Source: Mycoplasmatota bacterium
Lineage (GTDB): Bacteria; Bacillota_I; Bacilli_A; Izemoplasmatales; Hujiaoplasmataceae
NCBI GenBank assembly: GCA_016342455.1
Contig: JAEIOE010000008.1
Location: forward strand, 1 to 56,394
Length of the DNA: 56,394 bases
Direction of reading: 5' to 3'
Shown here piece after piece: positions 1 to 56,394 of this stretch; position 1 is the first letter of the stretch, and each line of letters starts with the position of its first letter. The translations under genes and the position numbers were made by a program. The notes under the pieces are model-generated. The model ran no database searches. It was given only the letters and a program-made list of their open reading frames with translations, and was not told where the DNA came from.

Positions 1-2
1 AT

Positions 3-50
3 AATAAAGCACGCTCTTTGTCCGTTTCAGGCCATTAAGCGTGCTTTATT
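3..50. repeat. Perfect 13-bp inverted repeat, terminator-like
   Basis: Arms 3-15 and 38-50 are exact reverse complements (AATAAAGCACGCT / AGCGTGCTTTATT) with a 22-nt loop. It could be a terminator of a gene beyond the window. The loop contains, on the minus strand, GAAACGGACAAA, which resembles the subterminal sequence of the IS3-family element at 48.7-50.1 kb (AAAACGGACAA), so a residual IS end in the loop is possible but unproven. Confidence 0.45.
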
Positions 51-59
51 TATATTTGA

Positions 60-272
60 ACTGCAAAAGTTAAGAGTAGAATCAAAATAGAGAACGCAAA
101 TGTAACAAATCAGCATGTTTATAACAAACAGATAACTGAGTGGGGAAAAGAAAACAATGTCCTTATATACCTTTTTGAAGCCTTTGATGAGCCTTGGAAA
201 GGCGGAAATGATGAGGCGGAACCAGAGAAAAACTGGGGATTGTTTTATGTAAACAGAAAAAGGAAGTTTTAA
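60..272 (+). pseudogene. 3' remnant of a GH17-like glucan hydrolase
   Basis: The plus strand is open from 60 to the TAA at 270-272 after an in-frame TGA at 57-59, with no start codon. The translation contains the string YLFEAFDEPWKGG followed by EPEKNWGLFYVNR. This is the characteristic C-terminal end of bacterial glycoside hydrolase family 17-type beta-1,3-glucanases (catalytic Glu in the FEAFDEPWK motif, then the (E)K-x-WGLF motif). About 70 codons remain, far short of a full TIM-barrel enzyme, and the terminal-repeat-like sequence at 3-50 lies directly upstream. It is most likely a non-functional remnant; family assignment is from remembered motif patterns. Confidence 0.6.
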
Positions 273-291
273 TAATAATTCAATAGAATAC

Positions 292-327
292 AAAAGGTAC
301 TATAGTTTTTGACTACAGTACCTTTTT
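292..327. terminator. Bidirectional terminator hairpin
   Basis: AAAAGGTACT (292-301) pairs with AGTACCTTTT (317-326), with T-runs on both strands. It separates the glucanase remnant on the plus strand from the convergent minus-strand oxidoreductase relic. Confidence 0.75.
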
Positions 328-336
328 TATTTTATT

Positions 337-885
337 TTAATTTTTCTTCTTATTTATAATTTTTTGTGTTGCGTACCAGCCAGTTAGCATGGCAATTGGA
401 ACACCGGCTGGAGCATAAGCCCATTGACTTGCTTTATAAATTCCTGGAATAGGCGTTAATGCTGATTTTGGAAGATCTCTTAATCTGTTAAACACTGGTG
501 CTTTAGATTCAAAAGACCAACCTACAATAGCTCCATTAGTATTTCCTGTCACTATATTTATTGTCAAAGGAGTCGCAGAAAGCCTAAATAAAACATCTTT
601 TAGTTTTGAGAAATCTGCAAGCATATACGAACAGTCCACTCCATACTTCTCAGTCAGTTCTTCACATAATTTCTTTGATTTTTCTTCATTTCTATTAATG
701 CTTAAAATATTTGCACCAGAACTAGCGAATTTTAATGCAGTAACATAACCAATTCCAGAGGTTGCTCCTGTAATAACAACTAAACGACCTTTAAAATCTA
801 ATGTACAAATTTCAGGATCCTTTTTTTGGTTGCGAAGCATCGCTCTTATGTTTGACCATTTATACTGTTTAAAATACTTGTTCAT
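337..885 (-). pseudogene. Fusion relic: SDR N-terminus joined to FAD-oxidoreductase C-terminus
   Basis: The 182-aa ORF begins at an ATG with a good RBS (AGGGAGGAAGTT). Residues 30-97 are the N-terminal Rossmann part of a short-chain dehydrogenase: VVITGATSGIG is the TGxxxGIG cofactor motif and the segment ends near ADFSKLKDV. From about residue 99 the sequence changes to LSATPLTINIVTGNTNGAIVG, then LTPIPGIYKASQWAYAPAGVP, which matches the C-terminus of phytoene-desaturase/retinol-saturase-type FAD oxidoreductases. The SDR catalytic Tyr/Lys and the whole FAD-binding N-terminus are missing. An in-frame deletion between adjacent SDR and FAD-oxidoreductase genes (junction near position 590) explains this best. 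Probably inactive. Confidence 0.65.
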
Positions 886-1042
886 AACTTCCTCCCTAGA
901 CGATAACTATACTATGTAACATTATACAATATATCATAATATAGGCCATTTGTCACAGCAAAAGCTGTATAATCTAGAAATTTATGTTACTTATTATTGG
1001 ATATATTTTCTTCGCATTAAACTATGATAAACTAAATTATGC

Positions 1043-1048
1043 TATAAT
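1043..1048 (+). promoter_or_regulatory. Extended -10 element (TGCTATAAT)
   Basis: TATAAT preceded by TGC sits about 75 bp upstream of the GGDEF/HD-GYP gene; no convincing -35 is seen, which is acceptable for an extended -10 promoter. A hairpin GCACAG/CTGTGC lies in the presumed leader (about 1085-1108). Confidence 0.45.
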
Positions 1049-1124
1049 GAAAATATATAATACGAAATCGACAGCTATGAACGAGCACAGTCTATATTTT
1101 CTGTGCTTTTATTAGGAGGGCACC

Positions 1125-3140
1125 ATGATTAAGTTTTTTTCCTCAATTAAAAGTCAAGTTCCCATAAATAGTGAAGAATATAATAAACCTTCCTATTTTT
1201 ATAAAAGAATGACAGTCATTATTTTTAGATTAGCTGTTTTTTTAATAAGTCCTGTCTTTTTTGTTGGTAGTTATTTATATATTACTGATGGACTAGTATT
1301 TTTTGCCTTATTTGAAACTTTAGCTGGTATTTTCATCATTTTCCTTGTTTACTTTAAACCTGTAGGTTATATGGCGAAAAAAAATATCATATTGACAATT
1401 TTTTACATATTCTCCATTATTGTTTTACTTACAACGGGATTATCCGGTGGTGGTATGGTAAGTCTTATGACGACAATCATTTTTATTAATCTTTTGACTC
1501 CGACATATAAAAAAGTCATGATATATTTTGGTATGAATACAGTTGTTCTAGTAATTATTTCTATTTTTCTATATACCGGACTTTTAGATAACTTACCGAT
1601 TATTGGTTATATTGAAACCTGGCCCTTCTTAGTTTTATTAATATCTGTTTATACATTAGCTGTTCTTTTCACAATACAGTTTTATAAAAGAACGCTAGTT
1701 GAACAATACGACTTATCTCAAAATCATATGCTGTATTTAAGTAATATTATCAACAGTATTGATGATATTATCATTACAGTTGACGAAGAAGGTCTTATAA
1801 ATTATTATAATCAATCTGCCTTGAATGAGTTTTTCCACTCTCCTGATTATTTGGGTAAAAATTTCCAAAAAACAATGTTAAAAATATTGTTGCATAATTT
1901 AGATGAACAAAAAAATGCATATGTAGATGTAATAGGTAACAATGAAAATCATTATAGTTTTGAATCTCTTTTCCAAGGAAAAACAATCTATCTAGAACCA
2001 CGAATGTTTCCGATAACTCAAGCTGGTAAAACGGTTGGTGCTGTATATGTTTTTCATGATGAAACCCAACAATATTTAAAAAATGAAGAACTAAGCTATA
2101 TTAGTTTCCATGACCATCTAACGGGATTATATAACCGACGCTTTTTTGAAGTTGAACTATCTCGTTTAAACTCAGAAAAAAACTTACCTTTAGCTCTTAT
2201 TATGATTGATGTGAATGGTTTAAAACTAATTAACGATTCTTTTGGTCATACAGTTGGAGACCTACTTCTAATAGCGGTAGCTAACTCAATCAGAGAAGCT
2301 TTAGGAAAGTCTACTATATGTTCTAGAGTTGGAGGCGACGAATTTGTTGTAATATTGCCTCAAACTTCAAAAAATATTGCATTAAGTGTTGTAAAGAAAA
2401 TCCAAGATGTGAGCAAAGATAAGAAAGTCAACGGTATAGCTATTTCATTTGCGGTTGGTATAGGTATCCTAAATAAGAAAGATGACAACTTAAATCAAGT
2501 CTTCAAAAAGATGGAAGACGATTTGTACCGAAATAAACTTAGTGAAAGTAATAGTGTTAGAAGTAAAACAATCGATCTAATATTACAAACATTATATGAA
2601 AAGAATAATCGCGAAATGAATCACTCAAAAAGGGTAAGTCATTACTGTGAACTTTTTGCAAAAGCTTTAAAGTTTGATCAAGAACAAGTACATAAGATTA
2701 GGCTCGCTGGCTTGATGCATGATATTGGTAAAATTGGGGTTGATGAAACGATACTAAATAAAAAAACAAAACTTACTGATGAAGAATTTGATAAAATAAA
2801 ACAACATTCAGAAATTGGTTTTAGAATTCTAAGTTCTTTAAATGAGTTTAACGAAATTGCACAATATGTGTATCAGCATCATGAGCGTTGGGATGGTTTA
2901 GGTTATCCCAACAGACTTAAAGGGAAAGCCATCCATTTTGAAGCAAGACTTTTAGCTATCGCTGATTCATTTGATGCGATGACAGGTTTAAGAACCTATC
3001 GCGCTTCTTTAAGTAAACAAAATGCGATTGATGAACTTCTACGAAACAAAGGAAAACAATTTGACCCAAAATTAGTAGACATTTTTATTGAAAAAGTAGT
3101 TAACGATCCTGGTCTTGAAATCAATAAAATAGTTACTTAG
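1125..3140 (+). CDS. Membrane PAS-GGDEF-HD-GYP cyclic-di-GMP regulator
   Basis: 671-aa inner-membrane signalling protein. Hydrophobic segments fill roughly residues 30-190 (about six TM helices), a PAS-like segment follows (about 200-325), then a GGDEF domain (RVGGDEF near residue 402-408) and an HD-GYP domain (HDIGKIG, then HHERWDGLGYP). Both active-site signatures are intact, so the protein could both make (diguanylate cyclase) and hydrolyse (phosphodiesterase) c-di-GMP, depending on input to the membrane sensor. Start chosen because AGGAGGG sits 5 nt upstream. Monocistronic, with its own terminator at 3169-3198. The ligand sensed by the TM region is unknown. Confidence 0.92.
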   Translation: MIKFFSSIKSQVPINSEEYNKPSYFYKRMTVIIFRLAVFLISPVFFVGSYLYITDGLVFFALFETLAGIFIIFLVYFKPVGYMAKKNIILTIFYIFSIIVLLTTGLSGGGMVSLMTTIIFINLLTPTYKKVMIYFGMNTVVLVIISIFLYTGLLDNLPIIGYIETWPFLVLLISVYTLAVLFTIQFYKRTLVEQYDLSQNHMLYLSNIINSIDDIIITVDEEGLINYYNQSALNEFFHSPDYLGKNFQKTMLKILLHNLDEQKNAYVDVIGNNENHYSFESLFQGKTIYLEPRMFPITQAGKTVGAVYVFHDETQQYLKNEELSYISFHDHLTGLYNRRFFEVELSRLNSEKNLPLALIMIDVNGLKLINDSFGHTVGDLLLIAVANSIREALGKSTICSRVGGDEFVVILPQTSKNIALSVVKKIQDVSKDKKVNGIAISFAVGIGILNKKDDNLNQVFKKMEDDLYRNKLSESNSVRSKTIDLILQTLYEKNNREMNHSKRVSHYCELFAKALKFDQEQVHKIRLAGLMHDIGKIGVDETILNKKTKLTDEEFDKIKQHSEIGFRILSSLNEFNEIAQYVYQHHERWDGLGYPNRLKGKAIHFEARLLAIADSFDAMTGLRTYRASLSKQNAIDELLRNKGKQFDPKLVDIFIEKVVNDPGLEINKIVT

Positions 3141-3168
3141 ATACAAATGATAACTATAATAAACCTTT

Positions 3169-3198
3169 AAAAGTAGACAATTAAAAAGTCTACTTTTT
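3169..3198 (+). terminator. Terminator of the GGDEF/HD-GYP gene
   Basis: AAAAGTAGAC (3169-3178) and GTCTACTTTT (3188-3197) form a 10-bp stem followed by T residues, 28 bases after the stop. Confidence 0.85.
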
Positions 3199-3261
3199 CA
3201 ATTTGTCTTTTTTACTAAATCGTTTTTTAAGCTTTATCTAAAACATATCACGTAAACTCAA

Positions 3262-3302
3262 CAAAAAAAGATGTTAGTAAACATCTGTGTTTTCTAACAT
3301 CT
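3262..3302 (-). terminator. Terminator of the second GGDEF/HD-GYP gene
   Basis: On the minus strand AGATGTTAG pairs with CTAACATCT and is followed by seven T residues; it lies just past the stop of the convergent gene. Confidence 0.85.
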
Positions 3303-3310
3303 CATTTTTT

Positions 3311-5479
3311 CTATTTTGATTTTGATTCTTTAAAAGCTTTAACAAATACATCAGCGATTTTTGGATCAAATTGTGTTCCAGAACATCTCATAACTTCTTC
3401 TATCGCTTCTGCCTCTGTTTTTGCTTTCTTATAAACTCTTTCTTCTGTCATTGCATCAAAAGCATCAGCTACAGCAATAATCCTAGAGTATAAAGGAATT
3501 TTATCTCCTTTAATACCATGAGGGTATCCGAAACCATCCCAGCGTTCGTGATGATATAGAACAAATTTTGCATATTCACTTAGATCAGGATAAGCAGATA
3601 GTATACGATATCCCTTCTCAGGATGAAGTTTTATTTCAAAAAATTCTTCATCAGTTAATGGTTCTACTTTTGATAGAATATAATCTGGAATACTAATCTT
3701 ACCTATATCATGTAGTTGTGCAGCTAGTTTTAATTTATTAAGTTCTTCAGCCTCAATACCTAATGCTTTTCCAATCAATAAAGAATACTTCATAACATTT
3801 TGTGAATGATGTTTTTCAAAATTATAGCTGTCATAAAGTGTTTTTAAAAGACTATCAATAATCGTTCTTTTTATTGATAATGACTCAAACAATTTGCGGT
3901 CATACATTCGTTTTTCAGCATGATTGATCATATTATATACTTCTTCATTACAAACTTCAGAAATATAGTAACCACTAGAGGCGGATAATTGAACTTTATT
4001 AATAAATCTTTCTTTAGAAAGTGAAAAAAACAAGGCTTCTTGTTCCTTGAGTTTATTTTCTGTAGTATTCTCTAACACTACTAAAAACTCATCTCCACCC
4101 CACCTAAAAACAGTACCTTCACGATAAACCATCTTTAAAAGTTTCGCTAATTCTACAAGTACTAAGTCTCCAACAGCGTGACCATAAGCATCATTTATTA
4201 GTTTTAAGCCATTCGCATCCACCATAACGACAGCAACATCTTTTTTACAAGGAGTAATCTGTTGTACTACTTCGTCAAAATAAGTGCGGTTATTTAGTCC
4301 AGTTAAGAAGTCTATAAAAGACATTTCTTTAATTTTACTATTTTTATCATTGAATTCTTCTATCACGTCATCAATATTCCTTGAGAAAATAACTTTTATT
4401 ACAGTAATTACTGCTAAAGTAGTAAGGATAATTAGAATATTAAATACGATGAACTCCGGTAAGATCGATGCAATATATTCTTCTTGAGCTATTTCTAAAC
4501 TATCGTCGATAAATGATTGGCCTAGATACATATCCCATCCCACAATTTCAGCAACATAAGCTGTTTTGTATGTATTTATGTCCTTATATTCAAAATAATA
4601 ATTTATATAAATACTATCTTCTTCAGCTAATGTATCTAGAATTGTTTGGTGGAAAGACTCTCCAGAAGTGGTTTCTATTATCATGAGATCTTCAGATGAA
4701 AAAATTTCATCTGGATAATAAACTATTTCACCATCAAAACCAATTATATAAATGTAATCTTCTTCCGTATAGCTATAAGTATTAAATCTATTGATTAACT
4801 CCTCTTGTACTTCTTGAATATAGTCTTGTTCATAGATGCCTAATCCCAATATCAAATCAAGATCTTCATTATAATAAAGATAAGATATTTTTTTGATATG
4901 CTCTCCACCAACTTCTTTTATCCAATAATAAGAATAATAGGCATCATTTGTCTCTGAATTAGTAACCGCATCAATCATTTCCACAAAAATATACGCTCCA
5001 GTTACTTCATCTTGTTTATCTAAGATATTCGTTCCTTCCATTGACTTCACTAGTTCACTCAAATAGGATATACCCGCTGAACTAATGGAGAAAAACTTAT
5101 AATCCTGTTTATAAATGTTAAATTGATAGAGAACATCAACATATTCTGCTCGTTTTTCTTCTAAAGTAGCAGTAAGAGGTAATCGATCAACTACATCACT
5201 AGCAAGATTATTCATATCTCTAACTTTTGTTAGAATATCCAAATACAGTTCAGATTCAATTTCTGCTTTTACTCCGTTTACCTCGTCAATTCTAGCTTCT
5301 ACTTCTTGCTTGATATCACCTTTGGCTCTTTCATATATTTGCTCATTAAAGTAAGATAAGCTTTGCCTGTATGTTCTGATTTCTCTAAACAGTACCATTG
5401 ATATCATAACTATGCCTAAAACAATAATAAGTCTGTTCATTAACTTATTACGTTTTAAAATTGTTGTTTGTCTGTCCAT
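3311..5479 (-). CDS. Cache-like sensor GGDEF-HD-GYP protein
   Basis: About 722 aa from the ATG at 5479, preferred over an upstream ATG because GTGGGGACATTT places a Shine-Dalgarno before it. One TM helix at the N-terminus (LIIVLGIVMIS), an extracytoplasmic sensor of about 300 residues rich in D/E/Y (double-Cache-like by architecture), a second TM (about residue 340-365), then GGDEF (RWGGDEF) and HD-GYP (LHDIGKISIP, HHERWDGFGYP). Both catalytic signatures are intact, as in the convergent neighbour, so two bifunctional-type c-di-GMP proteins lie tail to tail. One senses through TM helices and the other through an external domain. Ligand unknown. Confidence 0.9.
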   Translation of the reverse strand: MDRQTTILKRNKLMNRLIIVLGIVMISMVLFREIRTYRQSLSYFNEQIYERAKGDIKQEVEARIDEVNGVKAEIESELYLDILTKVRDMNNLASDVVDRLPLTATLEEKRAEYVDVLYQFNIYKQDYKFFSISSAGISYLSELVKSMEGTNILDKQDEVTGAYIFVEMIDAVTNSETNDAYYSYYWIKEVGGEHIKKISYLYYNEDLDLILGLGIYEQDYIQEVQEELINRFNTYSYTEEDYIYIIGFDGEIVYYPDEIFSSEDLMIIETTSGESFHQTILDTLAEEDSIYINYYFEYKDINTYKTAYVAEIVGWDMYLGQSFIDDSLEIAQEEYIASILPEFIVFNILIILTTLAVITVIKVIFSRNIDDVIEEFNDKNSKIKEMSFIDFLTGLNNRTYFDEVVQQITPCKKDVAVVMVDANGLKLINDAYGHAVGDLVLVELAKLLKMVYREGTVFRWGGDEFLVVLENTTENKLKEQEALFFSLSKERFINKVQLSASSGYYISEVCNEEVYNMINHAEKRMYDRKLFESLSIKRTIIDSLLKTLYDSYNFEKHHSQNVMKYSLLIGKALGIEAEELNKLKLAAQLHDIGKISIPDYILSKVEPLTDEEFFEIKLHPEKGYRILSAYPDLSEYAKFVLYHHERWDGFGYPHGIKGDKIPLYSRIIAVADAFDAMTEERVYKKAKTEAEAIEEVMRCSGTQFDPKIADVFVKAFKESKSK

Positions 5480-5758
5480 AAATGTCCCCACTTTTATAAA
5501 CTTTTTTTTCATTATACCATAATAAAACAACAAAACTATTTGTCTCTCCAAAAAAAATTAAATAAAAGTATCTATAATCAAATATTTTATAAAGGTTGAA
5601 TGTAAATGGTATTTAATATCAAGGCCTAGTTATTTTTTTAAATATTCTTAATCCAGATACTTATTTATAGTATACTGTTTATAGATACATTCAAACAATA
5701 GCTATTATTTATAAAACTAAAAACAAGTTAAAAAAAGAAAATATAGAGGAGTGGTAAT

Positions 5759-7441
5759 ATGTTATATCCAACAAATAATAATAAAAGAATTTCAATATCT
5801 TTAAATGGCTTATGGAATTTCACTTTCGCAGATGATTCCTATGATCCTAAAACGTCTATAAAAGAACCAATTTTGATGGGAGTTCCATCTAGTTACAATG
5901 ATTTATTCACTACAATTAAAGAAAGAGAACATGTAGGAAATGTAGTGTATGAATTAAAACTACAACTTCCAGAAATTAAGACTGGAGAATGGCGCATTAG
6001 ACTAGGTTCAGCTACACATAAAGCAAAATGCTATATTGATGGAGAATTGCTAAGTTATCACAATGGTGGTTTTCTACCTATTGATTTTGCCATTCCTTAC
6101 AAAGAAAAATTTAGATTAACCATCGTACTTGATAATCGACTTGATTATCAAACATTACCTATTGCTTCGCTTAAAGAAGAAAATGGCAAAGAAATAGTTG
6201 ATACCCATTTTGATTTCTTTAATTATGCAGGCTTACATCGTAATGTCTTTTTATATCACTTACCAAACAACCCTATCGAAGATATTGTGATTAAAACAAA
6301 AATAGAAGAGAATGCCTTAGTATCTTATAAAATTGATACTTTAGCGGAAAAAGTTAATGTGCAAGTTTTGGACCCTAACAATAAAATAGTTGGAAAAGCT
6401 TCTGGGAAAATCGGTACTATCACAATAGCGAAGCCATTACTTTGGGACATAGGAAAAGGTAATCTTTATACACTTTGTGTTGAAACAGGAAATGATTATT
6501 ATGAGGAAACTTTTGGAATCCGTGAGATTCTAGTTAAAGATAAAGATATACTTCTTAATGGTAAGAAAATATACTTAAAAGGCTTTGGAATGCATGAAGA
6601 CCACATTACGATTGGAAGAGGAACGTATTCTGGTTTAAATATAAGAGACTTCAATTTATTAAGATGGATCAATGCAAATTCATTTAGAACTAGTCATTAC
6701 CCTTATGATGAAGAAATGTATATTCTCGCAGATAAACTAGGACTTTTAATAATTAATGAGGTTCCTGCAGTAGGAATGAATTTTTGGAGTAGTACAGAGG
6801 TATTTAGTGAAAACATTATTAATGAAACTACCAAAAAGAATCATATGCAACAACTAACAGAACTTGTTAATAGAGATAAGAATCATCCTTCTGTTATAAT
6901 GTATTCCGTAGCAAATGAAGCAAATACTCACGAAAGGCATGCTTTAGCTTATTTTAAAGATATCTTTTCTCATACAAGGAGTCTAACAGATTTACCAATC
7001 ATGATTGTAGAATGGGTTGGTGCAGAAAGCAATAAAGTTGCTCAATTAGCCGATGTTATTGGCTTAAATAGATATATTGGTTGGTATGTAAATCTAGGAG
7101 ATTTAGAAACATCTAAAATAAAACTAAAAGCTGATCTAAATGCCTATTATAATAAATTTAAGAAACCACTTGTGATAACAGAATTTGGGACAGATACAAT
7201 AGCTGGACTTCACAGTCTACCAAGTGTCTCATTTAGTGAAGAGTATCAAGTTGATTTCATAAAAATGTATAAAGAAGTATTTGATGAACTTGATTTTGTA
7301 AGTGGAGAACATGTTTGGAACTTCGCAGACTTTATGACAAAACAAGGAATAACAAGAATTAATGGAAACAAAAAAGGTGTCTTTACTAGAGATAGACAAC
7401 CAAAGATGATTGCTCATTTTTTAAGAGAAAATTGGAAATAG
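5759..7441 (+). CDS. uidA: GH2 beta-glucuronidase-like glycoside hydrolase
   Basis: 560-aa cytoplasmic glycosidase, no signal peptide. It begins with the usual GH2 jelly-roll domain (ISLNGLWNF), passes through an immunoglobulin-like linker, and enters the TIM barrel with FRTSHYPYDEEMYILADKLG. The acid/base is Glu387 in VANEANTHE and the nucleophile is Glu475 in ITEFGTD; this spacing and the NEVPAVG string match beta-glucuronidases, though galacturonidase or another hexuronide specificity cannot be excluded. RBS GAGGAGTGG lies 4-12 nt before the ATG. Stands alone, closed by a bidirectional terminator. Confidence 0.88.
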   Translation: MLYPTNNNKRISISLNGLWNFTFADDSYDPKTSIKEPILMGVPSSYNDLFTTIKEREHVGNVVYELKLQLPEIKTGEWRIRLGSATHKAKCYIDGELLSYHNGGFLPIDFAIPYKEKFRLTIVLDNRLDYQTLPIASLKEENGKEIVDTHFDFFNYAGLHRNVFLYHLPNNPIEDIVIKTKIEENALVSYKIDTLAEKVNVQVLDPNNKIVGKASGKIGTITIAKPLLWDIGKGNLYTLCVETGNDYYEETFGIREILVKDKDILLNGKKIYLKGFGMHEDHITIGRGTYSGLNIRDFNLLRWINANSFRTSHYPYDEEMYILADKLGLLIINEVPAVGMNFWSSTEVFSENIINETTKKNHMQQLTELVNRDKNHPSVIMYSVANEANTHERHALAYFKDIFSHTRSLTDLPIMIVEWVGAESNKVAQLADVIGLNRYIGWYVNLGDLETSKIKLKADLNAYYNKFKKPLVITEFGTDTIAGLHSLPSVSFSEEYQVDFIKMYKEVFDELDFVSGEHVWNFADFMTKQGITRINGNKKGVFTRDRQPKMIAHFLRENWK

Positions 7442-7486
7442 AAAAAAGACATATTGGATTTAATACAATTCCAATATGTCTTTTTT
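7442..7486. terminator. Strong bidirectional terminator
   Basis: A 17-bp perfect stem (7442-7458 with 7470-7486) begins AAAAAAGACATATTGGA and ends in six T residues on either strand. It serves both the GH2 gene and the convergent oxidoreductase. Confidence 0.92.
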
Positions 7487-7495
7487 ATGCACTAT

Positions 7496-8404
7496 TTATT
7501 TCTTCACTTCAATAACAACATTTCCTACTTTATGCAATCCATATACATGTTTATGTGCTTCTTTAAATTCTTCTAAACTATATATCTTATCCATTAATGT
7601 TACAATTTTTCCTTCACTTAATAACTCATTTAGTATTACCATTCTGCTAGTGAGTTCTTTTGTTAATGACTTTACAGACAAAAACTTGCCATTCTCTTTT
7701 AGTATTTTCATGCTTTGCTTTTTAGAAATCTTTCCTACAGCATCAAATACGATATCATATTTTTCTTTACTTTCACTAAAATCTTCCGTTTTATAATCAA
7801 TCAGGATATCCGCACCAATCGCTTTAATAGCTTCATGATTTTTCTTGCTTGATACAGCAGTTACAGAGGCATTAAAGTGTTTGGCTAATTGTAGAGCATA
7901 ACTCCCAACACTACCACTCGCTCCATATATTACAACATTACTTCCTTTTTCAATAGTAGACTCATTCATAAAATGATAGGCAGTCATTGCTCCAAAAGAG
8001 ATGGGTGCAGCGTCTGTATAAGTAACATTATCAGCGATTTTTGCCATAACTGAGCTTTCCTTCAAAGCGACAAATTCAGCTAGACATCCCGCTCCCATAG
8101 AGTTGATGTAATTTACTCGATCACCTATTGTATATTTTGTTACTTCTGAACCTATCTCTATTACTTTACCTGAACCTGATATTCCTCTTACTTTTCTTCT
8201 TGGTCCTTTAATACCAAAAACTAATCTTAATAATGGTTTTAGAATGAAAGGAACATCTAAGGTATTTATTCTCATATCTCCGCTCGAAACATTAGCAGCG
8301 TAGACTTCTATTAGTATTTCGTTATTTTTAATCTTAGGTTTCACTACATCTTTTAGATACAAAGTATTAGTGTCGCCATATTTATATTGAACTATTGCCT
8401 TCAT
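7496..8404 (-). CDS. Zinc-less MDR family NAD(P)H oxidoreductase
   Basis: 302-aa medium-chain dehydrogenase/reductase. A GroES-like N-terminal domain (MKAIVQYKYG, then VKPKIKNNEILIEVYAANVSSGD) is followed by a Rossmann fold with GASGSVGSYALQLAK around residue 150. The cysteine/histidine zinc ligands and structural zinc loop of true alcohol dehydrogenases are absent, so quinone-oxidoreductase-like or enoyl-reductase-like activity is more likely than alcohol oxidation. Substrate unknown. RBS GGGGG before the ATG; divergent from the next gene. Confidence 0.85.
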   Translation of the reverse strand: MKAIVQYKYGDTNTLYLKDVVKPKIKNNEILIEVYAANVSSGDMRINTLDVPFILKPLLRLVFGIKGPRRKVRGISGSGKVIEIGSEVTKYTIGDRVNYINSMGAGCLAEFVALKESSVMAKIADNVTYTDAAPISFGAMTAYHFMNESTIEKGSNVVIYGASGSVGSYALQLAKHFNASVTAVSSKKNHEAIKAIGADILIDYKTEDFSESKEKYDIVFDAVGKISKKQSMKILKENGKFLSVKSLTKELTSRMVILNELLSEGKIVTLMDKIYSLEEFKEAHKHVYGLHKVGNVVIEVKK

Positions 8405-8501
8405 AATATTACCCCCTATTTCATTCTAACATTTATTGAATAATAAGCAACTTACTAGAAAAGATTTCATACTATGATATACTGATATTTGAGGTGATAC
8501 A

Positions 8502-9458
8502 ATGAAACATACTCATTCAATAGTCAAAATGGTCGCTGTAACGATTTTAGCGACCTACATAAGTTACCTACTAGGAATAACACATTATCTCTCAGCGGGG
8601 ATCCTCGCTATGATATCGATACAAAAAACAAAGTCATTATCATTAAACATAGCTGGAAAAAGAACTATTTTAGTTTTTATATCCTTGCTTCTTTCTACTG
8701 CTTTATTCTTATTAATTGGATACAGTTTATCTATCTATTTTATTTTTGTTTTGATTATCGTATTTATTAGTTTTCAATTTAAGCTACAGGCAGGAACCAT
8801 ACCATCTGTTGTAGTTGTAACACAGTTATTCGCTTTTGGTCAATTCTCAGTTCCATTCATGTTAGAAACAATACTAATGTATTTCCTATCAATAGGAATA
8901 TCGTTATTATTTAATTTATTCTACCCATCAGAATCACTTAATGACTTAGATAAGTATCGTCATAACTTAGATACTACGATAAAAGAGCACTTAGTTTATT
9001 TGAGAGAAAAGATTGAATTTCAAAAACCTTCTTGTAAATTCACCTTCGAATTAGAAAAGAAAATTGAAGTTATCTTAGAAAACATCAATCAAGTTACTGG
9101 TGATTTAATTATGAAAAACCATCAAGATATTTTAGAATATTCTAAGATGAGAAACAAACAGTTTGATATTCTTAAAAACATTTGTAATCAATCTGATAAG
9201 TTACAGAAACAATATCCACAAACCAAAGTAGTAATCAGCTATTTAGATAGTCTATCAAACAATATTGGAGTTAAAGATTACGCTACTAACAAATTAGAAG
9301 AAATCGATACCTTACTAGACTCATTTAAAGAAGAGAAATTACCAATTGATAGAGATGAATTTGAACATCGTGCAATATTGTTTTATATCATGTTAGAAAT
9401 AAGACAATTCTTATTATTAAAAACAGAATACCATTCTTATAAATTACAAGTCATATAA
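8502..9458 (+). CDS. Aromatic acid exporter-like membrane protein (DUF939/ArAE type)
   Basis: 318 aa: about six TM helices over residues 8-145, then a soluble, helical C-terminal domain of about 170 residues. The pattern VTILATYISYLLG...AGILAMISIQKT is typical of the Gram-positive ArAE/FUSC-like exporter family, which forms oligomers with a cytosolic domain. Probably exports small organic acids; substrate unknown. GAGGTG RBS lies 7 nt before the ATG. Followed at once by a terminator. Confidence 0.8.
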   Translation: MKHTHSIVKMVAVTILATYISYLLGITHYLSAGILAMISIQKTKSLSLNIAGKRTILVFISLLLSTALFLLIGYSLSIYFIFVLIIVFISFQFKLQAGTIPSVVVVTQLFAFGQFSVPFMLETILMYFLSIGISLLFNLFYPSESLNDLDKYRHNLDTTIKEHLVYLREKIEFQKPSCKFTFELEKKIEVILENINQVTGDLIMKNHQDILEYSKMRNKQFDILKNICNQSDKLQKQYPQTKVVISYLDSLSNNIGVKDYATNKLEEIDTLLDSFKEEKLPIDRDEFEHRAILFYIMLEIRQFLLLKTEYHSYKLQVI

Positions 9459-9460
9459 TC

Positions 9461-9488
9461 AAAAAAAGCCGTTTCCGGCTTTTTTTTT
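9461..9488. terminator. Bidirectional terminator
   Basis: AAAAAAAGCCG / CGGCTTTTTTTT with a TTTC loop, between convergent genes. Confidence 0.9.
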
Positions 9489-9535
9489 GCAAAATTATAA
9501 AGTTCTTTTAATTTGGCTAATTAGAATAGTTCCAA

Positions 9536-10300
9536 TTACAACTCACAAGCAAAATCCAATATTACTTTAGTGATTATTGCTTTTACAGATTTTCTAGTAT
9601 CTAAAAAGTCAGACCATCCTTCTTGTTTAACAATATCTGAAAAGTATAATATTTGAGAGAATGGAATATTTCTATACCTGCATACTGCAGCCATAGATGC
9701 ACATTCCATTTCTACAGCTATAGCTCCTTGTTCTTTTCTTTTATTAATTCTAGAACGTGTTTCTCTATAAAATGCATCTGTAGTCCAAGTGATTCCTTCT
9801 TCATAGTCTAGATGTCTTTTAGTTAATTCTTCTTCAATCTTCTTATTAAGTTCTTTATCAGTATCAACATAAAGACTAGGTTCTAAGTAAAAGTAACTTA
9901 AACCCTCATCTCTAATTGCTTTTGTTACTATCATAAACTTCTCTGCATGAAAATCGCCAATCAAACCACTACTTCCACAGGCGATAATTTTCTTCACACC
10001 AAAAGCAAGTAGTTCTTCTATAAGGCCTCCGGCAGCTGGACCACCTAATGGAGAATAAGCTAACACTATTTTGTTATCATAAATGTATTGTTTCACTACA
10101 CTAGCAGCAGCAACGAATTCAAATAATTCTTTAGACTTCTCTAGTACTATTGGCGATGGAGAATGATCGAATAAAACAACTGCGGTTGTTATATGGTTTG
10201 GTAATTTAGAGATGTTTCTTGATTCAAACACCTTTTTGGCGGTTATTATTCCTTCTTCTTCCATTCCAATTGTATCAATAATTGGTATATCTTTTTTCAT
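9536..10300 (-). CDS. Nucleoside phosphorylase (uridine phosphorylase-like)
   Basis: About 254 aa from the ATG at 10300. The ATG 12 nt upstream is rejected because the codons it would translate (GGGGGAC) are the Shine-Dalgarno of the second ATG. The protein has the PNP/UDP-family core: LAYSPLGGPAAGGLIEELLAFG, the glycine-rich IIACGSSGLIG phosphate-site region, and VEMECASMAAV, the ribose-binding Met-Glu motif. Catalyses phosphorolysis of a nucleoside to base and ribose-1-phosphate in salvage. The C-terminal region (LYFSDIVKQEGW) resembles uridine phosphorylase-like members more than PNP; exact base specificity unresolved. Confidence 0.85.
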   Translation of the reverse strand: MKKDIPIIDTIGMEEEGIITAKKVFESRNISKLPNHITTAVVLFDHSPSPIVLEKSKELFEFVAAASVVKQYIYDNKIVLAYSPLGGPAAGGLIEELLAFGVKKIIACGSSGLIGDFHAEKFMIVTKAIRDEGLSYFYLEPSLYVDTDKELNKKIEEELTKRHLDYEEGITWTTDAFYRETRSRINKRKEQGAIAVEMECASMAAVCRYRNIPFSQILYFSDIVKQEGWSDFLDTRKSVKAIITKVILDFACEL

Positions 10301-10410
10301 TTTGTCCCCCATTTAAATAATTTAATCTAATAAATAAATCACTTTATTAGCTTTTATTAGTTTAAATAAATACTATTAAATCTATTTAGCATTTTAGTTT
10401 TTATAGGCTT

Positions 10411-10600
10411 ATTTTCAAAAGTGCTTGTAAATAATCAAGTTGTAAAGATTCATCATCAACCAAGCAAATACGCTTAGTTACTCTCAGTATATTAGAGTAG
10501 GTTTCCCTAACTTATGTATTCTTATATAAAGTATACCATCTAATAATGGAATTTCAGTCGCTTGAAGGACTTCTTGAAAAATACAATACGAAATCGACTT
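10411..10600 (-). pseudogene. Relic of a two-component response regulator (receiver N-terminus)
   Basis: On the minus strand, after TAA, codons running to about 10411 read VTKRICLVDDESLQLDYLQ then ALLKISL and a stop. This is the start of a receiver domain: a beta strand followed by the acidic VDDE pair. No ATG is present and the rest of the domain is gone. The preceding 40 codons (to about 10600) are open in another frame and could be the end of a partner gene, but I do not recognise it. The rest of the 10313-10658 gap shows no gene. Confidence 0.4.
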
Positions 10601-10658
10601 TCATATTTGATGTGCTTATTTGAAAGAATGAAATATTGTACCACCTTAGATTTCCTTG

Positions 10659-11348
10659 TTATTTATTTCTAACACTTTTGGAATTATTTCTTTTTCTAAG
10701 TATAGCCATAATTTTATACCTATCTAAAATTTCAACATCTAAATAGTGAGCAAAATTCTTTGCTTGTTCTGTTAACTCTCTATTAGTTGCTATACAGGCT
10801 TTATTTGCGTTAAAAGGTTTTTGTGCGTGATAAGCATCAAACACAGGATATTTATTGATGTTTTTTGATTTTCTTTTTGCTTGAATGCAAATTAAATCGT
10901 TGCCTTTTTCAGCCAAAACATCTGCTCCCCCATCATGACTAGCTTTTGTAATTGTGGTTTTGTAACCTCTATCCTTAAATATTTTTTCTATAAAAAACTC
11001 AAATTCAATCCCACTAAGTAAATCAACCTCTTCGATAGATCTAATTGTATTTATATCTTTTATATTAATAGATTTTGATTTGGTTCTATTCTTTTTAATG
11101 TTTCTAATTTTCAGGACGGAGTATACTATACAACAAAAATCTAATAGTATTAACAAATAGAATAAGACTTTGAATGCATATAACCCCGATGTTCCATTAA
11201 AGCCTAAAAGCAAAGAAATTGGAAATAGACATAATGAAATAATAACAGTAGATGCTTGAAAATCATCAAAATGTAATTTGTATTTTAGAAAAAAATATAA
11301 TTTTTCAATTATATCTTCTAAATTTTCTTCCTTTTTTTGTTTAACCAT
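10659..11348 (-). CDS. 2TM-Mrr-type restriction endonuclease
   Basis: 229 aa. Two TM helices lie near residues 38-80, then a C-terminal Mrr_cat domain (about 108-225). The PD-(D/E)XK core is visible as DGGADVLAEKG (Asp) followed by DLICIQAKRK (Q-x-K), and the trailing CIATNRELTEQAKNFA is the usual Mrr continuation. Membrane-tethered Mrr nucleases occur as stand-alone restriction proteins and as effectors in nucleotide-signal systems. It lies directly downstream, on the same strand, of the CBASS operon, 155 bp after the Cap15-like gene, with its own RBS (AAGGAG). It could be a second effector or an independent gene. Confidence 0.8.
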   Translation of the reverse strand: MVKQKKEENLEDIIEKLYFFLKYKLHFDDFQASTVIISLCLFPISLLLGFNGTSGLYAFKVLFYLLILLDFCCIVYSVLKIRNIKKNRTKSKSINIKDINTIRSIEEVDLLSGIEFEFFIEKIFKDRGYKTTITKASHDGGADVLAEKGNDLICIQAKRKSKNINKYPVFDAYHAQKPFNANKACIATNRELTEQAKNFAHYLDVEILDRYKIMAILRKRNNSKSVRNK

Positions 11349-11503
11349 AGTGTTCTCCTTATACTATTCTTAGGGATTCATTTAATAATATTACTTCACA
11401 TAAAAGATACATGTTAATTCACTTTTATTATATAAATTGATTTTCAATATTTCCTTATGAAAAAAAATATACGTGAAACAATCTATGCTGGACAATATAA
11501 TCA

Positions 11504-12076
11504 TTATTTTTTTATCATATATCCGTGTGTTTTTCTAATATGAGGATCATTGTAATATGAAAAACTAAATATTTCCTCATCTTTAATAATGATTTCAGCT
11601 GTTCCTAGATGACCTTTAAGAGGTGATTCATCTTTTTGAGCTGCATTTTTGTAATTATATGTCAAAATGAAATATTTATTATCCTCCAAATCAAAATCTA
11701 TATATATTGACGTTGAATGTGAAATGCTTGAATTAGTACAAAACTTAACAAACATACTCCTCCTCAAAATATTAAGTCCTATAAAAAGAGTTGCATTATA
11801 CTCATATTCTTTTCCAGTTTCCAAATCTTTTGATTTACATTCTATAGAATATTCTTTATTACAATTCTTCTTTAAATGGTACAGCGTAATGTACAATAAC
11901 CCTCTGTCTATAATAAAATATAAAACTAGAAAAACAAATAGAATGAAAGATAATTGTGAAAAGATAAACTCTCTTAAGTCGGCTATTGCTGCTGTTAAAA
12001 TACCAAAAAGAATATATGCTGATAACTGAATAATTGGTTTTTCATAAAAGGCTTTTTTTCGATTTGAGTTAAACAT
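11504..12076 (-). CDS. cap15: Cap15-like CBASS effector (2TM + beta-barrel)
   Basis: 190 aa from the ATG at 12076 (GGAGG 5 nt upstream, inside the end of the cap3 reading frame). Two TM helices (about residues 15-70; QLSAYILFGILTA and FILFVFLVLYFII) are followed by a strand-rich domain with alternating hydrophobic/polar segments (ATLFIGLNI, IYIDFDLEDNKYFILTYNY, GTAEIIIKDEEIFSFSYY). Two TM helices plus a small beta-barrel is the architecture of Cap15, which binds a cyclic nucleotide, oligomerises in the inner membrane and disrupts it. Identity rests on architecture and on sitting at the end of a CD-NTase-cap2-cap3 operon, not on a sequence search. Confidence 0.72.
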   Translation of the reverse strand: MFNSNRKKAFYEKPIIQLSAYILFGILTAAIADLREFIFSQLSFILFVFLVLYFIIDRGLLYITLYHLKKNCNKEYSIECKSKDLETGKEYEYNATLFIGLNILRRSMFVKFCTNSSISHSTSIYIDFDLEDNKYFILTYNYKNAAQKDESPLKGHLGTAEIIIKDEEIFSFSYYNDPHIRKTHGYMIKK

Positions 12077-12551
12077 CTTTTTCCTCCATAAATAAGTCAA
12101 TATTTCTATCTTTTGCTATAAAATATAATTTGAAGATATTATCTGCACCATATATTAAAGCGAAGATGCCATTAATATAAATCTTGCTTGAATTTAATAA
12201 ATCAATGTGAGATTTCTTATCTTGAGAAGATAGAAAAGCTTCGCAAGGATGTGTATGCCATTCTCCTAAATAAGTAGTTATATTGTCGATAATCTTTATA
12301 TTTAATGCTTTTTTCGCATGAAAAACACTCCTAATAAACCCTGTGATTGTCCTAGTATCTTCAGGAATAGGTATAGAACACTTTTCAATATAATAGAATT
12401 TTTCTGATTTCCCGACACAACCGAACATCATCCCTCCAGCTTCTGTGGATAATATACTATTTTGTCGAAATGGCATTATAGATTGAATTACTTCCTCATT
12501 TATATATATAGTTTTGTCAGAACAAGATGAAGTGAATTTTATGTAAGTCAT
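12069..12551 (-). CDS. cap3: Cap3, JAB/JAMM deconjugating peptidase
   Basis: 160 aa zinc isopeptidase-like protein. The JAMM signature is complete: Glu37 (STEAGGMMFG), His99 and His101 (EWHTHP), and SSQD ending at Asp111. In type II CBASS, Cap3 removes the CD-NTase from proteins to which Cap2 has linked it, countering priming. Its ATG overlaps the stop of cap2 (ATGA-type), and its last 8 nt overlap the effector start, so the operon is translationally coupled. Confidence 0.88.
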   Translation of the reverse strand: MTYIKFTSSCSDKTIYINEEVIQSIMPFRQNSILSTEAGGMMFGCVGKSEKFYYIEKCSIPIPEDTRTITGFIRSVFHAKKALNIKIIDNITTYLGEWHTHPCEAFLSSQDKKSHIDLLNSSKIYINGIFALIYGADNIFKLYFIAKDRNIDLFMEEKDV

Positions 12552-14074
12552 ATTATAATCCTTTTTATTGTACCAGACAGCTTGGGGTCATAGTATTTAT
12601 AATTTAATTTAAGTCTTTTGGTATGAGCTTTCTCAAGATTGCCAATGTAGGAAACATGACATGACTCAAATTTGCTATTTATGAAGTCATCCACATCAAC
12701 TACTAGTTTATACAAATATGAATTCATATCAAAATTGCCATATTGAACATATTTTCCACTGCATCCAAAGTCTTTTTTTTGATAATCAATAGAGTTATCC
12801 AATACAGATTCTGTGAAATCAAGATTTTGATCGAACATACTTGTTTCAAAAGGGTTAACTTTTTCACAAAAAATGCCATGACCTGAAATCATATATGGTT
12901 CAACAAAAGTAATAATTGCTTTTTTTTCTGGGAAAGAGTTATATAAATTATCACAGATAAATTTTTCAATGTTTCTTTGTCCAACTGTAATAATTATCAG
13001 ATCAGATTTTTTAAATATTTCAGACAATTTATTAAGATATAAAACATCGTTATTATAATATTCTATATTTGAAAACGGATATTTTTTTTGAAGTTTTTTT
13101 GAAGTTGCTTCTGCCTTTTGTATATTAATATCAGAGAAATCGCAGAAGTGACGGAGAACATTCTCTGGCTGTAATTTTTCCTTATCAATTATTGTTAAGT
13201 TTAAAAAACCATACTCAAGAAGAACTCTGCATAGATTTGAGCCTAGAGCCCCGGCCCCAATAACTGTAATATTTGAATTTTTATCCGATTCGTATCCATC
13301 TGAAGCGCGATTTTGGACTGATTCTTGAGAAACTTCATAATACTGTAATCTTATAAATTTATCTGGTTTATAGTTAATTACAAAATCCGATTCTCTCTTA
13401 TTTATGTATGCATCGAAATTTATTTCACCACATTCAAACCCAATAAAGATATTATTTTCATTATATTGAAATGTAAATGCAAGGTGAGTTTTACCTTTAA
13501 TCACTTCATTAATAGGAATACCACAAACATCCTCTACAATTTTGCATATCCTCTCATTATTACTGCCTGAATAAAAAGATATATCATTCAATTCACCAAG
13601 ACTAATATATTTACACATAGAATTCTTGTCACTCTTCACCAAAATATTATTATGAATATCCACAAAATCTTGTGAATTAAAATAATCTTCTAAAAATATG
13701 CCATACGATTTTTTTGAATTCCAAAAAGTATAAATCTCATCTATTGTAGAGTGAATCGGGTTAATCTTTCCTATAATAATATCTCTTAGTTTTTCTGCTA
13801 CAGCTACATAAATTCCTTCTTGGAAATTGGGATTAGGGATTACATCATTTAAAAATAAACATATAGCTTTATCTGCATAGTATGATAATCCGCTTAACCT
13901 TATAATTTCCTTATCGACATAATATATTTTAGGAATAGTATAATAATTCACATCATTTTTAAAATATGCTTTTAAAGTCTTACCTTCAAAACATATTTGA
14001 ATAATTATATTTTCATCTTCTATGTAAGGATCAAAATCATTTAAATGTAATGCGGCTAAAATTGCCTCTACCAT
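12548..14074 (-). CDS. cap2: Cap2, E2-E1 fusion conjugating enzyme of CBASS
   Basis: About 508 aa from the ATG at 14074 (AGGGA upstream; an ATG 18 nt earlier has no RBS and overlaps the CD-NTase end). An N-terminal E2-like domain has candidate catalytic Cys72 in KAICLFL; a C-terminal ThiF/E1 adenylation domain has GAGALGS at 273-279, the acidic LTIIDKEKLQPENVLRH strip, and candidate thioester Cys438 in DFGCSGKYVQYG. Cap2 adenylates the C-terminus of the CD-NTase and transfers it to targets, raising cyclase activity. Starts 1 nt after the CD-NTase stop. Confidence 0.88.
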   Translation of the reverse strand: MVEAILAALHLNDFDPYIEDENIIIQICFEGKTLKAYFKNDVNYYTIPKIYYVDKEIIRLSGLSYYADKAICLFLNDVIPNPNFQEGIYVAVAEKLRDIIIGKINPIHSTIDEIYTFWNSKKSYGIFLEDYFNSQDFVDIHNNILVKSDKNSMCKYISLGELNDISFYSGSNNERICKIVEDVCGIPINEVIKGKTHLAFTFQYNENNIFIGFECGEINFDAYINKRESDFVINYKPDKFIRLQYYEVSQESVQNRASDGYESDKNSNITVIGAGALGSNLCRVLLEYGFLNLTIIDKEKLQPENVLRHFCDFSDINIQKAEATSKKLQKKYPFSNIEYYNNDVLYLNKLSEIFKKSDLIIITVGQRNIEKFICDNLYNSFPEKKAIITFVEPYMISGHGIFCEKVNPFETSMFDQNLDFTESVLDNSIDYQKKDFGCSGKYVQYGNFDMNSYLYKLVVDVDDFINSKFESCHVSYIGNLEKAHTKRLKLNYKYYDPKLSGTIKRIII

Positions 14075-14075
14075 T

Positions 14076-15011
14076 TTATTTCCCTGATTCATTTTTATTA
14101 TTTATTAGTGGTTTTGATTTATATTGTTTTAGTTTACTTGGATCTATTTTTTCTATTCTCGGAAATCTAGAGCCAAAAATTTTAAAGAAGCACTTGTTAA
14201 CTATTTCGACATCTTCAGAATCGAGAATTGTTCTTTGATAATCAATTAATTTTTTTAACGCGTCAATTACATTGCTTTTTTGATTATCTGATAAATCAAT
14301 TAGAACATCATTGTATGGAAAATATGGCTTTTTACATGAAAAACTTTTCTTCAGATTTTCCAATATTCTTTCTGTAGTATAGCAGAATGTTTCAAATAAA
14401 TCACCCTGACTAACACACTCATTAGTAGCTAATATTGCTATTGCGAGTCCTGAAAATTTAATGGCGTGATTTGATTTCCAAGCCTTTAAAAGTTTAACTG
14501 TTTTTCTTATTTGATTCAAATCATCAGATGCTTTTTTGTTAAACCAATCGGTGTTTGCTTGAGGATCGCTTATCATCCACTCATCATCACCTCTTGCAAG
14601 ATATTTATTGTCATTGAATTCAATATAGACCGGTAGATCAATATGATAGTTCTTAGAAGCATAATTCACTCTCACACAAGATTTCTTAATTTGTGTAGGT
14701 GCATTTGTTTGGCTATCAACTATATTTTTTAGGTTATTTTTGACCGTTTTTGGCCTGTCAAATGAATTTCTTTTATCTTGCTTCACTTGAATAAATACTC
14801 CTAAATCTAAATCATATTCTTGTCCGGCATCAGGGTTGATAAGTGTATGCATATCATAAGATCCTTGACCTCTAAAAATGATTTCATAGTCTTCGTAAAA
14901 TTTATCAAAAATTAGTTTTTTAATAGCATCCCGACTTGCTAAAAGTTCTATTCTTTTTTTTCCTGTTACAGTAATGTTTCCGATAAAACTCTCAATTGAA
15001 GATTTATACAT
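14076..15011 (-). CDS. cap1: CBASS CD-NTase (cGAS/DncV-like nucleotidyltransferase)
   Basis: 311 aa from the ATG at 15011, selected because GAGGAGG lies 8 nt upstream; a start 39 nt earlier lacks one. The polymerase-beta-like nucleotidyltransferase triad is complete: G50-S51 (RGQGSYDMHT), D67-x-D69 (YDLDLGV) and D125 (YHIDLPVYI), in a SMODS-type fold. On phage sensing it should make a cyclic di- or trinucleotide that activates the downstream effector. The C-terminus, ending ESGK, is the presumed site that Cap2 conjugates. The clade and product cannot be assigned by eye. First gene of the operon CD-NTase, cap2, cap3, cap15. Confidence 0.9.
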   Translation of the reverse strand: MYKSSIESFIGNITVTGKKRIELLASRDAIKKLIFDKFYEDYEIIFRGQGSYDMHTLINPDAGQEYDLDLGVFIQVKQDKRNSFDRPKTVKNNLKNIVDSQTNAPTQIKKSCVRVNYASKNYHIDLPVYIEFNDNKYLARGDDEWMISDPQANTDWFNKKASDDLNQIRKTVKLLKAWKSNHAIKFSGLAIAILATNECVSQGDLFETFCYTTERILENLKKSFSCKKPYFPYNDVLIDLSDNQKSNVIDALKKLIDYQRTILDSEDVEIVNKCFFKIFGSRFPRIEKIDPSKLKQYKSKPLINNKNESGK

Positions 15012-15475
15012 AAATATTGCCTCCTCTATTTCTTTACCTACATAATACATCTACTAAAATCAATAGTCAATATGTTTCTAGATAATTTCATAATACAAAT
15101 ATTATGCATAATATTCTATATTTCATACTCCACTTATTATAAAAATAAATAATTGTAAACTATTAACTAAAATTATGAAAACATAATTAGTATTCTTTTC
15201 TCTTTGAAATCTATTAATGAAACATTACATATGCTTTGATTTTAGCACAAAATAGTAAGATAATTCGTTGATATAAGTTCCCTCTATATTAATTGTAAAT
15301 ATTAATCTGTTGTAATTATATTTTATATTTCGTAATAAGATAAAACTAAAAAAGCCACAACGTGACTTGTTTTGCATAAAAACTGTTTTCTTTACCAAAA
15401 AGAAAGTTATTCTACTAATTTATTTAATTTGTTTGTTTAAAAATCCATAAATTGGAATTTCGATACCAAAATATT
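15012..15475. other. Non-coding spacer upstream of CBASS
   Basis: About 460 A/T-rich bases. It must hold the CBASS promoter, but no clear -35/-10 pair stands out. The only structure seen is the minus-strand terminator at 15347-15368. Confidence 0.5.
15347..15368 (-). terminator. Terminator hairpin
   Basis: On the minus strand AAGTCAC and GTGGCTT pair (one G-T) followed by T6. It closes the transcript of the broken MltR-like gene before CBASS. Confidence 0.7.
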
Positions 15476-15499
15476 TTTTACTATATCTTTTTCTTACGA

Positions 15500-16012
15500 A
15501 AAAGGCGAAAATACAAATCAAGAATTATTCTGTCAAATACATCTCTTATTTCCTTTTTATCTTTAGGCTTAACAACTAATGCTTGTCTTATAAGTTTACC
15601 TTTTGAGTCATAACTCATTACATCTTCAAAAAACACAACATTTTCAATTATTTCAATGTCCTTAATTAAATGAGCTATTTCATTATTTTCGCTAAAATTT
15701 ATTAGATACTTAGAGTGAGAAACGATATTTCTGATTTTTCTTATAGAATTTATTACTCTATATTCTTTTTTTGAGATAAGTTCATTTTTTTACTAAGTTT
15801 AAAATGTTAAATAGTGTGAATCTGTAATCTATATCTTCTATTATATTTGAGTTTTCCATATAAATTTCAATTAAATAGTTTTTTATAAGTTCAGAAGCAA
15901 TTCCAGCCATTGCTTTGTCTCCAGCTTTTGAAAAATCTACTCTCAATTCGTTATAATCTTCAAAAGCTTTTTTATCAATCGCTTTTAATATCAACCCATA
16001 TATTTCATTCAT
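15500..16012 (-). pseudogene. Frameshifted MltR-like protein gene
   Basis: ATG at 16012 with GGGGG upstream opens a 76-codon frame that stops at 15782-15784 just after a run of seven A (GTA AAA AAA TGA). One base later a second frame continues to about 15500: ELISKKEYRVINSIRKIRNIVSH, then SKYLINFSENNEIAHL. Joined, the protein reads like the mannitol-repressor (MltR)/DUF4145-like family: a DKAMAGIASELI helix, then (G)LIS-x-x-EY and IRKIRNxxxH. The shift in a homopolymer suggests an indel; phase variation by slippage in A7 or a sequencing error are alternatives. Function of these relatives outside mannitol operons is unknown. Confidence 0.55.
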
Positions 16013-16063
16013 ATAAACCCCCAATAAGATATTTTTTAAATTAAGAATAGTTTTTGTGACGAA

Positions 16064-16216
16064 AAATGTACCTTATTTTTGAACTATAAATAACATAATG
16101 AAAATTATACTCACCGCTAAAGCTAAAGCAATAATATACAAAGTCAATGTTTCTTGAATTGAAATCTTTAATCTCTCTTTAGATTCTATTAATTCTTTCT
16201 CATAATTTTCTGCTTA
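16064..16216 (-). pseudogene. Small single-TM protein remnant
   Basis: After a TAA the minus strand reads AENYEKELIESKERLKISI and then a strong TM helix (LYIIALALAVSIIFIMLFIV) ending QK-stop, with no start codon. It appears to be the C-terminus of a coiled-coil/TM protein whose 5' part is lost. Not recognised. Confidence 0.3.
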
Positions 16217-16330
16217 GGAAATAAATAGTTTAAGAAAAACATATGAGTATTTTTTTTATAACATTTTGTTATAATTTTATTATCGTTTCTTAAAATACGA
16301 GCCAAAACAAAAACTTCACTTTTGAGTTCC

Positions 16331-16358
16331 TATTATTATTATTATTATTATTATTATT
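16331..16358. repeat. (TAT)9 trinucleotide microsatellite
   Basis: Nine uninterrupted TAT units end inside the stop codon of the adjacent minus-strand gene (TAA at 16354-16356). Because the unit is 3 nt, slippage would keep the stop in frame and only change the 3' untranslated length. Confidence 0.9.
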
Positions 16359-17022
16359 TCTTTTTTCTTTTTGGTAAAATACTCTTTATTTTTAATACAA
16401 GCTTTTCTAGTTTCTCTTTTCGTTTTAACACTTTATCAATTCTGATTTGTCTAGCTACAGCTTGTTTCTCTAATCTCATCTTGTTGCGAATTTCTTTTTT
16501 CTTTGCTTGAGATTCAATATAGTCTAATTTTAATAGATATGTTAATTGTTTAGAGACCATTCTAGTATTAGACTTATATGTTAATCCTTGTGAATCTGAT
16601 ACAAATGATTTTAAGTGAGATACACTTCTCTTTCCTTTGTTCATATCAGAAATAATTGTCTTTAGATTAAATGCATCAATCTTACTATTGATACAATCCC
16701 TTGATGGAATAATGACTTTTGTAGCTTCTGATAAGTCATTATTCTTTAAGTATGTTTTATAGTAATCAATATTGTGGTTTTTATAGATATAACCAAAACC
16801 AATAATACGAGTATCATTAACATTATTATTAAAGATATTTAAAGAAAAAAACTTATTACCTGTTAATGGTTCAAATTCGTATTTACTGTTTACTTTAAAC
16901 TTCTTATTTGAAAAGAACTTACTTAAATACACATTATATCTAAGTAAAATAACTAAGATGACTACAATTATTGCTAGAATAGCAGTAACTACATATTCAA
17001 AGTTCTCGATAATAAATGGCAT
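16354..17022 (-). CDS. Single-TM protein paired with an XRE regulator
   Basis: 222 aa, not recognised. One N-terminal TM helix (VVTAILAIIVVILVILL), a soluble middle with possible beta structure (KVIIPSRDCINSKIDAF), and a very basic helical C-terminus rich in K/R (KKKEIRNKMRLEKQ to LPKRKKK). Its ATG lies 1 nt after the stop of the upstream XRE gene with RBS GGGAGTG inside that gene's end, so the two are co-translated and probably act together. The basic tail could bind nucleic acid or membrane lipid; this is only inference. Confidence 0.7.
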   Translation of the reverse strand: MPFIIENFEYVVTAILAIIVVILVILLRYNVYLSKFFSNKKFKVNSKYEFEPLTGNKFFSLNIFNNNVNDTRIIGFGYIYKNHNIDYYKTYLKNNDLSEATKVIIPSRDCINSKIDAFNLKTIISDMNKGKRSVSHLKSFVSDSQGLTYKSNTRMVSKQLTYLLKLDYIESQAKKKEIRNKMRLEKQAVARQIRIDKVLKRKEKLEKLVLKIKSILPKRKKK

Positions 17023-17023
17023 A

Positions 17024-18340
17024 TTACTTCACTCCCTTTTTATATAGATAATCTATAATTGCATTACAATTTTTCATTGTATTGGAATTGTAGTATTTAA
17101 AATCAAATTTAGCTCCAAGAGATACCAAGTAATATAAGAGTTCTGTGTTTTCTGGATTCACTTCAGAAATTAAGAAATTCAATGTGTTTTGATCAAAATG
17201 GTTTTTGATAATTTCTATTAGTTGAATATTGTTTTGTCTGATAGCCGCTGAACCCAACTTAGAATAATCTATTGGTTCCAATACTTTATTATCACTATTT
17301 AATAAACAATATTCATAGAACTCTTTCTTATTTTCATCTATAGCACAAACAATTGTATTTGTAAGACTTTCATATATATACATATCAATGAATTTCTTAA
17401 ATAGATTGAAGTTCCCTTTTTTAACTACTAAGGTCGCAGTCTTTTGAAAGTTAAATGAGGATTTCGCTCCATAACTTAGTTTTTCTGTAAAGAAGGAATC
17501 TATAAACATTTCAACACCTACTGAATACTCATATAAAAGCATTGAAGAGGTAAAAGAGAATAGTTCTTCTGCTCTAGCATAATTGTTGATATAAACTTCT
17601 AATACATTAGTAAGTTTATATACCCCAATACATTCAATCCAATTATCCTGGGTCATAACTTTCACTTCTTTTTTTCGTTTCATTCCCATCATAACAAATT
17701 GTTGGGATATTTTTAACTCCATAATTTGTTTTACTAAAGCTATGTTTTTATCTTTGTCTATTAAATTCCATATCTCCAATCCGTTATAAGATTGGATGAT
17801 ATCAAAGCTATTATTGATTTGAGCATATCTTTTGATATATTTAATAACTCCAGCTATGTCTTTTCGTAGCATATAGATAATAATTTTTAGATATATCTCT
17901 TTTGCTCTATGATAGTAATCCTGTACAAATTCAACATCCTCTTTATTTAAATAGATAAATATATCTTCAATATCTTGATCAATTAAATAATCAATAAAGA
18001 CTTTCCCATATATATCTGGTTCTTGAATTTGTAAGTCTGATGATTTGTGTTTCTGAATTTCCTCTAAGCCTTTATTGGCAAATCTCACATATTCAGATAT
18101 ATAATCATCTGATTCCTTATTCTCTCTGCAATTTAATAAATCATCTAATGATAAATTGAAAATCTTTGCGATTGACATTAAGTTTTGAATGTCAAAAGAA
18201 GATTTTCCATTAAGATTTTGAGATACAGCTGATTTAGAAATCATCAACTTCTGAGCAAGTGCATCTTGTGTCATGTTGTTGTTTCTTAGTAATGTCTTAA
18301 TAAACATCCCTACTTGGATATTATCAATTATTTCTGGCAT
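17024..18340 (-). CDS. XRE-family regulator with helical/ankyrin-like C-terminus
   Basis: 438 aa. Residues 9-68 form a lambda-repressor-like HTH: MTQDALAQKLMISKSAVSQNL is the canonical recognition region. The remaining 370 residues are helical; near the end NTELLYYLVSLGAKFD and IRQNNIQLIEIIKNHFD have ankyrin-like spacing. RBS AAGGAGGG precedes the ATG. It forms a two-gene operon with the TM protein downstream. A one-component sensor or a toxin-antitoxin-like regulatory pair would fit, but no partner toxin fold is recognised. Confidence 0.75.
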   Translation of the reverse strand: MPEIIDNIQVGMFIKTLLRNNNMTQDALAQKLMISKSAVSQNLNGKSSFDIQNLMSIAKIFNLSLDDLLNCRENKESDDYISEYVRFANKGLEEIQKHKSSDLQIQEPDIYGKVFIDYLIDQDIEDIFIYLNKEDVEFVQDYYHRAKEIYLKIIIYMLRKDIAGVIKYIKRYAQINNSFDIIQSYNGLEIWNLIDKDKNIALVKQIMELKISQQFVMMGMKRKKEVKVMTQDNWIECIGVYKLTNVLEVYINNYARAEELFSFTSSMLLYEYSVGVEMFIDSFFTEKLSYGAKSSFNFQKTATLVVKKGNFNLFKKFIDMYIYESLTNTIVCAIDENKKEFYEYCLLNSDNKVLEPIDYSKLGSAAIRQNNIQLIEIIKNHFDQNTLNFLISEVNPENTELLYYLVSLGAKFDFKYYNSNTMKNCNAIIDYLYKKGVK

Positions 18341-18676
18341 AATTATCCCTCCTTAATGTTATTATATTTGATATTTTACTAAATTACTAAACGTTATTGC
18401 TTAACTTTAAGTAAATCAATGCTTAATTGTTTTGTTGCATGTAAAATAATAGTTAATTGCTTCTTAACTGTTGGTGTGTGTGACGATTGTTGTCTTATGT
18501 TCTATATTATATATTGTTTTATTTATAAATTCTATGGAAGGCAGTAAATTTTTAATAGTATTTATTAATTATTTTTAATTTGACAGACTTTTATGATTTT
18601 TTTTAAGCAGAAATATAAAATCACTGTCAATGTCGACAGTGATCTACATTAAGGGATTTTCATGCAAGTATTAAGC
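18341..18676. other. Intergenic spacer between accessory cassettes
   Basis: About 335 A/T-rich bases holding the presumed promoter of the XRE pair and a terminator hairpin for the upstream 511-codon gene. No coding potential seen. Confidence 0.5.
18620..18643 (-). terminator. Terminator hairpin of the unknown 504-aa gene
   Basis: ATCACTGTC/GACAGTGAT, a perfect 9-bp stem with a 6-nt loop, followed on the minus strand by TTTTATATTTCT. Confidence 0.6.
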
Positions 18677-20191
18677 TTATATCGTGAAACTATATTTATT
18701 AAATATGCTTGAAACTCTATTATATTCTCCAACAATTTCATACAAAAGTTCGCGTAAACTATTGTATGTAGATATACTATAAGGAAATCTTTTCAAGTGT
18801 ACTTCAACCATTGAAAAAATAATGCTATCAGCTACTTGATGATATTCCCAAATATTCATCACTTGCTGAGAATAATGTCCCCAATAACCATAAATATTTG
18901 GGTGGACAAAATTACATGATTCATTATACAAAGACATTGAGAAAATTTTGTATTTTTCTCCAAATCCTGTCTTTGTTAAGCTTTCAGAAACGAACTTTTC
19001 AAATTTATTTTGTGTTTTAATCCCCAAAAAGAAATATATGGAAAAATCAACAAAATATCTGAATTTAATTTTATATTCATTATGAAATCCAAAAGCGATA
19101 TCTGATTCCATATCTGTCAACAAATCAATATATGTATCTATATGTTTTTTACTATCATTATTTCCAAATTGAGTAATTATATATTTAATATAAAGCAATA
19201 TCATAGAATAATGATTAAATGTAGGCGAATACCCCCCCGCATAAGCTATACATTCAAATTCAAATCTAGTTTCCCCTTTAAAAAGATCTTTTAACTCATC
19301 TTTCCTATTTATTTTTTTTATTTCATATTCATACCAATTCTCTTTGCCTAATTGTTTCGCAATACCAGTATATTTTTTTTTAAAATGTGTTTCAAAAATA
19401 GCTTTTGAATATTCAGTTCTAAGTTGTTTCATCGTTTTTTTTTCGACTTTTATTTCGACTCTTGAATCGATCTCTTTAAAAATTTTAAGTGCAAAAGTTA
19501 TAAATATATTTAAATCTATTAGATTAATATCAAATGTAAAATCATGGAGATGTACAACCTTATTCAAGTTCAAATCAAAATACATTTTTGAAATATAATC
19601 ATCATCTATATTTTTTATCAAGATAGACATACTGGAGTATGAGTTATTCTTTAACATTCCATATGTCCACCCCATTCTTTTTGAAAAGAGTTTCTTAACC
19701 AAAGCTTTATCGTTAATGCTATATATTTTACTAAGTCTTTCTATTGCATTTTCTATAGAAGTTATAAATTCACGGTTCAAAGTTTTCTCTTGAGCCTGTT
19801 CAAAATATAGCTTACTAAACTGCTCCTCAAAAAAGAAATGCGAAAGAAAGTATCCCTCTATATATCTGTCTGAATTTAAATTCATAAATATATTTTTGTA
19901 AACAATAATACTTTCAATTATATTTCTTATCATCAACGGCGTTGATAATGACACTAATCCTAACAGGTGATTTTTTATAATCGAATTCAGAGATGATGAA
20001 ATATTATACAAAAAAGAATATAAAACAATATCTCTCATTGACTTCAGTAAATTTACTTTTTTCCTTGTTTCATCAAAGTATTGCATTGTTTTTTCATAAG
20101 CCTCTTCAAAAGAGATATTATTATCTTTTTTTCTATTTGAATAATACATATCCCTAAACGTATATGCTGAAGCCAAGCTAATATTCTTCAT
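18677..20191 (-). CDS. Unknown helical protein in defence block
   Basis: About 504 aa from the ATG at 20191 (GGAGAG 6 nt upstream; the ATG at 20212 lacks one). No catalytic motif recognised. It is rich in aromatic and helical segments. Near the C-terminus YNESCNFVHPNIYGYWGH resembles the xFVHPN signature of DUF5677-like, HEPN-related proteins, a group often found in accessory defence loci; this similarity is weak and by eye. It is flanked by an XRE pair and an SRA-HNH endonuclease, suggesting a defence or regulatory role. Confidence 0.6.
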   Translation of the reverse strand: MKNISLASAYTFRDMYYSNRKKDNNISFEEAYEKTMQYFDETRKKVNLLKSMRDIVLYSFLYNISSSLNSIIKNHLLGLVSLSTPLMIRNIIESIIVYKNIFMNLNSDRYIEGYFLSHFFFEEQFSKLYFEQAQEKTLNREFITSIENAIERLSKIYSINDKALVKKLFSKRMGWTYGMLKNNSYSSMSILIKNIDDDYISKMYFDLNLNKVVHLHDFTFDINLIDLNIFITFALKIFKEIDSRVEIKVEKKTMKQLRTEYSKAIFETHFKKKYTGIAKQLGKENWYEYEIKKINRKDELKDLFKGETRFEFECIAYAGGYSPTFNHYSMILLYIKYIITQFGNNDSKKHIDTYIDLLTDMESDIAFGFHNEYKIKFRYFVDFSIYFFLGIKTQNKFEKFVSESLTKTGFGEKYKIFSMSLYNESCNFVHPNIYGYWGHYSQQVMNIWEYHQVADSIIFSMVEVHLKRFPYSISTYNSLRELLYEIVGEYNRVSSIFNKYSFTI

Positions 20192-20302
20192 GCTACTCTC
20201 CAATCCAAACATCTATTTAAAGATTTTATCAATATATAATATTATGCAAAAACTTGCATACATTACGAAGTGTGTTTTATAAAATATATATTATATATCC
20301 GT

Positions 20303-21475
20303 CTAATGCAGATTTTTAGGTTCTTCTACATCAAATAGTATTCTAGCTTCATCTAGAAGCTTTTGTTCGTTATGTAAATTTCTCATAATAACTTTAACAA
20401 GTAATTTTTCATCCATATCATCAAATCCATAATGCACCTTTCTATGACAATTTGGGCATAAAGCTACTGTGTTAATTAGACTATCTGGTCCATTATTTGA
20501 AAGCGTTATAACATGATGCACTTCTAAATATGGCTCACCATCGTGTTTAATAAAAGGCGCCAATTTTCCACACAACTCACATCTTCCATTCGCTCTTCTT
20601 TTAACCGACTCTGAAACATATTGGTTTCTATAAATGTATGTTGTTTTAACTTCTTTTCTAATTGTTTCCCCAGCTTCCTTAGCTTTCTCAAACAATTTTT
20701 TGCTAGGCAGCTTAGAGATACTCTTTGTCTTCTCTTCTTCTTGTTTTCTTACTAAATTTAAATCTTCTAATTCTGATACTGATTCTTCAATACTTTTTAA
20801 CGGAAAAACAATAACTTTTCTTAATACATTTTTTTCATCTGGTTGCTCACCGTGTTGTATTTCCCCATCAACAACAACTTCACCTCTATATATATATTCT
20901 TTATCTATATATAGTTCAAACAAATGTATACTTCTACCATCCGCTTTAGCATTTTTTAAGGATAAATTTTTTCCTTTCATTTGCTGATCTCCAAGCATTC
21001 CCTGGCCAGTATATAGTAAAGTATTTCCCTTTCTCTTGTCCTCATATAGACTTTTTGAATGGTTGGCAATTACCACAATAGTATTTGTTTTATTAGAAGG
21101 TCTAATGCCACCCATATAAGTACACCTAAACCCAAATCTTATTTCAGCATTAGTATATGTACCACCAACAATAAAATCGGATACTCTTGTATAATCAGAT
21201 ATTTCATCTGGGAATGTTTTAAATAGGTAATCAGAAATTTCTTCATTTGTTAGAAGATTATACTTATTAAATATAATAAAATCATCGGCATATTTATGTT
21301 TACCACTTTTAAATTCTAAAAAATGTCTATAAAGATCCCCCGTTTTTTTTGCATGTACAATATAATCATATTCCCTTTTAATACTTCCATACAAATGTTT
21401 TAGAGGTTCTTCTACTTTTGAAAGTTCAAGAGCTCTTTTTGTATTTGCTATAACAAATTCAACACCTTTTTGCAT
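20303..21475 (-). CDS. SRA-HNH modification-dependent endonuclease (ScoMcrA-like)
   Basis: 390 aa. The middle (about residues 95-225) resembles the ScoMcrA-type SRA domain that flips modified bases: FIVGGTYTNAEIRFGF, LLYTGQGMLGDQQ, then IHLFELYIDKEYIYRGEVVV. The C-terminus (about 290-370) is an HNH nuclease with RCELCGKLAP, LEVHHVITLSNNGPD and NTVALCPNCHRKVH, giving the CxxC/CxxC zinc pair and HH..N..H active site. Such proteins are type IV restriction enzymes that cut DNA carrying methylated, phosphorothioate or hydroxymethylated bases. The N-terminal 90 residues are of unknown function. Which modification it reads cannot be told. Confidence 0.85.
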   Translation of the reverse strand: MQKGVEFVIANTKRALELSKVEEPLKHLYGSIKREYDYIVHAKKTGDLYRHFLEFKSGKHKYADDFIIFNKYNLLTNEEISDYLFKTFPDEISDYTRVSDFIVGGTYTNAEIRFGFRCTYMGGIRPSNKTNTIVVIANHSKSLYEDKRKGNTLLYTGQGMLGDQQMKGKNLSLKNAKADGRSIHLFELYIDKEYIYRGEVVVDGEIQHGEQPDEKNVLRKVIVFPLKSIEESVSELEDLNLVRKQEEEKTKSISKLPSKKLFEKAKEAGETIRKEVKTTYIYRNQYVSESVKRRANGRCELCGKLAPFIKHDGEPYLEVHHVITLSNNGPDSLINTVALCPNCHRKVHYGFDDMDEKLLVKVIMRNLHNEQKLLDEARILFDVEEPKNLH

Positions 21476-21575
21476 TTCTTACCTCCTAAAAAATATTACA
21501 TATACACATTATATATATTCTAATTTATTATCTTTAAATCTTTAAATCTTTTAATTTTTATATATTTATCTCTTT

Positions 21576-24500
21576 TTACTTCTGCAAAGCTTCTGGAATT
21601 ATTTGTTCAATAATATCTCTAATGAATCTATATCTTTTTACATCTCGATTATTAACAAAAAGCAGATCAATTCCTTGTTCTTTACAAATGTGTTTTTTCC
21701 AAGAATCTCTTTTAATAACTTCTGGGTCATAATAGTGTTCTGGACCACAGACTTCTATTGCCAATAGTATTTCATGTTTATTATCGAGCAAAACAAAATC
21801 AAATGATTGCTCACTAATTTTCTTGTAGTATAGATGTGTTTTATCAATTTTTAGCACTTGTTTAATATCAGTTTGACCACTATATTTTAAGTTTTTAGTA
21901 TTTATATTCAATATCTTATTTAGAGTTTCCACGAATGGTTTCTCAAAAGCTGAATACATTGTTTTTCTAGTTATATCAGAATATACTTTTGAATGTTTAA
22001 AATCAGTGTATGAGTCTTTATTAAATTTACTTGTATAACTAATTAAATCTAAAATATCCGATGGTTCATTACCCGATAATTTTGCAATTGCTTTTTCATC
22101 TCCAACTACAATCAGTCTTTCTTTTGGTCTAGTTGTAGCAACATTAATTAATTGTTTATTGTTCTTTAACCAATTATAACTACCTTCATATGAATCTCTA
22201 CCAATAGCAAGAGATAGCATTATTATATCTTCTTCTTGGCCTTGAAATTTATGAACAGTTCCGACTTTTATATTCTTTTTATCAGGAAAATACTTCTTAA
22301 TTTCTGACTTAAGTAATGATTGCTGATTCCTATAAGGAGTAATAATACCTATAGATTGATCTGGAGGCAGTTTCATTAGTTCTTCAATTATAATAGATAC
22401 TTCTTCTGCAGAAGTGTTTTTTCTATGTCTATGAAAAGTGCTATTTGTATTAATAAATTTGCAGTCATCTTCTGAAACTGACATATTTTGAATAATTAGT
22501 TTTCCATTGTAATACTTCTTATTTGCGAAATCAACTATACTACTTTTACATCTGTAGTGTTTATTTAAGAGAATAATATCATTCACGAAGTCTACTTGAT
22601 TCATGGTATTTAAAATTGATGTTTGTTTATAATCATAAATATCAGGTATATTATGAAAATCCTTCAAGCTATTATTCAGTCTTTCTGATACTGTAACAAC
22701 AGGTAATAGCTGATTTGGATCCCCTATAAACGCAGCTCTTTTAGCTCTTGCCATTGCTAAAATGCTGAACGCATTTTCACACTGACCAGCTTCATCCATT
22801 ATAAGTAAATCAAACTCCGGAATAGAATTTCCAATTCTTCTTGTTGATATATTTGTTGAAAATATCATTGGGAATACTGACAAGACTTTTTTTAATCCAA
22901 ATTGATCCTTTAAGATAGTATAAAAGGTTCTACATTTTTCTTTCTCATCCTCAATAAACAATATATTTCTTAAGGATTTAAATTCGTCAGTATCTAATTT
23001 TTGTAAATACTCAATTGATTTAATCAGCAAACCTTTTTTAACAACTTTAAAATCAATTTTATTAGATTCTAATGTATTATCAATATCACGCTTACTAATT
23101 TTTGTTAATAGTCCTTTTTGTACAGATCTATGTTTGTTAATGATTTTTAATTTTTTCTTAAAATTATGATCTTTAGAAAATACATTAATAATTTCATCAT
23201 AAGTATTAATCCTAGATAAAATATCTTCTATTTTTTCATTATCTTCAAAAACAGCACTTATATTTGATAATTTCCTTATTTCTTGTTCTATTTCTTCTTT
23301 AAACTCAGTTTTAAGTTTTTTAATATCGATACTGTCTATAATTTCTAAATAGTGTTCATAAGCTCGTTTTGCATATTTTAAACCCATAATTGTGTTTTCT
23401 TGAGAACTAAGCCTTATGAATGGTAGAGGAATTGAAAGACTATTATATTGTAATTTCCAGAGCTTCTTATAAATGTTATCCACTGCTGCATTTGTATAAG
23501 ATGTAATTAATGTTGTGTCATTATTTAAGAATGAAGAAATTATAATATTCCTTATAGTTTCTGTCTTTCCTGTTCCTGGTGGCCCTTGGACGTACGTTAA
23601 TTCATTCGTCATTGCAGAGTGAACAGCTTGAAGTTGTTTTGAATTTACTTTATTGTTAATGAAATAAATATTTCTATTTGAAGCTAATAGTGGCTTTTGA
23701 TATTTTCCAAAAAAACCTTTTATAACAGGGCTTAATTCGTTTTGTTTATATATGCCCCCTTTAATCATTTGATATTCACTGCGGGTCGAAAATGATATAT
23801 CTAATTTAAGTTTAAACAACAATGGTTCTTCATTTCTTAATTGATTTCCTCTTAGAACATCTTCTAAGTCTTTGCTTAGTCTGTCAATATCATCAAAATA
23901 TTCACCAACATCATTTGTTTTAATATACAATAAGTCAGCGATATTTTTAGTATGGAAAATTAGTTCTTCATCATCAAGTATAATTTTCTCTTGAAACACA
24001 TCTAAATAAACCGGAATATATATAAGCGGTATTATTTCATTTTCTAGATTTGATACACATAAATAATTAAAAGCTAGTTTATACTTATTCCTATGTTTAT
24101 CTTCATCTATATTTAACATCATTAAAATGTCATTAACTTCTTCTTTTGATAAGTCATGATAACGATTTTCCTTTAGTCTTCTATATTCAGTAGTATCATA
24201 TCCATACGTTGAAGCATACTCTAGATCAGACGAACCTTCTACGCAGTCACTGTAATAATCTAGAATGCTTTTTTCAGATAGTTCATTTCTAAAGTAATTA
24301 TTAATTTCTGGAACTTTAATTAAGGATTTCAAATTATTCTTAAAAAACTGCTTAGTTCCTTCTATACATTTAGCGCTCTTAATACGATCAATTCGGATTT
24401 CAATTTGCATTGTTTTTTTGAATTGGTAATTAAAAGCAAAACCTTTAATTTTAGTTTCATCTTCAGCAAATTTTAAACTATTTATACCTATAAAGTAGAA

Positions 24501-24599
24501 TGTATTTTCACCTTTTGCATTCATATAGTCTAATCTTAATAATTCGCCAGTTTCAATCGCTCTTCTAATCTCTGTTTTTATACGATAATCTACACTCAT
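21576..24599 (-). CDS. SF1 (Upf1-like) helicase with C-terminal PD-(D/E)XK nuclease
   Basis: 1007 aa. The N-terminus (LLRLDYMNAKGENTFYFIG) resembles a WYL-like beta-barrel. AAA_11/AAA_12 helicase domains follow: Walker A VQGPPGTGKTETI near residue 340, Walker B LLIMDEAGQCE near 610, then HKFQGQEEDIIMLSL and VATTRPKERLIVVGD. The last 130 residues (SFDFVLLDNKHEILLAIEVCG, then HICKEQGIDLLFV) match a DUF2726/Vsr-like nuclease, so one chain carries sensor, motor and nuclease. RBS AGGAGGGG. It lies between an SRA-HNH enzyme and two more helicase-nucleases, so antiphage function is likely though not a system I can name. Confidence 0.82.
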   Translation of the reverse strand: MSVDYRIKTEIRRAIETGELLRLDYMNAKGENTFYFIGINSLKFAEDETKIKGFAFNYQFKKTMQIEIRIDRIKSAKCIEGTKQFFKNNLKSLIKVPEINNYFRNELSEKSILDYYSDCVEGSSDLEYASTYGYDTTEYRRLKENRYHDLSKEEVNDILMMLNIDEDKHRNKYKLAFNYLCVSNLENEIIPLIYIPVYLDVFQEKIILDDEELIFHTKNIADLLYIKTNDVGEYFDDIDRLSKDLEDVLRGNQLRNEEPLLFKLKLDISFSTRSEYQMIKGGIYKQNELSPVIKGFFGKYQKPLLASNRNIYFINNKVNSKQLQAVHSAMTNELTYVQGPPGTGKTETIRNIIISSFLNNDTTLITSYTNAAVDNIYKKLWKLQYNSLSIPLPFIRLSSQENTIMGLKYAKRAYEHYLEIIDSIDIKKLKTEFKEEIEQEIRKLSNISAVFEDNEKIEDILSRINTYDEIINVFSKDHNFKKKLKIINKHRSVQKGLLTKISKRDIDNTLESNKIDFKVVKKGLLIKSIEYLQKLDTDEFKSLRNILFIEDEKEKCRTFYTILKDQFGLKKVLSVFPMIFSTNISTRRIGNSIPEFDLLIMDEAGQCENAFSILAMARAKRAAFIGDPNQLLPVVTVSERLNNSLKDFHNIPDIYDYKQTSILNTMNQVDFVNDIILLNKHYRCKSSIVDFANKKYYNGKLIIQNMSVSEDDCKFINTNSTFHRHRKNTSAEEVSIIIEELMKLPPDQSIGIITPYRNQQSLLKSEIKKYFPDKKNIKVGTVHKFQGQEEDIIMLSLAIGRDSYEGSYNWLKNNKQLINVATTRPKERLIVVGDEKAIAKLSGNEPSDILDLISYTSKFNKDSYTDFKHSKVYSDITRKTMYSAFEKPFVETLNKILNINTKNLKYSGQTDIKQVLKIDKTHLYYKKISEQSFDFVLLDNKHEILLAIEVCGPEHYYDPEVIKRDSWKKHICKEQGIDLLFVNNRDVKRYRFIRDIIEQIIPEALQK

Positions 24600-24713
24600 A
24601 AACCCCTCCTAAAAGAACAATTCAAACTAAAATCGTTAAATTTTACATCTATTTTTGTCGCTTACAGTATATCACCAATAATGAATATAGAAAAGCGGAC
24701 TTGAAATATTTTT

Positions 24714-24752
24714 CATAAAAAAACAACAAGATTGTTGAATAATCTTGTTGTT
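24714..24752 (-). terminator. Terminator after the MazG-like gene
   Basis: 12-bp perfect stem AACAACAAGATT/AATCTTGTTGTT followed by T7 on the minus strand. Confidence 0.9.
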
Positions 24753-24819
24753 TTATCAATACTATTAGTTTTTATATCTACGAATAAATCTATATATTAC
24801 TATCATTTGTAATTTGTAA

Positions 24820-25146
24820 TTACAATTTATTATACTTTTTACTTGTTCCAAAGGCCTTATCAATTGGATATTTTTCTTTATTCTTTTTGATTTTATCATT
24901 TGTTACATCAATCAAATCAATTTCCAAACTATTACATAAAAGCAAAAGGTAACTGAATATATCTGCAACCTCTTCTTTTATGTTTTTTATGTCAGTATTC
25001 TTATTGCCCCATTGATAATTTTCTAATAGTTCACTCGCTTCAATACTAATACTCTTGGCCAAATTCTCAGGAGTATGAAATTGATTCCAATTTCTATCAT
25101 CTCTAAACTTTAGTAATTTTTCTAATATTTGCTTAATCTCTTCCAT
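24820..25146 (-). CDS. MazG-like nucleotide pyrophosphohydrolase
   Basis: 108 aa from the ATG at 25146 (AGAGGTG upstream; the track's earlier start is a GTG inside that RBS). The MazG-like helical core is clear: QFHTPENLAKSISIEASELLE supplies the first E..E cluster and IKEEVADIFSYLLLLC the EExxD metal site. It should hydrolyse (d)NTPs to monophosphates. The preceding helicase stop overlaps its RBS, so the two are translationally coupled and probably function together. MazG-like enzymes in defence loci can alter nucleotide pools on infection; that role is inference. Confidence 0.85.
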   Translation of the reverse strand: MEEIKQILEKLLKFRDDRNWNQFHTPENLAKSISIEASELLENYQWGNKNTDIKNIKEEVADIFSYLLLLCNSLEIDLIDVTNDKIKKNKEKYPIDKAFGTSKKYNKL

Positions 25147-25148
25147 AT

Positions 25149-26993
25149 TCACCTCTCTAAATCTTGTTTTAATCGTTCTTTAAGGTATTTAGATAATTCT
25201 TTATCCATACAATAAATATAACAACCTCTTTGTCCTCTGCTCATTAACACTCTATAGGTGTTTCTAATTAATTCATCAATAATCTTACTGTCCGCAGGAT
25301 CAACTTTCCTTTTATGTGGTGGTTTAAACTCATTCGCTCCGTCAGGATGTTTTGTATAGTCAGTGAGCACTTTACAGTTTCTATACAGTAGATCATTTCC
25401 TATTATTAACCCCACGTATTCGAATTCCATTCCTTGTGTTGTATGAATACAACCAACCTCATTTATTGCTCTTGCATCAGTAGCGAATGCTTTTGTTCGA
25501 TTCCATTGAGCATGAAAATCACCAATATTAATATCAATAGCAAATTTATCTGTTCTGCTTAACCAAGGAAATACATCTCCTGAAATCATTCTTGATTTAT
25601 TGTTATTATTTTTTTCAACAATAGCATTTTTTAAATCCATAATATCATCAAAGATTTTGATATCATAGTTTATCGATTGATTTGATTTTTCATATTCCTC
25701 ATTATATACTACTGAATCTACCCAACTTAGATATTCGTCAGAGCCATTACATCTAAATTGATTCTTAAGTTTTAAAGTAGGACTATGATGTATTATACCA
25801 TTATAATAACTAGCCCATTTCTTTATTTCTTCTATTGTCCCAAAATCTTTTATATCTATTGATTGTTTTGAATCAATAAAGAAAATGCTTATTTTAGCTG
25901 CATTTATAATTTCCTTAATTTGATTTTCGCCTTTATAGAACCAGGAAATTTTAGTTCTTTCAGTTAACCTATGTGCTTCATCTACTATAAGACAATTAAA
26001 TTCGTTGTTGACTGAATCTATAAAATTACCAGAGCCTCTGAATAATGTTCTCAAAAACGAATACTTGGGTACACTTCTGGTTAATTTCTTTAAATAGTTT
26101 TCTTTTACATAAGAACTTTTAGCCACATAAAAAGTTGTGTATGCTTTCTTTATTATCAATTTCCCTAATAAATCAATAGCAATTACACTTTTTCCAGTTC
26201 CTGCTCCGCCTTCAACAATAACTACATGTTTCCTATTATCTAATTGATTTCTTGTTGCTATTGTATACAATGTTTCAGAAACTACCTTTTGTTCATCTAG
26301 TAGTATAAACTCTTTATTGTTATTAAGCATATTTCCCATTACATCTACTAAGAGTTTAGTTGGTTTAATTTTTCCGTTTTCTATTTCATATAATAAATCT
26401 TTTTTACTTGACGCTTTTATATACTTTTCTATAAAGTTTCTTAATTTACCATAGTCCTTAGATATAAATACAGGGGCTAGATCAATTGAATCTTTATAAA
26501 TGTTATCTGTTAGTTCATCTAAATATTCTTCTTTATAATTATGTAAAAAAGCAAGAGATTGAAGATTAATCTTTTCTTTCTCAATAGCTTCATTAAAATG
26601 TTCTATAGTAGCAGCATATGAATATGCTTGCCAAGATGGATGTGTATATTCTCGAGTTCCCAATAAGACTACATTAGGTATATCTGTTTTAGTTACTTTA
26701 TCCCATTGTTTAAGTTCAACAATAACCATATTATCTCTATTTCCATCTGACCCTGAAATAATAAAATCTATTCTACGTGTTGTTATAGGAATTTTGTATT
26801 CAATACCAATGCGTACATTTTTAGGTATATTCGTTCCATTAAGTACTTTATACATTTCACCTAATGAATTCTTAAAAGCTCTTTTTTGAGATTCTCCAAC
26901 ATTTTGGCCTAGTTTGTTTAATATTTTCTCTACTATTATGTTATTTTCGATATGATTATTAAATACATTCAGTTCTTCATTGTAGGCAATCAT
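25149..26993 (-). CDS. DUF2075 helicase with N-terminal PD-(D/E)XK nuclease
   Basis: 614 aa. Residues 70-110 (RRIDFIISGSDGNRDNMVIVELKQW) show the PD-(D/E)XK pattern: Asp, then E-x-K in VELKQW. The Schlafen/DUF2075 P-loop region follows with VVIVEGGAGTGKSVIAIDLL near residue 265, FNCLIVDEAHRL near 340, KNQFRCNGSDEYLSW, and the Q-rich GCIHTTQGMEFEYVGLIIG. A nuclease-helicase fusion of this sort occurs in antiphage islands, often beside a MazG-like gene as here. RBS GGGAGG precedes the ATG. Confidence 0.83.
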   Translation of the reverse strand: MIAYNEELNVFNNHIENNIIVEKILNKLGQNVGESQKRAFKNSLGEMYKVLNGTNIPKNVRIGIEYKIPITTRRIDFIISGSDGNRDNMVIVELKQWDKVTKTDIPNVVLLGTREYTHPSWQAYSYAATIEHFNEAIEKEKINLQSLAFLHNYKEEYLDELTDNIYKDSIDLAPVFISKDYGKLRNFIEKYIKASSKKDLLYEIENGKIKPTKLLVDVMGNMLNNNKEFILLDEQKVVSETLYTIATRNQLDNRKHVVIVEGGAGTGKSVIAIDLLGKLIIKKAYTTFYVAKSSYVKENYLKKLTRSVPKYSFLRTLFRGSGNFIDSVNNEFNCLIVDEAHRLTERTKISWFYKGENQIKEIINAAKISIFFIDSKQSIDIKDFGTIEEIKKWASYYNGIIHHSPTLKLKNQFRCNGSDEYLSWVDSVVYNEEYEKSNQSINYDIKIFDDIMDLKNAIVEKNNNNKSRMISGDVFPWLSRTDKFAIDINIGDFHAQWNRTKAFATDARAINEVGCIHTTQGMEFEYVGLIIGNDLLYRNCKVLTDYTKHPDGANEFKPPHKRKVDPADSKIIDELIRNTYRVLMSRGQRGCYIYCMDKELSKYLKERLKQDLER

Positions 26994-27030
26994 TTTAATA
27001 CCTCCCTAAAGTAATTACATTCTTAAACTT

Positions 27031-28521
27031 CTATTTATAATTTAAAATAACGTTTACAATTGTTTTAAATAATGGCTTGTTAGCTATAACTACAATACAT
27101 AATTTCTCTCTTACCCTAGTAAGGTTTTGAAATAGCAATTTAGTTAACATATGATCTGGATTCGGTCCCGTTCTATACAATAATAGATTATCATCATAAT
27201 AAAAATATTGATTAATAAAAGTAACCACTTTATCAAATTCTTGCCCTATTGCTTCATGTGAAGTCAATCCAAAATCTAGATAATCAAGTTGAGAAAAATT
27301 TGTGACTGATGGTGTAAGACTTATATACTGATATTCTTTATTCATATATTCCTGTATAAGTTGCTTTCCTTTTGAAACATCTTTAGCAAATAAAATCTGT
27401 ATACTACTATAATCATATGAATTACCTGATTTTGATAAATCATATAGAGAAACAATAAAGCCGGCAATTTCTTTATTAGTTCTTATTTTTCCGTTTAATG
27501 CGTATACATCTTCACCAGATAGTTCTTTAATTAGTATACTATTATGATAATCTATTTCGCTTTTACCCAACCTTTGTTCATCATCAAGACAGAAAATTAA
27601 TTGACTCTTCAATTCTTTTGTTTTGATAACCAATTGGTTTAGTTGAAACCTATAATACCTATGTGCCTCATCAAGCAATATAAAATCATAATAATCAAAA
27701 CCTGCAAATGATCTTGCACCTTTTGCTGAAATAATCTTAAGATTTTCTACCTTATCGTTTATCAACTTGTGACCATTACATAATTGCGCACAATGAATCA
27801 ACAAAACTTTAAAACCTCTATCAGTTAAATCTATAGCTATATCATATAACAAAAGAGTTTTTCCGGTTCCGGCTTTAGCATCAATTGCCATATATTTAAC
27901 CAATTTACTAATTGAGTTCATAATAGATTTTTTGACTAACATTTGGCCATCAGTTAAAAAGTATTCTCTGTTCAAAAATATCTCTGTCGAATTCAAAGGA
28001 GAAACCAAAAATTTAGAAACTTGAAAAACACTATCAAGATCTTGGATATATTTACTTTGATCAACAAGTAGAATAGCTAAAAGTGTGTCTTTATTAACTT
28101 CTATCATTTTTTCGTCTACATATTCATATAAAATTTTTTCATCAGAAACAAATAAAAATATCCTTTTTGGTAAATTTATGTTTGACAAATAATATTTGTT
28201 TTGTTTAAGTTGTTCTTCTGCTTTTTCAGTCATAGTTGTTTTTAGTTCTATATTTATTGCGAGCTTTTCCGAAATTCTTAATACATCAAATTCCTTACTT
28301 ATTTGCGGTATTGTGTAATTAATATGAAATCCTTCAAAAATACTATAATCACTGATATTTACATCAAGAAAATTACAAAGCTGAACAAATGAATCAACTT
28401 CCATTTTTTTAAAGCTTGAAGAATATTGAGAAGAATGACTTAAATACTTGTTAATCAAATCTAAATCACCTTTATATTCATCACACACAGTAAAAATGTT
28501 AATTAAATTTAGACTTTTCAT
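27031..28521 (-). CDS. Second nuclease-helicase (NERD/DUF2075-like)
   Basis: About 496 aa from the ATG at 28521 (AGAGGTGAAT upstream; the frame also runs 12 codons further up without an RBS). An N-terminal restriction-endonuclease-like segment carries EFDVLRISE and AINIELKTT (D...E-x-K). A P-loop follows (MAIDAKAGTGKTLLL near residue 220), Walker B YDFILLDEAHRYY, and SHEAIGQEFDKVVTFI as the late helicase motif. It resembles the DUF2075 neighbour in layout but is shorter and diverged, so it may be a paralogue or a partner. First gene of the minus-strand set that reads toward the MazG-like gene. Confidence 0.75.
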   Translation of the reverse strand: MKSLNLINIFTVCDEYKGDLDLINKYLSHSSQYSSSFKKMEVDSFVQLCNFLDVNISDYSIFEGFHINYTIPQISKEFDVLRISEKLAINIELKTTMTEKAEEQLKQNKYYLSNINLPKRIFLFVSDEKILYEYVDEKMIEVNKDTLLAILLVDQSKYIQDLDSVFQVSKFLVSPLNSTEIFLNREYFLTDGQMLVKKSIMNSISKLVKYMAIDAKAGTGKTLLLYDIAIDLTDRGFKVLLIHCAQLCNGHKLINDKVENLKIISAKGARSFAGFDYYDFILLDEAHRYYRFQLNQLVIKTKELKSQLIFCLDDEQRLGKSEIDYHNSILIKELSGEDVYALNGKIRTNKEIAGFIVSLYDLSKSGNSYDYSSIQILFAKDVSKGKQLIQEYMNKEYQYISLTPSVTNFSQLDYLDFGLTSHEAIGQEFDKVVTFINQYFYYDDNLLLYRTGPNPDHMLTKLLFQNLTRVREKLCIVVIANKPLFKTIVNVILNYK

Positions 28522-28642
28522 ATTCACCTCTTTACAAATTTTCTCAACTATAATCATTATACTACTTAAAATCTATAAAATAAACACAACTTTATCAAGT
28601 ATTGCTTATCAAAGTGTTCTTTATGTTTTAATGATATAAAAA

Positions 28643-28662
28643 CAAAGCCATTTTTGGCTTTG
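28643..28662 (-). terminator. Hairpin resembling the rlmH terminator
   Basis: CAAAGCCA-TTTT-TGGCTTTG, followed by T5 on the minus strand. The rlmH terminator at 43927-43948 uses CAAAGCCT/AGGCTTTG, and in both places an rlmH-end-like sequence begins 31-34 nt beyond the hairpin. Confidence 0.75.
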
Positions 28663-28689
28663 CTATAGTATTCATATGTTTTACAATTT

Positions 28690-28707
28690 TTTATGATACA
28701 GCTCATT
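28690..28707. repeat. att-like copy 1 of the rlmH 3' end
   Basis: TTTATGATACAGCTCATT differs from rlmH 43979-43996 (TTTGTGATACGGCTCGTT) at three positions, all G/A transitions. Read as protein on the minus strand it gives NELYHKK, close to RlmH's terminal NEPYHK. It lies between two terminators where the two accessory blocks meet. Confidence 0.65.
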
Positions 28708-28714
28708 GTAACTT

Positions 28715-28732
28715 TTTATGATACAACTTATT
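28715..28732. repeat. att-like copy 2 of the rlmH 3' end
   Basis: TTTATGATACAACTTATT, 25 bp from copy 1 in the same orientation and two bases different from it (five from rlmH). On the minus strand it gives NKLYHKK. Tandem att sites would arise from successive insertions at one site. Confidence 0.55.
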
Positions 28733-28754
28733 ACCTTATATAAATTAAATATTC

Positions 28755-28778
28755 AAAAGGCCAAAATTTCGGTCTTTT
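28755..28778 (-). terminator. Terminator of the DRT operon
   Basis: On the minus strand AAAAGACC and GGCCTTTT pair (one G-T) around GAAATTTT; it starts 4 bases past the small ORF's stop. Confidence 0.6.
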
Positions 28779-28781
28779 CAA

Positions 28782-28952
28782 TTACGATAAGTTTTGTTGT
28801 ATTGATTGTAGTTGCAATTTAATATTGTGTACATTTAATGTGAAATGCAACAATATTTTGTTTTCATCACTTTCAAAAAACTGATTTAGACTTAATATAA
28901 TCTCTTTCCCAGTCAAAAAATCATATCCACTATTAATATACCTCTTCATCAT
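28782..28952 (-). CDS. Small ORF (56 aa) downstream of the reverse transcriptase
   Basis: An ATG ATG start at 28952, 18 bases after the RT stop, opens 56 codons ending at 28782: MMKRYINSGYDFLTGKEIIL then SLNQFFESDENKILLHFTL, ending QLQSIQQNLS. It is followed at once by a terminator. No obvious strong RBS is present, so coupling to the RT is presumed. Charged and amphipathic, probably helical, no family recognised. Its tight position in the RT operon suggests a small accessory protein of the DRT system. Confidence 0.55.
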   Translation of the reverse strand: MMKRYINSGYDFLTGKEIILSLNQFFESDENKILLHFTLNVHNIKLQLQSIQQNLS

Positions 28953-28970
28953 CAAACATTGAATAATCGA

Positions 28971-31709
28971 TTACATAAGCTTTTTAAATGTTTTGTAGAC
29001 AAAATTTGCCGGATGAAGTTTAAACTTATTAACTTTATCTAAATCCTTATTCTCATTAGATTTTTTTGTTTTATCAAATATTTCATTATATTTTTGCAAA
29101 CTGTAAACTGGTACATAAGACGAAACTAAGTATTTGTTAAACCCACCTTTAAATTCAGTAAGAACTGATGAGTTTGAAGATTTTGGCAGAATTATACTTG
29201 AGTTCCCCCATTCAGCAGAGTTTGAAGTTACTACAACACATGATAAATCTCTACTTAAGGATCTAATTATGTTATCAAAATACTTTGTATCCTTATTCAA
29301 CATTGGCACAACAACTATATCAACGTATCCTTTAAATATACCTCTCGATAAAATATCAGTAATCTCATAACAGATATAATCTACATATACTATATTATTA
29401 TTTCTAACCATAAAGTAAAAAGGTGTTTTTGCATCATCACATCTTAGCCCTTTGTCAATACACCAATCTCTTTCTAAAAACGAGTAGAAGTTTTTCTCCC
29501 TCACTAACGATAGTAACATTCTCCTACTTGATTTGTCATTATATGCATAACTAGACCCAATAAGATTTATAAGTCTATTTTTTATCACAAGGTTCTTTAA
29601 TCCATACACGGTATTAAACTGCTCACTATAAGCAGCAAAAAGCAAAATATGCAACCATTCAATGGAAACGTATAATTCTGGGAATACTAAGAGTGTAGTT
29701 TTATTGATAATTGCTTCATTTAAGTTCCTTATAAAGTATGCTGTCTCACTTACCGAAGCGGCAGCAAAACATTCTGTTAATACTCCCTCACCTGAATTCT
29801 CTTGATCAATATTTGGATGACTTACTACATACTCTGGAATAGTTGGATTATCAATCTTGTATAAATTTGGTTCATATCCATCAACTCTTTCGAAAGACTC
29901 AACTTCAACTAAAATATCCTCAGTTATTTTATTAATCTTTAAATAAGTATTATAACTTTGATCATAAGTCTTCTCCTTACTAAAAGCTATATTCACTAGT
30001 TGATCATAAGTATATATCTCCCAAAAATGAACAAAAGGCAAATGATACTTAAAATAGTCTATGTGAAACTCAACAGAATTGTCTAGATTCAAATTATTAA
30101 TCTTGTAATCTTTAACAAATTTTTTGATCAAGCTATCTGAGCGAACCATTTTTGATTTCTTTAATATATTTGACATATCTCCATCTATTTCAATTTCAGC
30201 TAAGACTTTTGAGATTATATTTAACTCCTTATAAAGAAGTTCAATTTTTTTCAACACATAAGGCTCTCTTCCAGGCTTAATATCACTAATTGTTTTTTCT
30301 AAATTGTTATCAATATGCCTATTTATTTCCCTTGAGACTTTTTGAATCATAGCTCCATTTTTGAAAATTCTATGCCATCTATAAATCTCTTTCCACATAT
30401 TGTACTTATAAGTTGAATGTATATATCCGATGATTTTGTTTGATACTGCGTCTGTTGTTTCATTATCAAACTCAATTAAATCATAGATGTAATTCATAAA
30501 CAAAAGACTATCAAAAGCATCAATCTTAGCAAAGTCAAAATCCTTTTCTGCCGAAGAGTTAAGCAAGGTATTTTTTATCTGTTTTTTATCAAAAGCAAAA
30601 TATCTTCTAAAAGAGATTACTTCTTGATCATCATTACCATAATAATTAATCCCTCTTGTTTTATAGTACTGTAATAATTTTTCTAACTCAGATCTATAAT
30701 TATAATTATTGTATACAAAAATTTCTGTTTTATCAAGATTTTGTTGTAAGTTTTTATATCCTTCATTACTTTTTTTTGCAATATCAATTCGTTTATTCGC
30801 CACATTTTTATCAATTATCTCATTATAAATAATTATAATATCATCGACATATCTACCATAAAATATAATACTGCCATTTTTCAAAAGTGCTTCATCAAAT
30901 TCAAATAGATAAATATTAGACATAATCATAGAAGAGGATAATCCTATTGGGAGTATTCCCCTTCTCATTTGTAAACTCGAATCCTTTACTAGTACATCAT
31001 AATATGCACCATAGATTTCTTTCATAATAGTAGATAAAAAAGGTAGATACCCTTTTAGGATCCCTGAACTTTTACTTTCAAATATCTTAAAAGGAGTACT
31101 AGTTGAATAATAATACCTAGAAAGATCAGAAGATACAAGCGTGATACCTTCTTCATCATATTCGTGTTTCTCTATTCTATTTTTAGCTTTCTCCAACCAC
31201 TTGTTATACCCGAATATATACCTTTGAAAAAGTCTTGTTGAACTCCAATTAATATCTTCTATAGACCACAAATCATCTTTATATAGTTGATTTTCTGCTA
31301 TAAGGTTACCAAAGATATTACTCTTCATTGCCTCGGGTAGTGTTGTACCAGCTATAACCGTCCAAATAGTATCAATGATATGCAACTCTACAGGCATTGA
31401 TATGAAGTAATTCAAATCAATTTCCTTTTTCTTATTCACCTTCTTAAGCAATGGAAAATAATCCACTTTATCAATTAATTTTCTGTAATAATCATTAATC
31501 ATGTTTTGTGAATGTAGATTCTCAACAAGGTTAGTAATCTTCTCATCAAAATCTTTTGACTCAAATCTACCTATCTGTTCTTTATACATCAACAAGGTTG
31601 AATCATAGAATACTTTTGTTTTATATTTATTGTAAGCGCCTAAAACTATCTCCCTTAAAACATCTAATTCGAGTTCAGATAGTCTATTTAAGTTAAATTT
31701 TATGATCAT
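28971..31709 (-). CDS. Reverse transcriptase-nitrilase fusion (DRT type 1/UG1-like)
   Basis: 912 aa. The RT palm spans about residues 185-300, with motif A Asp195 (LVSSDLSRYY), the GILPIGLSSSMIMSN motif, and catalytic YVDD at 287-290. The C-terminal third is a carbon-nitrogen hydrolase domain with an apparently complete triad: Glu678 (LVFPELYV), Lys near 739 (VREKNFY) and Cys780 (YICYEITD). RT fused to nitrilase defines defence-associated RTs of DRT type 1 and relatives (UG1, UG5). No maturase or endonuclease domain and no group II intron or retron msr-msd is seen. RBS GGAGATGAAATTAG precedes the ATG. Confidence 0.88.
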   Translation of the reverse strand: MIIKFNLNRLSELELDVLREIVLGAYNKYKTKVFYDSTLLMYKEQIGRFESKDFDEKITNLVENLHSQNMINDYYRKLIDKVDYFPLLKKVNKKKEIDLNYFISMPVELHIIDTIWTVIAGTTLPEAMKSNIFGNLIAENQLYKDDLWSIEDINWSSTRLFQRYIFGYNKWLEKAKNRIEKHEYDEEGITLVSSDLSRYYYSTSTPFKIFESKSSGILKGYLPFLSTIMKEIYGAYYDVLVKDSSLQMRRGILPIGLSSSMIMSNIYLFEFDEALLKNGSIIFYGRYVDDIIIIYNEIIDKNVANKRIDIAKKSNEGYKNLQQNLDKTEIFVYNNYNYRSELEKLLQYYKTRGINYYGNDDQEVISFRRYFAFDKKQIKNTLLNSSAEKDFDFAKIDAFDSLLFMNYIYDLIEFDNETTDAVSNKIIGYIHSTYKYNMWKEIYRWHRIFKNGAMIQKVSREINRHIDNNLEKTISDIKPGREPYVLKKIELLYKELNIISKVLAEIEIDGDMSNILKKSKMVRSDSLIKKFVKDYKINNLNLDNSVEFHIDYFKYHLPFVHFWEIYTYDQLVNIAFSKEKTYDQSYNTYLKINKITEDILVEVESFERVDGYEPNLYKIDNPTIPEYVVSHPNIDQENSGEGVLTECFAAASVSETAYFIRNLNEAIINKTTLLVFPELYVSIEWLHILLFAAYSEQFNTVYGLKNLVIKNRLINLIGSSYAYNDKSSRRMLLSLVREKNFYSFLERDWCIDKGLRCDDAKTPFYFMVRNNNIVYVDYICYEITDILSRGIFKGYVDIVVVPMLNKDTKYFDNIIRSLSRDLSCVVVTSNSAEWGNSSIILPKSSNSSVLTEFKGGFNKYLVSSYVPVYSLQKYNEIFDKTKKSNENKDLDKVNKFKLHPANFVYKTFKKLM

Positions 31710-31909
31710 CTAATTTCATCTCCTACCTATTTTTATTACCTATCATATTTGTTTAAACTTCAAATATTACATCCAAAGTCTGTTTATCAATATTGCATTG
31801 AGTGTAATTTAAACATATAGTAATAATGAGTATATTTTTTTAAATGACAGATTATCCTTTATCAAAATATCAAAAAACTCATGAACTAATCTAAATAAAA
31901 TTGGAAAAT

Positions 31910-32665
31910 TTACCCCTTCAATATCATTTCTTCAAGAATATTATATCTAGGATTAAGAAAGTATACTTTATCATAACATTCGCCATCTCTCATGTATTTA
32001 TGAAGTGCATATGCAAAAAGTTGAGACTTGTCTTTTTTATTCAGCTTATAGTCTTTTTTTGTTTTAAAGTCTATTAGGCAGTTATTAATAAGTAAATCAG
32101 AGTCTCCTTTTATAGCTAATTCACCTTTATAGTTAACATGCCCTTCTGGATGAAAATCGATTTCATTTATGACAGGAAAAGATGTATTTATGAGTTTAAA
32201 AGCAATTTCTGCTAGATATGTGGCTTTTTCGATGATATTTCTTTTATGCTCAAATATCTCAGGTGTATACCCATACCCAGAACGATATCTTATATCAGGT
32301 TCATACATAGCAAAAGCTAATACCTCATCGCTCAAATTCGAATACTCGTCCTTGTTTACATCGTCAAAGAAACCTAGTTCTTCGAGTCCTTTACCCAGTT
32401 TTCGTGCTAACTTGATTTTTGTTATATACTCAGTTATGCCTCCGCATATTGTAGGATGCTCTTCTTTTGAGACATCTACATAATTGCCTACTTCAATAGT
32501 TCTTGCATACACTAAGCTATTTTCAGCATAGAAATCTTTTATTCCCGTAACTTTTAATTCATTCCTAGATAGATAATGTGTGATCGCAGCCATTCCAAAA
32601 AATGGTGTTTTTGATAAAGATTCTAATATTTTTTCATACTCTACTGCAAACTTCGCTAAATCCAT
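31910..32665 (-). CDS. PD-(D/E)XK nuclease-like protein upstream of the RT
   Basis: 251 aa. The C-terminal half shows a RecB/Cas4-like nuclease core: IDFHPEGH with INYKGELAIKGDSDLLINN (D), then LIDFKTKKDY (D-x-K), and the DKSQLFAYALHKYM helix with the Q-x-x-x-Y pattern. RBS GGAGGG 7 nt before the ATG. It precedes the RT-nitrilase gene by 200 bp on the same strand, so it is probably part of that operon. After the stop, a -1 frame stays open for about 35 codons with plausible protein sequence (VNFPILFRLVHEFFD), so the gene may be slightly truncated by a frameshift at GGGG. Confidence 0.72.
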   Translation of the reverse strand: MDLAKFAVEYEKILESLSKTPFFGMAAITHYLSRNELKVTGIKDFYAENSLVYARTIEVGNYVDVSKEEHPTICGGITEYITKIKLARKLGKGLEELGFFDDVNKDEYSNLSDEVLAFAMYEPDIRYRSGYGYTPEIFEHKRNIIEKATYLAEIAFKLINTSFPVINEIDFHPEGHVNYKGELAIKGDSDLLINNCLIDFKTKKDYKLNKKDKSQLFAYALHKYMRDGECYDKVYFLNPRYNILEEMILKG

Positions 32666-33095
32666 GATCCACCCTCCTAAATAGAATTTGTAACAAATAA
32701 AATTGATACCTACTTATTTTTGTTGCTTTCTTTCTTGTATTATAACACTTGATTGTTCATTTATCTATATAGTAAAGACAAATTATTTTATCAAATTGCG
32801 TAGCAATCACTTATACTCTTGTAAATGGTATAACTTAAAAATATATAAGTGCCTAAAAATGGCCTTGAGTCGATATTTAACAAAAGGTAATTGGAACAAA
32901 TAAAAAGAATTAGTTGTCAGCAATAAAAATTGCGCTTCATTTACCGTCTCATACTAAATTATCGTTAATAGTTTTCATTACAAATACAAATTTAATATCT
33001 TGCCTTCTGTGAAATGTGTTCACCCACTATCTTTTTATATAAATAAAATCTTTTTTCATTGTTAAAAACTAAGTCAATCAAATTTCTTAGTTATT
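32666..33095. other. Non-coding region between DRT and type I RM units
   Basis: 430 A/T-rich bases with no coding frame. The promoter of the PD-(D/E)XK gene should lie at its left end; TTATAATAC on the minus strand near 32738 could be the -10. TGATAC..ACTTATT near 32706 resembles att copy 2 but with a 1-nt insertion. Confidence 0.4.
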
Positions 33096-33127
33096 TCAAA
33101 AAAAAGAACCACATCAATGGCTCTTTT
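33096..33127 (-). terminator. Terminator of the hsd operon
   Basis: AAAAGAGCCA pairs with TGGTTCTTTT (one G-T) followed by T residues on the minus strand, 30 bases after hsdR. Confidence 0.75.
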
Positions 33128-33156
33128 TAGTAAAGTTTTTTTACAGAAGAATGGTT

Positions 33157-36100
33157 TTATATTTCAAATCCACCTTCAAGAATAAATTTACTTAATAATT
33201 CATGAATTCTCATAGAGACTTTTCTTTGAGGGACGGTTCCACCATTTTTGTCTTCAAAATATTTCTGAGCTTTTGCTTTGTCAACAGTTGATTTTAGTTT
33301 ATCAAATCTCCCGAACTCATTAAGATTGTAAGGATTTACAATTCCGTTCATGAAAGCTCTTAGAAGTTCATCGTCTATTCCGATAGTTGAAGCAAAACGT
33401 CTAATTTGATTATTCTTGGCTTTAGTACGATATTCAGTAACATAATCTCGAAATGTCTTGCCTTCTTCAACAATAATGTCACCACTTTGAATATCGTGGA
33501 GGAAGAATTTAGCATATTTTTGATCTTCCTGACTTAAAGTTGCAAATGATTTGTGAAGCTCTGCTAGAGTTGCATCTAAGGATTCTCCGTGAGTCTGAAG
33601 TTCTTTAAGATATTTCTTGAATCGAGAGTTCATATAATCAGAATCAATTGCACCAGTATTTAATTCCATCAAGTATCCTTCAATTTGATAAGGGACATCT
33701 GGTACATTCGGATTATTTGGTGTAAATAGTTCTTTATATCTGATTATAAGTATAAGAAAAGTCGTCTCATCAAGATGTAGATTTATTTCTTCTTTTCCAA
33801 ATTTATAAGTTGGTTTTTTCCATTGAAAACCTTGCACCTTTGCAGATTCCAAATATCGGTTAAAAATATTAAATTCACTAGAAAATTTTTGGCATGATTC
33901 TATATCATCTGGTAATTTTTCGAAATTAGAAACTCCAGCTGATTTAAAAATACTAAAAATATTGTCATACTTCTCATTTATCTTAATAAGATTTATTTTT
34001 AAATCATCGACAAAAATACCAAAAGGTTTGTTCCCAGAATAGAGTTCAAAAGCAATTTCAATGCGCTTCTTCATTGTATGAGGTCTTCTATAGTAGCGGA
34101 TAATTCCATGTGGCTTCTCTGGGCCGAAAAGTCGATTCGTTCTTGAGAATGCTTGTACGATATTTTCAAATTTTAATTTTTTATCAAGATAAAGAGTATT
34201 AATCCACTTCGAGTCATAACCTGTAAGCATTTGATCGACAACAATCAATAAACTTATTGTTTGATTCGGTGTCATTTCAATTGAAATGTAAGGTTTTTTA
34301 TGTGCAAGCCTAATTGATATATCCTTCTTAAATTTATCCGCACTAGATAATGTAAAAGTTTGTTCATATTGTTTGTTGTAGTCAGCAATGATTTCAACAA
34401 GTGCATCTTCTTTCAATATACCCTTACCACTATTATCGATGTTTGGATCAAATAGAGCAGTTACTCTGAAGATTGGATTTGCTTTTTTAAATTTTTTATA
34501 GTACTGAATCGCTTCAGCGATACTACTCGTAGCAAAAATAGCATGAAATTTACCACCATGACTTAGTGTTTCATAATTATCTAAAATATCCTTAACCACC
34601 ATATTCTGGTGTTCTTCCGTCTCATACTGAGAATCAGGAAGGTAATCTTCTATACCTTTATGGTAGATACCAACTGAATCTTTATAGCCAGCCATTGGGG
34701 TCTTCTTAACATCCATGAATTCGTAGTAAACTTCAGCTTTTTTCTGTTCAGATATTGCATCTGTCTCATTTTCAGCTTTTGCTTGTTCGAGAGCTATTAT
34801 TTTTCTGACATCTCTATCTTTGTAAGTGGATACTAATACAGGATCGAAGCCAAGGACATTTTCATCTCTAATACCGTCAGCAATGCTGTATCTATGTAAT
34901 TCATCTCCAAAAATATGAGCAGTTGTTACCATCTTCTTTTTATTCTCATCAAGAATTGGAGTACCTGTAAAACCAAAAAATACTGCGTTTGGAAACGTAT
35001 CTTTAACTGCAATTAGCATATCTCCAAATACTGATCGATGAGCTTCATCGACGATAAAAACAATTCTCTTTAGATTAATCTGTTCTAGTTCCAAAACTGA
35101 TGCTTTCTCTTTTGTTAATGCCATTTTTTGGATGGAAGTGACAATTAGACTGTTTTTTGGATCATTGCTCTTTAGTTTAGAAATTAGTGCATAGGTGTCT
35201 TCAGTAGCTTGAATATCATCCCTTTCATCTGAAAACGCACGATATTCCCTCAATGACTGTGTTCCAAGTTCGATCCTATCAACCAGAAAAAGCACTTTAT
35301 CTGCAAAACAAGAATTGGCTATAAGTTGTGCAGATTTAAAACTTGTCATAGTTTTTCCAGATCCGGTAGTGTGCCAAACATATCCACCGTAGATATCCTT
35401 TTCGCCCCACTTGAGTTTTCCGATTCTATCAGATATTTTCGAAGCCGCAAAATACTGATAACTTCTCATTACTTTCAATACTCCATCTGTATCATCAGCA
35501 ACGGTGTAATATCCAATGAGTTCATGTGCCATAGGAATTGATAAGAGATATTGGGCTATTTCTTCCCATTTATCAATTGGGTTATTATTAAAGTCTGCCC
35601 AATGAAAGAAATAGTCTTTGTTGAATTTACCATTGCTACCAGGATTTGCAAAGTATATCGTTTCTTCTGGAGTCATTGCTACAAAAACTTGGATTAATCC
35701 AAATATGCCAGTAAATAGACCTTCATGAGAGTACTTTTCTATTTGATGGCACGCTTGGCTGATGTCTATACCGCTTTTCTTTAGCTCAATATGTATTACC
35801 GGCATTCCATTGATTAAGAGCATTAAGTCTCCTCTACGGGGAGGAAGAATACTCGATTTTGCTGTAAACACAGGCTGCTCAGCTATTTGATACACACTAT
35901 TTCCACCAGCAATCTCTTGCCTATCATAAATTTTAAGACTGATTCTGCTTCCAAAGTGTTCTATATCTTCCTGGTTGTCTCGAATGATAGAAACTGTTTT
36001 ACCATTAATGAAACCATTAATGTTAGCTGGAGTTTTGAGCAGGTTAATTTGCTCAATAATCTGTAGCATTTCTCCTTTCGTGAGTGGATAATCACTCAAT

Positions 36101-36255
36101 CGATCAATTGACCGATTGTTCATAAAAAGGATATCTGCCCAATTTTGGATAAGTTGTTCCTCTGTTTTGTATCTAAGGGTTTTTGTTTCCCATCCATATT
36201 TCTCTGAAAGAAGCTTTACAAGTTCTTTTTCATACTTTAATTCATCATCAAACAT
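33157..36255 (-). CDS. hsdR: Type I restriction enzyme R subunit
   Basis: 1032 aa, the usual size. The N-terminal PD-(D/E)XK region includes GDLMLLINGMPVIHIELKKSG (D...E-x-K). The SF2 translocase follows: Walker A WHTTGSGKTMTS, DEAD-like IVDEAHRSVFGD, FGFTGTP, then AFSRTNRLFGP as motif VI. A helical C-terminus contacts HsdM/S. It translocates DNA when HsdS meets unmodified target sites and cuts far from the site. Last gene of XRE-hsdM-hsdS-hsdR; 13 bp separate it from hsdS. Confidence 0.95.
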   Translation of the reverse strand: MFDDELKYEKELVKLLSEKYGWETKTLRYKTEEQLIQNWADILFMNNRSIDRLSDYPLTKGEMLQIIEQINLLKTPANINGFINGKTVSIIRDNQEDIEHFGSRISLKIYDRQEIAGGNSVYQIAEQPVFTAKSSILPPRRGDLMLLINGMPVIHIELKKSGIDISQACHQIEKYSHEGLFTGIFGLIQVFVAMTPEETIYFANPGSNGKFNKDYFFHWADFNNNPIDKWEEIAQYLLSIPMAHELIGYYTVADDTDGVLKVMRSYQYFAASKISDRIGKLKWGEKDIYGGYVWHTTGSGKTMTSFKSAQLIANSCFADKVLFLVDRIELGTQSLREYRAFSDERDDIQATEDTYALISKLKSNDPKNSLIVTSIQKMALTKEKASVLELEQINLKRIVFIVDEAHRSVFGDMLIAVKDTFPNAVFFGFTGTPILDENKKKMVTTAHIFGDELHRYSIADGIRDENVLGFDPVLVSTYKDRDVRKIIALEQAKAENETDAISEQKKAEVYYEFMDVKKTPMAGYKDSVGIYHKGIEDYLPDSQYETEEHQNMVVKDILDNYETLSHGGKFHAIFATSSIAEAIQYYKKFKKANPIFRVTALFDPNIDNSGKGILKEDALVEIIADYNKQYEQTFTLSSADKFKKDISIRLAHKKPYISIEMTPNQTISLLIVVDQMLTGYDSKWINTLYLDKKLKFENIVQAFSRTNRLFGPEKPHGIIRYYRRPHTMKKRIEIAFELYSGNKPFGIFVDDLKINLIKINEKYDNIFSIFKSAGVSNFEKLPDDIESCQKFSSEFNIFNRYLESAKVQGFQWKKPTYKFGKEEINLHLDETTFLILIIRYKELFTPNNPNVPDVPYQIEGYLMELNTGAIDSDYMNSRFKKYLKELQTHGESLDATLAELHKSFATLSQEDQKYAKFFLHDIQSGDIIVEEGKTFRDYVTEYRTKAKNNQIRRFASTIGIDDELLRAFMNGIVNPYNLNEFGRFDKLKSTVDKAKAQKYFEDKNGGTVPQRKVSMRIHELLSKFILEGGFEI

Positions 36256-36268
36256 TTTTTAACTCCTT

Positions 36269-37420
36269 TCACACAAACATCTTTTGAAGCAGTGCTTTTT
36301 TAATATTCTGTAACTTTTCATACTTATGCTGATGAAGGGTGATAAGAGAATCTACTTTCTTGAACAATGCACTAATTTTAGCCTGTTCCGGATTTTTAGG
36401 TGCTTTTACTAATGTGGGTTGTACAACAGATATATAATGTCTTGCATGCCCTAGATTCTCAATTTTAGTCGAATTCAAGAGCTCGTATGCAAAGCGAAGG
36501 TCAAACTCTTCTTTTGTTGTTAGTATTTTCATTGCCGAAGACTTGACCATAAAGGGGAAATCCACATATTTTGAATCAAGTGTAAAATCGTCAAAAATGA
36601 CACAAGGCTTTTCATAGATTCTAACTTCATTTGTATATCCCAATATAAATCCCTTGTTTGCCGTAAGTACAGGTATTGAATAAGTATCTGAATACTCTTC
36701 ATTTGACACAATATATTCGTCCGGTCTTTCATAATTAAAAATTTCTTTAAACTCATACTGTTCCCAAGTGTCAGTAAATCCCTTAAAACGTAATTTTGGA
36801 ACAAGTTCACCATTTTTAGGAAACATTTTATCAAGTAATACTTTCTTTACATTAACTAGTTTGTCATACTTACGCTGATGAAGGGCGATAAGGTCGTCTA
36901 TTGATTTAAAAAGTTCACCAATTCTCCTCTGTTCTTTGATATTTGGTATTATAGTTTTAATTTGTGAAAACTCTTTTTTATTCACAATTTGAAACGTTAA
37001 TCCTCCACCCATTTTTTTCATAAAATCAGACCAATGATTACTTGCTGTAAAAAGAAAATATGGGTCTTGGTCAACATTTGGAATAATGGCATTGATCTGT
37101 TGATTAAAACTTCCCTTTGAGCCAAGTATGGTATTCTTACCTATGCTGGCAATACATGTTATTAAGATGGAATTTTCAGGGACTATTCTTGCAACTTTTT
37201 GTCCTTCTTCACTCAACTTTCTAGCGGTGTCAATTGTTACTAAATTCTTTATATCAGTAGGAGTAACCCATGGCATCCCATTACTAGTATAATAAGACTC
37301 TATTGCTGTTGGAGGGGTTGATCCAGTTACTATTTCTCCCAATTCTTGAAGCTTGTGCTGTTCCCAAATATCAGTAAAACCTTTAAACCTTAATACTGGT
37401 TTTAATATTCTTTCTGGCAT
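36269..37420 (-). CDS. hsdS: Type I restriction specificity subunit S
   Basis: About 383 aa from the ATG at 37420 (GGTGAT upstream; an ATG 12 nt earlier overlaps hsdM). Two target-recognition domains, each introduced by an RFKGFTD-x-WEQ block and each closed by a conserved helix: LHQRKYDKLVNVKKVLLDKM and LHQHKYEKLQNIKKALLQKM. The half-repeats make a two-TRD subunit recognising a bipartite site. The repeats are nearly identical at the domain ends, so TRD exchange by recombination is possible. The site itself cannot be read. Confidence 0.93.
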   Translation of the reverse strand: MPERILKPVLRFKGFTDIWEQHKLQELGEIVTGSTPPTAIESYYTSNGMPWVTPTDIKNLVTIDTARKLSEEGQKVARIVPENSILITCIASIGKNTILGSKGSFNQQINAIIPNVDQDPYFLFTASNHWSDFMKKMGGGLTFQIVNKKEFSQIKTIIPNIKEQRRIGELFKSIDDLIALHQRKYDKLVNVKKVLLDKMFPKNGELVPKLRFKGFTDTWEQYEFKEIFNYERPDEYIVSNEEYSDTYSIPVLTANKGFILGYTNEVRIYEKPCVIFDDFTLDSKYVDFPFMVKSSAMKILTTKEEFDLRFAYELLNSTKIENLGHARHYISVVQPTLVKAPKNPEQAKISALFKKVDSLITLHQHKYEKLQNIKKALLQKMFV

Positions 37421-37421
37421 A

Positions 37422-40019
37422 TTAATCACCATTTAGTAGTGATTTAAATTCACTAAGACCTTTCATATCGAAATCATTACCTTCAAGCTTATCAATGAGA
37501 GTCGCAAGTTTATTTGAAGATTCATCTATTTGCTTTTCCACGTCCAAGAATGTCGTATGATACTTATCGACAAGGTTTTTAATTTTGATCTCGAAGTTAG
37601 AAACTATAACTGTAGGTAGTTCTAACATAGAATTTACTATGGGATCAATCCACTTAAGTCTAAGAAGTTCACTTGTCTGTGAATTCGTAAGATTCTCAAT
37701 AACTTTTATGGTGTGTTCATCTAATTTTGATTTAAGATTTTTTATTTCTTTTTTTAGATTCTTCTCTTCATCGAAAAGTTGCCTGATAATCAATACTCTG
37801 TATTCAAGTGATTCCTCTTCGTAAGTGGACCCTTGCTCAATGTTGTCTTTAATATACTTTTTGACTTCAGACAATAAAAAAGAAGTTTTGTCACCATTCA
37901 GAATATCGCTTTCTTTGTCTTCCTCGGACAATGAATCTAGTATATCTTGATAAGACCCAATTATTTCAGCCAAACGTTTTTCTTTAGATTTTAATAAACT
38001 AATTTCATCTTTAAGTAAACTAACTTGAACGATATCAAAAGGGATAATCCTTCCAACATATCCGTCATGGACTTCTTGTTCTTTATTACCTTTCTTTTTT
38101 AGAACCATCTTAGGATCAACTTTTGTAATTGATGATTTACCTTCTGTCTGTATGATTTCCAAGTCTATTTCAATTTGTTTCCAGTAATCATCCAAAATCT
38201 GGTAAGCATGATACCGATCAACTAGTGGGATTGAAGCTAATCTACTAAAAATACTTTCACTAATAATATGTTCTTCTTTTGTACGTTCAACTGTATCCAT
38301 ATTAGTTATAAGATGATCGTACAAAAATGGTCCAAAATCATCAAAAGCTAAATTGAAATTATCTTTATATTTCTTAAATTCTTCGTTATTACTTATAATG
38401 TGATTTATATCTTTAGATATAAGTTCTGAATAAGGTGAACCACCGTTTCTAAAAATATCATTCTTTAGTTTAGGAAATGCCATCCAGTATTCTTGAAGCT
38501 GATTAATCTCACTGTTTGGAATACCTCCAAAAATGGTTGCATATATATCCCATGTTTCTGCCAATTCAGAAGAGTCAACATAGCGAGGAATATTCAAGTT
38601 ATAATCATTGTTTCTAATCTCTTCCCTAGTAACAACACGGGAATACTTATCGACATCCTCTCTAATATTATTGGTATCGACAATTTTTTTAATATCGGAA
38701 GCTTGCAGTTTATTATTTTTACCAACTTTGATAAAAACTTTTGATGCATCAATAATTAATACATTATTTTTATTTCTTTTCTGCTTTAGTACCATGACAA
38801 TCGTTGGAATTCCAGTACCGAAGAATATGTTTGCTGGCAAACCAATAATAGTGTCGATATGATTTTGTTCGATAAGATTCTTTCTAATCTTTTGTTCTTC
38901 ACCACCACGAAATAACACTCCATGTGGGAGAACAATTGTCATAATACCATCTGGTTTCACATGAAAAAGATCATGCAGAAGAAAAGCATAATCAGCTTTG
39001 GATTTCGGTGCTATTCCAAATTTCTTATATCTAGCATCTGTTTCTTTGTCTGTCGAATCCCAGTGTTGGGAGTAAGGAGGGTTGGAAACAACTGCATCGA
39101 CATATAATGGCGAATAAGTTCTATTTGGATCAGATTCATCAAAATACGGCCAGTCTTCTTTCAGCGTATCAGCATTTCTTGTCACTATATTTGATGGTAG
39201 AATACCTCTCATTACAAGATTCATTCTAGTAAGATTATAAGTGTTTTCCTTTAGCTCCTGTGCATAGTATTTGACTTTGTCCTTTTCGTTCATGTGTTTT
39301 GCAACGGATTTGCCTATATTAATGAGTAATGAGCCAGATCCGCTCGTTGGATCATAAATTTCAATCTTTTTTTTATCTTTGAGGTGATTTGCAACAATTT
39401 CGGACATTAGGAAAGATACTTCATGAGGTGTATAGAACTCTCCTGCTTTCTTGCCAGCATTAGCAGCAAACATGCTGATGAGATATTCGTAAATAAACCC
39501 TAAAACATCATAACCTTGCTTCCTATCCATCGGTATATCATTAATAAGGTGAATTAAATCACTGATTGCCTTAGTCTGCGCACCAGAACTATCACCAAGT
39601 TTAGTAATCCCATTTTGAAGTGCATAGAAAATCTCTTGTTCCTTCTTTTTGCCACCAAAAACATTTTGATGAGTCGGACTGATAAGTCTACTAAAAGCAT
39701 TAAGGGCATCAGTAACGTTTGAAACGTCAAAATTTTTTCCATTCTCTAACCATGTAGAAAACAGATTGTCATAGGAAATAAAATAACCAAGATTCTCTTT
39801 GCAATAATTTACGACTTCTAGGTCTTCTTCTTTGAGTTCTTTTAAATCCGTTTTTCTCCAACCTTCTTTAGGTGATAATAGCCATTCTTCTTCTTTGTCA
39901 GAAAGAAATTTATAAAAAATGAAACCAAGGATATAGTCCTTATATTCATGAGCTTCAATCTTTGAACGCATTTTATTTGCTGATTCCCATATCTTTGACG
40001 CTAAATGTTGTTTGTTCAT
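37422..40019 (-). CDS. hsdM: Type I restriction N6-adenine methyltransferase subunit M
   Basis: 865 aa, longer than the usual ~500. An N-terminal HsdM_N helical domain (MNKQHLASKIWESANKMR) and N6_Mtase core are present: GEFYTPHEVSFLMSE, IYDPTSGSGSLLINIG for SAM, and the VVSNPPYSQHWD catalytic NPPY. Residues beyond about 500 form a long helical/coiled-coil extension (LKDEISLLKSKEKRL, KKEIKNLKSKLDE) that may help hold the S or R subunit. ATG overlaps the XRE stop (TAATG), so translation is coupled. Confidence 0.94.
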   Translation of the reverse strand: MNKQHLASKIWESANKMRSKIEAHEYKDYILGFIFYKFLSDKEEEWLLSPKEGWRKTDLKELKEEDLEVVNYCKENLGYFISYDNLFSTWLENGKNFDVSNVTDALNAFSRLISPTHQNVFGGKKKEQEIFYALQNGITKLGDSSGAQTKAISDLIHLINDIPMDRKQGYDVLGFIYEYLISMFAANAGKKAGEFYTPHEVSFLMSEIVANHLKDKKKIEIYDPTSGSGSLLINIGKSVAKHMNEKDKVKYYAQELKENTYNLTRMNLVMRGILPSNIVTRNADTLKEDWPYFDESDPNRTYSPLYVDAVVSNPPYSQHWDSTDKETDARYKKFGIAPKSKADYAFLLHDLFHVKPDGIMTIVLPHGVLFRGGEEQKIRKNLIEQNHIDTIIGLPANIFFGTGIPTIVMVLKQKRNKNNVLIIDASKVFIKVGKNNKLQASDIKKIVDTNNIREDVDKYSRVVTREEIRNNDYNLNIPRYVDSSELAETWDIYATIFGGIPNSEINQLQEYWMAFPKLKNDIFRNGGSPYSELISKDINHIISNNEEFKKYKDNFNLAFDDFGPFLYDHLITNMDTVERTKEEHIISESIFSRLASIPLVDRYHAYQILDDYWKQIEIDLEIIQTEGKSSITKVDPKMVLKKKGNKEQEVHDGYVGRIIPFDIVQVSLLKDEISLLKSKEKRLAEIIGSYQDILDSLSEEDKESDILNGDKTSFLLSEVKKYIKDNIEQGSTYEEESLEYRVLIIRQLFDEEKNLKKEIKNLKSKLDEHTIKVIENLTNSQTSELLRLKWIDPIVNSMLELPTVIVSNFEIKIKNLVDKYHTTFLDVEKQIDESSNKLATLIDKLEGNDFDMKGLSEFKSLLNGD

Positions 40020-40210
40020 TATCTATCTTCCCCTATCTCATTTTCTTTAAATAATTTAACTAGTTTCCTTTTTTCCTTCATTGTTGGTTGAAACTTGTCA
40101 TTTTCCCAACGATTTACTGTTACAACTGAAACACCTAAAAGGTCCGCCAACTCTTGTTGAGTTATAAGCAAAACCTCTCTTAGTTTTTTAATTTTTTTTG
40201 CATATGTCAT
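40019..40210 (-). CDS. XRE-family control protein of the hsd operon
   Basis: 63 aa from the ATG at 40210 (AAGGAG upstream). A compact HTH (TQQELADLLGVSVVTVNRWE) and nothing else, like controller proteins of restriction-modification systems. It overlaps hsdM by 1 nt and is first in the operon, so it probably times expression of the methylase and nuclease after entry into a new host. Confidence 0.85.
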   Translation of the reverse strand: MTYAKKIKKLREVLLITQQELADLLGVSVVTVNRWENDKFQPTMKEKRKLVKLFKENEIGEDR

Positions 40211-40277
40211 ATGGAAAACTCCTTTTAATATCTTATTAACATTATTGTAACACATTTTGTAAACAATGAAGTTATAT

Positions 40278-40289
40278 CTTTGATAAATC
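40278..40289. promoter_or_regulatory. Candidate operator upstream of the hsd controller
   Basis: TTGATAAATCAA (TTGAT-AA-ATCAA arms) lies about 70 bp upstream of the control gene, with a second TTTATCAAG half-site about 20 bp further on. Position and symmetry fit a site for the XRE protein; not tested. Confidence 0.3.
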
Positions 40290-40291
40290 AA

Positions 40292-40750
40292 ACATATTTT
40301 TGTTTTTTTATCAAGTTCAACTGGAAGTCTTATACTAAATAATTTATATGCATAGCTCTAGTCATTAAGATATAGAAAGTAGTAATGTAAAATGTCATGC
40401 AATCGTGTGCAATGTGCCTGTAGAGAATTAACTCCTTTACTGACCTTTATTTATTATTTATAATTAATTCTTAGTCTTGTGTTGCCCGAATATGAAATAT
40501 AAGAATAATTACCGATTTATGCAACGAAAAATGGTCTAATACGTGAATCGTATTTAGACTATAATTTTTATATGATTTCACCTTCCGGCAAAGAGCTGTG
40601 AACTAAATATTGTTATTAATAGAATGAGGTGTAATTTTTATTTATATGGCTTGTTGTAAAACATTTAGTTGGAAATTACAATGTTTTTTATATTAAAGAT
40701 TAAACTAAAACAATATATTTCACTTCATATTTCAAAAAATAATTTTAAAT
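40292..40750. other. Non-coding region upstream of the hsd operon
   Basis: About 460 bases without a gene. It presumably contains the hsd promoter (TACAAT -10 near 40245 on the minus strand). The only other structure is a weak hairpin CTAATACG/CGTATTTAG near 40535-40557. It may include an RNA but nothing decisive is seen. Confidence 0.35.
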
Positions 40751-40751
40751 T

Positions 40752-40774
40752 AAAAGAAGCCTTGAGGCTTCTTT
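40752..40774 (-). terminator. Terminator of the KAP NTPase gene
   Basis: AAAGAAGCC-TCAA-GGCTTCTTT on the minus strand, followed by T residues. Confidence 0.8.
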
Positions 40775-40863
40775 GTTAACATTCAACCTTTTATAGAAGA
40801 GAAGACTAAACTACTTGTTATAAAGATCGAAGTATCTTATTCAATTACAACTTATATGACTCT

Positions 40864-43815
40864 TTATTTGTCATCAATTCTATTATACCTTTCATTATCA
40901 AAAGTACCTGTGATTTCAATCACTTTATCATGTAATGCATTTTGAATTCTTCTTTTCATAACTACATTATCTTTATCATCGTGAATTTCACCAATTAATG
41001 ATATGTTATTAGTACTCTTAATAATATCTGTAAGTTTATCCTCAAATGCCGTTATTACGCTGTTATTTTCTAATACTCTTCTTGCTATTTGATAGTCATT
41101 AAAACTTGTAATATTTGAAATTATTACTTTTTTATAGTCTTTATCTCTATTAACTAAAGCTTGTAGTTTTGCATTTTGGGCTAGAACAGAAAATTTTATC
41201 TTATTAATTAGGCCTGTGAATCTATCATTTTTAAGAAAAGATAATTTTTCTATTACCTTTTCTATTATTGAAGTCGTATTTAATGTTATGTTATGAAAAC
41301 TCAAAGCGCTACTTATTTGATTATTATTTATAGTTTCTTCTAAAAACACCAAAGACCCTTCAACTTTATTATAATAATCCATTAATTGTTCTATTAAGAT
41401 TTCATCTTGAAACTTAGTAGTTAAAATTGATGTTATCAATAATCGTTCTTTAAACTGGTTCATTTGAACTCGATCTAGAAGTCTGTATAATAAACTTTTA
41501 TATCTTGATATATATGAGCTATCAGTAATTAGATTAATATAATTTTTTTGGTAACTATCTAGTATAAAATTCTTTACAATGATAGAAAAATCAAATAAAT
41601 CAGATATAAGATCAACTATCCTTTTCTCAACTTCTCCGTGACTAGAAGGGTCGTACTGTGAAATCAACGTATATAGTGAATTCAAATTTTGATTGGAATC
41701 AATGCTTCTAACAAGTTTTTCACTCATTATTTTATTATTAACATTAAATATAGTACTCATAAGCATTAACTTTTCAAGTTTGTCTGTCACATTTGTAAAA
41801 TTAGATCTGGCAAGCTCGTTTGCATTAATCTCTGATAAATTTATGATTTCATCACTAAATGCTTCCAACTTATCAGCTTGACTAATTATAAGTAATCTTA
41901 TAACTTTTATATTTTTCGAATCAACAATTTGCTTGATATCCTTAATAGTTATATTTTTACTAACTTCCTTAAAGTCATCTTCAAGATACGTTATTTCTGA
42001 ACTTGTTGATTTTATTAGTACACTAGTAATTATAGAACTAAATAGATTATCATTAACACTCTTTACTTTCTCGAAACAATTTTTCAAAAAAGCATTTAAT
42101 ATATCTACATCACTCAGCAAATTAGCTGCTTCTAGCAACTTTTCAAAACTATTTAACACCCTATCGCTACTAAGATTGTTACATATCGATTTAGCAAATT
42201 TATTGAGCAATATCTTATTGGTTTCATCAAAAAAGTCAATATTTTTATAACTTTTTACCAATATATCATATAGTTCCAATAAGTTCTCCATGACAGATGT
42301 GTATATGAAATCTTTATTATTATATAAATCTATTATACGATTAGCCGAGATAAATATTTCTATAAGACTAATGTTTTTTCTTTTTATGACATATTCTTGT
42401 ATCAATTGATCTAAAATGTACTCAATATGTGACGGCTTAATATTATCTCTTAATATAAGGTCATCTGAAAATGTGCATGTTTGAACTTGTCTAAAAACAT
42501 TAACGTTATATATTACATCATCCGATAAGTTGTGTAAATACATTATTGGATTTTCACAAGTAATATGTCTTGTGTCTAAAATGAACTCAGAACAAATACT
42601 ATCCTTTTTAATATAGTCACTTACTCTACTATCATTACTGTTCTTGTATAAATCTAAGAGCAGTTCTGGATTCTTATATATAATAGCATATAGTGGCTTC
42701 CACTTTTCTCTAATAATAGTCGCTTTGCCTACCATATCGACTTGATTTTGCTTAAGTTTTGATTTCTTAGAAGTTTCAATTAACTCTCTTTTTGAGTTTA
42801 TTAAATTTATTATCTTAATTATTTGTCTTGGTGTATCTCCATAATAATCAGAGATTGTTGACATCAATCTATTTGAAAACTCAAATTTATATTCATCATT
42901 TAATGTTTGAATCAAAGAATACAAATTAATTTTTCTTGATTTTTCCATTACAATTGAATAATCAAAGACTTTTGATAAAAATTCTTTTGCTTCATTTGTG
43001 CTATAATTTCTAGTTTTATTTAATTCTTTAAGAATTCTACTTTCATCAATCGGTAAAATAAAAACATAATTTCCTGAATCGTTTGTTAAAAAACCTTTAA
43101 TAAAATCAAGAATGCTAACTGCATAGTTTTCACTGCATCTGTCTAAATTGTCTATGACAATAACTTGATAATTCTTCGCATCTTTCATAATCTGTTTAAA
43201 TTTAGTATTAAAATCAAACTGTGAAAAGTGATTATGAATTGTAGTTGAATCTTGTTTAAAAATAAGATTTACAACACTTAACAAAAGAACTTCAATCCCA
43301 ATTACTACAACTGCAGTTACTAAAGTTTCAATTGGTTTTGTTATTATCTGATCTAATTTTAAATATTTTAAAATCAAACCTATGAACATAACTATAAATG
43401 AAAAAATAATAATTGTTCTCCACAATACCATACTATATGTAGTCGTAGATTTCTCTTCAAATAATTTCTTTTCAACTTCCTCTTCAAGATGATTACTCTT
43501 AGCTATCTGCATTAGGAAGGATTCTTTAAAATCATATTCACTATACTTCCAAGCATCACACTCTACAAACGTGACACTCCTTTTTCCATGAAGTTTAATT
43601 TTATCGTTCTTAAATTTTAGCTTTACTGCATTAATTACCGTTGATTTTCCAGAACCCCATTCTCCGAATAATCCAATCGTTTCAGTTGTACTCGTTTCTG
43701 AGGTGGATTGAATAACTTTTGTAAGTTCTTCGACATAAATATTATTACCCAAAACGTCATTGTTTTCATCCAATGATTTTAAAACTTTATCTTCCACTAT
43801 GTGATATTTTTTCAT
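40864..43815 (-). CDS. KAP-family P-loop NTPase with two TM helices
   Basis: About 983 aa from the ATG at 43815 (GGGAGG upstream; the track's start is a TTG before the RBS). Walker A GEWGSGKST is at 51-59; two TM helices (IIIFSFIVMFIGLIL and VTAVVVIGIEVLLLSVV) lie within the KAP domain (about 125-185); Walker B is VIVIDNLDRC, followed by SILDFIKGFL. The remaining ~600 residues are helical with no known domain. KAP NTPases are membrane-associated STAND-like ATPases, several of them linked to phage exclusion (PifA-like) and other defence. Stands alone at the rlmH end of the island. Confidence 0.85.
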   Translation of the reverse strand: MKKYHIVEDKVLKSLDENNDVLGNNIYVEELTKVIQSTSETSTTETIGLFGEWGSGKSTVINAVKLKFKNDKIKLHGKRSVTFVECDAWKYSEYDFKESFLMQIAKSNHLEEEVEKKLFEEKSTTTYSMVLWRTIIIFSFIVMFIGLILKYLKLDQIITKPIETLVTAVVVIGIEVLLLSVVNLIFKQDSTTIHNHFSQFDFNTKFKQIMKDAKNYQVIVIDNLDRCSENYAVSILDFIKGFLTNDSGNYVFILPIDESRILKELNKTRNYSTNEAKEFLSKVFDYSIVMEKSRKINLYSLIQTLNDEYKFEFSNRLMSTISDYYGDTPRQIIKIINLINSKRELIETSKKSKLKQNQVDMVGKATIIREKWKPLYAIIYKNPELLLDLYKNSNDSRVSDYIKKDSICSEFILDTRHITCENPIMYLHNLSDDVIYNVNVFRQVQTCTFSDDLILRDNIKPSHIEYILDQLIQEYVIKRKNISLIEIFISANRIIDLYNNKDFIYTSVMENLLELYDILVKSYKNIDFFDETNKILLNKFAKSICNNLSSDRVLNSFEKLLEAANLLSDVDILNAFLKNCFEKVKSVNDNLFSSIITSVLIKSTSSEITYLEDDFKEVSKNITIKDIKQIVDSKNIKVIRLLIISQADKLEAFSDEIINLSEINANELARSNFTNVTDKLEKLMLMSTIFNVNNKIMSEKLVRSIDSNQNLNSLYTLISQYDPSSHGEVEKRIVDLISDLFDFSIIVKNFILDSYQKNYINLITDSSYISRYKSLLYRLLDRVQMNQFKERLLITSILTTKFQDEILIEQLMDYYNKVEGSLVFLEETINNNQISSALSFHNITLNTTSIIEKVIEKLSFLKNDRFTGLINKIKFSVLAQNAKLQALVNRDKDYKKVIISNITSFNDYQIARRVLENNSVITAFEDKLTDIIKSTNNISLIGEIHDDKDNVVMKRRIQNALHDKVIEITGTFDNERYNRIDDK

Positions 43816-43926
43816 TTCATACCTCCCAAAAAACAACCTCCAAAAGAAGACCGCACTTTTTTCTGTTGATATTTTTCATCTACATTGAAACAATAATAAA
43901 TATTCCACAATTATAATACAAGATAA

Positions 43927-43948
43927 CAAAGCCTATTTCAAGGCTTTG
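43927..43948 (-). terminator. rlmH terminator
   Basis: CAAAGCCT/AGGCTTTG around a 6-nt loop just downstream of rlmH on the minus strand, followed by TTATCTTG. Similar to the hairpin at 28643-28662. Confidence 0.7.
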
Positions 43949-43975
43949 ATAGAAAATACATGTCATTATCTGTCA

Positions 43976-44452
43976 TCATTTGTGATACGGCTCGTTATTA
44001 TTAATTCTAAACGAGCGATATATCTGTTCTAATAGTATCAGTTTCATTAATTGATGAGGAAAAGTCATCTTAGAAAACGATAATTTATAATTAGCCTTAC
44101 TTAAAACGTTATTAGATAATCCTAAAGATCCTCCAATAACAAAACAGATACTAGAAGAATGATAGTTAGTGATATCAATCATCTTCTTTGCTAGTTCTTC
44201 AGAAGATAACAGTTCACCTTCTATAGCTAAACAAATGATATATTCATCATTTAATTTAGCAAGAATCCTTTCACCTTCTATATCCTTAATAATATCAATA
44301 TCTTTAACTGACAAGTTATCTGGAGCGTGTTCATCCTTTACTTCAATTACTTCTAACTTACAGTATTTAGATAATCTCTTGCTATATTCCTTAATACCTT
44401 CTACAAGGTATTTTTCTTTTAGTTTTCCAACAGTTATTATTTTTATTCTCAT
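43976..44452 (-). CDS. rlmH: 23S rRNA pseudouridine(1915) N3-methyltransferase RlmH
   Basis: 158 aa from the ATG at 44452 (GAGG upstream; an upstream TTG is not needed). Typical SPOUT-family Rlm[33 protein letters not shown], the SAM-knot [35 protein letters not shown] and the terminal NNNEPYHK. Methylates pseudouridine 1915 in helix 69 of 23S rRNA. Its 3' end is the SCC integration hotspot in staphylococci; here the accessory block begins right after it. Confidence 0.97.
43979..43996. repeat. attB-like end of rlmH
   Basis: TTTGTGATACGGCTCGTT encodes the last RlmH codons (NEPYHK) on the minus strand. Two related copies sit at 28690-28707 and 28715-28732, both in the same orientation and next to a similar hairpin. 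Confidence 0.6.
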
Positions 44453-44993
44453 AATGTACCTCAATATATCTATTTTATCACAAATATACTTGTCAGAACA
44501 TTAAAAATAGTATTGATAGTTATTTGTGATAATTATATAAATTGCATAATAAAGATGGTTTAAAATTAAGATTATATACTTTTATTGTAAAACAAGAGAT
44601 CTAGGAAAATGTAGTAAGATATTATATTGTATTATCTATATTCACGGTTTTTGTTTTATTGCTTGAATTTGTTGCTTCTACTGATTTAACAGAATCAGAA
44701 TTAAACAACTTAGCCTATACAGATACCTTAGCTACTATATTAGAAGAAGCTGAGATGTAAGGTTACTTTAATAATGACTCAGTAATTATAATCATAACTA
44801 CTAATTACTTTCCTCTTTCTTATGTATATTAAAAAAGGCACCATTCCTCTTCAGAACAATACCTTCACTATTTTTCTTTTTTAAGTTGAATGCCTATACT
44901 TTACAATCAATCCAAATATATTGTAAAAATAATTACTACATATAATTCAAATCATTTAACTTTTTAAATTACATACAAATAAAATCAAATAAT
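44453..44993. other. Gap upstream of rlmH with a possible small remnant
   Basis: 540 bases. On the plus strand, 44607-44760 is an open frame without start: a TM helix (YYIVLSIFTVFVLLLEFV) then LTESELNNLAYTDTLATILE and a stop. It may be the 3' end of a lost small membrane protein. The rest is A/T spacer with no gene seen. Confidence 0.3.
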
Positions 44994-46286
44994 CTAATCT
45001 TTCGAATTCATTAAATGTATTACTTTATTTACAAAAACATCTACTAATTGTGAATTAAATTGAGTGTTTTTACATTTTGTTAATTCTTTAATAGCATAAT
45101 CTTTTGAATAGGCTTCTCTATATGGTCGTTCACTAGTCATAGCGTCATATGCATCACAAATAGCTATAATTCTTGATATTAATGGTATTTCTTCACCTTT
45201 TAAACCGTCTGGATAACCTTTGCCATCTATACGTTCGTGATGGTGAAGGACGTAATCAGAGATTTCTTTTAATTTTCCAGAATTTCTTAGAGCTTTCGCA
45301 CCCCATTCTGGGTGTTTTTTAATAATATCATACTCTTCATTTGTTAATTTATCAGGTTTATCAAGAGTTTCTGTTGGTACTTTTATTTTTCCGATGTCAT
45401 GAATCAGTGCTGAAAAAAATACAATTGATTGTACTTTTTTTGAAAGTCCTAAGTTCTCCGCTAATCTCCTAGAAGTTAACGCTACGTTTTCACTATGGTT
45501 TGTTGTATATTTATTATGTAATTCTAATAAGCCAATCATAGAGTAGATAATATCTGTAATCAATTCGTTTTCAAGAATCTCATATTCTTTTTCTTTCTCA
45601 ACAATCTTTTTATTGAAATCACTTTTTGTATTAGTAAATGATACAATATTTTCTAACATCGTTTGAACTTGATATTTTGATATCTTGTTTTCTTCATATG
45701 CTACTGCTGGTATAAAAAATGGGTTTTCATGTACAACATTCTTAATAATGAGATATGGATGTAGTTGAATAATATTGATAATCATATCATCAGTAAATTT
45801 ATCCATATTATATCGGCATAATGCTGTAACAGGATAATTATCAAATACTTCTGAATTTAACTTCCACTCATATTCATAAATTAAATCAAAACCATCAGTA
45901 TAATCTAAAACCCAACTTATTTCGCCTGAGATACCTAAGCCATCATAACCTTCTTCTTTCGCTTCTTTAGATAGTTGGATTAGTAAATTCTTCATTTTAT
46001 CAGGATGAAACTTACCTCCTTTTGAGTAAGCATCTTCTTTTTCAAGAAACAGTAACTGTTTAGATTCTATATAATCATAATATAAGCCATTAAACTTTAA
46101 TGACTCAATAATCGTATTTGCATCGGTTCCCCCATTAATATACATGAATTTGATATTGTTCTTTAGGCAATTTGAAATATATGAAATAACTGTTTCTGTT
46201 ATTTCATTACTATCCCTATATAAAACAACTAAATGATCTCCCAAATTAATTATTCCACTAAATTCGCTCTCATAAACGTCCTTCAT
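44994..46286 (-). CDS. MEDS-HD-GYP cyclic-di-GMP phosphodiesterase
   Basis: About 430 aa from the ATG at 46286 (AGAGGTG upstream; a GTG start there is the RBS itself). Residues 10-165 fit a MEDS (DcmR-like sensory) domain: HLVVLYRDSNEITETVISYI, KFMYINGG, LGISGEISWVL. A coiled-coil linker leads to HD-GYP with HDIGKIKVP, HHERIDGKGYP and DAMTSERPY. No TM and no GGDEF: a cytosolic phosphodiesterase controlled by the MEDS domain. The third HD-GYP protein in 56 kb. Confidence 0.9.
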   Translation of the reverse strand: MKDVYESEFSGIINLGDHLVVLYRDSNEITETVISYISNCLKNNIKFMYINGGTDANTIIESLKFNGLYYDYIESKQLLFLEKEDAYSKGGKFHPDKMKNLLIQLSKEAKEEGYDGLGISGEISWVLDYTDGFDLIYEYEWKLNSEVFDNYPVTALCRYNMDKFTDDMIINIIQLHPYLIIKNVVHENPFFIPAVAYEENKISKYQVQTMLENIVSFTNTKSDFNKKIVEKEKEYEILENELITDIIYSMIGLLELHNKYTTNHSENVALTSRRLAENLGLSKKVQSIVFFSALIHDIGKIKVPTETLDKPDKLTNEEYDIIKKHPEWGAKALRNSGKLKEISDYVLHHHERIDGKGYPDGLKGEEIPLISRIIAICDAYDAMTSERPYREAYSKDYAIKELTKCKNTQFNSQLVDVFVNKVIHLMNSKD

Positions 46287-46354
46287 AAAAATCACCTCTA
46301 ATTTGTTTGAAGGTATTATACTATTAATCCATATTTAATTGTAGGTACGGATGC

Positions 46355-46422
46355 TTTGACGCTTACATTTAATTGTCAGAGTTTTTGTTCTGTCAAGGTA
46401 CTTATCGTTTGACGCTTACATT
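46355..46422. promoter_or_regulatory. Tandem 15-bp repeats upstream of the MEDS-HD-GYP gene
   Basis: TTTGACGCTTACATT occurs exactly at 46355-46369 and 46408-46422 (53 bp apart, about five helical turns). The minus-strand -10-like TATAAT is at 46315-46320. Spaced direct repeats upstream of a promoter suggest binding sites for a regulator of this gene. Confidence 0.5.
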
Positions 46423-46500
46423 GTTTTGACAAAGTTTTATACAATAAACTAAAATCTACATTAATATCTAGCTCATCATAGAGGTACATTTCTTTATCTA

Positions 46501-46537
46501 AAAAAGGCATCTTTCCAATATTTGGAATGATACCTCT
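46501..46537 (-). terminator. Terminator of the LURP-one-like gene
   Basis: AGGTATCATTCCA/TGGAAAGATGCCT stem (two mismatches) ends in T6 on the minus strand. Confidence 0.65.
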
Positions 46538-46578
46538 TATTCTTTTATTTAGTTAAGTCTCTGTCCAAGACATTCAGT

Positions 46579-47073
46579 CTAGAAATTTAATAAAGATTTT
46601 TTTCCTTCGTGAATTACTTGATCTAAAATAATAACCACAAATAAGAATAACTCCACATTCTTTTCTTCAAAAATCTCTATTTCATAGGTATCTCCCCATG
46701 AAATAATCTTTTTAGAAATAGAAGCTACCATTTCTCCCTTATTATAGATACCAAATGAATGAGCAAATAAACTTCCGTCTACCGTTAATTCTTCATTTAA
46801 TATAGATAAATCAAATTTAGGTCTTAAGCTAAATTTTCTTTTAATGTTAGCTACTTCTCCACCATCTGGTTCAGAGATTAGATAATTAGCGAATAATCTA
46901 AATAATTTCTTTTGTGATTTGTACAATACATTTTCATTAGCATCTTGCATCTCCAATTTATTCCGGATGGTAAAAACTTTTCCTTGTACTTGATACTTTA
47001 AGTTTTGGTTCTCATCTGTAATGTTAAATTTGTCTTTAAAAGAAAATACTTTTTGTTTAATGTAAAATTTCAT
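46579..47073 (-). CDS. LURP-one-related family protein
   Basis: 164 aa, two-layered beta-rich pattern typical of bacterial LURP-one/tubby-like proteins: FYIKQKVFSFKDKFNITDE, YQVQGKVFTIRNKLEMQD then repeated short strands and WGDTYEIEIFE before a C-terminal helix (FLFVVIILDQVIHE). Biochemical function in bacteria is unknown; related folds bind membrane lipids. Adjacent to the tocopherol-cyclase-like gene, on the same strand. Confidence 0.8.
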   Translation of the reverse strand: MKFYIKQKVFSFKDKFNITDENQNLKYQVQGKVFTIRNKLEMQDANENVLYKSQKKLFRLFANYLISEPDGGEVANIKRKFSLRPKFDLSILNEELTVDGSLFAHSFGIYNKGEMVASISKKIISWGDTYEIEIFEEKNVELFLFVVIILDQVIHEGKKSLLNF

Positions 47074-47147
47074 AAATCCCCCTATAAATCTATTTGTTAT
47101 ACTTAATAAGATTTTACCATATTTTTTGTAATTATCAAAATAGTACC

Positions 47148-48107
47148 TTACATCATTATTTCTATTCCTGCTTGCTTTCCAGTATCCTCAAGAATAATAT
47201 TGTTTTTATAGTATAGTCTTAACTTAACTCTACCTGATAGTCCTTCTTTGATTGTTTGATTCATTAAGCCATTTTTAGGTGAAGCTAAACTCTTCACCTC
47301 GTAATTCCACGCTTCAATAACAAGTTTATAGTTTCTTTTTTTTACTTCGATTAATAAGTGATTCTCTTCTTTTTCTAAGATTTTAATCTTTGAAAAGTTA
47401 TAGGTAGCGAAGCGATACTCTTTATCCTTATGAACTAAATTAGCTATTAAACCCTTAAACTTCATCCCCAAAAATGGAATGGTTGCGTAAGAAAACATAA
47501 GTGATGTTGAATCGTCTTTAAAGTGATTGGTTTGTATCCAAATGTATTTATCTGGAAATGAACTTCCATAGTCTTTTTCAATGTATCCTTTACCTCCATT
47601 AAAATCAATGTTTAAATCATTGATTTTAATAAAGCCTTGTAAGTTATGATTCATACTAACAACAGCGTGATAACACTCCATAAGAGGAATATAAGAAAAG
47701 AAGCCCATTATTGATGGAGAAAGAAAACTAGTATGAATAGGAACCAAGTCTGATATAGATACTTCTCCATTCACAGATATTTTTTTGTCATCAAAATTAA
47801 CTTTAATTTTATCTAAGCTAAAAATAGAGTTTTGAATAGATAGTGTAACATCTTTTTTGTCATACTTAAAATCATCTTTTTCAAAAATTAGAAATTCTGT
47901 AAATAAGTTATGAGAACCATCTACTTTCTCTTGATTTAGAATTATTTGAATAAAGGAATGTGACTTTTCTTTATTTAAACTGATTCCTGGAATAAAAGCT
48001 AAGGTAGTCATTTTGTCTTTAGACACTAACTTATAATACCAACCTTCAAAATAGTTTTTCTTATCTAAGTTTCCCTTAAATGAAATTGCTTTTTTTAATT
48101 TATTCAA
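47148..48107 (-). CDS. Tocopherol cyclase-like protein
   Basis: 319 aa. Carries the family's markers: KNYFEGWYYKLVS at the N-terminus, then the NGGKGYIEKDYGSSFPDKYI and WIQTNHF blocks, with a beta-rich lipocalin-like pattern throughout. Bacterial members of this group are not known to make tocopherol; they are thought to bind or modify hydrophobic molecules. No signal peptide. Start supported by a spaced GAGGTG RBS (CGAGGTGTAGC). Confidence 0.78.
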   Translation of the reverse strand: MNKLKKAISFKGNLDKKNYFEGWYYKLVSKDKMTTLAFIPGISLNKEKSHSFIQIILNQEKVDGSHNLFTEFLIFEKDDFKYDKKDVTLSIQNSIFSLDKIKVNFDDKKISVNGEVSISDLVPIHTSFLSPSIMGFFSYIPLMECYHAVVSMNHNLQGFIKINDLNIDFNGGKGYIEKDYGSSFPDKYIWIQTNHFKDDSTSLMFSYATIPFLGMKFKGLIANLVHKDKEYRFATYNFSKIKILEKEENHLLIEVKKRNYKLVIEAWNYEVKSLASPKNGLMNQTIKEGLSGRVKLRLYYKNNIILEDTGKQAGIEIMM

Positions 48108-48190
48108 GATGCTACACCTCGTTTGTTTCTTTCACTCTCTAATATATTATATCATTTATCAACGTTATATTACTTTGTAGTTCAAATCTT

Positions 48191-48219
48191 TTGACCTTCT
48201 ATGATATTTTTGATACACT
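48191..48219 (+). promoter_or_regulatory. Sigma-A-like promoter of the VOC gene
   Basis: TTGACC, 17-bp spacer, TACACT, then 23 bases to the ATG with AAAGGAG in between. Confidence 0.65.
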
Positions 48220-48242
48220 AAAAGAAAAAAAGGAGAAATACT

Positions 48243-48641
48243 ATGAGACAATTTATCATACCTTATTTAACATTTGAGAACTCACTTGAGGTAGCTAATT
48301 ATTATAAGAATATTTTTGATGGAGAAATCGTTTATGTTATGTTAGGCAAAGAAATGCCTAACTGCAAAGAAGAAGATTTAGAAAAAGTAGTTCATTTAGA
48401 ACTTAAAATTCAAGAGCACTTCATCTATATGGCAGACGGACCGGAAAAACCATCTGATCAATCAATGCTTTTACTTGATTACAAAGACTTAGATTTAATG
48501 AAAGAAGCTTTTGAAAAGATGAAAGCATCTAGTAAAGTGATCCAAGAAATGAATGATACATTCTGGGGAGCTATTTACGGAGTTTTAGAAGACAAATACG
48601 GAATGAAATGGGAATTCCATTTCATGAAGCCAAGAGCATAA
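48243..48641 (+). CDS. VOC-family (PhnB-like) metalloenzyme-fold protein
   Basis: 132 aa. Starts MRQFIIPYLTFENSLEVANYY and ends in GAIYGVLEDKYGMKWEFHF, the PhnB/3-demethylubiquinone-methyltransferase-like VOC pattern. Members range from glyoxalase-like to inactive binding proteins; substrate unknown. Its terminator appears interrupted by the IS element. Confidence 0.85.
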   Translation: MRQFIIPYLTFENSLEVANYYKNIFDGEIVYVMLGKEMPNCKEEDLEKVVHLELKIQEHFIYMADGPEKPSDQSMLLLDYKDLDLMKEAFEKMKASSKVIQEMNDTFWGAIYGVLEDKYGMKWEFHFMKPRA

Positions 48642-48684
48642 AAATAAGAGGGATGAAATGAGTTAGTTTCCTTAAAACGGACAA

Positions 48685-49533
48685 TTAAATAAAAAGAGTA
48701 CAAAGAACTTGTTTCCTAAATTGAAGAGGAGCGAGTTCTTTTATTTTCTTCTGAAGCCTTTCGTTATTGTAATAGAAAATATATTCTTTTACAATAGCTT
48801 CTACGTTATATGTATATAATTTACTCTGTAAATATATGCATTCTGTCTTTAGAGCGCTAAAAAATGATTCTATAGGCGCATTATCTACACTACTACCTTT
48901 GGCTGATATTGATTGAGTTATTTCATTTCTTTTAAGAGTAGATTTATACACATCATGAGTGAAATGCCACCCTTGATCAGAATGTAATATTAGTTCTTGA
49001 CGTAGTTCATAAGGTACTGATTCAATAGCTTGATCCAATGTATCCATAACTAATTTATGATCTATAAATCTTGATATAGACCAAGAAACAATCGATTTAT
49101 CACACATATCTTTTATCGCACAGATATATGATAATCCATCTTTGCAGAATAAATATGAAATATCAATTGACCATTTCCTATTTGGCCTATTTGTGTTAAA
49201 ATTTCTCTGTAGAAGATTAGGTATATTGTGGTGTGGAACCTTTGAATACCTTTTTGTCTTCTTTCGGATAATGGATTGTACGCCATTTATCCTCATGTAT
49301 CGGTATACGGTTTTGTTTGTTAAGCATACGCCGTATACCTTTTTAATTTGCATTCTAATGGACTCTATACCCCATCTATCATCTTTCTTATACATTTTCA
49401 TAACCATGTTGTTAATAGCTTTATCATAAGCTTTATATTTAGGTCTACCTAATTTTATCCAATCATAGTATCCGCTTCTTGAACAGTTCAATATATTACA
49501 TAGTAATTGCACCGAATAACGCTCTCTAAGCAT
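48685..49533 (-). CDS. IS3-family transposase OrfB (DDE integrase)
   Basis: 282 aa from the first ATG, but normally made as OrfAB. HTH_21 region (YDWIKLGRPKYKA), then the rve core with all three acidic residues: Asp in WSIDISYLF, Asp in LILHSDQGWHF and Glu in NAPIESFFSALK. In the -1 frame the ORF extends upstream to the OrfA slippery site (ITGLPNEATIKQYYQ), so it is produced by programmed frameshifting. Confidence 0.93.
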   Translation of the reverse strand: MLRERYSVQLLCNILNCSRSGYYDWIKLGRPKYKAYDKAINNMVMKMYKKDDRWGIESIRMQIKKVYGVCLTNKTVYRYMRINGVQSIIRKKTKRYSKVPHHNIPNLLQRNFNTNRPNRKWSIDISYLFCKDGLSYICAIKDMCDKSIVSWSISRFIDHKLVMDTLDQAIESVPYELRQELILHSDQGWHFTHDVYKSTLKRNEITQSISAKGSSVDNAPIESFFSALKTECIYLQSKLYTYNVEAIVKEYIFYYNNERLQKKIKELAPLQFRKQVLCTLFI

Positions 49534-49538
49534 ATCTA

Positions 49539-49898
49539 CTACTTGATAATATTGTTTGATTGTTGCTTCATTAGGTAGACCAGTGATTTTTTTATATCTT
49601 CATACATCCTCACTTTTTCTATGAGTTGTTCCCTGTTAAGTTCTTCAGTCTTTACTTTGTGCTTTCTCGGTCTTCCTTTATTAGGTATTTCTGCTTTTGT
49701 TCCTTTTCCTCTTCTATCAACACATGTCCCGAATTCTCGGTATTGATTTATCCACCTGTCAAGTTGAGAGTGGCTATTTATGCTATACTTCCTCATTATT
49801 TCTGCTCTTCCCATATGAAAGTCTAAATACAATAACGCTATTTGATTCCTTTCTTCAATTGAAAATGATCTATATTTCTTTGTTTTTATCTCTTCCAT
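49539..49898 (-). CDS. IS3-family transposase OrfA
   Basis: 119 aa HTH protein: RSFSIEERNQIALLYLDFHM and SINSHSQLDRWINQYREFG. A run of seven A on the minus strand (49587-49593, codons ATA AAA AAA) is a candidate -1 slippery site linking it to OrfB. Binds the IS ends. Confidence 0.9.
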   Translation of the reverse strand: MEEIKTKKYRSFSIEERNQIALLYLDFHMGRAEIMRKYSINSHSQLDRWINQYREFGTCVDRRGKGTKAEIPNKGRPRKHKVKTEELNREQLIEKVRMYEDIKKSLVYLMKQQSNNIIK

Positions 49899-50087
49899 TT
49901 TTTCCCTTTCTTGTTGCTAAACGTCATGGCTCAATTTTCTTTTTGTGGATAACTTCATTATCACAAAAAGATTCTATATTACTTATTGATATATTATATC
50001 AAAAAAGTCATACTAGATATTAATCTAATATGACCCTTTTTATTTTGTTGTCTGTTTTAAAGGAATACTTTCAATTCATCCCTTTTT

Positions 50088-50549
50088 TTATAGTCTTTCT
50101 TTTCCTGTGATATGTTCTATTTCAATCTCTACTAAAGTAGGTTCACTATATTCTTTATCAACATAGCTCTTTCCTTCTTTTAAAAAATTAGGAGAGTATT
50201 TTTTGATGAACTCAAATAATACTTCTCTAGTACTTGGAATGACTTTTGCTTTACCAAATAACGTAACTGATTGATATTTTGTGGTAAATGTTTCTTCCAC
50301 TACAGAAACATTCCCATACACAGAAAAACATACCTTATCATTTTTTAATATGTTATCTATTTTATGCCCCTCTTTCGCTGAGTGAAAATATATCTTGTTA
50401 TTATACAAAACATAGTTTACAACCACGTTGTAAGGATATCCATTATCTGAACTAATAGTAGCTAATACTCCTTCTTGGCAATTCGCTAAGAATTCTAGAG
50501 CTAATTGATCAGACATTTGATTCTTGATTCTTCTCATTTCTCTAAACAT
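50088..50549 (-). CDS. Pyridoxamine 5'-phosphate oxidase-like FMN protein
   Basis: 153 aa from the ATG at 50549 (GGAGGCAGCTA, overlapping the NUDIX stop; the longer frame has no RBS). FMN split-barrel pattern: CQEGVLATISSDNGYPYNVVV, then YFHSAKEGHKIDNILKNDKV. Resembles NimA/PNPOx-type flavoproteins, with no true PNPOx C-terminal signature. Coupled to the NUDIX gene. Confidence 0.85.
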   Translation of the reverse strand: MFREMRRIKNQMSDQLALEFLANCQEGVLATISSDNGYPYNVVVNYVLYNNKIYFHSAKEGHKIDNILKNDKVCFSVYGNVSVVEETFTTKYQSVTLFGKAKVIPSTREVLFEFIKKYSPNFLKEGKSYVDKEYSEPTLVEIEIEHITGKERL

Positions 50550-51090
50550 TAGCTGCCTCCAAAAAGTATTGTTGCAAAGCAATAATCGTTTTTGCATCTT
50601 TTATTGTTTTATTCTTTATAAGTTCTAAACATTCCGCTAATGTGAATTCCATTACTTCAACGAATTCATCTTCATCAGCTGATAATGGATTCTCTACTTT
50701 ATAACAATCTCTAGCAATAAATAGTTCTATTACTTCATTACTATAACCAACACAACTATTAATATCCATCATTGCTTCAAAATTATCTGAACGATATCCA
50801 GTTTCTTCTTCTAGTTCTCTAGTAGCGCATACAATACCTAATTCATTAATTTCATCTTTTTTACCTGCAGGTATTTCAATAGATAGTGAACGTATCGGAT
50901 AACGGTATTGTTTCACTAGAATAACCTTGCCATCTTTTGTAAGAGGCAACACAGCTGCGGCAGAGGAATGTTGCAAATAGATTCTTTTCCCTGTTTTATC
51001 GTTTGGTAATAATACATCGTCTTCGTATAGTTTCATAAAGAAACACTCATATACTAATTTATGACTTAATTGTTTTTCTTCTAACTTCAT
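50542..51090 (-). CDS. NUDIX hydrolase (ADP-ribose pyrophosphatase-like)
   Basis: About 182 aa from the ATG at 51090 (another in-frame ATG 9 nt upstream). The Nudix box is complete: GKKDEINELGIVCATRELEEETGY. An N-terminal part of the ADPRase type (MKLEEKQLSHKLVYECFF, YLQHSSAAAVLPL) and MDINSCVGYSNEVI support ADP-ribose or related dinucleotides as substrate. Overlaps the PNPOx gene. Confidence 0.88.
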   Translation of the reverse strand: MKLEEKQLSHKLVYECFFMKLYEDDVLLPNDKTGKRIYLQHSSAAAVLPLTKDGKVILVKQYRYPIRSLSIEIPAGKKDEINELGIVCATRELEEETGYRSDNFEAMMDINSCVGYSNEVIELFIARDCYKVENPLSADEDEFVEVMEFTLAECLELIKNKTIKDAKTIIALQQYFLEAANV

Positions 51091-51107
51091 AATCATCATC
51101 CAATCAC

Positions 51108-51446
51108 TTAATGTGTTCTATATAAAACAATCTTTGTGTGTAAGCCATCAAAAGATACATCCATTTTATCAACTAACATTCCGACACAGATAATTTCTCT
51201 TGACTCACAGCTTTCTCCTAAAAGTTCCCAGCCATAATCTTCTAGTTCTTCATCTCGTTCTATATGAATGTCTTCTTTGATCGTTTTCATCAACTCTTGA
51301 GTGGTATCTTCTACTGTTATGGTAATAACAGAAGCTTCTTGTTTAAAATTCAAATTAAAGTCAAATACATGATAACCTTTATTAAATAGATATATTATTA
51401 ATTCGTCAATTATTTTGACGTTTTTTTCAATTTCATGAATTGCCAT
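51108..51446 (-). CDS. Small conserved-looking protein of unknown function
   Basis: 112 aa with RBS AGGAGCG. Mixed alpha/beta pattern (IIDELIIYLFNKGYHVFDF, EASVITITVEDTTQELMK). It overlaps the end of the DUF1576 gene by 37 nt and precedes the NUDIX gene by 18, so it sits inside a four-gene run. No family recognised. Confidence 0.7.
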   Translation of the reverse strand: MAIHEIEKNVKIIDELIIYLFNKGYHVFDFNLNFKQEASVITITVEDTTQELMKTIKEDIHIERDEELEDYGWELLGESCESREIICVGMLVDKMDVSFDGLHTKIVLYRTH

Positions 51447-52684
51447 TTTTTATCGCTCCTTTCAAATGCTGTTATTGCCATATGGATTAGCACCGCTGTA
51501 AACGCAGCTGCAAATCCATTGCTATAGAGGATAATTCCTCCATGTAATGAACCTAAGTTATTGATAACTGGTAAGTGTAACATCCCCGCAATAACCCCCG
51601 GTATTATACCATATTCTCCGCTGATTGGCGCTAGGGTTGTTGAGAAGATGAGTGCTAAGGTTACCAAGATACTATCAAACTCTAAATTGAAAATAAGAGC
51701 GGATAAGACAACTCCGAAAACTCCTGGAATAATATTCCTTGGATGTTTACCAAAACACCCAAAACCAACCACCGTCAGAATCGCTCCAAATGACGGCCCA
51801 GAGAGTTTTATACCTAAGGCTAGTATAATGGCTATGATTAGAAAACCAGTTAAGCCTGAGTTAAATAAAGCTATTCCTTCACGGTTTTTTCTAGTGAAGT
51901 CTGTTATAGCTCTCCCAGACTTTCTTAAAATGTTCTTATATTCTTTTAAAGAATTGCCATTCGCTATAAATCCTACAATCATCGCAGTTATAGTAATAGC
52001 TAAAGCAATAATTAATAATTCTAAATGTCTATCTGTTGTAAAAACTGCTTCTACTTCATAAGAATGATTTGTAAGCTTTATTACTGAATATGCTAATAAA
52101 GCAATAATCCCCCCAGCAAAGCCAACGTTATAAAGGTCATAACCATTATGAAATTTAATAACGTGAGGTGCTAATTCCATCAGAATAAAGCCACTCGAAA
52201 CACCTACTAAAACTCCCAAAGGAATACCTATCAATAACTGTAGACCTAAGCCAAACATAATAACTGAAGCAATTGGTGCTAATCCAGCTGAAAACAAGAG
52301 AATAACAATAACAGATCTAAAATGCATTTCTTTATACTTTGAATACAGAAATACTCCAAAGAAAATAATGGAACTGTTTAAGATATTCATTCCAAAAAAT
52401 GAAAAACCAGCTATCGTTAATAGTCCAGCAAATACAGGCCCTGTAATTGGAATCTTTGTAATTCTCACGATGCCATAAGAAAACATAACTAGTATTCCTG
52501 AATTTAGTAAAGTCGCTCCTAATCCAGCTAAAGCTATATAATCTGTTAATAATACACTAGGGCTTGTTAGAATCATTCCCATACCGCTCATCAGTTCATT
52601 CGGCTTAGCAAATACAAAAGCTAATATCAGAAATACTAAAGCTAAGTAAGGAACCAACATGTTCTCCTTTAGTTTTTTTAACAT
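51410..52684 (-). CDS. DUF1576-family multi-pass membrane protein
   Basis: About 424 aa from the ATG at 52684 (GGGAGCT upstream). About ten hydrophobic helices with the family's glycine-rich loops (GLGATLLNSGILVMFSYGIV, GPVFAGLLTIAGFSFFGMN, NVGFAGGIIALLAY). Two apparent halves of similar layout suggest an internal duplication. A transporter-like membrane protein of unknown substrate; first of the four-gene run. Confidence 0.8.
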   Translation of the reverse strand: MLKKLKENMLVPYLALVFLILAFVFAKPNELMSGMGMILTSPSVLLTDYIALAGLGATLLNSGILVMFSYGIVRITKIPITGPVFAGLLTIAGFSFFGMNILNSSIIFFGVFLYSKYKEMHFRSVIVILLFSAGLAPIASVIMFGLGLQLLIGIPLGVLVGVSSGFILMELAPHVIKFHNGYDLYNVGFAGGIIALLAYSVIKLTNHSYEVEAVFTTDRHLELLIIALAITITAMIVGFIANGNSLKEYKNILRKSGRAITDFTRKNREGIALFNSGLTGFLIIAIILALGIKLSGPSFGAILTVVGFGCFGKHPRNIIPGVFGVVLSALIFNLEFDSILVTLALIFSTTLAPISGEYGIIPGVIAGMLHLPVINNLGSLHGGIILYSNGFAAAFTAVLIHMAITAFERSDKKWQFMKLKKTSK

Positions 52685-52750
52685 AGCTCCCATCCTTTCA
52701 AAAATAACATACATAATATTATAACAAAAATCTAATAAAAACATATTACT

Positions 52751-52782
52751 AAAAAAAAGAAAAGGAAGAATTTATCTTCCTT
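52751..52782 (-). terminator. Terminator overlapping the rsgA stop codon
   Basis: The last rsgA codons (AAAGGAAGA TAA) form one arm of a stem with TCTTCCTTTT, followed by T8 on the minus strand. Confidence 0.85.
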
Positions 52783-53746
52783 TTCCAAGTCTTTTATCAA
52801 GCATTCTTTCTCTTTCTAATTCTCTATTTTTGTTGAATCTACTTATTCTTAGTGCTTTATTGTATTGTTTATATCGTTCAATATCCAATTTTCCTGTGTC
52901 AATAGCTCTTAAAACCATACAACCAGGTTCATTATCATGTGAGCAATTCTTAAATCGACAGCCCTCACTCAAAGATTTTATATCCTCGAAACTTCCTTCA
53001 TCTACAAAATAGGAAGAGATAATTCTAATTCCAGGTGTATCGATTACCTTTCCGCCGTTCTTTAGTGTAACTAACTCACGGTGTACAGTTGTATGTCTAC
53101 CTTGAGCATCTGATAACCTAATCTGAGAAGTTTCAAAGTGTTCCTCAGCTAAAAGTTTATTTGTGATGCTTGATTTTCCTACACCACTACTGCCAATAAA
53201 TACAGCTATTTTATCTTTGATGAGTCCCATTAGTACATCTATATCTGACTCATCATATACTGTAATTGGATAAATATCATTATCCGTTACTTCTTTTGTT
53301 TTTTGAATAAAGAACTCTATGTTATCACAAAGGTCCTTCTTTGTCAGTAAGATAATTGTCTTAAAGTTACGATGATAAGTTAAAGATAAAAAATCTCTTA
53401 GCTTCTTTGTATTAAAATCTTCATTTAAAGATAAACAAATAAACACAATATCAATATTAACAGCTAGTATTTGCCTTCCGACAATTGCGCCGTTATTGGT
53501 ATCTGATCTATCTAAAACAGATTTTCTGACTTCTATCTCTTCTATAATACCTAAATAATCATCTGCTTTTCTAAAAGCTACATAATCTCCAATCTGTGGA
53601 TAATCTGATCTATCATAATGAATATACTGAAACCTACCACTTACCTCACACAATATTTTTCCTTCTTCAAATTCAACTAAATACCTATCTTTATAGACAG
53701 TTATTACTTGAGCTCTAATAAGAGAATTACTGTTTTGCTTGCTCAT
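52772..53746 (-). CDS. rsgA: Ribosome small-subunit-dependent GTPase RsgA
   Basis: 324 aa. An N-terminal OB fold (VITVYKDRYLVEFEEGKILCEV) is followed by a circularly permuted GTPase (LLTKKDL as G4, FIGSSGVGKSSI as G1, IDTPGIRIIS as G3) and a zinc knuckle (CRFKNCSHDNEPGC). Acts in late 30S maturation, releasing RbfA and checking the decoding centre. RBS AAAGGGTG. Preceded by a leader-peptide attenuator (53774-53952), an unusual level of control for this gene. Confidence 0.96.
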   Translation of the reverse strand: MSKQNSNSLIRAQVITVYKDRYLVEFEEGKILCEVSGRFQYIHYDRSDYPQIGDYVAFRKADDYLGIIEEIEVRKSVLDRSDTNNGAIVGRQILAVNIDIVFICLSLNEDFNTKKLRDFLSLTYHRNFKTIILLTKKDLCDNIEFFIQKTKEVTDNDIYPITVYDESDIDVLMGLIKDKIAVFIGSSGVGKSSITNKLLAEEHFETSQIRLSDAQGRHTTVHRELVTLKNGGKVIDTPGIRIISSYFVDEGSFEDIKSLSEGCRFKNCSHDNEPGCMVLRAIDTGKLDIERYKQYNKALRISRFNKNRELERERMLDKRLGKGR

Positions 53747-53774
53747 TCTATATCACACCCTTTCTTAAAAGACT

Positions 53775-53856
53775 GATACATCACTTGCAAACAAAAAGGA
53801 CCACAAATGGGTCCTCAAAATTATATAAACAAGGATTATTTGCAAGTAGATGTATC
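53775..53856 (-). promoter_or_regulatory. Transcription attenuator in the rsgA leader
   Basis: Terminator: AGGACC/GGTCCT (53810-53815 with 53797-53802) followed by T5 on the minus strand. Antiterminator: CAAATAATCCT (53832-53842, spanning the leader ORF's last codons) pairs with AGGACCCATTTG (53804-53815), which would occupy the terminator's 5' arm. An outer stem (53839-53856 with 53775-53791, 16-17 bp) closes the whole. A ribosome finishing the leader would cover CAAATAATCC and allow termination; one stalled earlier would leave it free and allow readthrough. Confidence 0.7.
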
Positions 53857-53889
53857 TATTAAATTTGTAAATCTTATCACATTTTTCAT
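53836..53889 (-). CDS. 17-aa leader peptide upstream of rsgA
   Basis: MKNVIRFTNLIDTSTCK, too short for standard gene calling. RBS AAGGAGTGG is 7 nt before the ATG and a consensus promoter is 35-60 bp upstream, so it is transcribed and very likely translated. Its last codons lie in the antiterminator arm. Positioned as in the leader peptides that control erm, cat and similar genes. Confidence 0.7.
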   Translation of the reverse strand: MKNVIRFTNLIDTSTCK

Positions 53890-53923
53890 AATACACCACT
53901 CCTTTTCTTGTGTTTCTAACATA

Positions 53924-53952
53924 ATAATAACTTAGTCTATTTAATTTGTCAA
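53924..53952 (-). promoter_or_regulatory. Consensus promoter of the rsgA leader
   Basis: TTGACA (53947-53952), 17-nt spacer, TATTAT (53924-53929) on the minus strand. Transcription should start near 53917, about 28 nt before the leader ATG. Confidence 0.8.
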
Positions 53953-53964
53953 ATAGTTTTTAAT

Positions 53965-53990
53965 AAGAAAAACCTGATTACTCAGGCTTT
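53965..53990 (-). terminator. Terminator of the alpha/beta hydrolase gene
   Basis: AAAGCCTGA-GTAA-TCAGGTTTTTC on the minus strand. Confidence 0.75.
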
Positions 53991-53997
53991 TGTTTGA

Positions 53998-54876
53998 TTA
54001 CTTAATAAATTCACATATCTTTTCAACTAATACATCTGGACAATCCACTAATGGGCTATGTCCTGATTTCTCTAGTTTTACTTTCTTAGCATTTTTTAAA
54101 GCAGCTACTGTTTCATCTACCATATATTCCAATACGACAATGTCATTTTCACTCCAAAATGAAAGAACAGGACAAACTACATCTTTAATAGTACCATCCC
54201 CATCAGTAACACCGTTAAATTCATTTGACATATTGAATCTAGTTAACGCATAATCAACATCAACAATACATCTTTCCTTCATTGTTTCTGCTAAATATAA
54301 ATCATCTTCTTCTTTTGTTGGTTTATTCACTGTATAAATCAATTGATCCCATACTGCTTTCATATAAGCTGTCGCACCTGATTTAAAAATACCATCCATT
54401 GAAGCTACTTGAATAGGGTCAGCCGCAACTTCTGCTTTTGAACTGTAATGTTGACCAACTAAAGGTTGACCTTGTGCATCTTTTCTAAAGATTGGGTATC
54501 CTTTGTAAGAACATGATTCAATTAAGATTACTTTTTTGGCTTCAAGTGGTCTCTTGGCAGCTATTTTTAAAGCAACAGCTCCTCCAGTTGACCAACCAGC
54601 GATAAAGTAGTCATGAACATCTAGTTTATCTAACAAAATTAAAAGGTCATCTGTTAATTCTTCTAAGTCATTGTATTCATTGTTGTAAGTAGAATCTCCA
54701 AAACCTCTCATGTCAGGAGCAATAATTCTATATTGATCCTTTAGTCTTTCAATTATTGGTTTATAGTGAATCCCACTACTCATATTACCATGTACCAATA
54801 CTAGGGTTTCTTTTCCTTTACCTAAGTCTAGATATGCAAGTTTTTCTTTACCGATATCCATAAATTTCTTTTCCAT
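53998..54876 (-). CDS. Alpha/beta hydrolase
   Basis: 292 aa. Nucleophile elbow GWSTGG (Ser), oxyanion HGNMSSG, acid in WSENDIVVLEYM and His in KSGHSP. Single-domain carboxylesterase/haloperoxidase-like fold; substrate unknown. GGAGG RBS before the ATG. Confidence 0.9.
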   Translation of the reverse strand: MEKKFMDIGKEKLAYLDLGKGKETLVLVHGNMSSGIHYKPIIERLKDQYRIIAPDMRGFGDSTYNNEYNDLEELTDDLLILLDKLDVHDYFIAGWSTGGAVALKIAAKRPLEAKKVILIESCSYKGYPIFRKDAQGQPLVGQHYSSKAEVAADPIQVASMDGIFKSGATAYMKAVWDQLIYTVNKPTKEEDDLYLAETMKERCIVDVDYALTRFNMSNEFNGVTDGDGTIKDVVCPVLSFWSENDIVVLEYMVDETVAALKNAKKVKLEKSGHSPLVDCPDVLVEKICEFIK

Positions 54877-54979
54877 ATTTTCCTCCTATATGAGTATTTA
54901 TTCATATTTATTCATATTTCTTTATATTAATATTTTAGTACTATCATTTATCAAAGTCAATAGATACGCCTAAATGTAA

Positions 54980-55010
54980 AGAAAACATCAAGTTTCAATC
55001 ACTTGATGTT
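54980..55010 (-). terminator. Terminator of the adenylyltransferase operon
   Basis: AACATCAAG/CTTGATGTT stem, followed by TTTTC on the minus strand. Confidence 0.75.
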
Positions 55011-55852
55011 CACTTAACATATGTATTTATTTTTTCTTTACAGTAATTTAGCATATCCTCTTCATGTTTGAAAGGATATGTAAAGTTTAATTTTTTCGCA
55101 ATATAAGTCCCAAGATAATGAACTAAGTCATAACTTGCAAATAAGGCTTTTACACAATTCTCTTTATTTGAATCAGGATAAGTAGCTAATAACATATTCC
55201 ATTCTTTATCTGTGAGATATCTTTTAAAGTATCTCCCAATTAAACCGGTATTTACTTTAAAGTCATGTTTTATTCCTATATACCATTCAATTAATTTATG
55301 AAGTTTCTTTTTTAAAACTTGTTCCATATACTTTTCAAAAAACATTTCATCTCTAGCCAATGCTTTTACCACATAACTAGAATCAAAGAAAAAAGTATTT
55401 ATTCTCTCTAAAAATTCAACTTCTGTAGGCTTTTTAACATAAAATTTAGATTCATCAGTAACTAAAGGTTTAGGGATAATATTATCTTTATCTACATAAA
55501 CTTTATATAGTTCCATCTCATTTGCATAAATAGCAGCTTTAATGGAAGCGAAGCCAAAATCCATTTTAAAGCCATCATCAAATAATGTTAATCTTGTATA
55601 CCATTTTACATCACCTGAAATGACTCCATCATCATGATAAAAAGATATTGGAATACCGAAGTGTTTCTTCCAATCTGTATGATCTATAAACTCCGATAAA
55701 TCTCTGACATAAAACAAAGGATCTAAATCACTAAAATCATCCATTGGAGCGTTGTCATTCACAAAAGAGCCTTGTAACACAAGGGCTCTTATGTTTTCGT
55801 TATTTTTGGCAAATGCTATCAGTTTGTTTAATTCAACTTGTAAGTCTCTCAT
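55010..55852 (-). CDS. ANT(6)-like aminoglycoside adenylyltransferase
   Basis: 280 aa. N-terminal nucleotidyltransferase fold with GSFVNDNAPMDDFSDLDP (G-S...D-x-D) and a second acid in FKMDFGFAS, then the ANT(6)/AadE helical C-terminus (WYIGIKHDFKVNTGLIGRYFKRYL). Relatives adenylylate streptomycin; chromosomal versions may have other roles. Its start overlaps the stop of the upstream membrane-protein gene. Confidence 0.83.
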   Translation of the reverse strand: MRDLQVELNKLIAFAKNNENIRALVLQGSFVNDNAPMDDFSDLDPLFYVRDLSEFIDHTDWKKHFGIPISFYHDDGVISGDVKWYTRLTLFDDGFKMDFGFASIKAAIYANEMELYKVYVDKDNIIPKPLVTDESKFYVKKPTEVEFLERINTFFFDSSYVVKALARDEMFFEKYMEQVLKKKLHKLIEWYIGIKHDFKVNTGLIGRYFKRYLTDKEWNMLLATYPDSNKENCVKALFASYDLVHYLGTYIAKKLNFTYPFKHEEDMLNYCKEKINTYVK

Positions 55853-56295
55853 AAAACCTCAGAATCAAAATATGCTTCTTTGATTAATGCTTTTGCTGGA
55901 TTCGTCTGACTTACATAAATTTCAATTTCATCATCTTTACATAAATTTCTAGAAAATTTAGTAGATAATAAGGCATTTCTCTTTTTATACTCTGATGAAT
56001 CTACTGTGTATTCAAATGTAATATGTTTCGTCGAACGATACGTAAATATTTTTGTTATTTTTGCCTTATATGTTCTGTTATCAGGTTTAAAACTTAGTAT
56101 GAGCAATATTCTAATTACCACAACTATAAAACTCCCCGCACTAAGTCCAAGTATTAGATAGGTTCCTAGTTCTGATATATCATATTGAATTACTAAAGAT
56201 ACAACTAAAATAATCGCAAAAACTACGAAAGACACTAAAGCAGAAATTACATAACCATCATTTCTAATTACTTTCTTAAAACTAACTTTTTCCAT
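55849..56295 (-). CDS. Small membrane protein (DUF3592-like)
   Basis: 148 aa with two TM helices (VISALVSFVVFAIILVVSLVI and FIVVVIRILLILSF) and a C-terminal beta domain (ITFEYTVDSSEYKKRN, DDEIEIYVSQTNP), the layout of DUF3592-type proteins. Function unknown. ATG overlaps the adenylyltransferase start region, so the two are coupled. RBS AGGAGGATAGT. Confidence 0.7.
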   Translation of the reverse strand: MEKVSFKKVIRNDGYVISALVSFVVFAIILVVSLVIQYDISELGTYLILGLSAGSFIVVVIRILLILSFKPDNRTYKAKITKIFTYRSTKHITFEYTVDSSEYKKRNALLSTKFSRNLCKDDEIEIYVSQTNPAKALIKEAYFDSEVL

Positions 56296-56317
56296 ACTAT
56301 CCTCCTATATAATCTTC

Positions 56318-56353
56318 GGTAGTGTCAAAAGTTTGTATTTTGACCTACTTTTT
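56318..56353. repeat. Imperfect palindrome upstream of the last gene
   Basis: GTAGTGTCAAAA/TTTTGACCTAC around a 7-nt loop, followed by TTTTTTC on the plus strand. It could be a terminator for a plus-strand gene beyond the edge, or an operator of the minus-strand pair. Confidence 0.4.
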
Positions 56354-56394
56354 TCTTATTTTTATACTCTTCATTTTAATAAAAAAAGAGTAGT

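Follow-up and report, generated by a model that had tools for sequence, protein, structure and literature searches.

In attenuators of the ermC/ermB type, leader segments 1:2 and 3:4 pair in the off state, and early stalling of a ribosome in the leader allows the 2:3 pairing that turns the gene on. The hflXr gene of Listeria monocytogenes, a paralogue of a ribosome-associated GTPase gene, has its own short-ORF leader (rli80) with a terminator, an antiterminator and an anti-antiterminator, and mutation of the leader start codon or Shine-Dalgarno sequence (SD) gives an off phenotype (PMC6310831). In the vmlR leader of Bacillus subtilis, a short ORF, an anti-antiterminator and an antiterminator are joined by a second layer that frees the SD of the gene in read-through RNA (PMC9226507). 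For bmrCD, which responds to several inhibitors, translation of the leader bmrB decides termination through three alternative stems (PMC4191407). Here we describe a leader of this kind ahead of a gene for an RsgA-type GTPase. We searched the literature on rsgA leaders, attenuation, uORFs, paralogues, antibiotics and the Listeria locus and found no description of the element; as far as that literature shows, leader-ORF regulation of an RsgA-type GTPase is undescribed.

The gene, rsgA2, lies on the minus strand of the window, by which we mean the whole 56,394-nucleotide stretch of DNA analysed here (Table 1). An earlier note on this DNA had claimed a promoter, a 17-codon leader ORF with an SD, a 6-bp terminator followed by T5 and a competing antiterminator (CAAATAATCCT with AGGACCCATTTG) whose 5' arm is the leader 3' end, and we observed all of these; the SD is strong. 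Of 16 relatives, 15 have a promoter with at least 10 of 12 consensus matches upstream of the leader, compared with 5.8% of shuffles. The anti-SD duplex of the leader SD scores −12.2. Two terminator-like sites were found in the region against 0.0 expected, and the intrinsic terminator stands between leader and gene, as in a ribosome-mediated transcription attenuator. The antiterminator is longer than had been stated, with about 12 pairs that include CUUGCAAAU with AUUUGUGG.

Three pairings had gone unnoticed. An inverted repeat of 19-20 bp joins the leader 3' end (53857-53836) to 53793-53774 (A:A') and shows in the minimum-energy structure, the rsgA2 start is a second partner of A', and the leader SD pairs with the leader 3' end. 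The interpretation as ribosome-mediated attenuation, which the predicted parts and their conservation bear out, was incomplete, as it overlooked half of the switch (A', B and r:A). The duplex energy of A' is −25.6 kcal/mol with A and −17.1 with B. Of 200 shuffles of the leader RNA, all but one fold less well than the native sequence. Because a terminator stands at its end, rsgA2 is probably monocistronic.

Table 1 Features of the rsgA2 locus in the window.
Feature	Position	Strand	Evidence or remark
Leader-transcript promoter, TTGACA-17-TATTAT	53924..53952	-	11 of 12 consensus matches
Segment r: leader SD AAGGAGTGG (53904-53896) and start codon; partner A	53887..53907	-	swap test, RNAalifold
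Leader ORF, 17 codons, MKNVIRFTNLIDTSTCK; ATG 53889 to stop 53836	53836..53889	-	ORF test
Segment A: leader 3' end; alternative partners r, terminator 5' arm and loop (antiterminator), A'	53832..53857	-	
Intrinsic terminator AGGACC-CATTTGT-GGTCCT and T5; hairpin 53815-53797, stem 53815-53810/53802-53797	53793..53815	-	kept in relatives
Segment A', just past the T-run; alternative partners A, B	53774..53793	-	swap tests
Segment B: region around the rsgA2 translation start, with start codon 53746-53744 and first codons	53735..53756	-	
rsgA2, RsgA-type circularly permuted GTPase, 324 aa	52772..53746	-	TIGR00157, PF03193, motifs
Terminator at rsgA2 end	52758..52786	-	12-pair stem with T-run

We assessed the pairings in 16 Izemoplasmatales-type loci by a partner-swap test, in which the duplex energy of a locus's own segments is compared with that of segments exchanged between loci (20000 permutations). 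Exchanged segments did as well as native ones in 4/20000 permutations for r:A and in 0/20000 for each of the antiterminator (A:T), A:A' and A':B. The A:T result supports the leader 3' end as an antiterminator arm, one that lies within reach of a ribosome in the leader. The control pairs r:T, r:A' and r:downstream showed no own-partner advantage. Kinship was handled only through these controls, and because they come from the same related sequences, shared ancestry alone is not the source of the pairing signal. RNAalifold selected the r:A helix unprompted. On a MAFFT alignment, column-wise covariation of r:A did not exceed that of shuffles (185/500), as the helix hardly varies there and the other arms are misaligned; the partner-swap test took its place. 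In their predicted pairings, the four segments follow the erm-type layout, with r:A and A':B in the off state against A:A' in the on state, and the fourth segment at the gene start.

Folding with a modelled ribosome predicts how these pairings respond to ribosome position. In the window, r:A and A':B are predicted to form without a ribosome, A:A' (~19 pairs) with a ribosome on codons 1-4, and A':B (~16 pairs) with a ribosome elsewhere. In modelled nascent RNA of the Izemoplasmatales group, the antiterminator has ~10 pairs at first and only 0.2 once the ribosome reaches the leader end; in that of the window, r:A and the antiterminator can coexist, so that the predicted no-ribosome state is ambiguous. 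Equilibrium folding of full leaders favoured the terminator at every ribosome position in most Izemoplasmatales, where the equilibrium probability of the terminator is uninformative about ribosome position; antitermination must therefore rest on the order of folding. Through A' and the start region, the element is predicted to control rsgA2 translation as well. The modelled accessibility of the window rsgA2 start region rises only from 0.31 to 0.39, a change equalled by 29-34 of 300 shuffles and not exceptional.

The leader is very probably a sensor of ribosome position with two outputs on one gene, and we infer its succession of steps and switching direction as follows. In the normal state, a ribosome would load on the strong leader SD, run to the stop and cover A, and with A covered the terminator would form. 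Should a transcript read through in this state, free A' would pair with the rsgA2 start and little RsgA2 would be made. A ribosome held on the first few codons would leave A free to pair first with the 5' arm and loop of the terminator, resulting in antitermination; A', once transcribed, would then pair with A and release the rsgA2 start. With no ribosome, r could hold A, and the full-length transcript would tend to the off form. The signal would be slowed or stalled translation, with no particular peptide needed.

The rsgA2 product matches TIGR00157 (142 bits) and PF03193. Its nearest solved structures are RsgA/EngC/YjeQ proteins (PDB relatives 1t9h and 6h4d), and both it and its clade keep intact G1, G3, switch and zinc motifs, as expected of a member of the RsgA GTPase family. 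The gene had been named as rsgA, which is right as to family; it is, however, not the housekeeping gene but a second paralogue, which shares 30% identity with the other RsgA of this genome. The canonical copy, at G000:C42, has no leader. A protein tree of 122 paralogues of this type and 18 canonical RsgA proteins splits into two clades with support 100, which rules out rsgA2 as the housekeeping RsgA orthologue; RsgA2 is our own label for the clade of the window protein. With the gene being a second paralogue, the proposal that the switch controls ribosome assembly cannot simply be assumed. RsgA2 occurs in 117/199 sampled genomes of one Bacillales order set and in 48/245 of a set drawn from the Clostridia class. 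Plasmid records carry it too, among them one of a Fusobacteriota species.

Several neighbouring genes were recorded. Two genes upstream of rsgA2 in the window (55010-55852, minus strand) is a relative of the ANT(6)/AadS aminoglycoside nucleotidyltransferases; its 201 bits are well below the curated cut-off of 450, and its function is uncertain. An alpha/beta hydrolase gene (53998-54876, minus strand) scores 325 bits with an intracellular short-chain PHA depolymerase model (cut-off 300), and as the end of a similar hydrolase gene precedes rsgA2 in a sister genome (L004), synteny seems to be kept. On the Lysinibacillus fusiformis plasmid pMGMM7 (L271), rsgA2 lies directly before the fosfomycin-resistance gene fosM, and no leader was seen.

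The leader layout is conserved in relatives, and the same arrangement precedes the rsgA2 orthologues. A strict search (ATG, 9-30 codons, strong anti-SD duplex, stop ahead of the gene) found a leader at 116/168 RsgA2 loci, compared with a mean of 5.0/168 (maximum 9) for dinucleotide-shuffled upstream regions; the criteria were chosen after examples had been seen, yet the gap between real and shuffled loci is very large; 52/168 loci fail them. Other genes with intergenic upstream DNA gave 1/89. Canonical rsgA gave 1/18, a spurious hit inside the upstream ORF; many sampled canonical genes sit close behind a long upstream ORF. A covariance model of the Izemoplasmatales leader, searched against 91 genomes, scored strongly only at rsgA2 leaders. 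Those of its weak extra matches (E above 5e-5) that we inspected lay ahead of unrelated genes and were discarded. The element, with its conserved parts and compensated pairings, is specific to the RsgA2 clade.

Some loci depart from this pattern. In three Clostridia loci (L035, L041, L046), a 5-codon GTG/TTG frame (VVIVR, LVIVR, LEIVL) precedes a long inverted repeat that encloses a terminator-like hairpin; because these frames escape the strict criteria, the leader count is a lower bound. Eight further RsgA2 loci (L025, L125, L129, L131, L134, L136, L204, L208) have leaders of 10-11 codons, mostly 150-350 nt upstream of rsgA2, with V-I recurring near the end (EVI, MVI, VIK), which may reflect another type of device or a genuine peptide motif. 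The Trichococcus loci L049, L054, L055, L062, L067, L072 and L077 encode RsgA2 without a recognisable leader, an apparent loss.

Outside the Izemoplasmatales, the leader is coupled to other RNA structures. In Bacillales, the sequence at the end of the leader, typically ACAGCCC, has two partners, the leader SD region and GGGCUGU within the 5' arm of a different terminator. Over 39 non-redundant loci, the r:E and E:D swap tests both gave 0/20000 with flat controls. Here the modelled terminator probability is informative about ribosome position: it is 0.91 when no ribosome is present, 0.43 for one at the first codons and ~0.9 later. We looked for a second, translational layer in the Bacillales type and did not find one. 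In Clostridia and some Bacillaceae, a leader end with GGAGG is followed by CCUCC and then by the rsgA2 SD. Swap tests on 33 loci of the Clostridia type gave 0/20000 for arm 1:2 (E:D) and 13/20000 for 2:SD (D:B); the printed means for this type include a constant contributed by a small number of loci whose segment was too short. In the model, the SD closes, on average, only with a ribosome in the second half of the leader. The leaders of Listeria monocytogenes and of a Cetobacterium plasmid read as this SD-sequestering type. At the Listeria locus (L268), between an mltG-like gene and pnp, rsgA2 has an 18-codon leader, MAIVKMENLIINTGVFYL, and the arms GGGGG/CUCCC and GCUCC/GGAGC are a compensated variant of the type.

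The main clades of the protein tree agree with device type. By sequence comparison, unrelated RNA structures with the same logic, in which a ribosome at the leader end means off, appear to stand ahead of rsgA2 across a whole bacterial phylum. All clades share a strong SD and a short open frame that ends in an arm. As a ribosome occupying the arm is predicted to turn the gene off, the leader would act as a sensor of ribosome progress.

We considered what else the leader might sense. The earlier note had proposed a search for conserved MKNVIRF-like leaders; such peptides are not conserved. Near pairs of leaders differ by 47 synonymous and 192 nonsynonymous codon changes, which is near-neutral, and the substitutions are spread 107/97/126 over the codon positions with no clear codon periodicity. 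The SD, start, open frame and stop position are conserved; the peptide is not, and no conserved arrest peptide of the erm type was found. Because the peptide drifts almost neutrally, there is probably no arrest-peptide sensor, and the signal is likely to be ribosome position. This pattern makes it improbable that the leader peptide stalls in response to a single antibiotic class, as known from erm and from rli80/hflXr with its RLR motif. The four-segment layout is erm-like, and hflXr shows that a gene paralogous to one for a ribosome GTPase can be controlled in this way (PMC6310831), but the leaders have no common peptide motif and come in many distinct lengths, from ~10 to 29 codons. RNA pairing that is better conserved than the peptide could also point to a switch that binds a protein or ligand, with an incidental ORF that does not regulate by translation. 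We regard this as highly improbable, since the frame of an ATG picked by SD strength alone stops within the 9-30 codon range in 97% of 118 loci compared with 46% of control ATGs, the SD, ORF and leader-end arm persist while the output RNA varies by clade, and the Rfam 15 covariance models gave no match at any leader in scans that covered the window region plus 21 related loci. The leader SD and open frame are strongly supported by these comparisons, and leader translation is predicted.

Leader translation might instead report the supply of initiation-competent 30S subunits, with rsgA2 on when mature 30S is scarce, forming a homeostatic loop. The strong, extended leader SD and the unconserved peptide fit such a sensor, as does the on-structure, which many Clostridia-type leaders and nascent Izemoplasmatales RNA are predicted to form also without a ribosome. 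However, a pure initiation sensor would not need the r:A helix that is conserved in Izemoplasmatales and Bacillales leaders, and full-leader folding of the window and most relatives predicts that r:A accompanies the off form when no ribosome is present. We therefore find this rather unlikely and favour slowed or stalled translation as the signal.

Under slowed translation as the signal, and because of the analogy with leader ORFs of antibiotic-response genes, RsgA2 is most likely a stress-induced 30S factor made under translation inhibition, and it would act on 30S subunits. It is possible, if on balance doubtful, that RsgA2 is a widespread, unrecognised inducible GTPase for 30S ribosome protection or rescue, induced by ribosomes held at gene starts, via an ancestral leader ORF whose output device was replaced several times (terminator; terminator and start sequestration; SD sequestration). 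For a paralogue that occurs in over half of the sampled Bacillales-order genomes (117/199) and owes its annotation solely to analogy with the housekeeping RsgA, the switch offers a direct hint of its role: it suggests that this little-studied copy is produced in cells whose ribosomes are in difficulty. A single sensor ORF would have persisted through several rebuildings of the RNA output, a natural experiment in attenuator evolution. The output in Listeria and Clostridia is predicted to be translational and would thus escape 3'-end mapping.

Canonical RsgA/CpgA (YloQ) shares the GTPase and zinc motifs with RsgA2 but belongs to the other clade, lies at a different locus and lacks the leader. 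Bacillus subtilis 168 is not known to carry an RsgA other than CpgA. Whereas erm leaders depend on drug-dependent stalling at a specific codon (PMC8274638 for ermB), the rsgA2 peptide drifts, and the rsgA2 terminator, unlike in erm, is nested between segments 2 and 3. The bmrB leader is 53 aa long with the terminator inside the ORF, and its target is an efflux pump (PMC4191407). For rli80, the ORF has the arrest motif and only transcription attenuation is reported (PMC6310831); HflX splits ribosomes, whereas RsgA acts on 30S. The vmlR leader differs in its 3-codon ORF and its target, an antibiotic-resistance ABCF, and no sequence homology was seen, but in layout and dual control it is the closest match to the rsgA2 leader (PMC9226507).
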